Origin: [Phormidium] sp. LEGE 05292
GTDB lineage: Bacteria; Cyanobacteriota; Cyanobacteriia; Cyanobacteriales; Aerosakkonemataceae
Assembly: GCF_015207735.1 (NCBI RefSeq)
Contig: NZ_JADEWG010000035.1
Span: 1 to 54,436 of the forward strand
Length of the DNA: 54,436 bases
Direction: 5' to 3'
The notes beneath the pieces are model-generated. The model was not told where the DNA came from and ran no database searches. It worked only from the letters and a program-made list of their open reading frames with translations. Made by a program: the position numbers and the translations under genes. Below, one piece after another: positions 1 through 54,436 of this stretch (positions are counted from its first letter, which is position 1; each line of letters begins with the position of its first letter).

Positions 1-3000
1 CATCTCTTCTTTCCCCATCTCCCTGTTGGGTCATCAAGCTGACTTCTAAGGTGATGTGTCCGCCTTCCGGGGTGAATTTGACCGCATTGTTGAGCAGGTT
101 GATTAAGACTTGGCGGATGCGCCGTTCATCCAATAATAAGTCGGGTAGATGGAGTGGGATTTTTATTTCTAGTTGGATGTGTTTTTTCAGCGCCAATTGT
201 TTGATAAAAGTCAGACTGGATTGGCATAGTGACGCTATGGAGGTCGGGGTGCAATCTAACTGTAGTTGACCGGATTCAATTTTGGCGACATCGAGAATGT
301 CGTTAATTAACTCCAGCAAGTGAGAGCCACTAGATTCAATGGTTTTTAACGCTCTGATTTGTTGTTCGTTGATGCTGCCAAAGATTTGCTCTTGTAGCCC
401 TTCGGTCATACCCAGGATGGAATTGAGCGGGGTGCGGAGTTCATGGCTCATGTTGGCGAGGAATTCGTCTTTGAGGCGGGTAGCACGGGCGAGTTCTTGG
501 TTGGAGATGGCTAGTTGTTGGTTGCTTTGGACTAGTTGTTGTTGGGCAAGTTGTCGAGAGGTGAGTTCCAGTTGTAGTTGTTCAAATAGGTTGGCTTGTT
601 GAATAGCGATCGCTAATTGGTTAGCAATTTGTTGTAAGATTTGAGCTTCCGACTCTTGCCAAACTCGTTTTTCCCTACAGGCATGGACGACTAGAATCCC
701 CCAGAGTTTGTTGTTTTTTCTTGGGGCTACCCAACGATGAGTTTCGCTGTTGTGGATTTCTTGGAGAATTGGGGCGACGATTTTCGATTGGATTTGACCT
801 TGGAGCGAGTATGGTACTAAACAATGTGTCCAGGTATCGTTCGTTACGTCGGGGACGATGCGGGGTTGGCCTTGCCAGTAGCAGTCGAGAATGTCCTGAG
901 GCCAGGTTTCGTTGCTCCAATGACGGTCTTTGAGGGCTACAAACTCACTGTCTACGGCTTCGGCGATGATTTGACTTCTGCCGTCGGGAAATAGCCGGAA
1001 CACGATGACGCGATCGGTCTTGAGCAAATCTTTGACTTGCTGAGTTACCAGAGCCAGAATCTCTTCTATATTCAGGGATTGGCGAATTTGTTGGGTAATC
1101 GCACCCAAGGTTTGCTGCTGTTGTAGTTGTAATTCCAATGCCGTTTCTGCTTGCTTACGAATTATCAATTCCGATTGTATCCGTTCGTAGAGGCTAGCTT
1201 GGTGAATGGCGATCGTTAACTGATTAGCGATTTCTTGGGTAAAGCTAATTTCAGTCGGTTGCCACTGCCGAGGGCTGGAACATTGATGGATGCAAAGCAA
1301 GCCCCATAATTTATCTTTTTTGAGCAAGGGCAGGATCAGTTGTGCCCGGATCTGAAACTGTGACAAAACAGCCCGATGACAGTCTTTTAAATTAGCATTG
1401 TCAATATTATCAATGGCTTGAAATCGACCTTGTTGATAAAGAGGAGCAAACCGTTCCCCGAAACAGTGGTCATGAACTTTGATCTCTAGCACTGACATAA
1501 ATCCTGCGCTGACAGATTCAGAGACGAACTCACCATCATCACAGCCAGAGTCAGGATCGAACTGGAAAATGGTCACTCGATCGGCCCTCAAGAAGTATCG
1601 AATTTCCTGAACGGCTGTGTTAAAAATGGTGTGTAAATCTAGAGAGCGGCGAATCCGCTGGGTAATTTCCCGGAGTAAGGCTTCTCTCTCAGCTAGGGCG
1701 CGGATTTTTTGTTCGGCTTGTTTGCGATCGCGGATGTCTACCAGGGTTGTCCGGCTATACAAATACTGGCCTTGAGAATCATTCACCGCTGTAGCACTAA
1801 TCATCACAGGCAGGATAGTACCATCTTTGCAGATCATCTCGAATTCCATATTTTTCACCCAACCCTGTGCCTGGAAGACTGGGAAGTTTTTCCTGAAAGC
1901 CTCACGACTGGCTTCGGTGAAAAAGTGGATTACAGGGTTGCCAATTATTTCCTCACGGCTGTAGCCTAATAACTTCAGTTCTGTTTCATTTACCCGGATA
2001 AATCGCCCCTCTGGATCGAGGGAATGGTAGCCGCAAGGAGCATTGTTGTAGAGGTCTTCTATCTCTGATGTGTATTGGGCAAGGGCAAGTTCGGCAAGTT
2101 TACGTTCGGTAATATCTTGAAAAGTCCCGACTACAGCGATCGCATTGCCTGCTAAATCTCGCAGGGGAATTTTATTGGTTTCTAGGCATCGCTGTTCTCC
2201 TGTGGACAGGGTAATCACTTCTTCAATGCCGAGTTTGGCGACCCCAGATTCCATCACTTGTCGATCGTCGGCAACAAAGCCTGTGACTTCAGCTTCAGTG
2301 AAGGAAAAATCAAAGTCAGTTTTACCGACAACTTCTGAGGGCGATGCCAACCCTGATACTTCGGCATATACTTGGTTGCATCCCAAAAAGACGGAGTTTC
2401 GGTCTTTCCAAAATACCGCTTGGGGAAAACTATCTAGGACAGTTTGCAAGAATTGTTGCGATTCCCGCAGGGCAATTTCAGTGCGTTTGAGATTGCTGAT
2501 ATCCAGCACTACACAAACACAACTGCCATTATCTTCAGGGTCGAGCAAGGCAGCCCCAATTAAGACTGGAACTTGGTGTCCATCCTTGTGATAGTAGGCT
2601 TTTTCTACAGGATTGAGGGTACGATCGCGCAACAGTCTTTCCATCTGATCGAGATCGAGCTGATGGTATTCCGGCGGAGTCATAGTTGCCCAGTTGACCA
2701 GATTGGCTTTCAAGTCTTCTCTGCTGTAGCCCAGCATCTCCAAAAAGCGATCGTTCGCTTCTGTAATCACGCCGCTAAAGTCAGTAAAGATCATCCCGAC
2801 AATATTTGATTCAAACACTCGCCGGAAACGGGTTTCACTTTCTTGCAGGGCTGCTTCTGCGCGTTTACGATCGCTGATATCCAGCACCAAAGCAACACAA
2901 TTACCATTCTCCTCAGAATCGAGCAAAGCAGCCCCCATTATGACTGGAACTTGGTGCCCATCCTTGTGATAGTAGGCTTTTTCCATAGGAGTGAGGACAC

Positions 3001-6000
3001 CATCGCGCTTCAAATCTTCAATCACTTTCAGATCCGATAGATGGTATTCGGGTGGAGTCATCACTGCCCAGTTGACTTGATTGGCTTCGAGTTCTTCTCT
3101 GCTGTAGCCCAGCATCTCCAAAAAGCGATCGTTCGCTTCCGTAATCACGCCGCTAAAGTCAGTGAACATCATCCCAATCATGTTGGAGTCAAATACTCGC
3201 CGGAAACGGGTTTCACTTGCTTGCAGAGCGGCTTCTGCGCGTTTACGATCGGTAATATCACGGAAAATATACTGGATAATTTTTTCCCCCTGAATCTCAA
3301 TTAATGAAGCGGAAACATCAGCGGGAACAAGATGACCATCTTTGCAGCGGAAATTAATATCAAATACTTGGCGAGACTTACAATCGGTTAGTTCCTCAAA
3401 TGCGGTGACGAGCCGGGGCAATTCTTCAAAGCGGTGCAGTTTGGTAAAGTGCATTGAGGTAAGTTCTGCGGGGGTGTAGCCCAAAAGTTCTTCTGCTTTA
3501 TGGTTGACCTCTATGAGATTGCCTTGCTCATCGGTCAACATAATGGCATCGCTGGCTGCTTCCAGCAAACCATGATAGCGGGCTTCTCGGTTTTGTAAAA
3601 GCTTTTCGGCGGCAATGCGATCGGTAATGTCTTGAATCAGCGCCAGTGTATGAGTCTGTCCATCGTTACTTGATAGGGTAGAGGTGGAAATTGCGATCGT
3701 CCGTTTGTACCCATCTTTTCGCAGGATTTCCCATTCCTCAGCAATCAGCCGATCTCCTTGTCGCATTCTTTCCATACGGGCGATCGCTTGAGCTTGCACC
3801 TCTAAGTTGGGGTAAAGAATTTGATACCAGCCCAAATAGTTAATTTCTTCTAAACTGTAGCCCGTAATCGCTAGCATTTGCGGATTCCAAACCGTGAAGC
3901 GGACAAAGGGAAACTCTGCAATATCATGACAAACACACAGCCCTTCCGCCATATTTTCCAGAATTTGTTGCCGGAAGGAATTTTCCTGCCTGAGTTTTGC
4001 TTTGACAAGCTTGCGAGCGGTTATGTCAAAGTGAATACCTAGATACTGAAAAGGTTGTCCTTGTTCATCCAAAAAGGGGACGATGGTGCTGACAAACCAG
4101 TATAAGCTACCGTTCTTCGCTTGATAGCAAATTTCCCCGCGCCAAATCTCACCTCTGGTAATGGTATCCCAGAGTTCTTGGATATAGCTGGGGGAATGGC
4201 AGCCAGAGGCGACAATGGTATGATTTTGACCGATGAGTTGCTCGCAAGAGTAGCCAAAGGTTTCGCAGAAGCGATCGTTAACGTATTGAATCGCTCCTTG
4301 AGTATTGACGATCGAGACAATGGCAGATTGATCGAGGGCAAGTTTGAAAGCCGATAGTTCTTGAAATAACTGCTGCCGTTCAATTTCACTTTGTTTTTGC
4401 TCACTAATGTCTTTGGCAATGCCTAAAAAGCCGATAATTTCCCGATGGACATTTTTGAGCGCGGTAATGGATAGCAACACGGGAAAACGAGAGCCATCTT
4501 TGCGGATATGAGTCCATTCTGCTTCGTTGACAATGCCTTGACGGGCTTTGCCGACAACAACCTCTAAGTCTGGGGCGATGTTCTGCCCCAGTTCCACTGA
4601 AAGTACCGCTGCTTTCTGGCTCAATTCTTCGCGATCGTGGAAGATTGAAGGGTTCAGTTTACCCACTACTTCTTTTGCTCTGTAGCCTAGCATTCGTTCG
4701 GCACCAGCATTAAAAGTCTTAATTGTGCCAGTTAAGTCAGTGGAGATGATGGCATAATCAGTACTATTGAGGATGGCACATTGCAAGTTGTTGACTTGCC
4801 ACAGTTTTTGGGTGCGTTCTGCAACTATTGCTTCTAGCTTGGCGTTCAAGCGTTCTAATTCCACCTGTGCCAACTGCTGACTCGTGATATCTTGCACTGT
4901 TCCCTGAGATAAAATTGGCGTACCGTCCGCAGCATAAATGGTTTCGCACTCTTGTTGTACATACTTGAGCTGACCATCGGGCATTAAATAGCGATGGACA
5001 ACGTTGTAGGGAGTGCCATCGTACAGGTGTCGGATATAGGATTGTTTGACCATTTCCCGATCGTCAGGGTGTACTAAGTTAAAAAATTGCAGGTAATTAG
5101 GTGCCAATGTTTGGCGTTCCATCCCAAAGATCCGAAAGACTTCATCCGACCAAGAGGAGGTATTTGTTGTCAGATCGTATTCCCAGTATCCCAGGTGGGC
5201 AATGCGTTGAGCTTCCCGATATTGGTTTTCGGCTTTCTTGAGGGCAGTTTCAGCGCGTTTGCATTCGGTAATGTCGGTAATGTTACCCACATGACCGACG
5301 ATCGGCCCATTAGTATCTCGTTCTGGAACAGACTGTCCATACACCCACCTCACCGTACCGTCGGGATGTAGAAAGCGATATTCCAGTTGAAAGGGGCGAT
5401 TTTCCTGAACGGATTGATAACATTCAGTCATTACCAGGTCACGATCTTCGGGATGCAGTGCTTTTTGCCATTCCTTGCCAAAGGCGGTTTCTCTTGTGAG
5501 TCCGGTAATCTCACAGTAACGATTGTTGACATAGATGCAGTTACCCTCAGCATCGACGCGAAAAATCCCTACTAAAGCCGCTTCTGTCAGGGAAGCATAG
5601 CGTTGCTCTGCCACTTGTCGTTCGATTAGTTCTTGCTGCAACTGTTGGTGGGTGGTGGCTTGGTGGATGGCGATCGCCAATTGCACTGAGATATTCTGCA
5701 ATAGGGTTATATCATCTTGCTGCCAATCTCGATACTCACCACATTGATGTCCCACCAATAGACCCCACAACTGCCCCGCTACCCAAATCGGAACTATCAA
5801 ATTTGCTTTGATTTGATAGGATTCCAACAATTGGATGTGACAGTCGCTATAGTCTGCGGTGTAAATATTGTTAACTACGATCGGTTGCTCGCAGTTGTAG
5901 TACGTGGCAATTCTCTGCCCACAGTAACAATCTTGGACGTGGTTGCCCAGTGTAGAAGACCAGCCACCAATAACAGATTCGGCAATAATGATGCCGCTCC

Positions 6001-6763
6001 TGTCGGGTAGGAACTGGTAAATTAATGCTCGATCGCACTCCAAAAACGCCCGTACTTCAGCCACGCAAACGTCTAAAATTTCTTGCAGCTTAAGGGAGTC
6101 ACGAATCCGCTTGGCTATCTGAGCGACTAATTTTTCCCGTTCTCTCTTAGTCTGAAGGGCGGCTGTCCGGGCTTCTACCCCCCGCTCTAGCTCAGCGGTA
6201 TGACTTTCTAGTAATATCGAATTTTCTGCCTCCAAGGACTGCAATTTTTGCTGCAAAACCTGCCCCTGTTTGTAGAGTTCCAGAGGGTTGAGGGCGGGCA
6301 GCAAACTTTCTGATGTAACAATTCCGACTAACCGATCTTGCCGATCGAGAATGGGCAAATGGTCAATGTCGTGTTCTAGGAGCAGATTAATTGCCGAACC
6401 TAAATCGGTGAAAGCTTCTTCGCGCAAGGCGATTACGGGATGGGTCATCACCTGTCGCACCAGCAAGCGATCGAGGGGTTGCTGCTGATTTCTCAGTATT
6501 TTTACATCTGAGGTAGTGATAATTCCAACTACCAAATCGTTTTCCACTACCACCACGCAACTTGACTGCGCCTCTAGATGTGCTTCGGAAACCTGGGATT
6601 CGATCGCACTGGCAGATCGTTCGCTGTTGATTTGCGCGATCGTGTAACGTGCCATCAGGCGTATCGCATCCAAAATCGTTGTATCGGGGGATACTACTAA
6701 AGGGCTTTGAACTACAACTGATTTCAGTTCTAGCCAGTCAAGAGCTTTGATGTGAGTGAACAT
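1..6763 (-). CDS. Giant multi-sensor histidine kinase, 3' end outside window
   Basis: The reading frame is open from the ATG at 6763 to base 1, at least 2254 codons, so the end of the catalytic domain and anything after it are missing. Approximate order by residue: two CBS domains 1-165; coiled linker; phytochrome-like GAF 218-374; about ten PAS/PAC units 380-1681; two more GAF domains 1695-1851 and 1885-2048; HisKA with phosphorylatable His2107 in SHELRTPLN; start of the HATPase with N-box NLLNNAVKF near 2225. No transmembrane segment is evident, so it is probably a cytosolic kinase. CBS pairs usually bind adenine nucleotides; the GAF and PAS domains could bind bilin, flavin, heme or small ligands, but the sequence does not say which. 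PAS units 7 and 8 are a recent tandem duplication. It is divergent from the kinase at 7175, with 411 nt between. Function as a sensor kinase is secure; the signal is unknown. Confidence 0.93.
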   Translation of the reverse strand, partial: MFTHIKALDWLELKSVVVQSPLVVSPDTTILDAIRLMARYTIAQINSERSASAIESQVSEAHLEAQSSCVVVVENDLVVGIITTSDVKILRNQQQPLDRLLVRQVMTHPVIALREEAFTDLGSAINLLLEHDIDHLPILDRQDRLVGIVTSESLLPALNPLELYKQGQVLQQKLQSLEAENSILLESHTAELERGVEARTAALQTKREREKLVAQIAKRIRDSLKLQEILDVCVAEVRAFLECDRALIYQFLPDRSGIIIAESVIGGWSSTLGNHVQDCYCGQRIATYYNCEQPIVVNNIYTADYSDCHIQLLESYQIKANLIVPIWVAGQLWGLLVGHQCGEYRDWQQDDITLLQNISVQLAIAIHQATTHQQLQQELIERQVAEQRYASLTEAALVGIFRVDAEGNCIYVNNRYCEITGLTRETAFGKEWQKALHPEDRDLVMTECYQSVQENRPFQLEYRFLHPDGTVRWVYGQSVPERDTNGPIVGHVGNITDITECKRAETALKKAENQYREAQRIAHLGYWEYDLTTNTSSWSDEVFRIFGMERQTLAPNYLQFFNLVHPDDREMVKQSYIRHLYDGTPYNVVHRYLMPDGQLKYVQQECETIYAADGTPILSQGTVQDITSQQLAQVELERLNAKLEAIVAERTQKLWQVNNLQCAILNSTDYAIISTDLTGTIKTFNAGAERMLGYRAKEVVGKLNPSIFHDREELSQKAAVLSVELGQNIAPDLEVVVGKARQGIVNEAEWTHIRKDGSRFPVLLSITALKNVHREIIGFLGIAKDISEQKQSEIERQQLFQELSAFKLALDQSAIVSIVNTQGAIQYVNDRFCETFGYSCEQLIGQNHTIVASGCHSPSYIQELWDTITRGEIWRGEICYQAKNGSLYWFVSTIVPFLDEQGQPFQYLGIHFDITARKLVKAKLRQENSFRQQILENMAEGLCVCHDIAEFPFVRFTVWNPQMLAITGYSLEEINYLGWYQILYPNLEVQAQAIARMERMRQGDRLIAEEWEILRKDGYKRTIAISTSTLSSNDGQTHTLALIQDITDRIAAEKLLQNREARYHGLLEAASDAIMLTDEQGNLIEVNHKAEELLGYTPAELTSMHFTKLHRFEELPRLVTAFEELTDCKSRQVFDINFRCKDGHLVPADVSASLIEIQGEKIIQYIFRDITDRKRAEAALQASETRFRRVFDSNMIGMMFTDFSGVITEANDRFLEMLGYSREELEANQVNWAVMTPPEYHLSDLKVIEDLKRDGVLTPMEKAYYHKDGHQVPVIMGAALLDSEENGNCVALVLDISDRKRAEAALQESETRFRRVFESNIVGMIFTDFSGVITEANDRFLEMLGYSREDLKANLVNWATMTPPEYHQLDLDQMERLLRDRTLNPVEKAYYHKDGHQVPVLIGAALLDPEDNGSCVCVVLDISNLKRTEIALRESQQFLQTVLDSFPQAVFWKDRNSVFLGCNQVYAEVSGLASPSEVVGKTDFDFSFTEAEVTGFVADDRQVMESGVAKLGIEEVITLSTGEQRCLETNKIPLRDLAGNAIAVVGTFQDITERKLAELALAQYTSEIEDLYNNAPCGYHSLDPEGRFIRVNETELKLLGYSREEIIGNPVIHFFTEASREAFRKNFPVFQAQGWVKNMEFEMICKDGTILPVMISATAVNDSQGQYLYSRTTLVDIRDRKQAEQKIRALAEREALLREITQRIRRSLDLHTIFNTAVQEIRYFLRADRVTIFQFDPDSGCDDGEFVSESVSAGFMSVLEIKVHDHCFGERFAPLYQQGRFQAIDNIDNANLKDCHRAVLSQFQIRAQLILPLLKKDKLWGLLCIHQCSSPRQWQPTEISFTQEIANQLTIAIHQASLYERIQSELIIRKQAETALELQLQQQQTLGAITQQIRQSLNIEEILALVTQQVKDLLKTDRVIVFRLFPDGRSQIIAEAVDSEFVALKDRHWSNETWPQDILDCYWQGQPRIVPDVTNDTWTHCLVPYSLQGQIQSKIVAPILQEIHNSETHRWVAPRKNNKLWGILVVHACREKRVWQESEAQILQQIANQLAIAIQQANLFEQLQLELTSRQLAQQQLVQSNQQLAISNQELARATRLKDEFLANMSHELRTPLNSILGMTEGLQEQIFGSINEQQIRALKTIESSGSHLLELINDILDVAKIESGQLQLDCTPTSIASLCQSSLTFIKQLALKKHIQLEIKIPLHLPDLLLDERRIRQVLINLLNNAVKFTPEGGHITLEVSLMTQQGDGERRD
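2495..3250 (-). repeat. Tandem duplication of one PAS/PAC unit inside the giant kinase
   Basis: Two adjacent copies of a 378-bp unit (126 codons) lie at about 2495-2872 and 2873-3250. The offset is exactly 378 at both ends checked: 'gctgatatccagcac' starts at 2495 and 2873, and 'ttcgctt' at 2754 and 3132. The copies are nearly identical over long stretches, which is far closer than the other PAS units in the protein. This points to a recent in-frame duplication of a single sensor domain. Confidence 0.9.
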
Positions 6764-6869
6764 GAGTTTAACAAGGTTTTATTTAATAGTAGGAGGAATA
6801 AATCTTTTGTTACAGCGTAGCTTAACGGAATACGCATTTTGTCCAGTACGTTAGATCGCTAGTTTACGC

Positions 6870-7056
6870 AAGTTGCTAGTTATTAATTCTTTCGGAGTTC
6901 CCCCCGTAAAGTTAATAGCGAAGCTTCCGCTGGTTCCCCCCTTATTAAGGGGGGATCAAAAGGGGGGATCAAAAGGGGGGTTAGGGGAAATCTTCGGCTG
7001 TGATTACTAGGTTTTGATCCCCCCAACCCCCCTTATTAAGGGGGGCTAAGAAAGAG
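6870..7056. repeat. Dispersed repeat element A, copy 1 (CCCCCCTTATTAAGGGGGG hairpins)
   Basis: This fills much of the 411-nt gap between two divergent kinase genes. It starts with 'agttgctagttattaattct', carries CCCCCCTTATTAAGGGGGG palindromes near 6936-6955 and 7028-7046, with short GGGGGGATCAAAA direct repeats between them, and ends 'ggggggctaagaaagag'. The same two ends occur at 17206-17475, and a shorter relative lies inside the gene at 26275. It has no coding capacity and could fold into strong hairpins between the two promoters. The rest of the gap (6764-6869, 7057-7174) shows nothing I can name. Confidence 0.8.
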
Positions 7057-7174
7057 TCAGACTTGTAACTAGCAACTTGAGTTAGTACCTCTAAATATAC
7101 CTCTTAGGAGGAATGCTTAGAGAATTTCTTCCGTCTTATGGTAAGTAAAATCACATCTTTAACGCTTCCGCTAA

Positions 7175-9427
7175 ATGAGCCGATTCATGGGACTAAAAAC
7201 ATCCCCTTGGCTAAAAACTTATACAGTGCCATTAATCTGTGTGGCAGTGGCGCTGCTGCTGACTTTTCCGCTGCGATCGCTATTGCAAGCGACTATTTTT
7301 GCTTTTTTCTACGCAGCGGTGGCGATTACTGCTTGGTCGGGTGGCATGATTGCGGGTCTAATATCAATAGGGCTGGCAACTATAGTCATTAAGTATTTTT
7401 TTATTCCCCCAGTCTACTCGCTGGAGATGGCTAGTTTCGGAGGTATTGTACAGATTGGGTCGTTTATACTGGTCGCAGTGCTGATTAATTTCCTCAGTTC
7501 GGAGTTGCGGACGGCGAAAGAGCGGCTGGAAAAGAATTTGCACAAAACTCGCCAGAGTGAAGAACGATTTCGGTTGGCGCTGAGTAACCCGTCGATCGCA
7601 TTATTTCATCAAGACCTCGATCTGCGCTATCAGTGGATTTACAATCCCCAAGGGTTGAATTTGTCGGAAGATATATTAGGTAAAACAGATAATGACTTGT
7701 TTCCCGCTGCGGAAGCAGAAACATTACTAATCAGCAAAAGGCAGGTAATTGAATCGGGAATCTTTGCTAGACAGGAAGTAAGGTTAACTGTAAATGGTCG
7801 GCAAAAATGGTATGACTTGTCGATCGAACCGCTAAAGCAGGGAAAGCAGATCGTAGGGATCGGCTGTGCGGCGTTTGATATTACGGAACGCAAGCAAGCG
7901 GAAGTTGCGTTGCGAGAAAGCCAGGAACTGTTTGAGTGCTTTATGCAGTACAGTCCGGTAACAGCTTTCATCAAAGATGAATCAGGAAAGTATGTTTACG
8001 TTAATCCATTAATTGAAAAGTCGTTTGGTCGATCGCGCAACGAATGGTTAGGCAAAACCGATTTTGATTTTTTTCCGGCAGCAGCAGCCCAGCAATGGCG
8101 AGACAATGATTTGCAAGTGTTGATGGAAGGCGAAATCCGACAAGCGATCGAAATAGTGCCGCTCGAAGACGGAGAACATTACTATATATCCTTAAAATTT
8201 CCCTTGCAAAACTCGGCTGGCAAACGACTCATGGCGGGAATGTCGATGGATATTACCGAACAAAAGCGAGCCGAGGCTGCCTTGCGAGAAAGTGAAGCTC
8301 GTTTCCGTCATCTGGCAGATACCGCTCCGGTAATGATCTGGATGTCAGATCCCAGTAAACTCTGCAATTATTTCAATAAAGCTTGGTTAGATTTTACTGG
8401 ACGCACAATGGAGCAAGAATTGGGCAACGGTTGGGTTGAGAACATTCATGCTGAAGATTTGCAGCGTTGTTTACATATTTACACCAGTTCTTTTGATGCG
8501 CGTCAGGAATTTAAAATTGAGTATCGTTTGCGGCGCTTTGATGGTGAGTATCGCTGGGTATTCGATCGTGGGATTCCGCGTTTTACCCCAGATGGCGAAT
8601 TTCTCGGTTTTATCGGTTCTTGTATTGATATTGACGATCGCAAACAAGCAGAAGATCGGATTCGCCATCTGAACGAAGAACTAGAATTTCGCGTTAGAAA
8701 ACGCACCGAACAACTGCAAGCAACAAACAAGGAACTAGAAGCCTTTTCTTACTCCGTATCTCACGACTTACGCGCCCCCCTACGACACATTAATGGGTTT
8801 GTTGATTTGCTGCAAAAACGGGTGGGCACTTCCCCAGCACTGGATCAAACTAGCCGCCATTACCTGAAAACTATTTCTGACACTACCAAAGAGGCAGGCA
8901 AGTTAGTGGATGATTTGCTATCATTCTCTCGCATGGGTCGAACCGAGATGCGCCTGACAACCCTCGATCTCTACCAGTTGTTGCAGGAGGTGCAGCGAGA
9001 TATGCAGCAAGATTTGAATGGCAGGAACATCGATTGGCAAATTGACCCATTGCCGATCGTTCAAGCCGACCCGACAATGATGCGATTGGTGTTGCGAAAT
9101 CTGGTGGAAAATGCTGTGAAATATACTCGTCCCCGCAGTCAGGCAATCATCCAGATTAATAGCACCAGTACTGAGGATGAGACGATCGTCTGTGTGCGAG
9201 ATAACGGTGTGGGGTTCGATATGCAGTACGTTAATAAACTGTTTGGCGTGTTTCAACGGCTGCATAGAAATGAACAATTTGAAGGCACGGGCATCGGTTT
9301 GGCAAATGTGCAACGGATTATTCATCGGCATGGGGGAAATGTTTGGGTTCAAGCAGAACTCGATCGCGGTGCTGCTTTTTACTTTTCTTTACCCAAAACG
9401 CCGATTAGCGAGGTGAGATGGAACTAA
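7175..9427 (+). CDS. Membrane PAS histidine kinase with DUF4118-like N-terminus
   Basis: 750 aa. Residues about 12-110 hold four hydrophobic helices resembling the KdpD-type DUF4118 membrane module. Three PAS/PAC units follow (about 125-245, 250-370, 375-500), then a HisKA of the bacteriophytochrome/Cph1 type with His530 in SVSHDLRAPLRHINGF, and a HATPase with N-box NLVENAVKYT and G-boxes DNGVGFD and GTGIGLANVQ. It is therefore a complete membrane-anchored sensor kinase. Its stop overlaps the start of the Rcp1-type response regulator at 9418 by 10 nt, so they are very likely translated together as kinase and receiver. No clear Shine-Dalgarno sequence precedes ATG 7175; the ATG at 7187 is an alternative. 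The signal is unknown. Confidence 0.93.
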   Translation: MSRFMGLKTSPWLKTYTVPLICVAVALLLTFPLRSLLQATIFAFFYAAVAITAWSGGMIAGLISIGLATIVIKYFFIPPVYSLEMASFGGIVQIGSFILVAVLINFLSSELRTAKERLEKNLHKTRQSEERFRLALSNPSIALFHQDLDLRYQWIYNPQGLNLSEDILGKTDNDLFPAAEAETLLISKRQVIESGIFARQEVRLTVNGRQKWYDLSIEPLKQGKQIVGIGCAAFDITERKQAEVALRESQELFECFMQYSPVTAFIKDESGKYVYVNPLIEKSFGRSRNEWLGKTDFDFFPAAAAQQWRDNDLQVLMEGEIRQAIEIVPLEDGEHYYISLKFPLQNSAGKRLMAGMSMDITEQKRAEAALRESEARFRHLADTAPVMIWMSDPSKLCNYFNKAWLDFTGRTMEQELGNGWVENIHAEDLQRCLHIYTSSFDARQEFKIEYRLRRFDGEYRWVFDRGIPRFTPDGEFLGFIGSCIDIDDRKQAEDRIRHLNEELEFRVRKRTEQLQATNKELEAFSYSVSHDLRAPLRHINGFVDLLQKRVGTSPALDQTSRHYLKTISDTTKEAGKLVDDLLSFSRMGRTEMRLTTLDLYQLLQEVQRDMQQDLNGRNIDWQIDPLPIVQADPTMMRLVLRNLVENAVKYTRPRSQAIIQINSTSTEDETIVCVRDNGVGFDMQYVNKLFGVFQRLHRNEQFEGTGIGLANVQRIIHRHGGNVWVQAELDRGAAFYFSLPKTPISEVRWN

Positions 9428-9885
9428 AGCGGATTTTATTAGTAGAAGATAGCAGTAGAGATATTGAGTTAATTCTGGCAGCTTTGGCAGAAAACTCTTT
9501 AGCTAATGAAGTGATCGTGACACGAGATGGAGCAGAAGCTCTCGATTACCTGTATCGGCGTGGCATTTACCGATTACGTCGAGAAGGGCATCCCGGTGTG
9601 GTGCTGTTGGATTTGAAATTGCCTAAAGTTGATGGGTTAGAGGTACTAGCTAAATTAAAATCTGACCCGGAACTCAAAGCGATACCTGTAGTAGTTTTGA
9701 CTTCTTCACGGGAAGAAAAGGATTTAGTTAATAGCTACAATCTCAACACTAATGCTTATGTAGTAAAACCTGTGGATTTTCATGAATTTGTGGAAGCGAT
9801 TAAGGAACTGGGGTTGTTTTGGGCGGTGGTGAATCAACCACCTCCAGGGGCTCTCCCCCCAGTTCGCCCTGTGACGCAAGAATAG
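9418..9885 (+). CDS. Rcp1-type single-domain response regulator
   Basis: 155 aa, a stand-alone receiver domain. It has the acidic pocket (E10, D11), the phosphoacceptor D65 in VVLLDLKLPKVDG, the switch TSS motif near 105 and K at VVKPVDF. It shows the long alpha4-beta5 region and GLFWAVVNQPPP C-terminus typical of Rcp1-like receivers that partner phytochrome-type HisKA kinases. It has no output domain, so it probably passes phosphate on or acts by protein-protein contact. It overlaps the upstream kinase by 10 nt and ends 6 nt before the next gene, so all three probably form one operon. The REC family is certain; its partners are inferred from position. Confidence 0.93.
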   Translation: MELKRILLVEDSSRDIELILAALAENSLANEVIVTRDGAEALDYLYRRGIYRLRREGHPGVVLLDLKLPKVDGLEVLAKLKSDPELKAIPVVVLTSSREEKDLVNSYNLNTNAYVVKPVDFHEFVEAIKELGLFWAVVNQPPPGALPPVRPVTQE

Positions 9886-9891
9886 GATGGA

Positions 9892-12057
9892 ATGACCATG
9901 CTGCGTTTTTTATTGCTAGAAGATAGTGCGATCGATGCTGATTTAATCCAAGCAGTTTTGCTGGAGGGAGGGCTGGATTTTGAACTAGTTCGGGTGCAAA
10001 CTAGAGATGATTTTGTGGTGGCGATCGCAGAGCATGGTTTAGATTTGATTTTGGCAGACTACTCGCTACCTGGTTTTGATGGCTTTTCTGCCCTGAAAAT
10101 TGCCCGTGTGGAGTGTCCCGATCTCCCTTTTATTTTTGTTTCTGGGACATTGGGGGAAGACGTGGCGGTGGAAATGGTCAAAAGTGGCGCAACTGATTAT
10201 GTCCTCAAACAACGATTGGAACGGTTAGTACCTTCTGTACAACGGGCGCTGAAGGAGGCGGAGGAACGAAGTGCCCGCCAATACGCAGAAGAGCGATTAG
10301 TTAATTATATGAACCGCTTGCAAATGCTGGCGGAAACATCCCGAATCTTTGCGGAAACAATTCTGGATTTTCCCACTTTGCTAGATACAGTTTGCAGCCA
10401 AATTGGGGAACTGATTGGTGAGGTTTGCATTCTGCAATTAATTTCTGATGATGGACAGTGGCTTCAGATTCGAGCAATTTATCATCATAATTCTGAGACG
10501 ATCGCTTCGTTGCAGCAACTAGCTGATGTTTCTCCATTAAGGGTGAATGAAGGTTTTTCGGCTCAAGTTTTACAATTTCAGCAATCGTTGTTTTTACCAA
10601 ATCCCACAGTTGTAGAATTGCGGGATTTGATGACAACAGAATATTATTTAGGGCAACTGAAGATTAACAGCTTGATGATCGTGCCGCTTCAGGTGCGAAA
10701 TAGAAATATTGGTAGTTTGAGTTTGATTCGAGAAACACCGGATCGACCTTACACTCTTGATGATGAAATATTTTTGCAAGATTTAGCCGATCGTGCAGCG
10801 TTGGCGATCGATAATGCCCGACTCTATCAAAAATCCCTGGAAGCTAACCGCATCAAAGATGAATTTTTGGCGATGTTGTCGCACGAATTGCGATCGCCTC
10901 TCAATGCTATCATCGGTTGGTTGAGCTTACTTCGTAATCGAAAATTTGACCCAGCTACCACCGCCCGTGCTTTAGAAACTGTTGAACGTAATGCTAGAAC
11001 ACAAGCTAGATTAATTGAAGATTTGCTCGATGTATCTCGGATTCTTCAAGGAAAACTCCGCCTGACTCTCCGCCCTTTGGAATTGTTTCCGGTAATTGAA
11101 ACGGCTGTGGAAACTGTTCGCCCAACAGCGGAGGCGAAAAATATTCAATTGCAAGTCAGTTTAGATTCGACACTGGGAAAAGTTTTGGGTGATTCAGAAC
11201 GCTTGCAACAAGTTGTGGGCAATCTATTAAATAATGCGGTTAAGTTCACGCCATCTGGCGGAAGAGTGGAGGTGCAATTATCATTGCACAGTCATCATAA
11301 TTCGAGTTCTGACGTAGCACAAGACACTGGCAAGCAATTTGCTCAAATCACTGTCCGCGACTCTGGACAAGGGATTAAACCGGAATTTCTCCCTTATGTG
11401 TTCGATCGATTTCGTCAAGCAGATAGTTCGATTACGCGAACTCATGGTGGCTTAGGTTTGGGTTTAGCGATCGTGCGACATTTAGTTGATTTACACTCTG
11501 GTAGTGTGTCTGCTGATAGTGCAGGTGAAGGTAAGGGGGCAACATTCACCATCAAGTTACCGTTACTAACGCCAAAACCGGAACTTAAACAAACTCAGCT
11601 TCCTCGTGAGGTTGCTAATCTTGACTCGTTCAGCAGTGCAGCTAAACTAAATGGGCTGCGGATTTTAATCATTGATGATGATGCAGATGCTCGTCTGTTG
11701 TTGCTCTCAATTCTACAAGAATGTGGAGCCGAGGCTGTGGTTGCAGCATCAGCTAGTGAAGGTCTTTCCACTTTAACAAGTTCGGCTAATCAATTCGATC
11801 TGCTGATTAGCGATATTGGGATGCCTGGTGAGGATGGCTATACTCTTTTACGACAGGTGCGTTCTTTGAAACCTCAACAAGGTGGGAAAATTTTAGCGAT
11901 CGCTGTAACTGCTTATGCTAGAGAAGAGGATCGGCAAGCTGCTTTCTCCGTAGGCTTTCAAGCGCATCTGGCTAAACCGATCGATCCTACTCAACTAATT
12001 TCCCTGATTACTGATTTGGTGGATCAAACCCCAGGGAAGTTGCCTAGTTTAACCTAA
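9892..12057 (+). CDS. Hybrid histidine kinase REC-GAF-HisKA-HATPase-REC
   Basis: 721 aa, soluble. An N-terminal receiver (D56 in LILADYSLPGFDG) is followed by a GAF domain (about 150-310), HisKA with His331 in LSHELRSPLNAIIGW, a HATPase with NLLNNAVKFTP and LGLGLAIVRH, and a C-terminal receiver with D641 in LLISDIGMPGEDGY. The two receivers suggest a phosphorelay: the first is placed to receive a signal from the upstream kinase, the second to collect phosphate from this kinase. It is the third gene of the 7175-12057 operon. Only 6 nt separate it from the response regulator. No DNA-binding output is present, so the end target lies elsewhere. Confidence 0.93.
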   Translation: MTMLRFLLLEDSAIDADLIQAVLLEGGLDFELVRVQTRDDFVVAIAEHGLDLILADYSLPGFDGFSALKIARVECPDLPFIFVSGTLGEDVAVEMVKSGATDYVLKQRLERLVPSVQRALKEAEERSARQYAEERLVNYMNRLQMLAETSRIFAETILDFPTLLDTVCSQIGELIGEVCILQLISDDGQWLQIRAIYHHNSETIASLQQLADVSPLRVNEGFSAQVLQFQQSLFLPNPTVVELRDLMTTEYYLGQLKINSLMIVPLQVRNRNIGSLSLIRETPDRPYTLDDEIFLQDLADRAALAIDNARLYQKSLEANRIKDEFLAMLSHELRSPLNAIIGWLSLLRNRKFDPATTARALETVERNARTQARLIEDLLDVSRILQGKLRLTLRPLELFPVIETAVETVRPTAEAKNIQLQVSLDSTLGKVLGDSERLQQVVGNLLNNAVKFTPSGGRVEVQLSLHSHHNSSSDVAQDTGKQFAQITVRDSGQGIKPEFLPYVFDRFRQADSSITRTHGGLGLGLAIVRHLVDLHSGSVSADSAGEGKGATFTIKLPLLTPKPELKQTQLPREVANLDSFSSAAKLNGLRILIIDDDADARLLLLSILQECGAEAVVAASASEGLSTLTSSANQFDLLISDIGMPGEDGYTLLRQVRSLKPQQGGKILAIAVTAYAREEDRQAAFSVGFQAHLAKPIDPTQLISLITDLVDQTPGKLPSLT

Positions 12058-12146
12058 AGGCATTAGGCGCAGAGGAGATGGGGAGATGGGGGGCAAACTT
12101 AAAACTCAGAACTTTCTCCTTAACTCAAAACTCAAAACTCTCTCTA

Positions 12147-12210
12147 GGGCGGGTTTTGTTGTCAACTCTTCTGTTGTGTTCACAGAATTTTCTGCTAAAC
12201 CCGCCCCTAC
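12147..12210. repeat. Dispersed inverted-repeat element D, copy 1
   Basis: A 64-bp element beginning GGGCGGGTTTTGTTG and ending GCTAAACCCGCCCCTAC, with GGGCGGGTTT/AAACCCGCCC terminal inverted repeats and a 'tcttctgtt...cagaatttt' core. A second, interrupted copy lies at 51663-51782. The copy here reaches into the 3' end of the glycosylase gene and supplies its stop codon. It may fold as a terminator between the convergent genes on either side. The 12058-12146 stretch before it contains short 'aactcaaaa' repeats. Confidence 0.75.
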
Positions 12211-12887
12211 AAACTCAGAACTTTTGCAAGTCTGTCTTGCAGCAGTTGGGGAAACTGGGAATAATATTTTTGATTTAATGGGGAAGGATGGGGTAAGGGC
12301 ATCAATGTTACTGGCTTTTTGTGCAAATTTCCGGTATTATCTTTGGCGACAATCGTGATTTCGATGCTGGCGGAATAGCGATCGCTTCTTTTAAAAAACT
12401 CTTGTAAAACTCCTTTTTCAGTGTATGGCGTAAACCAATCAAAAGCTTCATTGCCTAAAGTAATAATTTTATTTCCTTGCCAGTGTAAAACTAACAACCG
12501 CTCAATAAAAGGGCGAAATCTTTTTTTTACTGCTTGACTATATGCTTTATTTCCAATTGGTTTATATGGAACAGTATTAGTCAGCAAAACATGATCTAAA
12601 ACTACTTGTAAATCAGTAGATTTTGTTGGTGTTTGTTGTGTAATAGCACGGTATAAACCACTACGCACAAGCTTGCCAGCAGCCCCAATTAGTGGTTGAC
12701 TGGCATGAACTTCATCTTTACCCAAATCCCTTGCAAAAAAGCATAGTTGACTATTTAGATTACCACCGTAGAGAATAGGTTGGGTTGGATTTAATCCCGC
12801 CGCGAGATAAACTGGTTCATCAATGGGAAAAGAAGCACTTTCGGCTTCTTGCTGAATCTCTGATAATAACTGAGTAATATTTGGCAT
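12207..12887 (-). CDS. Uracil-DNA glycosylase superfamily protein
   Basis: 226 aa from ATG 12887 (MPNITQLLSEI); an upstream in-frame ATG at 12959 would add 24 unconserved-looking residues and would overlap the divergent antiporter start, so I prefer 12887. The family signature is visible in the N-terminal half (AAGLNPTQPILYGGN, then QPLIGAAGKLVRSGLY) and in the C-terminal active-site loop PLPHPSPLNQKY. The role is removal of uracil from DNA, the first step of base-excision repair. I do not see the four-cysteine iron-sulfur cluster of family 4 enzymes, so it is a distinct subfamily. The stop codon comes from a dispersed repeat, so the last few residues may differ from relatives. Confidence 0.82.
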   Translation of the reverse strand: MPNITQLLSEIQQEAESASFPIDEPVYLAAGLNPTQPILYGGNLNSQLCFFARDLGKDEVHASQPLIGAAGKLVRSGLYRAITQQTPTKSTDLQVVLDHVLLTNTVPYKPIGNKAYSQAVKKRFRPFIERLLVLHWQGNKIITLGNEAFDWFTPYTEKGVLQEFFKRSDRYSASIEITIVAKDNTGNLHKKPVTLMPLPHPSPLNQKYYSQFPQLLQDRLAKVLSL

Positions 12888-12957
12888 AGAAGTAGCTTTC
12901 CGATCCTGAATCTGGGTACAACCTTTCAATACTACACTTTCTATAGGACATTGTTTC

Positions 12958-14523
12958 ATGGCAATAGAAAACGTTGGACAATCAGCTATTGAACAAAATC
13001 TGGAACAGTTTCTTTTAGTACTTTCAGTTTCTTTAAGCGTCGCTACATTATCGCGAGTTTTTAGCTGGTTTCGGCAAATTCCCTACACATTATTATTAGT
13101 GATTGTTGGGTTATTTTTAGCATTTGTAGATGTGCGATTAGTCAACCTTTCTCCAGGCTTAATTTTAGAAATTTTCTTGCCACCTTTATTATTTGAAGCT
13201 GCTTGGAATTTGAAGTGGCGAGACTTGCGGGAAAATTGGGTTACGGTTGTGCTTTACGCAATTTTTGGCGTAATGATTTCGGTTGTTGGCATTGGTTTGG
13301 CACTCAATCAATTGGCGGCGATTCCTTTAGCAACTGCTTTATTAGCTGGGGCTACTTTAGCAGCAACCGATCCGGTTTCTGTAATTGCCTTGTTTAAGGA
13401 ATTAGGTGCCGGAAAAAAGTTAAAAACCATCATGGAAGGAGAGAGTTTATTTAATGATGGTGTGGCAGTGGTTGCCTTTAGTTTGTTAGTCGGAATTCCT
13501 TTGGGAATTGAACAATTCGATTTGCCTGTAAGTGTGGCTCGATTTTTTGTTTTTGTTGGGGTTGGAGTTGGGGTTGGCAGTTTAATTGGGTTTGGAATTT
13601 CTTATTTAACTCAACGGTTTGATTTGCCTTTGGTGGAACAGTCTTTGACTTTAGTTGCTGCTTATGGAACTTATTTAATTACTGAAAAATTGGGTGGTTC
13701 CGGGGTAATTGGTGTGGTGACTGTTGCTTTAATTTTGGGTAATTTTGGGTCACGAATTGGCATGAATCCCCGTACTAGATTGCTAGTAACTGAATTTTGG
13801 GATTTTTTGGCTTTCTTTGTGAATTCAATTGTCTTTTTATTGATTGGAGATCAAGTCCGTTATGATAGTTTAGCAGAACATTTTGGATTGATTGTCTTGG
13901 CGATTGGGGCAGTATTATTAACTCGAATTGTGGCAATTTTTCTCCTGGGATTTATCAGCAATTCGCTTACTAAAGTTGATGTCAGTTGGCAAGAACAATT
14001 GGTGCTTTGGTGGGGAGGTTTAAGGGGTTCGGTTTCTATTGCTTTGGCTTTGAGTTTACCAGTTGCTTTGGTTGGTAGGGAGGAGATTACTGATATTGTC
14101 TTTGGTGTGGTTTTATTTACTTTATTGGTGCAAGGTTTAACTACTAAGTTTCTTTTGGAAAAATTGGATTTAATTGGCGATCGCAAATTGCAGCAGGAAT
14201 ACTCGGAAATGGTGGCGCGTCGCATTGCTTTAACCAGAGTAATGAAATTTCTTGATGAGGGGGAAGATTTCCGCCAAGTCGATCCAGAATTTTTCAGTTA
14301 CCAAGCAGAACTAGTAGAAGGTCAATTAAAATCTCTGGAAGAAGAGACTTACCAAATGGTAGCAGAAAATCCCCAATTGAGAGAAACAGTTAATGAACAA
14401 GTGCGCGATAAACTGTTAGATATTGAGGCGGATACTTATGCAGAATTGATTCGCAGTGGTTGGTTAAATGAACAACTTTCGCCATTGTTGCAAGATGTTA
14501 TGGGTCGAGAAGATGATTTGTAA
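12958..14523 (+). CDS. CPA1-family Na+/H+ antiporter (NhaS1/NhaP-like)
   Basis: 521 aa with about twelve hydrophobic segments between residues 15 and 400, followed by a hydrophilic tail of about 110 residues. It carries the CPA1 ion-binding motifs ATLAATDPVSVIALFKELG and MEGESLFNDGVAVV, and the later WWGGLRGSVSIALALSLP motif. It exchanges Na+ (or K+) for protons across the plasma membrane, important for pH and salt tolerance. The long cytosolic C-terminal tail rich in Glu is typical of cyanobacterial NhaP/NhaS1 proteins and usually affects ion selectivity. It is divergent from the glycosylase gene; promoters of both must lie within about 70 nt or inside each other's 5' region. Confidence 0.92.
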   Translation: MAIENVGQSAIEQNLEQFLLVLSVSLSVATLSRVFSWFRQIPYTLLLVIVGLFLAFVDVRLVNLSPGLILEIFLPPLLFEAAWNLKWRDLRENWVTVVLYAIFGVMISVVGIGLALNQLAAIPLATALLAGATLAATDPVSVIALFKELGAGKKLKTIMEGESLFNDGVAVVAFSLLVGIPLGIEQFDLPVSVARFFVFVGVGVGVGSLIGFGISYLTQRFDLPLVEQSLTLVAAYGTYLITEKLGGSGVIGVVTVALILGNFGSRIGMNPRTRLLVTEFWDFLAFFVNSIVFLLIGDQVRYDSLAEHFGLIVLAIGAVLLTRIVAIFLLGFISNSLTKVDVSWQEQLVLWWGGLRGSVSIALALSLPVALVGREEITDIVFGVVLFTLLVQGLTTKFLLEKLDLIGDRKLQQEYSEMVARRIALTRVMKFLDEGEDFRQVDPEFFSYQAELVEGQLKSLEEETYQMVAENPQLRETVNEQVRDKLLDIEADTYAELIRSGWLNEQLSPLLQDVMGREDDL

Positions 14524-14546
14524 TATCTATTGCTAAAATTTTTACA

Positions 14547-14574
14547 GTAGAGACGTTTCATTAAACGTCTCTAC
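14547..14574. repeat. GTAGAGACGT palindrome, copy 1 (possible terminator)
   Basis: A short dispersed palindrome with arms GTAGAGACGT and ACGTCTCTAC around an 8-nt centre. It lies 24 nt after the antiporter stop and could end its transcript. Four more copies are at 28996, 29608, 35786 and 42124, all in 3' or intergenic positions. Confidence 0.8.
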
Positions 14575-14647
14575 ATTGGTAGCATCAATAAATTATACCA
14601 ATATAACAGGGTAAAATAATACTATATTGTATTAAGTCAAAACTTCT

Positions 14648-15430
14648 ATGGCTGAACCAATAATTGAATTAAAAGGAGTTTCTAAAACTTTTGGTAACAA
14701 TAAGGTTTTGGACGAAGTTGATCTGACAATTTATCAAGGTGAAGCTTTAGGTATTATTGGCCCTTCTGGTACGGGAAAATCAACGATTCTGCGAATAATT
14801 GCCGGATTACTTGCACCTGATGCGGGGGAAATTTATATTCGGGGAGAACGGCGAGAAGGGTTAATTGAAGATGGAGAAAATCCGGTAGGAATTGGTTTAG
14901 TTTTTCAGCAAGCTGCCTTGTTTGATTCTTTGACAGTAGAAGAAAATGTGGGTTTTTTACTGTATCAACATTCTAAATTGTCACGGCAAAGAATTAGGGA
15001 ACTTGTGGAAGAAAAATTGGAGATGGTAGGATTGCCTGGAATAGGCGATCGCTATCCCGCAGAATTATCCGGTGGAATGCGAAAAAGGGTGAGTTTTGCG
15101 CGGGCAATTATGTCAAATCCAGACAATCCAAAGGATAATGCCGAAGTTTTGTTGTACGATGAACCTACAGCAGGTTTAGATCCGATCGCTTCTACTATCA
15201 TTGAAGATTTGATTCGAGATTTAAAAGCAAAAACAGGAGGTTGTAGCACTTACGCGATCGTCACCCACCAAGATAGTACTATTCGCCGCACTAGTGACCG
15301 GATTGTGTTTCTTTATCAAGGTAAAGTGAAATGGGAGGGTGCAGTTGATGATATTGACATTACCGACGATCCGATAATGCGGCAATTTTTCAGCGGTAGT
15401 GTAGAAGGGCCTATTCAAATAGCTAGTTGA
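14648..15430 (+). CDS. ABC transporter ATPase, MlaF-like (MCE lipid transport)
   Basis: 260 aa. Walker A GPSGTGKS at 38-45, Q-loop in GLVFQQAALFDSLTVEENV, signature LSGGMRKRVSFARA, Walker B LLYDEPTAGLDP, and H-switch IVTHQ. The VFQQAALFDSLTVEENVGF and SGGMRKRVSFARAI patterns are those of MlaF/Ttg2A ATPases of MCE systems. It is followed after 32 nt by an MlaD-like MCE protein. Together they would move lipids between membranes with an MlaE-type permease that is not in this window; plant homologues (TGD1-3) do this in chloroplast envelopes. Family assignment is strong, substrate inferred. Confidence 0.92.
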   Translation: MAEPIIELKGVSKTFGNNKVLDEVDLTIYQGEALGIIGPSGTGKSTILRIIAGLLAPDAGEIYIRGERREGLIEDGENPVGIGLVFQQAALFDSLTVEENVGFLLYQHSKLSRQRIRELVEEKLEMVGLPGIGDRYPAELSGGMRKRVSFARAIMSNPDNPKDNAEVLLYDEPTAGLDPIASTIIEDLIRDLKAKTGGCSTYAIVTHQDSTIRRTSDRIVFLYQGKVKWEGAVDDIDITDDPIMRQFFSGSVEGPIQIAS

Positions 15431-15462
15431 TGAAAAATTTGCAAGAAAGTTGAAGAGGAAAT

Positions 15463-16971
15463 ATGCGATCGCGTACTATGAGAGAAGGTTCGGTAGGCTT
15501 ATTATTATTTTTAGGAATAGGGTTGTTTGCTGGCTTACTTTTGTGGTTACAAGGTATCTATTTTGGCAGACGTAACTATCAGTTTACTGTCACTTTTGAA
15601 AATGCCGGAGGAATGCAAATAGGAACACCTGTGCGCTATCGTGGTGTCACAGTTGGTAGAGTTGTAGGAATTGATCCAAAAGTTAATGGTGTAGATGTAT
15701 TAGTACAAATTACTGAACCAGATTTAGCTATTCCTCGTGATGTTAGAGTGGAGGCACAACAGTCAGGTTTAATAGGAGAAAATAGTATTGATATTATTCC
15801 TAATAGAGAAGTAATTGCTGATGTGAAAAATGTTAACCCATTCGACCAAAATTGTAATCAACAACTAATTATTTGTAACAACGATCGTTTAGCAGGACAA
15901 ACAGGTGCTAGTATCGATCAATTAATTAATGCTGCTGTTAAATTCACTAATATTTACACCGATCCGCAATTTTTTAACAATATTAATTCAGCCCTTAGTA
16001 ATACCTCAAAGGCAGCGGAAGGAGTTGTTACTTTAACTCGTGATTTATCAGGGTTAACTCAATCAGTGAGGCAAAATTTAGGAACTATTTCCAATGCCAG
16101 TAATTCTATTAGTCGCACTGTAGATAAATTCGGTGTAACAGCAGATAAACTGAGTGTAACTGCCGATAAATTAAATGTAACTACCGATCGAGTCGGTGTG
16201 ACTGCTGACAAAGTTTCTAATCAATTTGGCGTGACAGCTAATAGAATTGGTCGAACTGCTGACCAAATTACTGTAACTACTAATCAACTCGGTTCTTCCT
16301 TTACTCAAACAACTGGAAGAGTGAATAGAACTTTAGACGAATTTAGGTCTACAACTGGTAAAGTTAATGGTTTAGTGAGTAATTTAAATAGTTTAATTAC
16401 TAATAATCAAGGGGCGCTAGTTGTGACTTTGAATAATTTGAAGCAAACGAGTGATGATTTGCGCGTTTCTGTGCGGAAATTGAGTCCGGCGATCGATCGC
16501 ATTGCCCAAGGACAAATAATTCAAAACTTAGAAACCCTCTCTGCTAATGCGGTAGAAGCATCAGCTAATTTACGCAAAGTTTCTAACTCTTTAAACGACC
16601 CCACAGTTATTTTATCAATCCAACAAACCTTAGATTCAGCAAGAGTAACATTTCAAAATGCCCAAAAAATTACCTCTGATTTAGATGAATTAATCGGCGA
16701 TCCTAAAATCCGCCAAAATCTCCGTAATTTGATTAATGGATTAAGTGGTTTAGTTTCTTCTACCGAACAGTTAGAACAACAAGTGGAAGTAGCCCAATTT
16801 TTACAACCAATGAAAGAAGCAACAAATTTACCAATACCTAATAATATAGGTCACTCTCCTACTGATAATTTTACCACTGAAAACAAGCCGAATGTTGCGA
16901 TACCAGAAACTACAGCTAGTAGAAAAGATGGAAAACCTTTAATTCAAAAATCATCCCACAGTAATAATTAA
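15463..16971 (+). CDS. MlaD/TGD2-like MCE-domain lipid-transfer protein
   Basis: 502 aa. A membrane anchor at about 10-32 is followed by an MCE domain (about 40-125) containing FENAGGMQIGTPVRYRGVTV and ending SIDIIP. The rest is a long periplasmic helical tail with near-heptad repeats at about 225-275 (variants of GVTADKLSVTADKLN), as in tube-forming MCE proteins. It probably forms the substrate-binding hexamer of an Mla/TGD-type transporter with the ATPase 32 nt upstream. The start lies in a HIP1 site (ATGCGATCGCG); the ATG five codons on is an alternative. The last 60 residues are polar and probably unstructured. Confidence 0.9.
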   Translation: MRSRTMREGSVGLLLFLGIGLFAGLLLWLQGIYFGRRNYQFTVTFENAGGMQIGTPVRYRGVTVGRVVGIDPKVNGVDVLVQITEPDLAIPRDVRVEAQQSGLIGENSIDIIPNREVIADVKNVNPFDQNCNQQLIICNNDRLAGQTGASIDQLINAAVKFTNIYTDPQFFNNINSALSNTSKAAEGVVTLTRDLSGLTQSVRQNLGTISNASNSISRTVDKFGVTADKLSVTADKLNVTTDRVGVTADKVSNQFGVTANRIGRTADQITVTTNQLGSSFTQTTGRVNRTLDEFRSTTGKVNGLVSNLNSLITNNQGALVVTLNNLKQTSDDLRVSVRKLSPAIDRIAQGQIIQNLETLSANAVEASANLRKVSNSLNDPTVILSIQQTLDSARVTFQNAQKITSDLDELIGDPKIRQNLRNLINGLSGLVSSTEQLEQQVEVAQFLQPMKEATNLPIPNNIGHSPTDNFTTENKPNVAIPETTASRKDGKPLIQKSSHSNN

Positions 16972-17131
16972 CTAATCCGTTGTAACGACAGCGCTAACGC
17001 GCCGCTATCGCTAACAGTCGTTCCTTTGTCTTCAAGAAGTACTAAAGTCCTCACAACGAACAGTTAGAATGTGCGTTACTTCGTTGTAATACTCAGATTT
17101 TGCAAAGAAAGGAGGTAGAACCTCCCAAGAC

Positions 17132-17160
17132 CTCGTTCCCAGGTTGAACCTGGGAACGAG
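17132..17160. repeat. Perfect palindrome CTCGTTCCCAGGTT/AACCTGGGAACGAG
   Basis: A 29-nt perfect palindrome, with arms CTCGTTCCCAGGTT and AACCTGGGAACGAG around a single central G. Found 160 nt after the MCE gene stop. It is followed by 'aggctccgcct', another short inverted repeat. I take it as a dispersed repeat; it could also act as a terminator, but no U-tract follows. Confidence 0.75.
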
Positions 17161-17218
17161 AAATAGAGGCTCCGCCTCGTGGTACTCTTATCTCAGTAAT
17201 AACGTAAGTTGCTAGTTA

Positions 17219-17366
17219 TACCAAATCCGGGTTAAATACCCCCTTTATACTTAATCCTGTTTGATTACTTTTTTTGAATCACGTTCGCGTAGCGTGTGCG
17301 TAGCACGAAGAAAGAAGAAGAAAGAAACCCAAGAAGATAACGGGGGTAGCTAAGCCGGATTTGGTA
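17219..17366. mobile_element. MITE B, copy 1 (TACCAAATCC termini, TTA target duplication)
   Basis: A 148-bp element with terminal inverted repeats TACCAAATCC / GGATTTGGTA. It is flanked by TTA at 17216-17218 and 17367-17369, and interrupts element A exactly where the uninterrupted copy (near 6880) reads 'agttattaattc'. It has no coding capacity, so it is a MITE mobilised in trans. It carries its own small GC-rich insertion 'cgttcgcgtagcgtg' near 17282, absent from the copy at 22255-22365. Confidence 0.85.
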
Positions 17367-17369
17367 TTA

Positions 17370-17475
17370 TTAATTCTTTCGGAGTTCCCCCCCTTGAGTA
17401 AGGGGGGGATCTAACGCTGTGATTACTAAGTTTAGATCCCCCCAACCCCCCTTATTAAGGGGGGCTAAGAAAGAG
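17370..17475. repeat. Dispersed repeat element A, copy 2 (right part)
   Basis: The right part of element A, from 'ttaattctttcggagttccc' to 'ggggggctaagaaagag', with CCCCCC...GGGGGG hairpins at about 17386-17410 and 17445-17466. The left part is at 17206-17218; the two were separated by MITE B. Compare copy 1 at 6870-7056. Confidence 0.82.
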
Positions 17476-17521
17476 AAGAAGACATTTTTATAATTGATTT
17501 AGGATTGCTATAACTTTTCCA

Positions 17522-17806
17522 TTAAGCCCAATCTTCACTATCATTATCACGAGTTTTATAAACTAATCCTTTAGCATGAATTTGACGAGTTGTGACAAAA
17601 AGTTGTTCTTCATCCATTTGCCATTTTTGTAATACTTTTTCTAAGTCGGTTTGAATATCTTTAGCGCCGGGAAAACCACGATAACGGATTTTTAGACGGG
17701 CTAATTCTGCCATATTGTAATCAGTTGGATCGGTTTGTAATAGCCGATCGACAATTTCGCGATCGCCTTTATATAAAGGATGCTGTTGTTCTTGATTTTT
17801 CATCAC
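17522..17806 (-). CDS. DUF3288 family protein
   Basis: 94 aa, soluble, no signal peptide. It matches the small cyanobacterial DUF3288 family: HPLYKGDREIVDRLL near the N-terminus, TDYNMAELARLKIRYRGFPG in the middle, DLEKVLQKW, and an EDWA end. The family has no known function. It overlaps the upstream O-GlcNAc transferase gene by 4 nt (ATGA), so the two are cotranscribed and probably translationally coupled. That pairing is the only functional hint the sequence gives. Confidence 0.85.
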   Translation of the reverse strand: MMKNQEQQHPLYKGDREIVDRLLQTDPTDYNMAELARLKIRYRGFPGAKDIQTDLEKVLQKWQMDEEQLFVTTRQIHAKGLVYKTRDNDSEDWA

Positions 17807-20421
17807 TTATTACCCAATTTTTCTGCCAATAATTGCTCAAAAACCTTGTACATATCTTGGGCAAACTTTTGCGGATTCCACAAAGGTGAGAGAGTTTCCG
17901 GTTGTTTAGATTGTAGCAACTTTTCCTTAATTGATTGCCGAAATCCTTGGTCTTTCCCTAATTTAATTCCCTTCTCAATATACTCATCCCAACTGTTAGT
18001 AATACATTCGTTCAGAGAGAGGGTTTTCAGGAAAGAGTAACCCATTCTCGAAAGATATGTTTCGCCGCTTTTCGTAACTACTGGCAAATTAAACCACAAT
18101 GCTTCTAAGTTATGAGTTCCACCATTGTAAGGATAAGAATCAAGCATAATATCTGCTACTTGATATACCTGGCGATGTTCTTCTTCGCTGGCGCTACGAG
18201 ACATTATTTTAATGCGTTGAAAACCTACTCCCTGCGCTTGGCATTCGGTTTTATAAGCTGATTCAATTACTTTGAGATCGCCTGTGTGACCTTTGTACAT
18301 TAAAATGCTGTCAGGTACTTCTTTGAGAATTTTTACTTGTGCTTGAATCTGTTCGGGGTTCAATTTATAACCAGGTGCAACGCACAAATAAATTATTTGA
18401 TCTTCAGCAATTCTTTGGGATTTTCTTACTGCTTTAGTATCAATTGGCGTAGATTTAAAACCACCCACAGCAACAAAAGAATCTGGCATTCTTACCAACT
18501 GTTCGCGGTTATATTTTTCTCTACCTTCGGGGTGAGTATTCCAGTCACAAAGGAAGTAATTATTTTCTTTGGTAAATGGCGCTTCAAAACCTAACCAAGA
18601 CAGACAAACTGATGCTGGTTGATGATAGATTACTTCTACTTGTGAGGGAATTGTGGAAGAATCTAATTCAATTAATATATCTAATTCATCTTGGGCGATA
18701 TCTTGGACAATTTGGTTAATATCAAATTCGCCGTTTTCTTTAGCTTTGGGGCGATAAAATTTTGCTGCGGCGCTTTCAAAAATTTTGGTGCGATCGTCCG
18801 GTTGGCGATCGCCCATAAAATACAAATATAAATTAGGCGTTAACTTCCCTAACTCTGTAATAATATCTGCACTACACCAACCTACCGAATGTCTAGCAAA
18901 ATGGGAAGACATTACCCCAATTTTTAAATTGGTTGTTGGTAGTTGTTTCTTCTCAGGTTGACTGATTGTAATTTGTTTAGCGGCAATAATTTGCTCTGCA
19001 TATTTTTTGCCAACTGCCTGATAAAGTTGGGTATTTGCTGCTAAATCATCCCGTAAATAATGCAGATTGAACAGAACATTGCTGTAAAGGATGCTTAACT
19101 CTATATTATTCATTTTTTCGAGTCTATTGTAAATTTCTGGTTCAATTTCCAGAAACTTTTCTTTAGCTAATTGAGTTAATGCTGATTTGACATGAGTACC
19201 AATAAATGTGGATACAGCTATTAAGTGATTTTTTTCTGTACTTCTCTCTAAATATATTGCTGATGCTTGTCTTAAAGCGCCAAAATCTGAAGCCCTGACT
19301 GGAGAGGTAATTAATTGTGCTAAATAAAGATGGGCAAGTTCCAGATCTGAATCAATTTCTAATGCTTTTAAAAGGCTGTTAATTGCTAGGTTAAATAATT
19401 CTCCGCTAATTTCACCGTCTTTTCTAGTTTTGCGATATACGATCGCCCCTATATTGCTGTAAGCTTTACCTAAATCTGGTTGTAATTCAACAGCTTTTTG
19501 TAATTCTTTAATTGATTCAGTAAACTTATCCTTCTGTCCTAAAGCTGTCCCTAAATTAAAATGATACTCTGCCGAATCTGGCTTGAGTTTCAATGCTTTC
19601 TCGTAGTTAAATATTCCGGCATCTATTTGATTTTGATCTACTAAAACACTGCCTAAATTGTTGTATGCTTCAGGATCGTCAGGTTTTAACTTAATTGCTA
19701 TTTGTAATTCCTCTTTGGCTGCATCTAATTTACTGATTCTTCGCAAAGCAACTCCTAAATTGAGGTGCGCCAAATGATAATTTGGTTGTAATTCAATTGC
19801 TTTGTGATAATAGTTAATCGCTTCCTCAAAATCACCTAATTTGCCGATCGCAGTTCCTAAATCATTTAAAGTTTCCGCATTCACCAATTTTGGTTCTAAT
19901 GAAAATGCTTGCTTGCGACACTCAACCACCTTTTCCAAATTGTCTAATTGCAAATATACATTTGCCAAATTCCAATAAGCAGCCCCGATGTTTGGGTTAA
20001 TAGCAATTGCCTTTTCCAAAGAAACAATTGCCTCTTCATTCCGCCCCAGTTTAGAAAGTATACTACCTTGATTAATATAAGCTTCGGCAAATTCTGGATT
20101 TAATTCTAACGCTTTAACGTAAGCATTCAGCGCCGCTTCTAAATTGCCTTGTGTTTGTAAAATATTACCTAAAATCTTGTGATTTGGGGCGAAATCTGGT
20201 TGTAGTTGAATTGCTTTGTTGCAAAATGCGATCGCGTCTCGTAACTTCCTTTGCACAAAATAAATTTCAGCTAGCTGGTAATGTACCTCTGCATAATCTG
20301 GTTGCAGTTGCAAAGCTTTTTGGTAGCTGGCAATAGCTTCATCGAATCTTTTTTCTGTCTTCAGTTGATTGCCAGTATTGCAGAAATTTTCAGCTGTAGG
20401 AGAGTTCACTTGCGATTGCAT
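17803..20421 (-). CDS. TPR protein with SPINDLY-type O-GlcNAc transferase domain
   Basis: 872 aa. Residues 1 to about 370 are some ten TPR units (for example FDEAIASYQKALQLQPDYAE). A helical linker follows, and from about 500 to 865 there is a GT41/SPINDLY-like transferase: GVMSSHFARHSVGW, then PASVCLSWLGFEA, DSYPYNGGTHNLEALWFNLP and TKSGETYLSRMGYSFLKTL. GT41 enzymes transfer GlcNAc, or fucose in plant SPY, to Ser/Thr of proteins. No signal peptide or membrane segment is seen, so it should act in the cytosol. It is the first gene of a pair with DUF3288. The TPR array probably selects the protein substrate. Family secure; sugar and targets unknown. Confidence 0.9.
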   Translation of the reverse strand: MQSQVNSPTAENFCNTGNQLKTEKRFDEAIASYQKALQLQPDYAEVHYQLAEIYFVQRKLRDAIAFCNKAIQLQPDFAPNHKILGNILQTQGNLEAALNAYVKALELNPEFAEAYINQGSILSKLGRNEEAIVSLEKAIAINPNIGAAYWNLANVYLQLDNLEKVVECRKQAFSLEPKLVNAETLNDLGTAIGKLGDFEEAINYYHKAIELQPNYHLAHLNLGVALRRISKLDAAKEELQIAIKLKPDDPEAYNNLGSVLVDQNQIDAGIFNYEKALKLKPDSAEYHFNLGTALGQKDKFTESIKELQKAVELQPDLGKAYSNIGAIVYRKTRKDGEISGELFNLAINSLLKALEIDSDLELAHLYLAQLITSPVRASDFGALRQASAIYLERSTEKNHLIAVSTFIGTHVKSALTQLAKEKFLEIEPEIYNRLEKMNNIELSILYSNVLFNLHYLRDDLAANTQLYQAVGKKYAEQIIAAKQITISQPEKKQLPTTNLKIGVMSSHFARHSVGWCSADIITELGKLTPNLYLYFMGDRQPDDRTKIFESAAAKFYRPKAKENGEFDINQIVQDIAQDELDILIELDSSTIPSQVEVIYHQPASVCLSWLGFEAPFTKENNYFLCDWNTHPEGREKYNREQLVRMPDSFVAVGGFKSTPIDTKAVRKSQRIAEDQIIYLCVAPGYKLNPEQIQAQVKILKEVPDSILMYKGHTGDLKVIESAYKTECQAQGVGFQRIKIMSRSASEEEHRQVYQVADIMLDSYPYNGGTHNLEALWFNLPVVTKSGETYLSRMGYSFLKTLSLNECITNSWDEYIEKGIKLGKDQGFRQSIKEKLLQSKQPETLSPLWNPQKFAQDMYKVFEQLLAEKLGNK

Positions 20422-20620
20422 CTGGTGGAAATAGTGAGTGATGACTGAGGATAAGCGACTGGGAAATTATGCTCTTGGCGATAAAGCACTTAGAGAAATT
20501 CCCATTCCCTAGTAAAGTTAACACTAAACAGTCAATTGTCATTTGTCAATTGTCATGGGATTTTTTAGTTCCAGATGACGAATGACCGATGATCAAGGAC
20601 TAATTACTGGAGTTTACCGC

Positions 20621-21334
20621 ATGAGTGAGATGGACGCTACTAAAGTGATGAAACAAATGGTCGGCAAAGCAGCAGCCGATCGCGTAAAATCAGGTTCTAT
20701 AGTCGGTTTGGGAACTGGCTCAACTGCCGCTTTCATGATTGAATATTTAGGAGAACGCCTAAAATCTGGCGAACTGAAAGATATTGTCGGCATTACCACC
20801 TCGTTTCAGGGAGATGTGTTAGCGAGACAATATGGCATTCCCTTGACAACGCTGGATGCAGTCGATCGTATTGATATTGCCATTGATGGTGCGGATGAGG
20901 TTGACCCGAATTTAAACTTAATTAAAGGTGGTGGTGCAGCCCATACTCGTGAGAAAATTGTTGATGGTTTAGCCGAGCAATTCATTGTAGTTGTGGATAG
21001 TTCCAAGTTAGTAGATAAACTTGGTTCGACATTTTTGTTACCAGTAGAAGTGATTCCGATGGCATACTCGCCTGTGATGCGTGCGATCGAAAAACTCGGC
21101 GGTAAACCACAATTAAGAATGGGTGTAAAAAAAGCAGGCCCAGTAGTTACCGATCAAGGAAATTTTGTGATTGATGTCAAATTTGACTCTATTGATAATC
21201 CCGCAGAATTAGAAAAAACCTTGAACAACATTCCCGGCGTTTTAGAAAATGGTTTATTCGTTGGAGTCACCGATTTAGTATTAGTTGGTGAAGTAAAAGA
21301 CGGACAACCATCAGTTCGAGAAATTAGCAAATAA
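20621..21334 (+). CDS. rpiA: Ribose-5-phosphate isomerase A
   Basis: 237 aa from ATG 20621, the usual RpiA length; an in-frame ATG at 20582 adds 13 residues that look like leader. Motifs: [17 protein letters not shown] (phosphate loop), TSFQ, the acidic motif DGADEVDP and [13 protein letters not shown] with the catalytic Lys. It interconverts ribose-5-phosphate and ribulose-5-phosphate in the Calvin-Benson cycle and the pentose phosphate pathway. It stands alone between a TPR gene and a toxin-antitoxin pair. The leader 20422-20620 contains a short 'tcatttgtcaattgtca' heptanucleotide-type repeat. Confidence 0.96.
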
Positions 21335-21345
21335 ACTATCTGTAG

Positions 21346-21371
21346 GGTGCGTTAGTGCAATGTAACGCACC
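21346..21371 (+). terminator. GGTGCGTTA...TAACGCACC hairpin after rpiA
   Basis: An inverted repeat GGTGCGTTA / TAACGCACC with an 8-nt loop starts 11 nt after the rpiA stop. It resembles a common cyanobacterial dispersed repeat and lies where a terminator would be. No run of T follows, so factor-independent termination is not proven. A 'ttcgcgtagcgtgccggagg' repeat follows at 21435. Confidence 0.55.
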
Positions 21372-21575
21372 ATTCCCCTAGTTTCATAAATTATCTCTCC
21401 CGTTAAGCTACACTGTTTAGTTAAGGGTAGAGGCGTTCGCGTAGCGTGCCGGAGGCATCAGCATTAGGGCAATAATTTCTGCAATAAATCCAAAGCTTTA
21501 TATCCGAATGCTTCGCCCTGCACATACACAACCGATAAAAACAGACATGATATTACCTGTTCAATTAGAGTTCTT

Positions 21576-21842
21576 ATGAATCAGAAATTAGTTGAGTCTT
21601 TAGCAGCAATCATTCTTTCACTTTCAGATGAAGAACGGCAACTGCTAGAGATGAAAATACAAAAAAACTCACTGCCAGACCAAATGGCTGATTTAGATCG
21701 TCGTCTGAAAATTTTTGAAACCAAATATCAGATGTCATCGGAAGATTTTCATCAGCGCTTTCAAGCGGGTGAACTTGGAGATTCAATGGAATTCTTTGAG
21801 TGGAATACCTATTACGAAATGCGAAATGCTGCTCAAGTTTAG
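21576..21842 (+). CDS. Putative antitoxin of TumE-type pair
   Basis: 88 aa, mostly helical. The N-terminal part (LVESLAAIILSLSDEERQLLE) resembles the conserved first helix of small cyanobacterial antitoxins. The C-terminus holds an acidic, aromatic stretch around DSMEFFEWNTYYEMRN that could bind the toxin. It lies 13 nt upstream of a TumE-family toxin gene, so antitoxin is the natural reading from order and size. No recognisable DNA-binding fold is seen. The function is inferred from context. Confidence 0.72.
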   Translation: MNQKLVESLAAIILSLSDEERQLLEMKIQKNSLPDQMADLDRRLKIFETKYQMSSEDFHQRFQAGELGDSMEFFEWNTYYEMRNAAQV

Positions 21843-21855
21843 ACTTTCTGAATAG

Positions 21856-22239
21856 ATGAATTTAGATCAATACCTTGTTGCTGTTAAAGAAAAGCTGAAT
21901 GCGAGTCTAATCGTTGCCTCGATCGAGATTGTTGATGAGCGAGTTCTATTGAATCGAGGGTATTTTCGCGCCAGATTAACTCTGACGAATAATGATTTTC
22001 TAGAAATTGCCGAATCTTTCACTATTCAGGACAATGAACTGATAACCCTGGATTACCGTTATCAGTGGATGGATGTCTCAAAACAAATCCTTAAACAACG
22101 TTGGGATAGCGTTAAGCATTACCCAAATTTGCCCAATTTTCCCCATCATGTTCATATTGGCTCAGAATCTAATGTTGAATCTGGTCAATGCCTAAATATT
22201 ATAGAATTCATCGACTTTATGGATTATTTTTTGAGCTAG
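21856..22239 (+). CDS. TumE family toxin (DUF6516)
   Basis: 127 aa. It has the DUF6516/TumE family landmarks: RGYFRARLTLTNNDFLEIAE in the middle, DYRYQWMD, QRWDSVKHYPNLPNFPHHVH and the C-terminal LNIIEFIDF. The HH pair and Arg residues are likely functional. TumE proteins are toxins of two-gene TA systems; the mechanism is not clear from the sequence. It follows its putative antitoxin after 13 nt. A MITE copy starts 15 nt after the stop, so the operon ends here. Confidence 0.85.
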   Translation: MNLDQYLVAVKEKLNASLIVASIEIVDERVLLNRGYFRARLTLTNNDFLEIAESFTIQDNELITLDYRYQWMDVSKQILKQRWDSVKHYPNLPNFPHHVHIGSESNVESGQCLNIIEFIDFMDYFLS

Positions 22240-22254
22240 AGCCGATACACTTAA

Positions 22255-22365
22255 TACCAAATTCGGGTTAGCTACCCCCGTTATCGTTCTCCTCTTCTTC
22301 TTTCTTCGTGTCTTCGTGGTAAAAAAAAATTGAGTATAAAGGGGGTTTTTAACCTGGATTTGGTA
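22255..22365. mobile_element. MITE B, copy 2 (TACCAAATTC termini)
   Basis: A 111-bp element with ends TACCAAATTCGGG and CTGGATTTGGTA and flanking TAA on both sides (22252-22254, 22366-22368). It lies in the opposite orientation to the 148-bp copy at 17219 and lacks the small GC-rich insertion of that copy. The inner parts match: 'taacgggggtagctaa' and 'cacgaagaaagaagaag' occur in both once one is reverse-complemented. Confidence 0.85.
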
Positions 22366-22420
22366 TAACGGCACGATGCGCGATCGCCAGTGTAACCTTA
22401 AGAATAATCAGCAAACGCTT

Positions 22421-22591
22421 TTAACTCAACCGCGTCGTGACTACAAAAGACGCGCACGCCCTTTGTTCGATCGCATGATAACCCCCGTAGCCGCTGTTGA
22501 TTGAACAACCGAGCCTTGCGCGACTGAAGCCATCAAACAGCGCCCCGCCAATCGGACACATACAGCCGCAATTGAGATGATGAATGTGCAT
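22421..22591 (-). pseudogene. Remnant of MBL-fold metallohydrolase N-terminus
   Basis: From ATG 22591 the first 23 or so codons read MHIHHLNCGCMCPIGGALFD then GFSR, which is how a family of cyanobacterial MBL-fold hydrolases starts. After that the frame turns into unrelated sequence (Arg- and Cys-rich) and stops at 22421, long before the metal-binding HxHxDH motif expected about 80 residues in. No other part of the gene is nearby. I take it as a decayed fragment. Identification rests on a short stretch only. Confidence 0.5.
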
Positions 22592-22903
22592 AAATCCTCG
22601 GTTATAGAAGAAGGCAGAAGGCAGAGGGCAGAGGGCAGAAGGTAATACTGAGATCTTGCACCTGCGTTTTAGCCCGCCCGGAAATCAATTCCTTAGCTAA
22701 TAGCTCAAGTCCATTGAAATGGACTGGAAACTTTTGAATCCTAAGTATTTAGTCCTCTGGTTCTCCAACACTCATGGTGATAAGTAAACCTAATTAATTA
22801 GGAAGTGCTTATTCCATAAGAAATCCCAGTCCCGTAGGACAGGCATCTTGCCTGTCATCCTCAGTCCCCAGTCCCCAAAAGTAAGGGAGAACCGGATTTC
22901 TTA
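22592..22903. other. 312-nt gap with short tandem and dispersed repeats
   Basis: No gene is seen. There is a run of 'agaaggcagagggcag' variants at about 22606-22640, a structured repeat at 22671-22733, and a 'caggcatcttgcctgtcatcc' inverted repeat with 'agtcccc' heptamers at about 22831-22876. The SDR gene ends at 22904. Confidence 0.65.
22671..22733 (-). repeat. Two-hairpin dispersed repeat E, copy 2
   Basis: Read on the minus strand it aligns end to end with 26152-26213. It carries the 8-bp stem AGTCCATT/AATGGACT, then 'gctattag' and 'gaattgatttccgggcggg'. In the other copy the first stem is AGTCGGTT/AACCGACT, so bases on both sides changed together. The second stem is partly decayed here. 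Confidence 0.75.
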
Positions 22904-23707
22904 TTACTTGTGAGCAGAACCCGGTTCAGTCAGTTGGCGGTGCTGTTCGGCATTGACGGTATCAGGTAACACCTTACTGACATTGCCCTGAATTTTGGTT
23001 TTCAGCGAACCTGCAATCACGGCATCTTTACCTGCCATCAATGCCTCAAAACCTTGTTTAGCGACCTGTGCGGGGTCATCCTTTTCGTTTGCACCAGCCT
23101 TGGTGTCGTCCATCCCTGCACGGTGGAAGAAGTTGGTGTCGGTTGGCCCTGGCATCAGTGAAGTAACGGTGACACCTGTATCTTTTAACTCATTACGTAG
23201 TGCCTCAGAAAAGGATTGGATAAAAGCTTTAGAGGCAGCGTAGACTGCTTCAAATGGCCCAGGCATGAGGGCAGCAATGGAAGAGGTGAAGAGAATCCGA
23301 CCTTGATTGCGATCGATCATATCTTTAACTACCCGTTTGGCAAGATGCACAGTGGAGACGACGTTGAGGTTAATCAAATTCAACTCGTCTTTGAGGTCTG
23401 TCTCACGGGCAAAGTCACCGCCTACGCCAACACCTGCATTAATAGCGATCGCATCTACTGGTCTACCTGTTGCTTGAATCTGGTTGTAGAGTTTTTCAAC
23501 TCCATCATAAGTAGCTAGATCGGCTTCTACTGTTTCAACTTTAGTACCCAATTCTGCCAAAGCGTGCGCTGCTTTATTGATGCTATCTCCGGTAGCTGTA
23601 ATCAGCAAGTCAAAGCCATTTCGAGCAAACTGTTTAGCAAGTTCGTAGCCAATGCCGTTAGAAGCACCTGTAACCACAGCCAGAGGGCGAGAAAACGAAT
23701 TGTTCAT
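22904..23707 (-). CDS. SDR family NAD(P)-dependent oxidoreductase
   Basis: 267 aa, classical short-chain dehydrogenase. Cofactor motif TGASNGIG at about 14-21, NAG at INAGVGVGG, catalytic Ser in LFTSSIAAL, and YAASK with the catalytic Tyr and Lys. The C-terminal MPGPTDTNFF is also typical. The cofactor preference and substrate cannot be read; the family reduces or oxidises carbonyl/hydroxyl groups. The last 30 residues (DTVNAEQHRQLTEPGSAHK) are polar. It is monocistronic and faces away from the toxin-antitoxin region. Confidence 0.92.
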   Translation of the reverse strand: MNNSFSRPLAVVTGASNGIGYELAKQFARNGFDLLITATGDSINKAAHALAELGTKVETVEADLATYDGVEKLYNQIQATGRPVDAIAINAGVGVGGDFARETDLKDELNLINLNVVSTVHLAKRVVKDMIDRNQGRILFTSSIAALMPGPFEAVYAASKAFIQSFSEALRNELKDTGVTVTSLMPGPTDTNFFHRAGMDDTKAGANEKDDPAQVAKQGFEALMAGKDAVIAGSLKTKIQGNVSKVLPDTVNAEQHRQLTEPGSAHK

Positions 23708-24013
23708 AATTATCCTGGGGGACTTTCGACTCCTACAATGTTAGGGAGGGGTTTGTGCGATCGCGTCTTGCTTTAGATGTATCGCTGTGGTGTGTTTTGC
23801 AGTTTACCCAGATCTTGCACAATCTCAATTAGACCTGAAAAACCATAAAATTTTGCTCATGAATTTTGAACAAATGGATCAATTAACTCTTTGGGAATTC
23901 GATTGCGATCGATGTAACTGTTAATCTCATCTTGATATTAAGTTAAGGGAATTTCAGCCAAGTTTTGTTATAGATGGGCTGCTATAATTCAATTTAGTTG
24001 AGAATATAGTAAC
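23708..24013. other. 306-nt gap with first copy of a 33-bp direct repeat
   Basis: No gene is supported. Contains the first 33-bp direct repeat (23774-23806) and, at 23859, a 21-codon ORF that I do not think is real. The promoter of the DUF433 gene at 24014 should lie in the last 80 nt; 'tataat' at 23981 could be its -10 box. Confidence 0.55.
23774..23806 (+). repeat. 33-bp direct repeat flanking TA cassette, left copy
   Basis: Identical over 33 nt to 24626-24658 (begins tagatgtatcgctg, ends ttttgcagttta). The similarity extends upstream: both copies are preceded within 20 nt by 'tcgcgtctt'. The two copies bracket the DUF433/DUF5615 pair at 24014-24600. Confidence 0.9.
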
Positions 24014-24250
24014 ATGAATCATCCACTTTTGCAGCGAATTACGATCGATCTAAATATCTGTCATGGCAAACCTTGCATTAGGGGATTGCGTTATCCGGTT
24101 GAATTTATTTTAGAGTTACTGAGTGCTGGGATGAGTATTGAGGAAATTTTAGCAGATTATGATGATTTAGAACGGGATGATATTTTAGCAGCTTTAGTAT
24201 TTGCTACTCGGTTAACTCAGGTGAAAAGTATTTATAAAATTGCCCAATGA
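24014..24250 (+). CDS. DUF433 antitoxin
   Basis: 78 aa. DUF433 landmarks: RITIDLNICHGKPCIRGLRY, then SAGMSIEEILADYDDLERDD with the helix that ends the domain, and a final ALVFATR. DUF433 is a winged-helix-like antitoxin family of VapB type, usually found right before a DUF5615 PIN-like toxin, as here (ATGA overlap at 24247). It should bind its own promoter and the toxin. A paralogue lies in the convergent operon at 25035. Confidence 0.88.
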   Translation: MNHPLLQRITIDLNICHGKPCIRGLRYPVEFILELLSAGMSIEEILADYDDLERDDILAALVFATRLTQVKSIYKIAQ

Positions 24251-24600
24251 AGTTTCTTGTAGATGCTCAATTACCAGTGCGTTTAGCCCGGTTTCTCCAA
24301 GCGGCTGGTTATGATACGATTCATACCAGAGATTTGCCATTAAGCAATGCAACACCTGATACTGAAGTTAACTCTATTTCAATTCAGGAATCGCGAATCG
24401 TTATTACTAAAGATTCAGATTTTTTTGATAGCTTTTTAATCCATCAAGAACCTTATAAGTTACTTTTAGTGACAACTGGCAATATCACAAATGCAGAACT
24501 TGAGGCGTTGTTCCAAAATAATTTACCTCAGTTAGTTCAATTTTTTACTCAGCACTCGCTAATCGAAATGAGTCGCACCGCACTCATTATACATCAATAA
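24247..24600 (+). CDS. DUF5615 PIN-like toxin
   Basis: 117 aa. It starts with KFLVDAQLPVRLARFLQAAG; the acidic D6 and the later TKDSDFFDSF motif form the expected metal site of Mut7-C/PIN-like nucleases. LLLVTTGNITNAEL is the conserved beta-strand and turn. DUF5615 proteins are predicted RNA-cleaving toxins neutralised by DUF433. It overlaps its antitoxin by 4 nt. The residues look intact. Confidence 0.87.
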   Translation: MKFLVDAQLPVRLARFLQAAGYDTIHTRDLPLSNATPDTEVNSISIQESRIVITKDSDFFDSFLIHQEPYKLLLVTTGNITNAELEALFQNNLPQLVQFFTQHSLIEMSRTALIIHQ

Positions 24601-24625
24601 TTTTATTTTGTTTCGCGTCTTTCCC

Positions 24626-24658
24626 TAGATGTATCGCTGTGGTGTGTTTTGCAGTTTA
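24626..24658 (+). repeat. 33-bp direct repeat flanking TA cassette, right copy
   Basis: Second copy of the repeat at 23774-23806, with no mismatch over 33 nt. It lies 25 nt after the toxin stop and 852 bp from the first copy. Recombination between the two would remove the cassette cleanly. Confidence 0.9.
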
Positions 24659-24702
24659 ACTGTTGCTTGCATCATGGTTCAATTGCAATTTTATCTGGCA
24701 AA

Positions 24703-25038
24703 TTAACCGCTAATCTCGACAATACTTTCACCTTCTTGCAATAATCTTAAGGCATTAGGAAAAGTTTGGATGAAAATTTGGCGAAGATTTCTATTTGTGA
24801 CGTTTCCACAAGTTACCCAGAGAATTTGCGGTGGAATTCCCAGGCGAGTTACTAGATCAACAAAATCGCTATCTTTAGTCATAATCACAGCATTAGCAGT
24901 ACGGGCAGCTGCAAAGATTTCTGTATCTTGGGAATCTCTTAAGCCTAAATCCTTAATAGCAATAGCATTTACCCCAAAAGTAGCAGATAACCAAGCTGCT
25001 ATACTCGGTGGAAGTTGGGCATCAATCCAAATATTCAT
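24703..25038 (-). CDS. DUF5615 PIN-like toxin (operon copy)
   Basis: 111 aa. NIWIDAQLPPSIAAWL start, D5 and the TKDSDFVDLV acidic motif, and LWVTCGNVTNRNLRQIF near the end. Same family as the protein at 24247 but clearly diverged, so it is not a recent duplicate. It overlaps the DUF433 antitoxin gene by 4 nt and is the last gene of a four-gene operon. A predicted metal-dependent RNase toxin. It converges on the other TA pair, with 102 nt between stops. Confidence 0.87.
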   Translation of the reverse strand: MNIWIDAQLPPSIAAWLSATFGVNAIAIKDLGLRDSQDTEIFAAARTANAVIMTKDSDFVDLVTRLGIPPQILWVTCGNVTNRNLRQIFIQTFPNALRLLQEGESIVEISG

Positions 25039-25412
25039 GCTGTGATTCTAGGAAATTCAGTACGGCGTGCTGCGAACAACAAACAAGCTTGAATATCTTC
25101 AGCTTCTAGGTCGGGAAAATCTGCTAAAATTTCTTCTTTGCTGACATTATCAGCCAACATTTCTAAAATATCACTAACTCGAATTCGCATTCCTCGAATA
25201 CAAGGTCTACCCCCACATTGCCCAGGATTTTGGGTGATGCGATTAAGTAAAGGAGAAAGTTGAGTCATATTTAAATTGCAATTTGTTGGAACATCTAAAT
25301 TGTAGTATTGTGATTGAAATGGAGATGCGATCGCTTTTACGAGGACAACAAATTCTTTCTTGCCGTTTTTGGTTAAATATTCTGGGTGTAATTCGATCGT
25401 CATTCTATTCAT
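25035..25412 (-). CDS. DUF433 antitoxin with foreign N-terminal extension
   Basis: 125 aa as an open frame. The C-terminal 77 residues, from the Met at 25268 (MTQLSPLLNRI), are a normal DUF433: QNPGQCGGRPCIRGMRIRV, then KEEILADFPDLEAEDIQACL. The first 48 residues are odd: TIELHPEYLTKNGKKEFVVL looks like the first 20 residues of a Phd/YefM-type antitoxin, followed by about 25 residues that look like translated leader DNA with a HIP1 site. The upstream start overlaps the PIN toxin gene by 4 nt, so translation may still begin there. Start at 25268 is more likely for the working antitoxin. Confidence 0.82.
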   Translation of the reverse strand: MNRMTIELHPEYLTKNGKKEFVVLVKAIASPFQSQYYNLDVPTNCNLNMTQLSPLLNRITQNPGQCGGRPCIRGMRIRVSDILEMLADNVSKEEILADFPDLEAEDIQACLLFAARRTEFPRITA

Positions 25413-25840
25413 CCTCCATCCTCCGAAACTGATATAATATTAGAAAAGACTTCCGGCAGCATGGCGGGAATACTTCCCGATCGGAAATCTTTAATATTGC
25501 GAGTAACGATATAATCTACCCATACACCCGCCGCCGCCCCATAAGTAACCCCATCTTCAAAATCCTTAAAGCCACTGGAAAAAGCAGAGCGAATTACTGC
25601 ATCTGTTACGCCAGCAGTTACCATTTTAGACATCAAATTCATCAGCACTTCTCGACTTTTCTCGTTTCCCAAATGTCTTCTCAGTAAATAGAAGATATTC
25701 GTAATACTATGTCCGGCTATATATCCTTCTACTTTACCTTGTCCAACCGCATCAAGTGCTAAAGCGGAAGCTGCGAAAAAAGGCTGTCTTTCTAATAAAA
25801 CATCAAGCACGACATCGCTATCAAATAACACTCGTTTCAC
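25409..25840 (-). CDS. PIN-domain toxin (VapC-like)
   Basis: 143 aa. KRVLFDSDVVLDVLLERQPF at the start gives the first acidic residues (D7, D13). ALDAVGQGKVEGYIAGHSIT, SGFKDFEDGVTYGAA (acidic pair) and IVTRNIKDFRSG complete the PIN active site. PIN toxins cleave RNA in a metal-dependent way. It overlaps the upstream DUF6364 antitoxin gene by 4 nt and the chimeric DUF433 gene by 4 nt, an unbroken chain. The residues look complete. Confidence 0.9.
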   Translation of the reverse strand: MKRVLFDSDVVLDVLLERQPFFAASALALDAVGQGKVEGYIAGHSITNIFYLLRRHLGNEKSREVLMNLMSKMVTAGVTDAVIRSAFSSGFKDFEDGVTYGAAAGVWVDYIVTRNIKDFRSGSIPAMLPEVFSNIISVSEDGG

Positions 25841-26091
25841 TGATATTTTTCTTCTAGATAATCGATATATTCTTCGCGTAAAGCTTCATCATTTGGGATT
25901 TCTCCAGTTGCTTTGATCGCTCCCACTAAGCTTTGAGTCCATGTACTCAATTGCAAAGGTCGATCGGGTTCTGGTAGATGTTCAAAAAATTCTGCTACCG
26001 CTTCAGAAAGGGAAACATTACGCGATTTTGCCCAGTTTTTTGCTTTAGCAATTAAGGTTTCATCTAGGCGTAAGGTGAGTTTTGTTTGCAT
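25837..26091 (-). CDS. DUF6364 family antitoxin, ribbon-helix-helix type
   Basis: 84 aa. KLTLRLDETLIAKAKNWA followed by RNVSLSEAVAEFFEHL is a ribbon-helix-helix fold of the DUF6364 type, which binds DNA as a dimer. The rest (SLVGAIKATGEIPNDEALR) should wrap the PIN toxin encoded 4 nt overlapped downstream. It is the first gene of the four-gene operon 26091-24703. A palindrome at 26103-26133 just upstream is the obvious operator. Confidence 0.85.
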   Translation of the reverse strand: MQTKLTLRLDETLIAKAKNWAKSRNVSLSEAVAEFFEHLPEPDRPLQLSTWTQSLVGAIKATGEIPNDEALREEYIDYLEEKYQ

Positions 26092-26102
26092 ATAATAATA
26101 TT

Positions 26103-26133
26103 TGACGTATACTATATATATTATAGTACGTCA
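26103..26133 (-). promoter_or_regulatory. Probable operator of the TA operon (TGACGTA palindrome)
   Basis: An inverted repeat with outer arms TGACGTA / TACGTCA and an AT-only centre, 12-42 nt upstream of the RHH antitoxin start. RHH antitoxins usually repress their own operon by binding such palindromes. The centre contains TATAAT-like -10 sequences on the minus strand, so binding would block the promoter. Confidence 0.65.
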
Positions 26134-26151
26134 TAAATAGATTTTTGTTTA

Positions 26152-26213
26152 AGTTTTTAGTCGGTTTTAACCGACTTTTGCTATTAGCCCGGAAATTGAT
26201 TTCCGGGCGGGTG
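26152..26213 (+). repeat. Two-hairpin dispersed repeat E, copy 1
   Basis: Two perfect hairpins in a row: AGTCGGTT/AACCGACT at 26159-26176 and GCCCGGAAAT/ATTTCCGGGC at 26187-26208, joined by 'tttgctatta'. A second copy lies at 22671-22733 on the other strand. It sits between the TA operon start and the 3' end of the STAND gene, so it could also terminate the latter. Confidence 0.78.
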
Positions 26214-26274
26214 TGGGCGAAATTTATTTTAAATAGTTCTTACTGTGATAATTCCAATTGTTTCTTTACTTCTG

Positions 26275-28239
26275 CTAATTTGCTTCTATCTGCTCAATTG
26301 CATTGTCAGCCATTTTAACATATTCATCGAGTTCCAATTTTTGAAATAGTTGACGAGACTTGAGAAAAGCAACAATTGCGTCTGATTTTCTATTTAATTC
26401 TGCTAAAGCATTGCCTAAATTAAACCATGTATTTGCTGTTACTCTTGTTGTTACTATCTTAGAGTAATTATGACTAATTTCTAATTGCAGCTTATAAAAC
26501 TTAATGGCTTGTTTATATTTTCCCAAATAGAAGTAAGTATTACCTAAATTTCCATAAGAATATGCTAGACCATCTAAATCACCTTTTTTATAAAAGATTT
26601 CCAGAGATTGCCTACCGCAATGAATTGCTTGCTTATACTGTCCAATATCGTTATAAATATTGGCTAAATTATTGAATGAATTAGCTATACCTCTGCTATC
26701 AGATATTTTCTGTTTTACTTTCAAAGATTGATGATGAGAATCAATCGCCTTATGATATTCTCCAAGCCAGTAGTAAGCATTGCCTATATTACCCAGGGAA
26801 TATGCTTGACCTTTGCGATCGCTAATCTCTTGATAAATTTTCAGCGAATTTTTATGGTAGTCAATTGCTAGGTAATATTCTCCTAAAAACTCATAAGAAT
26901 TGCCTAACGAAGTTGATACTGCGGCAAATCGCAATTTATCTTCTTCATTAATGGGTTCCCAGGAATTTATTAACTTGCTGTACATTTCAATCCGCAGCTT
27001 GCTGTAACCCTGTAAATTCAAGAAATCATTGCAAGCAAAATTACCACATCGATCATAGATAACGTCGAACGCTTCTCCATATCTTTGCAACTGACAAAGA
27101 TGATAAAAAATTTCCAAATATTCCCTTACATCCTCAAGCGTTTCCCAAGGCTGCGGTTTCACCTGCGACTTATAATGATCGATCGCTATTTCATGTGCAG
27201 CACTTAAATCCGTTCCTTGCTTTTGCAAATATTCCTGTACCAAAAACTGAAATTTGTAATAGCCTTTAACTTCAGTTTCCAGCAACAAAGAACGGTTGTA
27301 TAATTCCCGCAAAGCCTTCACAATTGCCAAAGAGATCCCCCCTAGCCCCCCTTCAAAAGGGGGGTTTCCGATTTCTTCTAGCCCCCCTTGGTAAGGGGGG
27401 TTGGGGGGATCTTCCAACATCCTCCCCGCCGCCCGAAAATCAAACGGTTGGCGATAAACACTCAAATTAACCAAAAAATTCTGCTGTTCCTGACTCAAAC
27501 GTTGCAAATGCTGTTCCAAAATCCACTCTAACCGCGCATCCTGCTTATCCCGATGCACACCTTCCGCCTGATGGTATACCAAATCAAACTGCTGTAATCC
27601 CAATTCCGCCACACCACTTAGCTGAGAATGGCAGTATTGCCGTAAAAAACCAGCCACCAGCTGCAACGTTAGGGGGTGTCCATCCACACTCGCCGCCAAA
27701 GCTGCCAATTCCTCAACCGTTCCCTGAATCTCCAACTTTTGCAACAATTCCGCCCCATCGCTGGGAGTCATCCCCGCCAAAAGATACCAATTCTTTTGTG
27801 CTTGCAACAGTTTCGGCTGTTCCTGGGTAGTCAGCAACAGGGTACTGGTGTCTCCCTGCTGCAACCAGCGACTAAACAATTGCTGGTAAGCTGAATCTGG
27901 GAACTCTCGCGCCTCATTCAGCAGCGTTTCCAAATTATCAATTACCAGCAAACACCGTTGCTGACGCAGACATTTCAGCAAATCGTTAATCAATTGGGTA
28001 GTGTCGCCTGTCTGGGTAACGTTTCCCCCCAAAGCTGGGATCGTTTTTTCCGCAAATGCGGCAAAATCCGGCTTTTGGCTGACATCCGCCCAGTATTTAG
28101 CTGCAAAGCTAGAGTTTTGGTAGAGATAAGCCGCTAGGGAAGATTTGCCGATTCCTCCCAAACCTTGTATCCCAATTGTTTTAATATCGGGATCTGCCAA
28201 CCATGTTTGCAGTTCTTCAATTTCCTTTTTTCGCCCCAC
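26275..28239 (-). CDS. STAND NTPase (NB-ARC-like) with TPRs, downstream part of split gene
   Basis: 654 aa from a GTG at 28239. P-loop GLGGIGKS at 26-33, Walker B LLVIDNLE with D101, an ATPase lid and winged-helix region to about 300, then a linker and about five kinesin-light-chain-like TPRs (residues 420-650, for example SLGNIGNAYYWLGEYHKAI). STAND proteins are signal-triggered switches; bacterial relatives include antiphage and regulatory proteins. The frame continues upstream without a stop to 28308, then meets one TGA that separates it from the N-terminal gene at 28309. GTG 28239 has no visible ribosome site, so it may not be expressed alone. Residues 277-302 are a translated dispersed repeat. 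Probable pseudogene, readthrough or sequence error. Confidence 0.85.
   Translation of the reverse strand: MGRKKEIEELQTWLADPDIKTIGIQGLGGIGKSSLAAYLYQNSSFAAKYWADVSQKPDFAAFAEKTIPALGGNVTQTGDTTQLINDLLKCLRQQRCLLVIDNLETLLNEAREFPDSAYQQLFSRWLQQGDTSTLLLTTQEQPKLLQAQKNWYLLAGMTPSDGAELLQKLEIQGTVEELAALAASVDGHPLTLQLVAGFLRQYCHSQLSGVAELGLQQFDLVYHQAEGVHRDKQDARLEWILEQHLQRLSQEQQNFLVNLSVYRQPFDFRAAGRMLEDPPNPPYQGGLEEIGNPPFEGGLGGISLAIVKALRELYNRSLLLETEVKGYYKFQFLVQEYLQKQGTDLSAAHEIAIDHYKSQVKPQPWETLEDVREYLEIFYHLCQLQRYGEAFDVIYDRCGNFACNDFLNLQGYSKLRIEMYSKLINSWEPINEEDKLRFAAVSTSLGNSYEFLGEYYLAIDYHKNSLKIYQEISDRKGQAYSLGNIGNAYYWLGEYHKAIDSHHQSLKVKQKISDSRGIANSFNNLANIYNDIGQYKQAIHCGRQSLEIFYKKGDLDGLAYSYGNLGNTYFYLGKYKQAIKFYKLQLEISHNYSKIVTTRVTANTWFNLGNALAELNRKSDAIVAFLKSRQLFQKLELDEYVKMADNAIEQIEAN
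27334..27411 (-). repeat. In-frame 78-bp repeat insertion in the STAND gene
   Basis: The segment runs from GATCCCCCC to GGGGGGATC and contains two CCCCCCTT...AAGGGGGG-type hairpins, the hallmark of element A (6870, 17206). It is exactly 26 codons long and encodes a Pro/Gly-rich peptide of the kind DPPNPPYQGG. It separates RAAGRMLE from SLAIVKALRELYNRSLL, two pieces that belong to one helical region. Confidence 0.85.
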
Positions 28240-28308
28240 CCAATCTTTCAGACTCGGCGGCGTGTCGATGAGGTTAACGGAAGTAGGACGATTTTGGCTA
28301 CCAGAGAG

Positions 28309-28728
28309 TCAGTGATGGTGATGAACATCGCCAAACTGTACATTGTCAGCCTTTACATTCTCAACTTGGTAGCCTTTGGCGTTATCCCGAATAATCTGGA
28401 TTTTCCATTTGTCTTCCGTTGTGCTGAGGTTAATTTCTTGGTTGATTTGTTGCGCTATAGCCTGAATTTCCTTTGCAAATACGGCATCTCTAACCATTGC
28501 CTCATCGAGAAACTTAGCCACCTGCGCTATATTAGGCTGGGATGGATTTTTCTCAACCTCAATTAAAGCCGCTTTCGCTTCTGAGTTACCTTTCAACTTA
28601 TTCCAAATCTTTTTACGCAAAGGTTCTACTTTAGCTAAACCTGCCTCAATACCTTTGCCAAACACAGTTTCTACTAATTTGCCAAAAGCGATTTCCACAA
28701 TCTTTGCTGCCAGGATTTCCAGTGACAT
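28309..28728 (-). CDS. N-terminal part of split STAND gene, helical effector-associated domain
   Basis: 139 aa ending GDVHHHH, then TGA. The protein is mostly helical (SLEILAAKIVEIAFGKLVET, then DEAMVRDAVFAKEIQAIAQQ) and ends in a short strand region NAKGYQVENVKADNVQFGDV. This layout, a helical domain plus a 'NVKADNVQFGD' strand and His/Gly linker, is what I expect in front of a cyanobacterial NB-ARC/TPR protein. The frame goes on after the stop as GSQNRPTSVNLIDTPPSLKD and WVGRKKEIEEL, joining the NTPase gene. Alone it lacks the switch domain. An unrelated small gene is the alternative, but less likely. Confidence 0.78.
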   Translation of the reverse strand: MSLEILAAKIVEIAFGKLVETVFGKGIEAGLAKVEPLRKKIWNKLKGNSEAKAALIEVEKNPSQPNIAQVAKFLDEAMVRDAVFAKEIQAIAQQINQEINLSTTEDKWKIQIIRDNAKGYQVENVKADNVQFGDVHHHH

Positions 28729-29091
28729 AAATTTTAAACTTAGAGATAATCGTCTCTATTTTAGTCTACGCCCTTAGTGTCTGTCTGTCGGCTTAACTTT
28801 GATTATCCCTGTTACGCGAGGTGATTCATCAGAAAGTTGAAGAAAGCAAAGTTGTGGGGAGAAATGCGACGATGAGAGCATTTCGTAATTGGGTAAGAGA
28901 GCATTTATAAAACGGAAAACTGAGCTAAGACTTGGCAAATTTCCAACTTATATCATGTCCGGCTAATCAACCTTAATATCCTTAATCCGAAACCCTGTAG
29001 AGACGTTGCATGCAACGTCTCTACATTATGGGTAATCGACCGGACATGATATTAGGGGAAGGGAACATCACTTTAACAACGGTAAGATAAA
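28729..29091. other. 363-nt gap with MITE F and a short coding remnant
   Basis: At 28821-28910 (plus strand) 29 codons read VIHQKVEESKVV...RAFRNWVREHL then TAA; this looks like the tail of a lost gene, but I cannot name the family. From 28951 to 29051 lies an inverted-repeat element. No complete gene is seen. Confidence 0.45.
28951..29051. mobile_element. MITE F, full copy (TATCATGTCCGG termini)
   Basis: A 101-bp element with 12-bp perfect terminal inverted repeats TATCATGTCCGG / CCGGACATGATA. The centre holds the GTAGAGACGT palindrome (28996-29025), and 'cttaatatcc' lies between left end and palindrome. A second copy at 35741 shares the left end and palindrome but lacks the right end. No coding capacity. 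Confidence 0.82.
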
Positions 29092-29121
29092 ATGGATATC
29101 AAGTCATCTGAGGAAGAAACC

Positions 29122-29598
29122 ATGAACCTTCCACTTGCAAACTTATATGAAACTGATTTTTACGCTTGGACTCAAAAACAAGTCCAGTTATTGCGTCAGC
29201 GTGACCTAAACAATCTTGATATTGACAATTTGATAGAGGAAATAGAATCTTTGGGTAAACAAGAAAGGCGAGAATTAGTAAATCGGCTAATAGTTTTAAT
29301 CGCACACTTACTAAAGTGGCAATATCAAACCGATCGCAGATCTAGAAGTTGGTATTTAACCATTCGTGAACAACGTTGTGCAATTCGTCAACTTTTAAAA
29401 GATAATCCTAGTTTAAAGCCTTATTTACCAGAAGCAATCGCAGAAGCTTACGAACGTGGGGTGATTTTAGCTGCTAAGGAAACAGGTATAAAACTTCGAG
29501 ACTTCCCTTCTGAAGTTTCTTATCAGCAGGAACAAATAGAAAACCCGGACTATTTGCCAGGAATTCAACTTGATTCTGATGAAGACTTGCTTAATTAA
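29122..29598 (+). CDS. DUF29 family protein
   Basis: 158 aa from ATG 29122, which has 'gaggaag' 8 nt upstream; the in-frame ATG at 29092 would add 10 residues. DUF29 landmarks: LYETDFYAWTQKQVQLLRQR, then LDIDNLIEEIESLGKQERRE and LLKWQYQTDRRSRSW with the conserved W and R residues, and a C-terminal FPSEVSYQ. The family is soluble, helical and of unknown function, often near toxin or defence genes. Monocistronic, followed by a terminator-like palindrome. Confidence 0.9.
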   Translation: MNLPLANLYETDFYAWTQKQVQLLRQRDLNNLDIDNLIEEIESLGKQERRELVNRLIVLIAHLLKWQYQTDRRSRSWYLTIREQRCAIRQLLKDNPSLKPYLPEAIAEAYERGVILAAKETGIKLRDFPSEVSYQQEQIENPDYLPGIQLDSDEDLLN

Positions 29599-29607
29599 TT
29601 TCAAAGA

Positions 29608-29639
29608 TTGTAGAGACGTTGTATACAACGTCTCTACAA
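29608..29639 (+). terminator. GTAGAGACGT palindrome after the DUF29 gene
   Basis: A perfect palindrome with arms TTGTAGAGACGTTGTA / TACAACGTCTCTACAA, starting 9 nt after the DUF29 stop. It is a copy of the dispersed palindrome seen at 14547, 28996, 35786 and 42124, in a position where it would act as a 3' end hairpin. Confidence 0.6.
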
Positions 29640-29738
29640 GGGTTCGAGGAAATTGATAATTGCGAGGCAGGAATTTGAGTAATCATAATCTAAAGTGAGG
29701 ATGGGATTCGCACGCTTTCAGATTAACAAACCTCCGAT

Positions 29739-31592
29739 TTATTCGTTAGTATTTACTGGTGTTTCTTGTGCTGGTGGGGTAGTTGGAGGAACGAACGATC
29801 GCCAAAGTCCATAACCTATTAAACCCAACGCTGCTAAAATTGCTAAAGTTGTCAATACTGTTAACCAAGTACCCTGTTTCACGGTTTGCACATCAACTGT
29901 TTCCCCTGCTTCTGGCTGAGTAGCTGGCGAATACAATAATGCTTTAGAAGCTTCTGTTAGTTCAGTTTCTACGGGATATGCAGCAGTTGGGAGTTCTGCT
30001 TCTACTTTTTTGGGTTCAAATAGTGCAGGTGGTTCGGGAGAAAGTAAACAACGGGTGAGTACGATCGAAGTGTTATCATGCCCATTTTTCTCATTAGCTA
30101 AGTCAATCCAAGATTGCACCGCAGCTTCTAAAGAAATCTTATTTTTTAACACAGGTTTAGCAAATTCCTGCCAAGATTGTTCTACTGTGTTTCGATCGCT
30201 CAATCCGTCAGAACATAATAATAAAATCCCATCTTCTTCTAAAATAAATCGCCCAATTGTAGGACGCAAAATTTGCGCTTCTCGCGTTCCTAATGCTTGA
30301 GTTAAAGCACCACCATCAACTCGTCGCAATGCTTCTCGATAAAGACTGCGCCCTAAACGTACTTCCCTAGTTGCGACATCATCATCTATGGTTAATTGCT
30401 GACAATAATCAGCGGTGATCCAGTAAACTCGGCTATCTCCAACACTGGCAATATAAAGTTCGTGGGCATTTTCTAAAACTGTGCCATCTGGTTTATTAAT
30501 CTTTTGCGGTATTTGCAATCCCATGACTAAAGTTGTTCCCATTCTTTGGCGCATTTCTCGCCCTTGGGAATCATTTTGTTTCGCAATCAGGTCATTGACT
30601 ACACGAATAATTGCGGTGAGTTGTTCGCAGATAATATTTGGGGGGACTATTTCTGGTTGTTGGGCTATTTCAATTAATAATGCTCTCACTTGTAATTTCA
30701 GGGTTTGCAATGCCATTAAACTGGCAACTTCGCCGCCTTCATGTCCGCCAATACCATCACAAACTAAGGTAAAATTAGGAATTAATAAGTCGTTAGGTGG
30801 CTCTGTTAGCGATCGCAAATCTGCTTCTGTAGGATAACAAGAATCTTCGTTGCTGGAACGCATTGGCCCTTGGTCTGTACCGCCAGCTACTTGTAATCGT
30901 AGGGGAAGTTCGGCGGCTTTTTCTAACAATAACTGATTTAATTCTAAAGAAATTTCGTCTAAAGATTTTTGCGGATTGCCAATTTGTTGCCAAATTTGTT
31001 CTAATCTGCCTAAAACTGATGGATGAGCGCCAGCAATCCATTCTAACCAACAATCACACAAAGCTGTTAAACTTGGTTGAGGATAGGTGGAAATGGTCCG
31101 ATCGCTAAATAGTTGCAACAGCCTAATTCGCCAGCCTTGCACGCGGATATTTTCAGGTATTAGTAAACTTGATGCTACTCCTAATTCTGATAGGGGTGTC
31201 CACAATTGGAGAATTTGCCACAGCCAATAAACTTGTCTGATTGCCTTGGTGTGATGCCATTGTTCTACAATAGCAGGGTAGAGATTGCCTTCAGGATCGA
31301 TCGGCACATTTTCTAGCAAGATCACTTCTGCGGTGTTTGGTTCTTCCCCTAAAACAGCTACACCATAAACTTCGGGAATATGAAGACGCTGGGGAAATAA
31401 GCGCAGATAGGGAATAATTTCTTCTGGTAATTCTTGGGGAACGTAGGGCGGTGCTTCTGGTTGCGTATCCAGCCAAATTTGCGGTGCAATTACTTGATAC
31501 CTATCGTTTATTAGCACTCCAGGAGAAATTTGGGCGGAAACTGGGTCAGATGCCCAAAGATAACGATTCATTGACGGCTGGGAACTATTCAT
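29739..31592 (-). CDS. Membrane-anchored PP2C-type Ser/Thr phosphatase
   Basis: 617 aa from ATG 31592 (MNSSQPSMNRY). Residues about 20-240 form an N-terminal domain that starts like a protein kinase N-lobe (INDRYQVIAPQIWLD) but lacks catalytic motifs. The PP2C domain covers about 260-520: MRSSNEDSC, LVCDGIGGHEGGEVAS, IASVGDSRVYWI, LLLCSDGLSD and GHDNTSIVL, all metal ligands present. A single membrane helix (TVLTTLAILAALGLIGYGLW) near 580-600 anchors the C-terminus. It should dephosphorylate Ser/Thr proteins at the membrane. A TnpB element ends only about 30 nt upstream of the start, so the native promoter is displaced. A longer frame to 31682 runs into that element and is not the real start. 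Confidence 0.9.
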   Translation of the reverse strand: MNSSQPSMNRYLWASDPVSAQISPGVLINDRYQVIAPQIWLDTQPEAPPYVPQELPEEIIPYLRLFPQRLHIPEVYGVAVLGEEPNTAEVILLENVPIDPEGNLYPAIVEQWHHTKAIRQVYWLWQILQLWTPLSELGVASSLLIPENIRVQGWRIRLLQLFSDRTISTYPQPSLTALCDCWLEWIAGAHPSVLGRLEQIWQQIGNPQKSLDEISLELNQLLLEKAAELPLRLQVAGGTDQGPMRSSNEDSCYPTEADLRSLTEPPNDLLIPNFTLVCDGIGGHEGGEVASLMALQTLKLQVRALLIEIAQQPEIVPPNIICEQLTAIIRVVNDLIAKQNDSQGREMRQRMGTTLVMGLQIPQKINKPDGTVLENAHELYIASVGDSRVYWITADYCQQLTIDDDVATREVRLGRSLYREALRRVDGGALTQALGTREAQILRPTIGRFILEEDGILLLCSDGLSDRNTVEQSWQEFAKPVLKNKISLEAAVQSWIDLANEKNGHDNTSIVLTRCLLSPEPPALFEPKKVEAELPTAAYPVETELTEASKALLYSPATQPEAGETVDVQTVKQGTWLTVLTTLAILAALGLIGYGLWRSFVPPTTPPAQETPVNTNE

Positions 31593-31619
31593 AGAACTTC
31601 TTGAATAAAATAGATTTAG

Positions 31620-33150
31620 ATAATGAACTACCCCGCCGTATAGACGGACGGGGTTTCTGAAATCCCATCCGACTTCCGACAAGATTTTTGACGTTTCATT
31701 TGCCCAAGTTGCTGCATTGAGCCAGTATGCTTACGCTTTCGGGTCAAATTAGTAGAGCTTAGACATCCGCAGTCTTCGAGGCTCGTTCCAAACCCCGGTT
31801 GCGCCTTTGTTGCAACATTATACATAACCATCACAGAACCTTTATCACGAGGTATTTCAAAACCACAAGCATCGCAGATATGATATCGATTCGATAACTC
31901 TGCCCAATGCTTGTGGACAACTCCGCATTCAGGACAACGCTGTGATGGTTTTATTTGTTTTGTAGGTAGTATCAACATCAACCCTCCCTTCTGCTCAATT
32001 TTGTAGGCAATCATTTTATTGAGCGCCCCAAAACCAACAGAAAGGATAGATTTATTCAATCCGGCTTTTTGTTTTTTGCGTTTACTACCTTTCTTAGCTT
32101 TGCGCGTCATACCCTTAGTATTAAGCTGCTCTGTCACACCGATGTCATAACGACTAGCAATATCTGATGTGACTTTATGTTGCCAATTTGAACGCTGGTT
32201 GGAGACTTTTCTTTGTAGTTTAGATATTTGTTTTCTAGCTTTCTTCCAACGTCTAGAACCTTTAATTCTTTTACTCCTATTTGGGGCAACTTTCCGCCGC
32301 AAAGCCTTAGATTTCCGCTTGATTTTCTGCTCAGATTTCTGAGTAAAACGAGGGTTTTCTAATTCAGTAAACTCTTCTCCGTCATAGAGAGTTATGGCTG
32401 TTTGGGTTCCTAAGTCAAAAGCAACAATTGATTCATAACTCAAATCCGATTGAGAACCAAATTTACATTCAACAGTGGGAATATCAACAGTTATAGATGT
32501 GAACCACTGATTTCTACCTGGTTTGTACGCAATGGTTAAAGTAGTAGGAATCCCCCACTGTTTAGCTTTACCACGCATTTTGATCGTAATACCTAAATCG
32601 TTGAGGGTAACGCTACCATGTTTGCCATTGCTATTAACTTTCCATCCAGATTTAGCTGGATAACTCCAGCCGGAATAATTACGAATTGATTTGAACTTAG
32701 GTAATCTTCTTAATCCTTGAAAGAATCCACCATAAGCTAAATCAACCCGTTTTACAGTGGCTTGCAAAGATTGAGAGTGAAGATCAGCAAATTCAACCCA
32801 TTCTTTCTTGAAAGCTGGCAGACAATTCTGCTGCTCAAAATAGGTGACGGTTTTCTTGTTTGCTCTCCACTTATAACGACGGTGAGCAACGCAAGCATTG
32901 TACAAGTAGGCATGATTGCGACGTGCAACAAATAGTTGATTCTCTTGAGTTTTGTTTGGATACAGTCGAAATGTTTGTCTTCTTGTGGTCAAGCGTTACT
33001 CACCTCCTTTGTTTATGTCACTAGATATTTTCAGATACAAATCAGAGATCGAAAAGGCATTATTGGGGTAAGGCGAAACTGTCGCATGATTCCAAGTGTA
33101 TAGTTTCCTGGAGTGGCGCTCCATTGCAAATAGTCAAAGATTACATTTGT
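31620..33150 (-). mobile_element. Solitary tnpB element, IS605/IS1341 type
   Basis: The element consists of tnpB without tnpA. The right end is a hairpin CCCCGCCGT/ACGGACGGGG at about 31631-31653 overlapping the tnpB 3' end. The left end is probably near 33110-33150, where GGAGTGGCGCTCC can fold. Ends of this family carry subterminal hairpins and no target duplication, so exact borders cannot be fixed. It lies between the PP2C gene and the NfeD gene. Confidence 0.65.
31628..32992 (-). CDS. tnpB: TnpB RNA-guided nuclease (OrfB of IS605/IS1341 element)
   Basis: 454 aa. The start is TTG 32992: the perfect AAAGGAGGTG lies 8 nt upstream and there is no better ATG. N-terminal RQTFRLYPNKTQENQLF is typical. 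RuvC residues look intact: D in IVAFDLGTQTAITLYDG, E in IGVTEQLNTKGMTRK, and D in CGFEIPRDKGS. The zinc ribbon CPEC...CDAC is present. The last residues (ISETPSVYTAG) are the translated right-end hairpin. TnpB cuts DNA guided by an omega RNA transcribed from the element's right end. With no tnpA nearby, movement would depend on a transposase in trans. Confidence 0.93.
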   Translation of the reverse strand: MTTRRQTFRLYPNKTQENQLFVARRNHAYLYNACVAHRRYKWRANKKTVTYFEQQNCLPAFKKEWVEFADLHSQSLQATVKRVDLAYGGFFQGLRRLPKFKSIRNYSGWSYPAKSGWKVNSNGKHGSVTLNDLGITIKMRGKAKQWGIPTTLTIAYKPGRNQWFTSITVDIPTVECKFGSQSDLSYESIVAFDLGTQTAITLYDGEEFTELENPRFTQKSEQKIKRKSKALRRKVAPNRSKRIKGSRRWKKARKQISKLQRKVSNQRSNWQHKVTSDIASRYDIGVTEQLNTKGMTRKAKKGSKRKKQKAGLNKSILSVGFGALNKMIAYKIEQKGGLMLILPTKQIKPSQRCPECGVVHKHWAELSNRYHICDACGFEIPRDKGSVMVMYNVATKAQPGFGTSLEDCGCLSSTNLTRKRKHTGSMQQLGQMKRQKSCRKSDGISETPSVYTAG

Positions 33151-33375
33151 AACCAATCAGGTGGCAGATGGGAAAAGTTAGGGGGTCGGACTCCCTAACT
33201 TTTCCCCGCTATCCATCCCCACCCTATAGAGGTATAGGGAATTTCGCGGTTTTGTGAAATCAGAGTGTGTCTCAAAAAGTTACATTTTCTTACGGAAAAG
33301 ACATAAATAAAGTGATGTAGTCAACAAATCTTTGGATTTTTTTCCATCTTATCTGCCTCTGAGAATAATTACTTC
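32993..33375. other. 383-nt gap: element left end, hairpin, promoter region
   Basis: Bases 33001-33010 are the tnpB ribosome site (minus strand). About 33010-33150 is probably the left end of the tnpB element. A long hairpin follows at 33170-33207. The last 160 nt before the NfeD gene are AT-rich and hold its promoter. No tnpA or other gene is present on either strand. Confidence 0.65.
33170..33207. repeat. GGGAAAAGTTAGGG hairpin
   Basis: A long inverted repeat with arms GGGAAAAGTTAGGG and CCCTAACTTTTCCC around 'ggtcggact'. It is stable enough to be an RNA hairpin, but no U-tract follows on either strand and it does not directly follow a gene. I record it as a dispersed-type palindrome with unknown role. 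Confidence 0.6.
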
Positions 33376-33942
33376 ATGTTAACTATAAAAGTACAGGCAA
33401 TGAATATCAATATGCTTTTGGATGATTTATTCATGACATTAGTTGCAACTAGCAACTATTCACTACCAACTACCGAGTATCATTCGCTGATGGGATTAAT
33501 CGCAACGGTAGCGTTATCGTTCACCATCAGTCCTAGTTTACTTTGGTTATTGTTTGGGGCAGGGCTGTGTTTGGTGGAATTCGTTTTACCTACAGCTTAT
33601 ACTGCGGTGATTATGGGAGTAGCTGCGATAATTGTAGCTTTAGTTGCTCCCTTAATGCCGTCGCCTATTTTACAGGTTATACTCTGGTTACTGCTTTCGG
33701 TAGCTTTACTTTTGCTTTTCCGTCGCTTGGCACCAAAACGGAAAACATCTGCTATTAGGGATGCAGTAGAAGCGCAAACAATCAGCGAAATTTTGCCCGG
33801 ACAAACAGGAAGAGTTTTATACGAAGGGAATTCATGGCGGGCGCGTTGTAGTGATGAAACAAAAGCGATCGCACCTAATGAAAAAGTTTACGTGATCGGC
33901 AGAGAAGGCACAACTTTAATTGTCTTACCCGATAAATTGTGA
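33376..33942 (+). CDS. NfeD family membrane protein
   Basis: 188 aa from the first ATG; starts at 33400 or 33490 (MGLIATVALS) are possible and would fit the usual short NfeD length better. Three to four membrane segments lie at about 40-118 (SPSLLWLLFGAGLCLVEFVL and PILQVILWLLLSVALLLLF). A C-terminal OB-fold follows: LPGQTGRVLYEGNSWRARC, then IAPNEKVYVIGREGTTLIV. NfeD proteins pair with SPFH/stomatin proteins, and one follows after 36 nt. They probably form a membrane microdomain or protease-control complex. Confidence 0.88.
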   Translation: MLTIKVQAMNINMLLDDLFMTLVATSNYSLPTTEYHSLMGLIATVALSFTISPSLLWLLFGAGLCLVEFVLPTAYTAVIMGVAAIIVALVAPLMPSPILQVILWLLLSVALLLLFRRLAPKRKTSAIRDAVEAQTISEILPGQTGRVLYEGNSWRARCSDETKAIAPNEKVYVIGREGTTLIVLPDKL

Positions 33943-33978
33943 AACAACAAATTCCCCAACAACAAAGAGGATAAAAAA

Positions 33979-34953
33979 ATGGAATCATTTTTTGCTTTCA
34001 TCATATTTCTAGTTTTAGGCGGTTCTGCGGTTTCAAGTACAGTTAAAGTGATTAATCAAGGGAATGAAGCCTTAGTAGAATCTTGGGGTAGATACAATGG
34101 AAAAAAATTACAACCTGGTCTAAATTTTGTGGTTCCGGTGGTCGATCGAATTGTTTATAAAGCCACAATTCGGGAAAGAGTTTTAGACATTCCCCCCCAA
34201 CAATGTATTACCCGCGATAACGTTTCAATTACTGCGGATGCTGTAGTTTATTGGCGGATTTTAGATTTGGAAAAAGCTTACTACAAAGTGGAAAATCTCC
34301 AATCAGCAATGGTGAATTTAGTGCTGACTCAAATTCGATCGGAAATGGGCAAATTAGAATTAGATGAAACCTTTACCGCTCGTTCTCAAATTAATGAAAT
34401 CCTCTTGCGCGATTTGGATGAAGCTACCGATCCTTGGGGAGTTAAAGTCACTAGGGTAGAATTACGAGATATTGTTCCTTCTAGGGCAGTTCAAGAATCA
34501 ATGGAATTGCAAATGTCTGCGGAACGGAAAAAACGGGCGGCAATTCTCACATCTGAAGGGGAAAGAGAAGCTGCAATTAATTCTGCCAGAGGTAGAGCCG
34601 AAGCGCAAGTTTTAGATGCAGAAGCACGGCAAAAAGCGGTGATTTTAGATGCAGAAGCACAACAAAAAACCATTGTTTTAAAAGCCCAAGCGGAACGCCA
34701 GCAACAAGTTTTGAAAGCCCAAGCTACAGCAGAAGCTTTGCAAATTATCAGTAAGATTCTGCAAACTGATCCCAATGCGAAAGAAGCTTTGCAATATTTG
34801 ATTGCTCAGAATTATTTAGAAATGGGAACAAAAATTGGTAGCAGCGATAGCAGCAAGGTAATGTTTATGGACCCCCGGAGTATTCCCGCTTCTTTAGAAG
34901 GAATGAAAGCTATTGTCGGGGATGTAAATAATGGAGGAGTCAAGGGAAGTTAG
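33979..34953 (+). CDS. SPFH/band-7 protein (stomatin/paraslipin type)
   Basis: 324 aa with 'gagg' 12 nt before the ATG. One N-terminal membrane segment (about 4-22), then the SPFH core: [51 protein letters not shown] and VYWRI. A long coiled coil of Ala/Glu/Gln repeats (about 200-260; [17 protein letters not shown]) and the C-terminal [13 protein letters not shown] complete it. Such proteins form ring-shaped cages at membrane microdomains and control membrane proteases. The NfeD partner gene is 36 nt upstream, so this is a standard NfeD-SPFH operon. Confidence 0.93.
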
Positions 34954-34973
34954 GAATCTAAACCAGGATTTAT

Positions 34974-35023
34974 GGATTTACATGATAATCAGGATTGATT
35001 AATTCTGATTATCATGTAAATCC
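34974..35023 (+). terminator. Long hairpin after the SPFH gene
   Basis: A 19-bp perfect inverted repeat GGATTTACATGATAATCAG / CTGATTATCATGTAAATCC with a 12-nt loop starts 21 nt after the SPFH stop. It is placed as a terminator for the NfeD-SPFH operon, though no strong U-tract follows. 'ccccagtccccagtccc' heptamer repeats follow at 35039-35066. Confidence 0.6.
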
Positions 35024-35086
35024 TAGTCAAAATTTCCCAGTCCCCAGTCCCTAGTACCCAGTACCCAACAAGGAGGTGAAATTTAA

Positions 35087-35725
35087 ATGTTTGCTGTTGT
35101 GACACCAGAAAAAATTCATTTGCCTCCAGGGGCAATTTTAAGACTACCTGGGAGTTGGGAAGATTATCAAAAATTGGTTGAGCAGTTGGGCGATCGATCT
35201 ATCCCCCGCATCAAATATCGACCCGGAGAAATTTTGTTAATGTCACCTCTACCTATTCATGGACGTGAAGCCAATATAATCGCAGATGTAGTCAAGGTTT
35301 TACTCGATTATTTAGAGCGAGATTACGAGGCATTTACTCCAATTACAATGGATTTGCCCGAAATTAGGGGAATTGAACCAGATTACTGTTTTTATATTGA
35401 TAATTGGGCGGCTGTTGCAGGTAAACCTCGGATTAATTGGGGTGTCGATCCATCTCCTGATTTAGTAATAGAAATAGATGTGACTACTTACACTGATATA
35501 AATGATTATTTGCCCTACAAAGTGCCGGAAGTTTGGATATATAAAAGGAAAGGTTTGGTGATTTATAACTATGGGGAAGAAGGCTATGAAGTTGTCAATA
35601 ACAGCCACTATTTTCCCACGATCAATATATCAGAAATTTTGGTAGAGTGTTTTCGGGTGGCTGGCGATCGCAATACCAGCACAGCCATTCGCAACTTACG
35701 GCAAAAATTAGCGAGTGAGAAATAA
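35087..35725 (+). CDS. Uma2 family endonuclease (PD-(D/E)XK)
   Basis: 212 aa with a perfect 'aaggaggtga' 6-8 nt before ATG 35087. Uma2 landmarks: WEDYQKLVEQLGDRSIPRI then YRPGEILLMSPLPIHGREAN, with IRGIEPDYCFYI and PSPDLVIEIDV carrying the acidic residues of a PD-(D/E)XK nuclease core. These genes are numerous in cyanobacteria and their cellular role is unknown. Here it is monocistronic and convergent with the gene at 35819. It lies close to two more PD-(D/E)XK-type genes (mcrC and the DUF4351 gene). Confidence 0.92.
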   Translation: MFAVVTPEKIHLPPGAILRLPGSWEDYQKLVEQLGDRSIPRIKYRPGEILLMSPLPIHGREANIIADVVKVLLDYLERDYEAFTPITMDLPEIRGIEPDYCFYIDNWAAVAGKPRINWGVDPSPDLVIEIDVTTYTDINDYLPYKVPEVWIYKRKGLVIYNYGEEGYEVVNNSHYFPTINISEILVECFRVAGDRNTSTAIRNLRQKLASEK

Positions 35726-35740
35726 GCTATTACCAATTAA

Positions 35741-35815
35741 TATCATGTCCGGTCGATCGATCTTAATATCCTTTTTCCAACACCCTGTAGAGACGTTGTA
35801 TACAACGTCTCTACA
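35741..35815. mobile_element. MITE F, truncated copy with GTAGAGACGT palindrome
   Basis: Left end TATCATGTCCGG (35741-35752), then 'cttaatatcc' and the palindrome with arms TGTAGAGACGTTGTA / TACAACGTCTCTACA at 35786-35815, as in the full copy at 28951. The right terminal repeat is missing; the sequence runs into the stop codon of the next gene. It lies between two convergent genes and may terminate both. Confidence 0.78.
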
Positions 35816-35818
35816 TTC

Positions 35819-36205
35819 CTACGCTTTCTCGGTGTGATTAATAACAACCTTATGTGGTAAAGGACTTTCTCCATTTTGAAATTTTTCAAACAACTCAAAA
35901 AACTTATCTAAAGCATCTCTTTCATCTGCTGAATAAAAGAGAATAATACTATCCCATCCGTGAGATGAAGTAATATTAAATCTTTCCTGTACCCACTCTT
36001 GAAACCCGTTAAATTCTTGTTCTTGATTTGTTCGAGGTAAGCCAAGTTCCATTCTAGCCATACCATATCCGTCTAACAGCATTCGCAGACGGGTAATTGA
36101 ACATTTACCTAAATACATACCCGGTCTTTGCTTAATTCTTTCTAGCAGCTCGTAGAGATATTCAGTCTTGACAGATAGAACGTTTTGAGTAACTTCTGTA
36201 GTCAT
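35819..36205 (-). CDS. Conserved-looking small protein of unknown function (RPGMYLG motif)
   Basis: 128 aa, soluble. I do not recognise a named family. It has a distinctive LLERIKQRPGMYLGKCSITR motif at about 20-39, followed by LRMLLDGYGMARMELGL, then FNGFQEWVQERFNITSSHGW and a C-terminal helix DALDKFFELFEKF. Proteins with 'RPGMYLG...L..FL.GY...' and an 'F..W...RF' pattern occur as possible immunity-type or orphan genes, so that is a weak idea only. It is divergent from mcrB, 289 nt away, and could be a companion of that system or unrelated. Confidence 0.7.
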   Translation of the reverse strand: MTTEVTQNVLSVKTEYLYELLERIKQRPGMYLGKCSITRLRMLLDGYGMARMELGLPRTNQEQEFNGFQEWVQERFNITSSHGWDSIILFYSADERDALDKFFELFEKFQNGESPLPHKVVINHTEKA

Positions 36206-36494
36206 AAATTTATTACCTTTTAAAAAGATTCTTCTGTTATTTGGAACTGCTGACCATATAATATTTTACTATGAAATTGCAAATTTGCCAGCCATTCATT
36301 TTGAGGTATTCCTATCGTAAATTTTTGCTTTCATCTTTTTTGTTATACTCTGCAATGTGGAAATCTACGGGTACTATAAGCTACGCTAGGTTATGAGATC
36401 TGCTGAGGTAGGGTAGAGTAGATGGTGCGATCGCACTTTTTACCTCTTAGCCAGTAACTCGATTTATTAATCAAGAGTAAAGTTAGGAGGCTTA

Positions 36495-38534
36495 ATGCAA
36501 AATTGGTATCCTTTCGATAAATCAGTTCATGATTTAACTATTGATGATTTGCATAAATTGGTTGATGACAAAGTAAAAGCTGGTTATTACATTGAATATC
36601 ACAACATTTCTGATAATGAAACAGATCTGATGCGAAAACCCAAAATTAATAAAATTGTTAGAGCCATTACTTCTTTCGCCAACACTAAGGGCGGCTGGTG
36701 TATTTTAGGAGTCAATGCAGATAATAAGTATGGCACTATGAGTCTGAAAACAGGAACTACTTTAAAGCAAATTAATGCGTATTATAACAGTATTAAAAAG
36801 CAAATTGATAGCGAACTTTTTAGTAAAATAGAGCGAAGGGATATACCATTGGAAAATACGGTTCAGAGTAACTTGGTTTCGGTTATCTATATTCCGTGTC
36901 AATCAGGCAAAGAATTTGTTTTTAAAGACGATAATAATGGTGAGCGAATTTATCGTAGATTTAATGACGCTTTTGTTCCATTTCCAGATATTCGCGGTCG
37001 AACGGTTCAACCGTTTTATCAATACCATCGCATAGAGGATATACCTGAGCAAATAAATGAAATCAAATCAACATTTAATCAAGAGCAACATGAAGTGTTT
37101 TTAAAAATAAAAAACATTTGGCGATTACGTGAATTTCATCAAGATAATGAATTTAAAATTGAAAAATTAAATGAATTAAAGGAATATATACAACCCCAAA
37201 AAACCGAGCAAATTATAGTTTATAATATCGATGGCTTTCTTGTTTTAGTAGATGGATTTTACAGAGTTGCTGCTAGTATAGAGGCTAATTTAGAGGAAAT
37301 CTGTGCTACTGTTAAAGTGGGTACAAGAGAAGAAGCACTACAAGAAAGCTGTACGGCTAATAAGGAAAAAGACAAAGAAAGATCGGATGCCACTAGGGTT
37401 CGTACTCTTGAAACTTATTTGGCAGCTAAAGGCGATTCTATTAACGACCCATTTAATTACTCAAACGTTTATACAGCCATTGGCATAAAACAAAAATTTA
37501 TAAAAGGACATAAAGAATACATCAACAATAAAATAAATAATAATAACCAGAAGGAAGTATTGATCCTGCCTGATATAACTCAAAAATTTGCTTTTCCAGA
37601 GAATGAACTAGATCGATGGATACGAATTATTGAACGTAAAAAGCAAGTGATTATATATGGCCCACCAGGTACAGGTAAGACATTTTTGGCAAAAGATTTA
37701 GCTAAACACTTAACTAAAACTGGGGACGAGGGCAAGGGCACTCGCTGGGATATAGTACAATTTCATCCATCCTATTCTTATGAAGATTTCATCCAAGGTA
37801 TTCGTCCTGAAATAGTTAAGGAAAAATCTCAAGATGAACCAAGTACAGATGAGCAATTATCAAGAGAAGTTAATGGGCAAATCAAATATAAATGGGAAAA
37901 GGGTAGATTTCGGAAATTCTGTAAAAAAGCTGAATCTCACAAAGGTAAGCCTTGTGTTTTAATTATTGATGAGATTAACCGCGCAAATCTTTCTAGCGTA
38001 TTTGGTGAGTTAATGTATTTGCTTGAATATCGTGATGAAGAAATACGACTAGCTGGCAATGGCAAACTATTTGGAATACCGGAAAATGTTCGGATTATTG
38101 GTACTATGAATACAGCCGATCGCTCTGTCTCTCCCATAGATAATGCTCTGCGACGACGCTTTGCATTTCTTCATCTTCCTCCAAACCCTGACATTTTGGA
38201 TTTTTATTATAAGGGAACAAACTTTCCTATAGATGACTTAAAATATGCTTTAAAGTATATCAATGACCGAATTAAAAATGACAACTTTCAGCTGGGAGTC
38301 TCTTTCTTTTTATTGGATAAAACACTTTTGAACAAAGAACTTGATAAAGAAAGCTACATTGCCCACATTAAGGATATATGGGAAATGGAAATTACGCCCT
38401 ATCTCAAAGATAATTCATTTATTCTTAATGAGGAACTAAATAAGTTGATATTGGATGAGAAGTTGACATGGGATGAGATCAACCAAATTTGTAAAAAAAT
38501 AAAGAAATCTGATGGTTCCAATACAAACAGTTGA
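36495..38534 (+). CDS. McrB-like AAA+ GTPase with AlbA_2 and ParB/Srx-like N-terminal domains
   Basis: 679 aa, with 'aggagg' 6 nt before the ATG. Residues about 25-165 resemble a Schlafen AlbA_2 domain: AITSFANTKGGWCILGVNAD at 57-76 and a late GERIYRRFNDAFVPF. Residues about 200-330 resemble a ParB/sulfiredoxin-like domain: DGFYRVA at 253-259, then EEICATVKVGTREEALQESC. The AAA+ part has Walker A GPPGTGKT at 389-396, Walker B LIIDEINRAN with D492/E493, the McrB motif MNTADRS at 538-544 and ALRRRF. McrB GTPases drive McrC to cut foreign or modified DNA; the N-terminal parts normally read the target. It overlaps mcrC by 23 nt. I find no GCGATCGC in the gene, unlike its surroundings, which suggests transfer. 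Domain names other than McrB come from motif reading. Confidence 0.9.
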   Translation: MQNWYPFDKSVHDLTIDDLHKLVDDKVKAGYYIEYHNISDNETDLMRKPKINKIVRAITSFANTKGGWCILGVNADNKYGTMSLKTGTTLKQINAYYNSIKKQIDSELFSKIERRDIPLENTVQSNLVSVIYIPCQSGKEFVFKDDNNGERIYRRFNDAFVPFPDIRGRTVQPFYQYHRIEDIPEQINEIKSTFNQEQHEVFLKIKNIWRLREFHQDNEFKIEKLNELKEYIQPQKTEQIIVYNIDGFLVLVDGFYRVAASIEANLEEICATVKVGTREEALQESCTANKEKDKERSDATRVRTLETYLAAKGDSINDPFNYSNVYTAIGIKQKFIKGHKEYINNKINNNNQKEVLILPDITQKFAFPENELDRWIRIIERKKQVIIYGPPGTGKTFLAKDLAKHLTKTGDEGKGTRWDIVQFHPSYSYEDFIQGIRPEIVKEKSQDEPSTDEQLSREVNGQIKYKWEKGRFRKFCKKAESHKGKPCVLIIDEINRANLSSVFGELMYLLEYRDEEIRLAGNGKLFGIPENVRIIGTMNTADRSVSPIDNALRRRFAFLHLPPNPDILDFYYKGTNFPIDDLKYALKYINDRIKNDNFQLGVSFFLLDKTLLNKELDKESYIAHIKDIWEMEITPYLKDNSFILNEELNKLILDEKLTWDEINQICKKIKKSDGSNTNS

Positions 38535-39696
38535 GATAGAAGAATATCAAGATATAATGTTTAATCACGATTATTTGGATCGTGCCTGGAATTTATTGTG
38601 GGAGAAATATCAAAAAGAAGTTGAAGTAGACTTTCCCTCACCAAAAACAAAAAATAAATGGAAAATAAAATCAAAGGGATGGGTAGGCTATATACCATTA
38701 ACTCCAGAAATTATCCTCTACTTAAAACCGAAAGTAGAAGTAGGGAATATTTTCAGAATGTTGGAGTATGCTTACAAATTTGATGATTTGGAATTTGGGA
38801 AAGGATACATAAATTGTGATAAAATAGAAGATATTTACAGTCACATAGCCAACTTACTGGCTAAACGAATTATAGACAGAGAAAGTCAAGGATTATACCG
38901 CGCTTATGTGCCAAAAACAGATTATTTAACTTTTGTTCGCGGACGAATAGATATACAAAATGCTATTAAAAAACCTTGGAATATTAAGCTGAAATGCCAC
39001 TACGACGAACAGACAGTTGATATTGAAGATAATCAAATACTTGCTTGGACACTTGATATTATTATTAATAGCAGTTTGTGGACAGAACAGGTTCCAGTTC
39101 CACCATCAGTCCGCCAAGCATATCACGCTTTACAAGGATTAGTGACGCTCAAGGAATTTCAGCCAGAAGATTGTATTGGAAGAATTTACAATTATCTTAA
39201 CCAAGATTATCAATTATTACATTCACTCTGCCGATTCTTTGTCGAAAGTGCGGGGCCAAGTCATCAAATAGGCGATCGCACCATGCTACCCTTTCTAATT
39301 GACATGGCAAAACTTTATGAACTTTTTGTCGCCAAATGGCTAGAAAAAAAACTGCCATCTCACCTATTTTTTAAACGTCAGGAACCGATAAATATTAGCA
39401 GTAATATAACATTTATACCAGATATAATTCTCTACGAAGCTTTAACTGAAAAAGCACGCTACATACTTGATACAAAATACAAAACTCCTGATTCACCAGC
39501 AGCCAAAGACGTGGCACAAGTTATCGCTTATGCTGTTTCTAAAGAATGCCAAGAAGTAATTTTAGTTTATCCAACTTCCCTTAAGTATCCGTTAGATACG
39601 TTGATTGGAAATATCCGAGTTCGTAGCCTAACCTTCTCTTTAGATGGCAACCTTGAAGATGCTGGTAAAAGCTTTTTAAAAGAGTTATTTTTCTAA
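38512..39696 (+). CDS. McrC-like 5-methylcytosine restriction subunit, PD-(D/E)XK nuclease
   Basis: 394 aa. The N-terminal half resembles McrC stalk regions: GWVGYIPLTPEIILYLKPKV, then MLEYAYKF and RAYVPKTDYLTFVRGRIDI. The C-terminal nuclease has PDIILYE with D304 and YILDTKYK with D320-x-K322, followed by the Q in DVAQVIAYA. McrC cuts DNA once stimulated by McrB hexamers and its GTPase activity. The start overlaps mcrB by 23 nt; the ATG at 38557 is an alternative. No methyltransferase or third gene is next to it, as expected for a type IV system. Confidence 0.9.
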   Translation: MVPIQTVEIEEYQDIMFNHDYLDRAWNLLWEKYQKEVEVDFPSPKTKNKWKIKSKGWVGYIPLTPEIILYLKPKVEVGNIFRMLEYAYKFDDLEFGKGYINCDKIEDIYSHIANLLAKRIIDRESQGLYRAYVPKTDYLTFVRGRIDIQNAIKKPWNIKLKCHYDEQTVDIEDNQILAWTLDIIINSSLWTEQVPVPPSVRQAYHALQGLVTLKEFQPEDCIGRIYNYLNQDYQLLHSLCRFFVESAGPSHQIGDRTMLPFLIDMAKLYELFVAKWLEKKLPSHLFFKRQEPINISSNITFIPDIILYEALTEKARYILDTKYKTPDSPAAKDVAQVIAYAVSKECQEVILVYPTSLKYPLDTLIGNIRVRSLTFSLDGNLEDAGKSFLKELFF

Positions 39697-39830
39697 CTAT
39701 GAAAAAGATTGATTTAGGTGTTAGACGGTTGGCGGATAAGTTTATTAATAAGCGATCGCTTACTTTGGGAACAATTAAGCGATCGCCTTTTGAATAAAAT
39801 GAAAGTTTTGCCACAAGTTCAGCTTTGAAT

Positions 39831-40394
39831 TTAGGAATTTGGTTGTGCAAATCTAGCTAAAAGTTCCTCACGGGATAATTGCAGCAGCAAGGGAGTAAAC
39901 TCTTCTGGTGGTAATAATAGTAGGCGATCGATTACAGATGAAAGTTCTGCATCTAAAGAACCAAAGCGTACTCGCAACAAGTTCTCCACCACCAAGCGTT
40001 CTCCCTCCTGAACTCCTTGCTGCATTGCTTGTTCTCGATCTTGCTGATAAAGGGGTGCTAATCTCATAATTAACTCTCGATCTTCTTCGTCTTGAACTTG
40101 ATTTGCTTCTCGGCGCAATTCACCTCTGACTTCTAATATTTTTAACAAACAATCGCCTATTTCTTCGTCGCTTGCTGCATTGCGATATGGTTCAAAAATG
40201 GAGATACTGGTTGCCAATCTTCCTAGTAAACCTAAATCTTCTGGAGGTGAGTTTGGCTGAGAATTGGGAGCAAACCAAACATCGATTTCTCTGACTTCTC
40301 CAGCTACTCTGCGAGGTGCTTGAACTACTCCGTAAGGTGTTAGTAATTTCTCTAAGTAATCTTTGGCAAATTGATCGTGAATAAATCGGGTCAT
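39831..40394 (-). CDS. DUF4351 family protein, internally shortened
   Basis: 187 aa. The start MTRFIHDQFAKDYLEKLLTP and VAGEVREIDVWFAP are those of long cyanobacterial DUF4351/Rpn-related proteins, and so is the end RFGSLDAELSSVIDRLLLLP then EEFTPLLLQLSREELLARF (DUF4351). Between them the usual stretch of well over 100 residues is missing: LLKILEVRGELRRE is followed almost directly by DEEDRELIMRLAPLYQQ. The frame is intact, so a short protein is made. The family has a PD-(D/E)XK-like core and unknown role. Whether this one is active is doubtful. Confidence 0.82.
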   Translation of the reverse strand: MTRFIHDQFAKDYLEKLLTPYGVVQAPRRVAGEVREIDVWFAPNSQPNSPPEDLGLLGRLATSISIFEPYRNAASDEEIGDCLLKILEVRGELRREANQVQDEEDRELIMRLAPLYQQDREQAMQQGVQEGERLVVENLLRVRFGSLDAELSSVIDRLLLLPPEEFTPLLLQLSREELLARFAQPNS

Positions 40395-40488
40395 TGGGTG
40401 TAGATTTGGCAGGAATTTGACCTATTGATTCAATATTTTATCAGAGGACATAGAAACTCCTTTAGCGATGATGTTATTTTTAATAATT

Positions 40489-40917
40489 TTAAGCTGGATC
40501 TAAACCTAATCGATCTTCACTATTACCAGAAACTTGCGCTGCTTGACAGATGTTGCACAGTCCAAAAAACTCCAATGTGTGATAGTAAATCTTAAATTTG
40601 TAAGAATTGTGCAGTTGAGTTTCTAATTCTTGAACTGGACATTTATCTAATGAAATAGATTTGCCACATTCTAAACAAGTAAGATGGTGCTTGTCTTGCT
40701 GAGTACAGCTGTAAAGTGATTCGCCGTTGGATAGCATTCTTACCTGAAGTGCGCCTTCTCGTTTCAACGCTTCTAAAGCACGGTAAACTGTAGCCAAGCT
40801 CATGCCTTGGTTCTGATTTCGCAATTCTACATAGATATCCTGGGCGGAAATTGCTCGGTTGACGCTTTGGAGAAAATTTAATATTCTTTTTTGACTGCGT
40901 GTGTGTTGTGTTTTCAT
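40489..40917 (-). CDS. zur: Zur/FurB zinc-responsive repressor
   Basis: 142 aa, Fur family. N-terminal winged helix: RSQKRILNFLQSVNRAISAQ and SLATVYRALEALKREG. Structural zinc cysteines CLEC (HHLTCLECGKSISLD) and CNIC near the C-terminus, with the metal-binding HHL, and FKIYYHTLEFFGLC. The wording of these motifs is that of cyanobacterial FurB, which is the zinc regulator Zur, rather than FurA or PerR. It represses zinc uptake genes when zinc is bound. No target gene lies beside it; purS is divergent, 145 nt away. Confidence 0.88.
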   Translation of the reverse strand: MKTQHTRSQKRILNFLQSVNRAISAQDIYVELRNQNQGMSLATVYRALEALKREGALQVRMLSNGESLYSCTQQDKHHLTCLECGKSISLDKCPVQELETQLHNSYKFKIYYHTLEFFGLCNICQAAQVSGNSEDRLGLDPA

Positions 40918-41062
40918 TCGTATAATCCCAGTTTGAACCAGATCTATGCCTTTTTTCTACCCTATCTCAAATAGCTTAGTTATTAGATTAACCATCGGGT
41001 GTCGAGTACCACTCTAAAATAAAAAGGCTGGCACATTAACTATTATCGGTGAGGATAGGATA

Positions 41063-41338
41063 ATGAAATATCATGCTCGCATCTATGTTACTCTGCGACC
41101 TTCGGTTTTAGACCCTGCTGGTGTGGCGGTGCAGTCGGGGTTGAAGCACATGGGTTATGAGAATGTGGAACAGGTGAGAATAGGAAAGTACATTGAATTA
41201 AATATCACTGCTGAGTCGGAAGATGCTGCAAAACAGCAGCTTGATATAATTTGCGATCGCTTATTGGCAAATGTGGTAATCGAAAATTATCGCTTTGAGT
41301 TAACTGAGGTGTCTACTCCTGTGGAGGCGAAGGTATGA
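41063..41338 (+). CDS. purS: Phosphoribosylformylglycinamidine synthase subunit PurS
   Basis: 91 aa, the normal length. [20 protein letters not shown] and the '[11 protein letters not shown]' strand are PurS signatures. PurS bridges PurL and PurQ in the FGAM synthase complex, step four of purine synthesis. It overlaps purQ by 4 nt (ATGA). 'gaggatagg' 4-12 nt upstream of the ATG serves as ribosome site. Confidence 0.95.
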
Positions 41339-42006
41339 AGTTTGGGGTGTTAGTTTTTCCGGGTTCAAATTGCGATCGCGATGTCCTTTATGTGACTCGC
41401 GATTTGCTCAAGCAACCAACTAGAATGGTTTGGCATGAGGAAACGGATATTTCGGATTTAGATGTGGTGATTGTTCCGGGCGGTTTCAGCTACGGAGATT
41501 ATTTGCGTTGTGGTGCGATCGCTCGTTTTTCCCCAGTAATGCAAGCTACAGTGGAACACGCAAACAAAGGTAAGTTGGTGTTGGGTATTTGCAATGGTTT
41601 CCAAGTGCTGACTGAGGCGGGTTTGTTACCTGGGGCGTTGGTGAGAAATCGAGATTTGCATTTTATTTGCGATCGCATTCCCTTGCGTGTTGAACGCACA
41701 GATACACCTTGGACGCAATTATATCAAAAAGCCGAAGTGATAACTTTGCCGATCGCTCATGGTGAAGGAAATTATTACGCCGATGCTGATACTTTGGCAC
41801 GTTTGGAAGATAACGGTCAAGTATTGTTCCGTTACGAAGGTGAAAATCCCAACGGTTCTTTAAATAATATTGCTGGGATTTGCAATGAGAAAGGAAATGT
41901 GTTGGGAATGATGCCACACCCGGAAAGAGCATCCGATAAAATGTTAGGGGGAACCGATGGATTTAAGTTGTTTGAAGGGTTGTTGAAAGTAGCAGTGGGA
42001 GTGTGA
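41335..42006 (+). CDS. purQ: Phosphoribosylformylglycinamidine synthase subunit PurQ
   Basis: 223 aa. Class I glutamine amidotransferase: [17 protein letters not shown] at the start, the oxyanion [15 protein letters not shown], catalytic Cys in [14 protein letters not shown], and the His/Glu pair in MPHPERA. It supplies ammonia from glutamine to PurL in the same complex as PurS. It is cotranscribed with purS; purL must be elsewhere. Confidence 0.96.
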
Positions 42007-42123
42007 TAGTAGGCAGGAAAATTGATGGATGAGATAAGGCAGAAAGCAGAAGGGAAGAGGGTTTTAGATAAATTTACGCTTCGTCACTTCTGTTTATTTC
42101 CGCCTTTCTACGATTACCGATAA

Positions 42124-42153
42124 TGTAGAGACGTTATATATAACGTCTCTACA
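42124..42153 (+). terminator. GTAGAGACGT palindrome between purQ and cheB
   Basis: Perfect palindrome with arms TGTAGAGACGTTATA / TATAACGTCTCTACA between two convergent genes, 118 nt after purQ and 6 nt from the cheB stop. It is placed to terminate transcripts from both sides. The fifth copy of this family in the window. Confidence 0.6.
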
Positions 42154-42158
42154 AGGTT

Positions 42159-43310
42159 TTAATTACTCCCAGTTACTATGTTCAATTGTTTGAGTAACAT
42201 TGAGGCAATTTGATTAACTGGTAAAATGTGTTTGGCGGCACCTAAAGCGATCGCTTCTTTTGGCATTCCAAACACTACACAGCTTGCTTCATTTTGAGCA
42301 ATAGTTATACCTCCAGCTTGTGCGATCGCGAGCATTCCATCAGCACCATCGCGACCCATACCTGTTAATAAAACCGCAATATTTGCTGCACCATAACATT
42401 TAGCTACAGAAGCAAAAGTAACTGAAACTGAAGGACGATGACCAGAAACAGGCGGCGAATTATTACAAAGAAATCTGCCTAAACTATCTAATTCTAAATG
42501 TCTACCTTCAGGAGGAAAATAAATTACTCCGGGTTGAGGTAGTTCACCAAATTTAGCAATCTTTACTGGTAGCTGACATTCGGATACTAACCAATCTACT
42601 AAACCCTGCAAAAATCCCTCACTAATATGTTGGACGCAAAGAATTGGTAAGGGGAAATTTGTTGGTAATTGAGATAATATATTATTCAGTGCTTGTGGCC
42701 CACCAGTAGAAGCACCAATAGAGACAATTTTAGGTTTAGAATAATGAGTTTGAGATGGCAAATTAATTGCCATATTTCGAGAAATGGGAATATTTGTTTT
42801 AGTTTCTAACTTAACTGGTTGGCGATCGCCTTCAGGAGTGCGCGTAGTGCGATCGACTGATGTTGTAATATTACTATGGCGGCGGTGTCTAGTAAATACA
42901 GTCACACCAGAAAGAATTTTGATTTTGCTAATTAACTCCTGTTTGAGCAATTCATATTCTTCAACTGATGGACAGCGAGGTTTAGGAAAAACATCAACTG
43001 CACCCGCATTCAGCATTTTAAAAATAGTTTGAGTATCTTCCACTTGAACAGAAGCACTAATTACCAAAATTGGTCGAGGAAACCGCATCATTACTTCTTC
43101 AGTAAATTCTAACCCATTCATTTGGGGCATATGATAATCCGTACAAATGACCTGTGGCTGAAGTTTAGGAATTAATTCTAAGGCTTCTCGACCATGACGA
43201 GCAGTACCCACAACTTCGATATCTGGAGATGCGGCTAAAATGCGTTTCAGGATTACCAATGCTACTGGTGAATCTTCAACTAATAAAACTCGAATTGGCA
43301 TTTTGTTCAT
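42159..43310 (-). CDS. cheB: Chemotaxis methylesterase CheB
   Basis: 383 aa. N-terminal receiver with D58 in ICTDYHMPQMNG, a linker of about 45 residues, and the methylesterase: catalytic Ser in IVSIGASTGGPQ, His in CVQHISEGF, Asp in LLTGMGRDGADGM. It removes methyl groups from, or deamidates, chemoreceptors once phosphorylated by CheA. It is the last gene of the cluster. ATG 43310 lies inside a heptanucleotide repeat; the ATG at 43301 (MPIRVLLVEDS) is an equally good start. Confidence 0.95.
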   Translation of the reverse strand: MNKMPIRVLLVEDSPVALVILKRILAASPDIEVVGTARHGREALELIPKLQPQVICTDYHMPQMNGLEFTEEVMMRFPRPILVISASVQVEDTQTIFKMLNAGAVDVFPKPRCPSVEEYELLKQELISKIKILSGVTVFTRHRRHSNITTSVDRTTRTPEGDRQPVKLETKTNIPISRNMAINLPSQTHYSKPKIVSIGASTGGPQALNNILSQLPTNFPLPILCVQHISEGFLQGLVDWLVSECQLPVKIAKFGELPQPGVIYFPPEGRHLELDSLGRFLCNNSPPVSGHRPSVSVTFASVAKCYGAANIAVLLTGMGRDGADGMLAIAQAGGITIAQNEASCVVFGMPKEAIALGAAKHILPVNQIASMLLKQLNIVTGSN

Positions 43311-43355
43311 TTGTCATTTGTCATTTGTCATTCGTCATTTGTCATTTGTTATTGG
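43307..43355. repeat. Heptanucleotide tandem repeat TCATTTG x6-7
   Basis: Six near-perfect TCATTTG units (43307-43348), one being TCATTCG, followed by a degenerate TTATTGG. 'tgactaatcactgatgactaatgacta' repeats follow to 43393. Similar 'tcatttgtcaattgtca' appears at about 20532. This is a short tandemly repeated repetitive sequence of the kind common in filamentous cyanobacteria. It fills the gap between cheA and cheB and includes the annotated cheB start codon. Confidence 0.85.
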
Positions 43356-43394
43356 TCTTTTTGCTCATGACTAATCACTGATGACTAATGACTA

Positions 43395-45926
43395 TTAAAC
43401 TAGTCTTCTGAGTGTATCTAATAACACCTGCTGGTTAAAAGTGCCTTTGGTAATATAGGCATTTGCACCTGCTTGTGCACCCCTTCTTTTGTCTTCATCG
43501 CTGGCTAAGGAAGTTACCAAAATAATCGGTAATTCACTATATTCTTTATTTTGGCGAATTTTGGCGGTGAGTGATAAACCATCTAAATTCGGCATTTGAA
43601 TGTCGGAGACTATAGCATCATAAGAGCGAGATTTTAATTTGTTAAGCGCATCCATACCATCGACGGCAGTTACGACTTCATAACCTGCTCCTTCTAGGAT
43701 ACGTTTTTCTTGGGTACGAATGGCGATCGAATCTTCTACCAGCAAAATAACTTGTTTGCGTTCTGCTAAAGGCTGGGATTTTACAGAGCGTCTTGCTACT
43801 TTTGACACCGTTTGCTTACGTACAGATTTAATTAAATCTTGAGGATTTAACACCATACAAACTTCGCCAGTACCCAATATCGTCGCACCAGAAACATTCC
43901 GCACCCGCTTGAGCAATTTGCCTTGAGGTTTGAGCATTACATCCTGTTCGTCTAGTAATGCGTCTACAATTAATCCCAAAGTAGCATCTCCTACTTTAAT
44001 GATAATGCAAGGCAAATGTTGAAAATTTGTCGTTGCTTGCTGAAGTGTCAGATTTCCCAATCCCTGGTGATGATTTATTTCTAGTAAATCAGCTAAGTGA
44101 GTTACAGAAACAGGTTGTAAATCGACAAGAATCGTATCTTGACCTTCAATAGGAAAAATATCTTCCTGTGTAATTAACCGCGCCATCATGACATATTCCA
44201 CAGGAATTGCATAAGAAATGTTATCGACTGAAACAATTAAGACGTGCGCTGTCGCTAAAGTTGTGGGTAACAACATCCGAATTGTACAACCCATTCCGAA
44301 ATTAGATTCTACTTGGATATTGCCTTTCAAATGTTCTACATTAGTCCGCACGACATCTAAACCTACACCCCTACCTGAAACTTCGGTAACAAATGTCCGA
44401 GTAGAAAATCCCGGTGTAAAAATTAAAGATTGTATTTGGGATGGTGTCATTGTGATCAGTTCTTCTTCACGACAAACACGGCGTTTTAATGCGGTTTCTT
44501 TAATTTTTTCAATATCTAATCCCCTACCATCATCAATAACTTCTATTACTACATTAGTAGTTGTTTGTTTAGCTCGCAGTACAATTGTTCCTTGGGGACT
44601 TTTACCGAGACGGCATCTTTCTTCTACAGTTTCAATTCCGTGATCGACACAATTACGAATCATGTGCATCAAAGGATCTTTCATTTCTTCAATGATGCGT
44701 TTATCGGCTTTAGTTTCCCCTCCTTCAATAATGAAATTAATTTCTTTACCTTGTTGTTTAGCTAAGTCTCGTACCATACGAGGAAATAAACTAAAAATAG
44801 TCGCTAATGGTAATAGTCGCAGAGTTCTAATCCCATCAGAAAGTTCATCAGAAATTACTTCTAGTCTTTGCACATCTTCGTAAAGGGAATTTCGTAATTT
44901 GTTAACTAGCATTCCCAGTTGTTCGAGGAATTTTTCTTTAGTTATGGATGAATCTTTTCTCAGAGCCAACTCGGAACTTTGTGGCAGCGAAAACAGAGAA
45001 GCCTCTACGGGAAAAAAGGCTGTTTGTGCTGATTCATTTTTGACTGTTCTTCTAGAAAATTGTGGTTTAATGCGGCTATATTCTTCACAGAAATTGGCGA
45101 TTTCTTCAATTTCTGCCAGTCGGTGATTAATCCGAATTTTGGTGACTGTAAGTTCACCTGCTTGAGTCATTAAAGAATCTAAATGCCGAGTTTCTACTCG
45201 GACGCTTTCAATGCGGTAAGTTTGCTCAGTGGGAGTTTTGCTTGTTGCATCTCTTAGTGGCTCTGGAGAGTTTTCTGAATTTGGAGAAAGGGTAAAATTT
45301 ACTTTATTTATTTCGGTGTTGACGGAAACTACGTCAGGTGGAATATTTTGGGGATTAACAGTTAGGGGGAGTTCTATTTCTGGGTCAATTACCTCTACAT
45401 CAGTTACAGTAATTGTTGTTTCTGAATCTGCTAAATTTTCCGATGTTTGCTCTACAGGTAAGCTGATTTCTTCTTCTTGAGTTTCTGCTGCTGTTTCTGT
45501 TTCTGATGATTGCTGATTTTCTGTTGAATTAGCTGAAGATTTTGGGCTATTTCCTCCCATCATATAGGCTAAGACATGGAAGGCATTAATGCGCGATGGA
45601 GTACCTGCAACGGCTTCTGCTACTAATTGGCTAATGGCATCTAATCCTTGATAAAGGCGATCGTTAACATCAGGCGATAGTTCTACTTCACTTCGTTTTA
45701 TTGTACCTAAAATATGCTCTAATTGATGGGCGAGAGTGGAGATATCTTTTAATCCCAACATCCCTGCATCACCTTTGAGACTATGTGCTTCCCGCATGAG
45801 TTCTTCTAAATTTGCTTGGTCGCATGGATTTTTTTCTAATTGCAGCAAGCCGTCTTCTAATTTTTGTAAATGTTCTTCACTGGCTGATTTAAAGATAACT
45901 CTAAGTTCTTCATCATCGATAAACAT
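43395..45926 (-). CDS. cheA: Hybrid chemotaxis kinase CheA with C-terminal receiver
   Basis: 843 aa. An Hpt domain with H48 in MREAHSLKGDAGML, an acidic Ser/Thr/Gln-rich linker (about 130-240), a dimerisation helix (RVETRHLDSLMTQAGELTVT), HATPase (HMIRNCVDHGIETVEER and the GRGLD box), a CheW-like regulatory domain with RVRNVSGATILGTGEVCMVL, and a receiver with D in IVSDIQMPNLDG. It autophosphorylates on the Hpt and phosphorylates its own receiver and CheB. The CheA-REC fusion is the usual cyanobacterial form in type IV pilus or phototaxis systems. No separate CheY is present. Confidence 0.95.
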   Translation of the reverse strand: MFIDDEELRVIFKSASEEHLQKLEDGLLQLEKNPCDQANLEELMREAHSLKGDAGMLGLKDISTLAHQLEHILGTIKRSEVELSPDVNDRLYQGLDAISQLVAEAVAGTPSRINAFHVLAYMMGGNSPKSSANSTENQQSSETETAAETQEEEISLPVEQTSENLADSETTITVTDVEVIDPEIELPLTVNPQNIPPDVVSVNTEINKVNFTLSPNSENSPEPLRDATSKTPTEQTYRIESVRVETRHLDSLMTQAGELTVTKIRINHRLAEIEEIANFCEEYSRIKPQFSRRTVKNESAQTAFFPVEASLFSLPQSSELALRKDSSITKEKFLEQLGMLVNKLRNSLYEDVQRLEVISDELSDGIRTLRLLPLATIFSLFPRMVRDLAKQQGKEINFIIEGGETKADKRIIEEMKDPLMHMIRNCVDHGIETVEERCRLGKSPQGTIVLRAKQTTTNVVIEVIDDGRGLDIEKIKETALKRRVCREEELITMTPSQIQSLIFTPGFSTRTFVTEVSGRGVGLDVVRTNVEHLKGNIQVESNFGMGCTIRMLLPTTLATAHVLIVSVDNISYAIPVEYVMMARLITQEDIFPIEGQDTILVDLQPVSVTHLADLLEINHHQGLGNLTLQQATTNFQHLPCIIIKVGDATLGLIVDALLDEQDVMLKPQGKLLKRVRNVSGATILGTGEVCMVLNPQDLIKSVRKQTVSKVARRSVKSQPLAERKQVILLVEDSIAIRTQEKRILEGAGYEVVTAVDGMDALNKLKSRSYDAIVSDIQMPNLDGLSLTAKIRQNKEYSELPIILVTSLASDEDKRRGAQAGANAYITKGTFNQQVLLDTLRRLV

Positions 45927-45982
45927 TATAATTTCTCCTTAGCTATTGTTTGGTGACAGAAAAGTTATGAATATTTTCTCAG

Positions 45983-47434
45983 TTAAATTACATTTTTTAA
46001 ATTCATAGTCGCTTCATTCAACTGTTGGGTGCTAATTCTCGTTTTACTAATTCCAATTGCTGTTTCAGCAGCAGCTTGGTTTAGTGAATTCATCGCATCT
46101 ACTACTTGTTGAATGGCAGCAGATTGCTCTTTGGCACTTAAGGAAATTTGTTGAACACTGAGAACAATATTATTAATTGATTCGGATACATTTGTGAATG
46201 TTTCTGCTGTCTTTCGTGTATTTTTAGTATTATACTCTACTGTTTTAGTACCCTCCTCTGTAGCCATAACTGTAGAATTAATAGCATTTTGAATCTCCGC
46301 AACTAAGGAGTTAATTTTATCAGCTGATTTTTTGCTTTCATCTGCAAGTTTGCGAATTTCTGCGGCTACAACTCCAAAACCTTTACCCTGTTCGCCTGCA
46401 CGTACTGCTTCAACTGCGGCGTTCAAAGCTAACATATTTGTTTGGTTGGCTAAGGCACTTACTAAGTTGGAAATGCTAGCAATTTGATTGGTTTGTTGGC
46501 TTAAAATCAACGTTTGTTCAGCAATACTACTGACTTTTGCTTTGAGGACTAAGATCCCTGTTTGAGTTTCTTCCACTGCTTCGTTTCCTGATACGGCTAA
46601 GAGTAATACTTCTTTAGCAGTAGTAGCAGCAGTAGCAGCTTGACTTGCTGCACGTTGAGAAGAAATTCCTAATTCATCCATTGTCGTAGTTGTTTGATTG
46701 ACAGCTGTTGCTTGATAGGTTGCGGTGCGTTCTTGCTGTTCAACTGTGCTAGCAATTTCTTTAGAGGAAGCGGCGATCGCATTTACAGCTTTATCTATTT
46801 CGGAAGTAATGCCTGAAGAAATTAAAAATGCAGCTACTAAGGAAAATGATAGACACAAAATGCTACCCGTTAATACGGCAGCAATCAAATTGTTTAGTAC
46901 TTTTTCAGCTTCATTAGTTGCTTGATTAAATAATTTTGTCTCAGCTTCGTTAAACTCTTTGCTTAAATCTCTAAAATTATTTACTAGTGATTGCTCTTGT
47001 TGTGTTTTTAACAAGGAAATTGCTTCTGCTTGCTTACCTATCTGAATTAAGTTAATAACGCTGTTAGATAGTTGGTTATATCTGTTACTCAAAGCTACCA
47101 TTTTTTCCCAGCGTTTTTTCTGTTGAGAATTGGTAACCATTAGCTTTACTTTAGCAGAATATTCAGTGAATTGCTGCTGCCAATTTTGGTAATCATTAAT
47201 TAGTTCGTTATTGCCAAAAACTACGTAACCGCGCAGTGCCAAAGCCTTCCTAGTGTAACTAAATCTCATGAAGGAGCTATTGTCAATAATTTCTTGGTTT
47301 CGTTTGACTTCATCAAAAGCGAGAGCCAATTTATTTGTACTCGAATAGATCAATCCAGCTAATCCGATGAATAGAATTATTGGCACTCCATAGCCTAATA
47401 ACATCCGATTTCGTAATTTTAAATTAGTAAACAT
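45983..47434 (-). CDS. Methyl-accepting chemotaxis protein 1 (four-helix sensor)
   Basis: 483 aa with 'ggagag' upstream of the ATG. TM1 at about 12-30, a periplasmic helical bundle of about 150 residues, TM2 at about 185-208. The signalling hairpin follows almost at once, with the tip [20 protein letters not shown] then [17 protein letters not shown] canonical HAMP domain of about 50 residues is not seen between TM2 and the hairpin. Its start [18 protein letters not shown] matches the third receptor's [18 protein letters not shown], so these two are paralogues. It controls the CheA downstream in the same cluster; the ligand is unknown. Confidence 0.93.
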   Translation of the reverse strand: MFTNLKLRNRMLLGYGVPIILFIGLAGLIYSSTNKLALAFDEVKRNQEIIDNSSFMRFSYTRKALALRGYVVFGNNELINDYQNWQQQFTEYSAKVKLMVTNSQQKKRWEKMVALSNRYNQLSNSVINLIQIGKQAEAISLLKTQQEQSLVNNFRDLSKEFNEAETKLFNQATNEAEKVLNNLIAAVLTGSILCLSFSLVAAFLISSGITSEIDKAVNAIAASSKEIASTVEQQERTATYQATAVNQTTTTMDELGISSQRAASQAATAATTAKEVLLLAVSGNEAVEETQTGILVLKAKVSSIAEQTLILSQQTNQIASISNLVSALANQTNMLALNAAVEAVRAGEQGKGFGVVAAEIRKLADESKKSADKINSLVAEIQNAINSTVMATEEGTKTVEYNTKNTRKTAETFTNVSESINNIVLSVQQISLSAKEQSAAIQQVVDAMNSLNQAAAETAIGISKTRISTQQLNEATMNLKNVI

Positions 47435-47468
47435 AATTTTCTCTCCGTCGGTATTTGCAAGATTTTTT

Positions 47469-48872
47469 TTAAACTATTGTTTTAAGATTCATGGCTGCTT
47501 CATTTAGTTGCTGGGTGCTTTCTTTAGTTTGGCTGATTCCACTAGCAGCTTCAGCTGCTCCTTGATTCAGGTTATTCATAGCTTCAACTACTTGTTGAAT
47601 AGCAGTTGCTTGTTGCTTAGCATTCAGAGAAATTTGTTGGCTACTAACAACTACATCGTTAATTAGTTCCACAATTTCTTCTAATGTTAGTTTTCCTTCG
47701 TCAGATGCGTTTATTGTGGAATTTGTTGCTGATTGAATTTCAAACACGATGATATTAATTTGTTCAGCTGATTGTTTACTTTGATCTGCCAGTTTACGAA
47801 TTTCGCTAGCTACAACTCCAAAACCTTTGCCATGTTCGCCAGCACGTACTGCTTCTACTGCTGCATTGAGAGCTAACATATAAGTTTGGTTGGCTAATTG
47901 GCTAACTAAAGTAGAAATTCTGCCAATTTGGTGAGTTTGTTTACTCAAATTAAGAATGTGTTCAGCTAATGTAGAAATCTTCTGTTTCAAGCTAATTTGA
48001 TGTAAATCTAAATTGTCCTCGTATCTACCATCAACTAGGTTTAATATTTGGCGTGCGCCTGCGGCTACTGCTTCTGCTTGTTCTGCCGATCTTTGCGAGG
48101 AGATATTTAATTCATCCATTGTCGTAGTTGTTTGATTAACAGCTGTTGCTTGTTGAGCAGCTGTACGTTCTTGTTGTACAACTGTGGTGGCAATTTCATT
48201 GCTAGAAGTAGCGATCGCAGTTGCTACCTGATTAATTGGTTGGACAACTTTGTGAGTAATAAAAATTACAATAAATGAACCGATTAAAATCGCAATGAAT
48301 GTACCGCCAATCGAAACAATTTGAGCAAAATTTTCTGCTTGCTTCGCTGCTTGCATTCTTTGAGCTTGCAGAGCATTTTCCTGCTTAATCATTAAATCAA
48401 GATTTGCTCTGATTTGATCCATAATTCTCTTACCCTTACCAGAGACTACCAAGGCTCTTAGTTCTTTTTCTTTACCTGCTCTTTTTAAGATAATAGTTGT
48501 TGCTAGCTCATCCATTTTTTGCCGCACTAATTCTTCAATTATATTTAATTTTTTTTGCTGCAAAGGATCGGCAATTTGTTTACTTAAATTTCCCAAAGTC
48601 TGGGGAATGAAAGTTCTCGATTGATTATACGGTTCTAAAAAATTTGCTAATCCTGTGTAAATAAATCCCCTTTGCCCTGTTTCCGCATCCACTAACAGTT
48701 TTTCTAGTTGTTTCAATTCTGCTTTAACTTCATAAGTATGGGCAACTAATTCAGTGGCTTTACCCAATCTTTCCATAGTTATTTTAGATACGATTCCAAC
48801 TCCCAACATAATGAGAAAAGTTGCGCCAAAACCCAGAGGAACAATTAAACCTAACCTAATTTGTTTGAGCAT
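47469..48872 (-). CDS. Methyl-accepting chemotaxis protein 2 (CHASE3-like sensor)
   Basis: 467 aa. TM1 about 9-29; an extracytoplasmic region that looks like CHASE3 ([20 protein letters not shown], the usual core); TM2 about 193-215; then directly the signalling hairpin, without a recognisable HAMP. The tip reads [20 protein letters not shown]. Compared with its two neighbours the return arm is 14 residues shorter ([20 protein letters not shown]), while the outgoing arm is only 2 shorter and contains an irregular [11 protein letters not shown] segment. It is placed between the other two receptors. Confidence 0.92.
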
Positions 48873-49003
48873 TTCTTCCTCCTGAGCAACCTTGATATTA
48901 CCTATGGTATTTTTACCTCTAACTTGCTTAAGTTACTGCAAGACAGTCCTATCTGTTAGCCTAATTTCAGAATGCCCTTTCTAGGAGAGAAAAGTATCAA
49001 CTA

Positions 49004-50455
49004 CTAGACAACTGATTTAAGATTTACAGCAACTTCGTTGAGTTTTTGGGTACCAAGTTTAGTTTGACTGATTCCACTAGCGTTTTGCATAGCGGCTGTA
49101 CTTAGAGAGTTCATTGCTGACGCTACTTGCTGAATTGCTGTAGCTTGCTGCTTGACGTTCAAGGAAATTTGTTGACTACTTTCATAAACGTTGTTAATTT
49201 CTGCCATAATACTGGCAAAAGCATCGGCAGTTTTTTGGGCAATTATTTCTCCCTGTTCAGCACTTTTAGTGCCTTCTTTAGTCACAATTACTGTAGAGTT
49301 AATGGCATTTTTAATATCACCAACTAACCCATTAATTTTGTCAGCAGATCGTTTGCTAGCATCGGCTAATTTGCGAATTTCACTAGCCACAACTCCAAAG
49401 CCTTTACCATGTTCACCAGCACGCACGGCTTCCACTGCTGCATTTAAAGCTAACATATTAGTTTGGTTAGCTAATTCGCTGACTAAGGTAGAAATGTTAC
49501 CTATTTGATTTGTTTGTTCGCTTAAGTTGAGAATTTGATTGGCGATCGCTTCTACTTTTTGTTTCAAACTTGCCATTTCTTGCAAAGATTGTTCCACCGC
49601 AGAAGTTCCCTCTTCAGCTTTTTCTAATGCTTCTTGTGCGCCTCTGGCTGACATTTCCGCTTGTTCGGCTGATTGGCGAGAAGATACGCCTAATTCATCC
49701 ATAGTGGTAGTAGTTTGATGAACAGCGGAGGCTTGTTGGGAAGCGGCGCGTTCTTGTTCTTCAATTGTGGCAGCAATTTCTGTGGAGGAAGAGGCGATCG
49801 CACTGACACTTTCATTAATTGCTTGTGTTATTCGAGAAGCAATCCATAAGCCGATCGGGATAGCCATACCAATCGATAATAATGTACCTAGAATTACTAC
49901 TAAATTCAGCGTATTTAAGGCTTCTTTCGTTTCTTGATTCTTTTGTTGTTGAATCAATTTCTCATCATTAACAAATTCGTGCAATACTTGCTCAATTTCT
50001 CGATTCAATTCTTGCCTATTTAAGGAGTTATAACTTTGTACAGCTTCTTTTAACCTGCCAGTTCTCACTAAATTAATCAAGTTTCGATTAAATTGTATTG
50101 ACTGTTTTCCCAGTGTCATTATTTCTTCTAATCGTTGTTTTTGTTGAACAACTAATACTTTTTCTTCCAAGAATTTTGCTGATTTATTAAATGAATCTTC
50201 TGCTTCCTTAAAGCTAATAATGTTTTGTTGTTCTGGTTTTAATAAGTGACCTCTTCCTGCCCTTTGAATCCTCGCTAAAGTCAAAGCGATCGTGTCTGTG
50301 TTTCTGACAATTTCATAACCCAAAACTTCTCTTTTATTTTGTTCCTCTACCTTTGCTACGTTGTAGTAGACTACGCTTGCGATCGCAATTGAAAACAGTA
50401 AAGGTACAGAATAGCCTAAAATAATCCTGTCTCTTAGCTTTAAATTTGTAAACAT
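49004..50455 (-). CDS. Methyl-accepting chemotaxis protein 3 (four-helix sensor)
   Basis: 483 aa from ATG 50455 ([12 protein letters not shown]), chosen because the first receptor starts the same way; upstream in-frame ATGs at 50470 and 50488 (overlapping the CheW gene) are possible. TM1 about 10-30, sensor helices, TM2 about 192-215 ([20 protein letters not shown]), then the signalling hairpin without HAMP. The tip [20 protein letters not shown] and [20 protein letters not shown] are canonical. The gene follows the double-CheW gene and is followed by MCP2 after 131 nt. Confidence 0.92.
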
Positions 50456-50474
50456 ATTATCAAATTTCATACTC

Positions 50475-51530
50475 CTAAACTTCCTCATTCACAATTAAAT
50501 CACCTTGTTGAAAAACTTTAGCTAAATCCAAAATACTCATCATTTTTTCCCGGTAATTAGCCGTCCCTCGTAAATACTCACTATTTGCTGAATGCACTGC
50601 TGTTGGTACAGGTAAAATTTGCGACGGTTGCAAATACATCACATCAAACACTTCATCAACTGTCACTCCCGCAATTAAATCATCAATTTTAATAATCATT
50701 ACTTTAATATTAGTGATATTTTCAATTTCTAATATTGGCATATTTAACACAGTACGAATATCAACTAATGTCAAAATTTCTCCCCGCAAATTCATATTAC
50801 CCACAATATGTGGAGGACAACAAGGAACCGGAGTAACTTGTCGAATATCAGTAAATTCCCGCACAATTGCTAAATCAAGCCCAAAATATTCACCATTTAA
50901 TCCCACCACAGCTAAAGGAATTAATCCAGCAAAATCTTCTTTTTGAGTAGCTTGTCTTAAATTCTCGGCACGTTCCCTTAATATTGCTTTTTCTTCCAGC
51001 GTTGCTTGCGGACAAAATTCCAATTGTTTTTTCAGTAATTTATCAGAATATTCTCCGTTTTCTATAGTTTTTATTGCTCCTAATGGTGCCAAACTTTGGG
51101 AATAGCAAAGTAAACTTTCATGATTCAGCAACATGATAATATCTGCTTCTACTTTGCCAATGCCAGCTAAAAAATGCGTTGCACGTCCATTTAACTCCTG
51201 TTTATAAAAGAGTTCAGTTGTCACTTCTTGCAGGGAAATGTTATGAACCTCAAGGACTTGATTCACAATAATTCCTAAGCGAAATTCTTGCCATTCTAGA
51301 ACAATTATAGTGTCTGTTAAACTATAGTCTAATTGCTCATAGCCAAACCGAATATTTAAGTCTATTACTGGTAGAATATCCCCACGCAGATTTACTACAC
51401 CAACAAGATCGGCTGATGATTCAGCAATTGGTGTCAGATTAGGTAAAGAGAAAATTTCTTGTACACAAAATGCTTCCACTCCATAGAGTGAACTGTTTAT
51501 TCTAAAGATCAGATAAGGTTTATTAGTCAT
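50475..51530 (-). CDS. cheW: Double CheW-domain coupling protein
   Basis: 351 aa with two CheW folds in tandem: about 5-140 ([20 protein letters not shown] and [20 protein letters not shown]) and about 200-340 ([16 protein letters not shown]-like region, [19 protein letters not shown]). Each has the NLRG motif that contacts CheA or receptor. A linker of about 60 charged residues separates them. CheW proteins couple receptors to CheA; with the three receptors and CheA downstream, this is the coupling part of the array. A two-domain CheW could bridge neighbouring core units. Confidence 0.92.
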
Positions 51531-52093
51531 TGTTAACCTATTTGTATTTTTGCTAAAGTGATGAGATAAAAGTTTGATTTCTGAACTAATATAACTTTAC
51601 AATTTGCTAATTCAGTAGAAACACTATTACTAATGCAAGAAGGCTCCAAGGCAAAATGCTTTGTAGGGGCGGGCTTCCGTGAGCGACATTCGGCGATCGC
51701 TCAGTCGAGCCGTCAGCCGAACGGTTTTGTGGTTAATTCTTCTGTTATGATGACAAAATTTTCTTCTAAACCTGCTCCTACTTTCACCTTTTTTTCAACT
51801 GATTAGTTATTTCTGCCATGTTGCACTATTAGCTGTTAGCGCAGAAGCTCAGCAAGTAATAGTTGTCTCTAATTCTACTTTAAACAATAATTGGTCTAAG
51901 TTAACTAAAGCGGCAATTTATTCCTGTCCTTTTTGCTGCTCTGCCACTTTGAGAAGCACCCATATCAAGATTGTGCTTGAAGTTTAAACAAATTCCCTAT
52001 TTTTAATTATTTTTTATGATTTTACTTTTGGTATAATTATGACAGCATCGATCGGCTAATTAGTTAAGTTAATTGATTAGCAATTAACGTTTT
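51531..52093. other. 563-nt gap between cheR and cheW with element D copy 2
   Basis: No gene is seen. Element D occupies 51663-51782. The stretch 51790-52090 is AT-rich with no clear ORF or repeat. The promoter of the cheW-mcp-cheA-cheB operon should lie in 51531-51650; I cannot point to a convincing -10/-35 pair. The gap separates cheR from the rest of the cluster, so cheR may have its own transcript. Confidence 0.6.
51663..51782. repeat. Dispersed inverted-repeat element D, copy 2, with inner insertion
   Basis: Left end 'gtaggggcgggctt', right end 'ctaaacctgctcctac', with the core 'ttcttctgttatgat...aaaattttct' as in copy 1 (12147-12210). Relative to copy 1 about 50 bp are inserted after the left arm, holding a HIP1 site and 'cagtcgagccgtcagccgaa'. 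Arms have decayed. Confidence 0.7.
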
Positions 52094-53764
52094 TTACAAT
52101 AATTTCTTCACGTATTCTAGTAGCTCACCAACAGTTACAGAGCTTTGTTGTTCTACAATAGCTGAGGATGGTAGCTGATTGAGTAGTTCCAAAGCAGTTG
52201 CCAACATTTTTTTCGCTCTATTACTATTTCCTTCTTTTTCATAAATAGAGGCAAGTTCCAAATATGGCGATACAAAAGAAGGGGACAAATAAATAATAGT
52301 TTTCAAAAATATTTTTGCTTTTTCTAGGTCTTGCTTTTCTTCAGCAATATGCGCTAACAAATGATAAGGCTGTACTGCTAAAGAATCAATTGCTATTGCC
52401 TTTTGACAGTAGTAAACAGCTTGATTATGTTGACCTAAATTAGCATAAGCTTGCGCCAGTAAGTAATGAGCAGCAAAATGTTTGGCATGGCAAGCAATCA
52501 CTTGCTCAGCTTTGTTAATTGCTTGAACATAAGCTTCTTCTTGAAAAAGCATTTCTGCTTCTTTCATCAAATTAATAGATGAATTTTGATTGATAGAAGT
52601 AGATACATTTTTGGTAACTGGTTCTGCTGTTGGTTTAGCGATCGGAGAAGTTGCATAATAACGATCGCAATTAAATGATTTAGTTTGGTGCGGTAACTCT
52701 TTCATTACAGCAGGTTTATCTGGGTATTTCGCTATTTCACTCTTAAAAATTTTGCTATGATCAGAATGACAACCTTTATATAAATCTATTTTTTTTACCT
52801 CAGACTGCACAGAATCACCAGACTCTAATTGCTTACTTTGTCTTCGTTGATAAATTACTGATTCTGGTAATACATTGACTTGGAATTTTCCCATATTCTG
52901 ACCATAAAGCTCTGTGTGCGCTGTCATTAAGTAACCACCAGGTACTAGGCTATCATAAAATTTTTTAACTACTGTTGTAATAGCTTGGTGTTCAAAGTAA
53001 ACAAAAACGTTGCGACACAGTATCAGATCCATATCGTGAATCTCTGTATTATGGTCGGGAAAGTTATCCGTTAGTAAATTTCCCTGTTGTAATTTCACCA
53101 TTTGACGAATTTCAGTGTCAATTTGCCATTCATTTTGTTGCTGTTGAAAATAATCTATTTGTAGATGAGGATCTACTAAGCGAAAAGACCAAGGATTATA
53201 AATTCCTTGTTTGGCTTTCTCAATAGCTTGATAATTAATATCTGTTCCCAAAACTACGATATTCCAATTCTCTAAATTGGAAATTAATTCTTTAATTAAA
53301 ATAGCTAAAGAATAAGGTTCTTCGCCTGTAGAACAGCCAGCACTCCAAATTCTGAGAGATTTTTTTTGATTACCTGTTATCTCTGAGTTTTGTAGTTTCG
53401 TTGCAATAATTTCTGGGAATATTTTAGTTCTAAGTAGGCTAAATTGCCCTTGATCGCGGAAAAAGTAACTTTCTCCCGTAGTGAGTAAGCATACTAATTC
53501 TTTCCATTCTTGTTTTGCTGACCAATGTCCAAGTTTACCTTGAAGAGTTTTAGATTCGTTGTTGGCTTCTAAAAATAGATAATAATCTTCGGGATTTGAT
53601 ATTCGCAATGATTTTATTCTTTGCCATATTTTTTTAGTTAATGTATTTTTATCCTCCTCTCTAATATGCAAACCCGTATTTTGGGAAATTAATTGAATAA
53701 AACAATGGATTAACGCCTCATCATTCATCAAATTTACTCTTGGGGCACTATACATGATATACAT
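52094..53764 (-). CDS. cheR: CheR methyltransferase with C-terminal TPRs
   Basis: 556 aa. CheR: N-terminal helical domain (residues about 15-90), SAM motif WSAGCSTGEEPYSLAIL, VLGTDINYQAIEKAKQGIY, and DLILCRNVFVYFE. A polar linker follows (about 310-400), then some three TPRs (EAYVQAINKAEQVIACHAKH, HNQAVYYCQKAIAIDSLAVQ, LEKAKIFLKTIIYLSP). It methylates receptor glutamates using SAM; the TPR tail may bind receptors or other partners. Several Met codons near the start (53764, 53755, 53728) leave the start open; I use the longest. Confidence 0.93.
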   Translation of the reverse strand: MYIMYSAPRVNLMNDEALIHCFIQLISQNTGLHIREEDKNTLTKKIWQRIKSLRISNPEDYYLFLEANNESKTLQGKLGHWSAKQEWKELVCLLTTGESYFFRDQGQFSLLRTKIFPEIIATKLQNSEITGNQKKSLRIWSAGCSTGEEPYSLAILIKELISNLENWNIVVLGTDINYQAIEKAKQGIYNPWSFRLVDPHLQIDYFQQQQNEWQIDTEIRQMVKLQQGNLLTDNFPDHNTEIHDMDLILCRNVFVYFEHQAITTVVKKFYDSLVPGGYLMTAHTELYGQNMGKFQVNVLPESVIYQRRQSKQLESGDSVQSEVKKIDLYKGCHSDHSKIFKSEIAKYPDKPAVMKELPHQTKSFNCDRYYATSPIAKPTAEPVTKNVSTSINQNSSINLMKEAEMLFQEEAYVQAINKAEQVIACHAKHFAAHYLLAQAYANLGQHNQAVYYCQKAIAIDSLAVQPYHLLAHIAEEKQDLEKAKIFLKTIIYLSPSFVSPYLELASIYEKEGNSNRAKKMLATALELLNQLPSSAIVEQQSSVTVGELLEYVKKLL

Positions 53765-54139
53765 TAGACTCTAAATTAGACTACTGTAGTCAAAATTTGG
53801 TAACTCAGATTGCTATTATTAAATTCTTTAACAAAATCACAAGCTTGAGAGCCAAAAATTTATATTTTTTTGAAAAGTTAATCGTTTCGTTATGGGTTGC
53901 TGAGACTGGGAAGATTGTACAAAATATATTAACTCAGATGAATCTAGTTTTGGCTTGATAAGGAAGACTTTGCACAGTCGGATTATGTAAGTATTGCAAA
54001 CAACCAGATTAGTCTCTTGTAAGTTTGATAGTCCCAATAGATGCACTTTTCTATTTTACTATTTATTTCCATTGATTGCTGCTACTGAAGCTGGGAGATG
54101 GAATTGGTGTTTGGTTCTACCAGCTATAATTAATTAAAT
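53765..54139. other. 375-nt gap upstream of cheR
   Basis: AT-rich, no gene supported; a 69-codon minus-strand frame at 53837-54046 has no family features. A small palindrome GACTACTGTAGTC at 53779-53791, 15 nt upstream of the longest cheR start, could be a regulator site. No repeat family member was found. Confidence 0.5.
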
Positions 54140-54325
54140 TTAGCGTTCTTCAACGTACATCTGTGGTTCGATCGCAAAGTTATCGATTCGTCCAGATTCA
54201 TCGATCGCATAACCAGCACTTGTGTCTAAATTGCTACCTTCTTCTTGTTCTCTGAATGCTTCCAATTGCTCAATATTCAGCTCTACATCCACATTAGAAG
54301 GAATTTCTGCATCTGGGGGATTCAC
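54140..54325 (-). CDS. Small acidic protein with Psb34-like motif (uncertain)
   Basis: 61 aa from a GTG at 54325; the frame is closed upstream by TAA and no ATG fits. Very acidic, no membrane segment, no signal peptide. The C-terminal AGYAIDESGRIDNFAIEPQM recalls the N-terminal signature of small cyanobacterial photosystem II assembly proteins of the Psb34/ssl1498 type ('Y..D..G.L.NFA.EP..Y'), but those have a membrane helix after it and this one ends there. The resemblance is short and from memory, so function is open. It is followed toward the window end by 110 nt with no gene visible. Confidence 0.6.
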   Translation of the reverse strand: MNPPDAEIPSNVDVELNIEQLEAFREQEEGSNLDTSAGYAIDESGRIDNFAIEPQMYVEER

Positions 54326-54436
54326 ATTAGTATTTTATGCGGTTTGTACACCGTAATGATTGTTAAGCTTGCATCGCATCTAAATTGTATATTTTTGGTG
54401 TTAGGCAAAAACCGTCAATCCCTCTCCCCATCCCCC

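What the first reader, a model, noticed from the sequence alone, without database searches (positions are those of the whole stretch)
36495..39696. McrBC-type restriction module whose McrB has AlbA_2-like and ParB/Srx-like domains
Seen: a two-gene operon (23-nt overlap) with clear McrB GTPase motifs (GPPGTGKT, LIIDEINRAN, MNTADRS) and McrC nuclease residues (D304, D320, K322). The first 330 or so residues of the McrB are not a usual target-reading domain; they contain a Schlafen AlbA_2-like segment (SFANTKGGWCILGV) and a ParB/sulfiredoxin-like segment (DGFYRVA, VKVGTREEA). Known: McrBC are type IV restriction systems; AlbA_2 binds nucleic acid and occurs in Schlafen tRNA nucleases; ParB folds bind or hydrolyse CTP. 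Inference: recognition or activation here may involve RNA/tRNA or a nucleotide signal rather than only methylated DNA. Absence of HIP1 from mcrB hints at transfer.
Basis: partly seen in the sequence, partly recalled or inferred. Interest (0 to 1): 0.85.

Follow-up and report, generated by a model that had tools for sequence, protein, structure and literature searches.

The report
McrBC nuclease with swapped targeting head
A probable cyanobacterium carries a known kind of DNA-cutting defence machine whose usual target-reading head is replaced by two other nucleic-acid-binding folds, one related to chromosome-partition proteins and one to the antiviral Schlafen proteins; this suggests that such machines can be re-aimed by swapping heads.

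Summary
Window 36495-39696 encodes a McrBC pair: McrB 679 aa, McrC 394 aa, 23-nt overlap. McrB residues 1-360 are an unusual head. Residues ~1-165 pass Pfam's SLFN_AlbA_2 cut-off and model like Schlafen/SAMD9 structures. Residues ~196-355 model as a ParB/sulfiredoxin fold plus HTH-like region (Z 14 to ParB).

The functional inference is only partly supported. AlbA_2 lacks the first catalytic glutamate (A29; E in 20 of 20 relatives with a letter there) and the ExK lysine (H36), so tRNA cleavage is unlikely. ParB keeps GxxR, but its Box III-like stretch is eroded.

Among 134 distinct McrB-like ORFs checked, ParB occurs in two and AlbA_2 in one. The second ParB-McrB (same taxonomic family) shares 79% DNA identity from the GTPase through McrC but only 25% protein identity in ParB-HTH: a swapped or very fast-evolving head on a conserved motor. 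The locus sits in a ~5.5-kb block absent from that place in five of eight family genomes compared.

Best reading: a McrBC restriction system re-aimed by a ParB-HTH DNA-loading module with an AlbA_2 accessory. New variant of a known kind; target and nucleotide dependence untested.

The parts
36495..38534 (+). mcrB-like gene, 679 aa: AlbA_2 - ParB/Srx - HTH-like - AAA+ GTPase
36495..36989 (+). SLFN_AlbA_2 domain, residues ~1-165; catalytic Glu and ExK Lys replaced (A29, H36)
   Evidence: Pfam 31 bits over cut-off 25.3; model pLDDT 82.8, pTM 0.80; matches SLFN13 and SAMD9; residue counts
37080..37388 (+). ParB/sulfiredoxin-fold domain, residues ~196-298, with DGFYR (GxxR) kept
   Evidence: profile 61.3 bits; model pLDDT 83.5; Z 14.0 to ParB with a CTP analogue, tied with CDP-bound ParB
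37389..37559 (+). HTH-like helical region, residues ~299-355, as in ParB/Noc/KorB
   Evidence: helices in the model; longer matches to 8qa9, 6t1f, 5k5d, 7nfu
37603..38534 (+). McrB GTPase domain; start of the block with 79% DNA identity to the relative G004
38512..39696 (+). mcrC-like gene, PD-(D/E)xK nuclease (D304, D320, K322)
   Evidence: PF10117 1.9e-37; PDB McrC 4.1e-7
34961..40473 (.). block between a band-7 gene and a fur-like gene (names recalled), whose matches lie about 110-1,355 bases apart in five genomes of the family

Best explanation
This is a McrBC-type restriction system in which a conserved GTPase-McrC motor-nuclease has been given a different targeting head. Shown: the architecture AlbA_2 - ParB/Srx - HTH-like - McrB GTPase with McrC in the same operon, and a sharp change from a conserved motor to a non-conserved head. 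Inferred: the ParB-HTH part binds or loads onto invading DNA (a site, structure or modification), AlbA_2 adds nucleic-acid binding without cutting, the GTPase ring assembles and translocates, and McrC cleaves. It is probably mobile anti-phage or anti-plasmid defence.
For: Motor and nuclease motifs intact. Folds of both head domains. The ParB-HTH module recurs in stand-alone or fused proteins of viral contigs (201 stretches matched the pattern, 49 loci confirmed) and of three genomes (L018, L022, L024). A second McrB, in G004, has ParB but no AlbA_2. Window and G004 share 71% of GTPase and 75% of McrC residues but 25% of ParB-HTH; the DNA match begins at window 37603, at the GTPase. Other McrB readers are known to be exchanged (PMC12707154). 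Block absent from that place in five of eight family genomes. AlbA_2 catalytic positions changed.
Against: No activity data. The full architecture is known from one genome, so relevance rests on one open ORF plus one half-matching relative. The ParB tree does not show that the two heads share a fusion (clade test p-AU 0.209, very long branches). Nearly invariant H292/G293/D300 of relatives are K, D and T here, so the ParB part may be degenerate or bind no NTP. The target could be RNA or a protein.
Confidence: 0.5

Rival explanations
1. The ParB/Srx domain is a modified-base sensor with NTPase activity, like GmrS, BrxU or SspE, so this is a modification-dependent type IV enzyme built on a McrBC motor.
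For: ParB/Srx folds serve type IV enzymes (GmrSD, PMC4619093; PMC12839542). E. coli McrBC and several relatives read modified DNA (PMC12707154). SspE appears weakly in the fold list (Z 3.4).
Against: The motif is DGFYR, as in the phage-type ParB-HTH relatives, not the DGQQR/DGQHR of GmrS and its kin; the best fold matches are ParB, Noc, PadC and KorB.
Confidence: 0.2
2. An NTP-gated system: CTP (or ATP/GTP) binding to the ParB domain switches head dimers into a DNA clamp that licenses the GTPase motor.
For: D253, G254, R257 and A260, invariant in 40 of 40 relatives, are kept; the top fold matches are nucleotide-bound ParBs, CTP-analogue and CDP forms tied, which by itself shows no nucleotide; orphan ParB folds bind CTP, ATP or GTP and often lack Box III (PMC12704722).
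Against: Eroded Box III-like stretch (K292, D293, T300); no C-terminal dimerisation domain was seen, the GTPase follows instead; the paper says specificity cannot be predicted.
Confidence: 0.13
3. RNA- or tRNA-directed system: the Schlafen-like AlbA_2 binds or cuts RNA, as a trigger or a second effector.
For: AlbA_2 fold matches SLFN13, SLFN14 and the SAMD9 tRNase domain; some McrBC relatives are predicted to target RNA (PMC11090510).
Against: A29 replaces the Glu aligned with SLFN13 E205, and the ExK lysine is H36; the E205A mutant of SLFN13 was inactive (PMC5862951). The GTPase has NxxD, not the NxD of CoCoNuTs.
Confidence: 0.1
4. A decaying or chimeric gene in which a ParB gene and an AlbA_2 gene became fused to McrB without a selected function.
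For: Only one genome has the full form among those searched; the head is poorly conserved. The whole operon is AT-rich (GC 0.32 for residues 1-360, 0.33 mcrB, 0.35 mcrC, 0.40 window).
Against: 679 codons open, motor and nuclease residues intact, confident models of both head folds, and another genome with ParB-McrB.
Confidence: 0.07

Closest known systems
McrBC (E. coli, T. gammatolerans) and LlaJI-type McrBC relatives
   Same: McrB AAA+ GTPase with NxxD motif plus McrC PD-(D/E)xK nuclease in one operon; a variable N-terminal reader (SRA, YTH, EVE, B3 in known cases; PMC12707154)
ParB/Noc/KorB CTPase-fold proteins and phage-type ParB-HTH proteins
   Same: ParB/Srx fold followed by an HTH-like region, GxxR motif
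   Different: No C-terminal dimerisation domain seen; fused to a McrB GTPase; Box III-like residues eroded
Schlafen / SAMD9 AlbA_2 domains, bacterial Schlafens
   Same: AlbA_2 fold, FANTKGGW core, Pfam SLFN_AlbA_2
   Different: First catalytic Glu and ExK Lys lost; single AlbA_2 at the head of a McrB
GmrSD / BrxU / SspE
   Same: ParB/Srx fold inside a type IV restriction enzyme
   Different: No HNH family matched; motor and nuclease are McrB and McrC; DGFYR instead of DGQQR
CoCoNuT systems
   Same: McrBC relatives with unusual added domains, predicted to act on RNA
   Different: GTPase motif is NxxD, not NxD; different added domains

Membership tests
McrBC restriction systems | McrB AAA+ GTPase with Walker A/B and NxxD motifs | tested here: met
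   GPPGTGKT, IIDEINR, NTAD; PDB McrB E 3.4e-39; AAA_5 9.5e-25. NCBIfam's E. coli-type McrB model matches at 145.4 bits, far under its cut-off of 637
McrBC restriction systems | McrC with PD-(D/E)xK nuclease in the same operon | tested here: met
   PF10117 1.9e-37; D304, D320, K322; 23-nt overlap. NCBIfam's McrC model matches at 97.3 bits, under its cut-off of 338
McrBC restriction systems | known modified-base reader (SRA, YTH, EVE) at the McrB N-terminus | tested here: inconclusive
   the head was assigned to AlbA_2 and ParB folds instead; no reader family is among the 22 Pfam families at E <= 0.01
McrBC restriction systems | GTP-dependent cleavage and restriction of DNA | not testable with these tools
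   needs biochemistry
ParB-CTPase fold proteins | ParB/Srx fold | tested here: met
   Foldseek E 9.1e-6 to Noc; Z 14.0, rmsd 2.2, 95 residues to 7bnr; profile 61.3 bits; Pfam ParB_N itself under its cut-off
ParB-CTPase fold proteins | GxxR P motif (Box II) | tested here: met
   GFYR, residues 254-257; G254 and R257 invariant in 40 of 40 relatives; definition from PMC12704722
ParB-CTPase fold proteins | Box III-like stretch as in relatives (N..HG..R...D) | tested here: not met
   N289 and R296 kept; H292 (38 of 40) to K, G293 (40 of 40) to D, D300 (38 of 40) to T. Box III is often divergent in orphan ParBs
ParB-CTPase fold proteins | CTP binding and DNA clamping | not testable with these tools
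   needs assays
Schlafen AlbA_2 family | Pfam SLFN_AlbA_2 over the curated cut-off and AlbA_2 fold | tested here: met
   31.0 against 25.3 bits; SLFN13 E 6.4e-6; SAMD9 Z 10.7, rmsd 4.6, 157 residues
Schlafen RNases | catalytic E, E, D (SLFN13 E205, E210, D248) | tested here: not met
   A29, E34, N74 at the positions aligned by sequence; E at 29 in 14 of 14 and 6 of 6 relatives with a letter there; the third acid is not constant in bacterial relatives
GmrSD/SspE type IV enzymes | DUF262 (DGQQR) plus HNH nuclease | tested here: not met
   DGFYR; no DUF262 or HNH family among the 22 Pfam families of McrB at E <= 0.01, and McrC matches PF10117 alone
CoCoNuT | NxD GTPase motif | tested here: not met
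   NTAD is NxxD (definition from PMC11090510)

The most novel reading that the evidence does not exclude
A restriction machine with two nucleotide switches: ParB-HTH heads of the McrB ring load as NTP-gated clamps on phage or plasmid DNA (perhaps parS-like sites of invaders, since relatives of this ParB-HTH module are common in viral contigs), helped by a catalytically dead Schlafen AlbA_2, and this licenses GTP-driven translocation and McrC cleavage.
Probability: 0.12. Interest if true: 0.85.

Novelty: new variant of a known kind. Interest (0 to 1): 0.5.

Why it matters
It extends the list of target-reading heads placed on the McrBC motor (SRA, YTH, EVE, B3) with a ParB-HTH head, and with an AlbA_2 accessory in one case. 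Two related systems that share their motor and nuclease but not their heads give a natural pair for testing whether the head alone sets the target. If the ParB part binds a nucleotide, it would connect the CTP-switch field with type IV restriction.

Tried and rejected
HIP1 absence as a sign of transfer: rejected as uninformative; the empty place replaces it.

Single-protein scan of genome contigs found no relative. The second scan, with an alignment, used two short peptides and gave 27 loci of ordinary McrBs, none with a ParB or AlbA_2 head. Plasmids with the whole McrB: 312 records match, none in which one place covers 80% of the query. Plasmids with residues 179-362: 3 matches at E 1e-3 to 0.3, two of them annotated as methyltransferases. 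Phages with residues 1-362: none at E <= 1. Plasmids with residues 1-178: one match at E 0.1.

ParB tree: inconclusive on one fusion or two; both fused heads have very long branches.

PADLOC gave matches inside the GTPase region only for McrB (restriction, IetA, TRIP13 and other AAA models) and none for McrC. NCBIfam matched McrB and McrC models far under their cut-offs.

The PDB entry CbCash, an AlbA_2 match, could not be traced to a paper in the search made. In the VIA list SspE (Z 3.4) was low; this proves nothing.

Considered and left: an in-frame TTG at 37560 after GAAGGAAG, which could start a head-less short McrB like E. coli McrBs; not tested.
Full report
What is there. TAGGAGG stands five bases before the mcrB ATG, which favours a start that includes the head. 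McrB's second half matches solved McrB GTPases (E 3.4e-39) and McrC matches PF10117 (1.9e-37) and solved McrC (4.1e-7). Walker A, Walker B and NTAD, and McrC D304, D320 and K322, are present. That the host is a cyanobacterium is inferred: 41 HIP1 sites in the window (HIP1 as a cyanobacterial repeat is recalled) and Calothrix and Leptolyngbya plasmids as the best plasmid matches.

AlbA_2 head. Residues 48-155 match SLFN_AlbA_2 with 31.0 bits over a cut-off of 25.3. A model of residues 1-182 (10-row alignment) has mean pLDDT 82.8 and pTM 0.80. Foldseek's first 30 rows are Schlafens, SAMD9 and one bacterial AlbA_2-type protein (2kyy), best E 6.4e-6 to SLFN13. VIA-align gives Z 10.7, rmsd 4.6 over 157 residues to SAMD9 and Z 9.1, rmsd 3.6 over 125 residues to SLFN13, within SLFN13 residues 181-323; unrelated or only broadly similar rows (Alba, IF3) reach 7.2. 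In SLFN13, E205, E210 and D248 form the active site, and E205A and E210A were inactive (PMC5862951, passages read). A profile alignment places the E....E[FY]K of Schlafens on the same motif of bacterial AlbA_2. There the window has A29 where 14 of 14 relatives of its phylum and 6 of 6 viral relatives with a letter have E, and H36 where all 20 have K; E34 is kept. The third acid position is N74, which varies in the relatives too. The 14 are L023 plus 13 of the 30 loci fetched, those that a two-row profile found; the other 17 loci were dropped before the count. Three of nine viral rows had gaps at 29 and 36. AlbA_2 here is thus likely a binding module, not an RNase; this is inference.

ParB head. 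The window sequence alone scores under Pfam's ParB_N cut-off (14.8 against 26.3 bits, E 0.03); at E <= 1 ParB_N is found in 4 of 5 members of its alignment, the window counted, best E 1.7e-6. A profile of 40 viral ParB regions without the window scores it 61.3 bits; the best of 1000 shuffles of residues 1-362 reaches 8.7. The model of residues 179-362 (41 rows) has pLDDT 83.5, pTM 0.78. Foldseek matches Noc, ParB, KorB and sulfiredoxin (best E 9.1e-6). VIA-align gives Z 14.0, rmsd 2.2 over 95 residues to a M. xanthus ParB mutant with a CTP analogue, tied with CDP-bound ParB (13.8) and Noc (13.7); 136-153 residues align with Z 11.6-12.1 (rmsd 4.3-5.0) to 6t1f, 8qa9 and 5k5d, so the HTH-like region is included. 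D253, G254, R257, A260 and N289 are kept and invariant in 40 of 40 relatives; K292, D293 and T300 depart from H (38 of 40), G (40 of 40) and D (38 of 40). Kaljevic et al. (PMC12704722; [quoted passage not shown] McrB and AlbA have no hit in its main text. The 49 viral ParB loci come from a viral collection, so their being viral is by choice of collection; three genomes of the phylum also hold such ParBs (L018, L022, L024), one of them joined to a phage-type methyltransferase.

A natural comparison. In the family genome G004 the closest McrB (545 aa) is ParB-HTH-GTPase without AlbA_2, followed by McrC. GTPase identity to the window is 200 of 280 aligned residues, McrC 295 of 393, ParB-HTH only 38 of 152. 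At DNA level the two match at 79% from window 37603, the start of the GTPase, to 39696; no match to the head is listed for G004, in a list that is cut. The head is therefore either swapped or evolving much faster than the motor. A tree of 45 ParB rows could not decide between one fusion and two (p-AU 0.209).

Rarity. The head alone (residues 1-345) matched 4 of 386 genomes of the phylum including its own; in the other three the protein is ParB-like or AlbA_2 and does not match the GTPase part. With the ParB-McrB profile, 117 of 386 phylum genomes had some match, often to the AAA part only (the printed list is cut). With the full profile, 97 of 388 genomes of the order matched at E <= 1e-20; only G000 and G004 rows span the ParB region. 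The next earliest starts in that list are G606, G586, G626 and G495; their ORFs carry no ParB or AlbA_2 match, but that of G606 is cut by its contig's end. Over 134 distinct McrB-like ORFs from the loci held (133 plus the window), including 29 from the 27 loci, whose titles name other phyla, the ParB profile rings in 2 (window, G004) and the AlbA_2 profile in 1 (window); the next matches have E 1.5 and 1.6. Limits: 3 of the 133 are open at the edge of the locus on their N-terminal side, 22 show no P-loop pattern, and 10 of the 111 that do have fewer than 150 residues before it. A whole-genome survey of other phyla could not be made.

Where it sits. Eight family genomes were searched with window 32000-44000. 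In five (G002, G003, G004, G005, G007) the matches to the window's band-7 gene (33979-34953) and fur-like gene (40489-40917) end about 110 to 1,355 bases apart; in the window the genes are 5.5 kb apart with a Uma2 gene, a 128-aa ORF, mcrBC and a gene with a sub-cut-off DUF4351 match between them (the names band-7 and fur are recalled from the sequences). In G004 the gap holds a 160-aa Hsp20-like ORF (name recalled) and a 126-aa ORF, and its own ParB-mcrBC is on another contig (C38). In G001, of the same genus, and in G009 the two flanks lie on different contigs; for G006 only the band-7 side is in the printed list. So five support an empty place and three do not speak. This supports acquisition. 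The genome has a second McrBC with a head like that of the other McrBs seen here, beside an ASCH/PUA-like ORF (the ASCH name is recalled, not tested).

Literature. The McrBC census (PMC11090510; passages and section 6 read) started from nearly 34,000 homologues and leaves the branch of E. coli McrBC and others to a later paper; its main text has no hit for Schlafen, SLFN, sulfiredoxin or ParB, and its one 'AlbA' hit is an author name. Supplements could not be read. PMC12707154 (passages) lists SRA, YTH, EVE and B3 readers. PMC12839542 (passages) cites a preprint on bacterial Schlafens in anti-phage defence and describes ParB-HNH GmrSD. PMC4619093 (passages) describes GmrS as ParB/Srx. PMC3710099 (passages) describes ParB and Schlafen fusions with HEPN. 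PMC12458937 and PMC12851939 (passages) show nothing on this architecture. Four searches, for McrBC with Schlafen/AlbA (190 papers, 20 listed), McrB with type IV and AlbA_2 terms (166, 20 listed), ParB with sulfiredoxin, restriction and McrB (48, 20 listed) and McrB with ParB and Schlafen terms (2, both listed), showed no paper that describes an AlbA_2- or ParB-headed McrB, as far as titles, abstract starts and the passages read go.

Verdict. Observation confirmed, domain calls right, HIP1 argument uninformative, RNA-nuclease reading unlikely. Most likely a McrBC defence system re-aimed by a ParB-HTH head with a non-catalytic AlbA_2 accessory. It is a new variant of a known kind, rare in the genomes looked at, and it offers a clean test of head-driven targeting.

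Noticed in passing
G000:C45 (L026:3926-6753): The same genome has a second McrBC (531 + 411 aa) with a head like those of other McrBs seen here and a 161-aa ASCH/PUA-like ORF upstream (name recalled); 139 of 252 GTPase and 198 of 392 McrC residues identical to the window's system.
   Followed up: partly
34961-40473: Block between band-7 and fur-like genes, absent from that place in five family genomes; its Uma2, 128-aa and DUF4351-like genes match other loci of G003, G007 and G009, where some lie near each other and no mcrBC match is listed.
   Followed up: partly
35819-36205 (-): 128-aa ORF with no Pfam, PADLOC or NCBIfam match; relatives lie beside Uma2-like DNA in G003, G007 and G009.
   Followed up: no
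37560-37562: In-frame TTG shortly after GAAGGAAG, at the head-GTPase junction; might start a head-less short McrB.
   Followed up: no
L022 (G073:C20): ParB-like domain fused to a phage-type DNA methyltransferase (PHROG 359); the same ParB-HTH module meets methylases as well as McrB.
   Followed up: no
L058-L083 (mostly Bacillota by record title): 16 McrB-like ORFs longer than 880 aa have two GTPase-like stretches in one chain.
   Followed up: no
G029 and G030 (L113): 1126-codon open frames with an AlbA_2 match that, like the window's, lacks profile positions 1-18.
   Followed up: no
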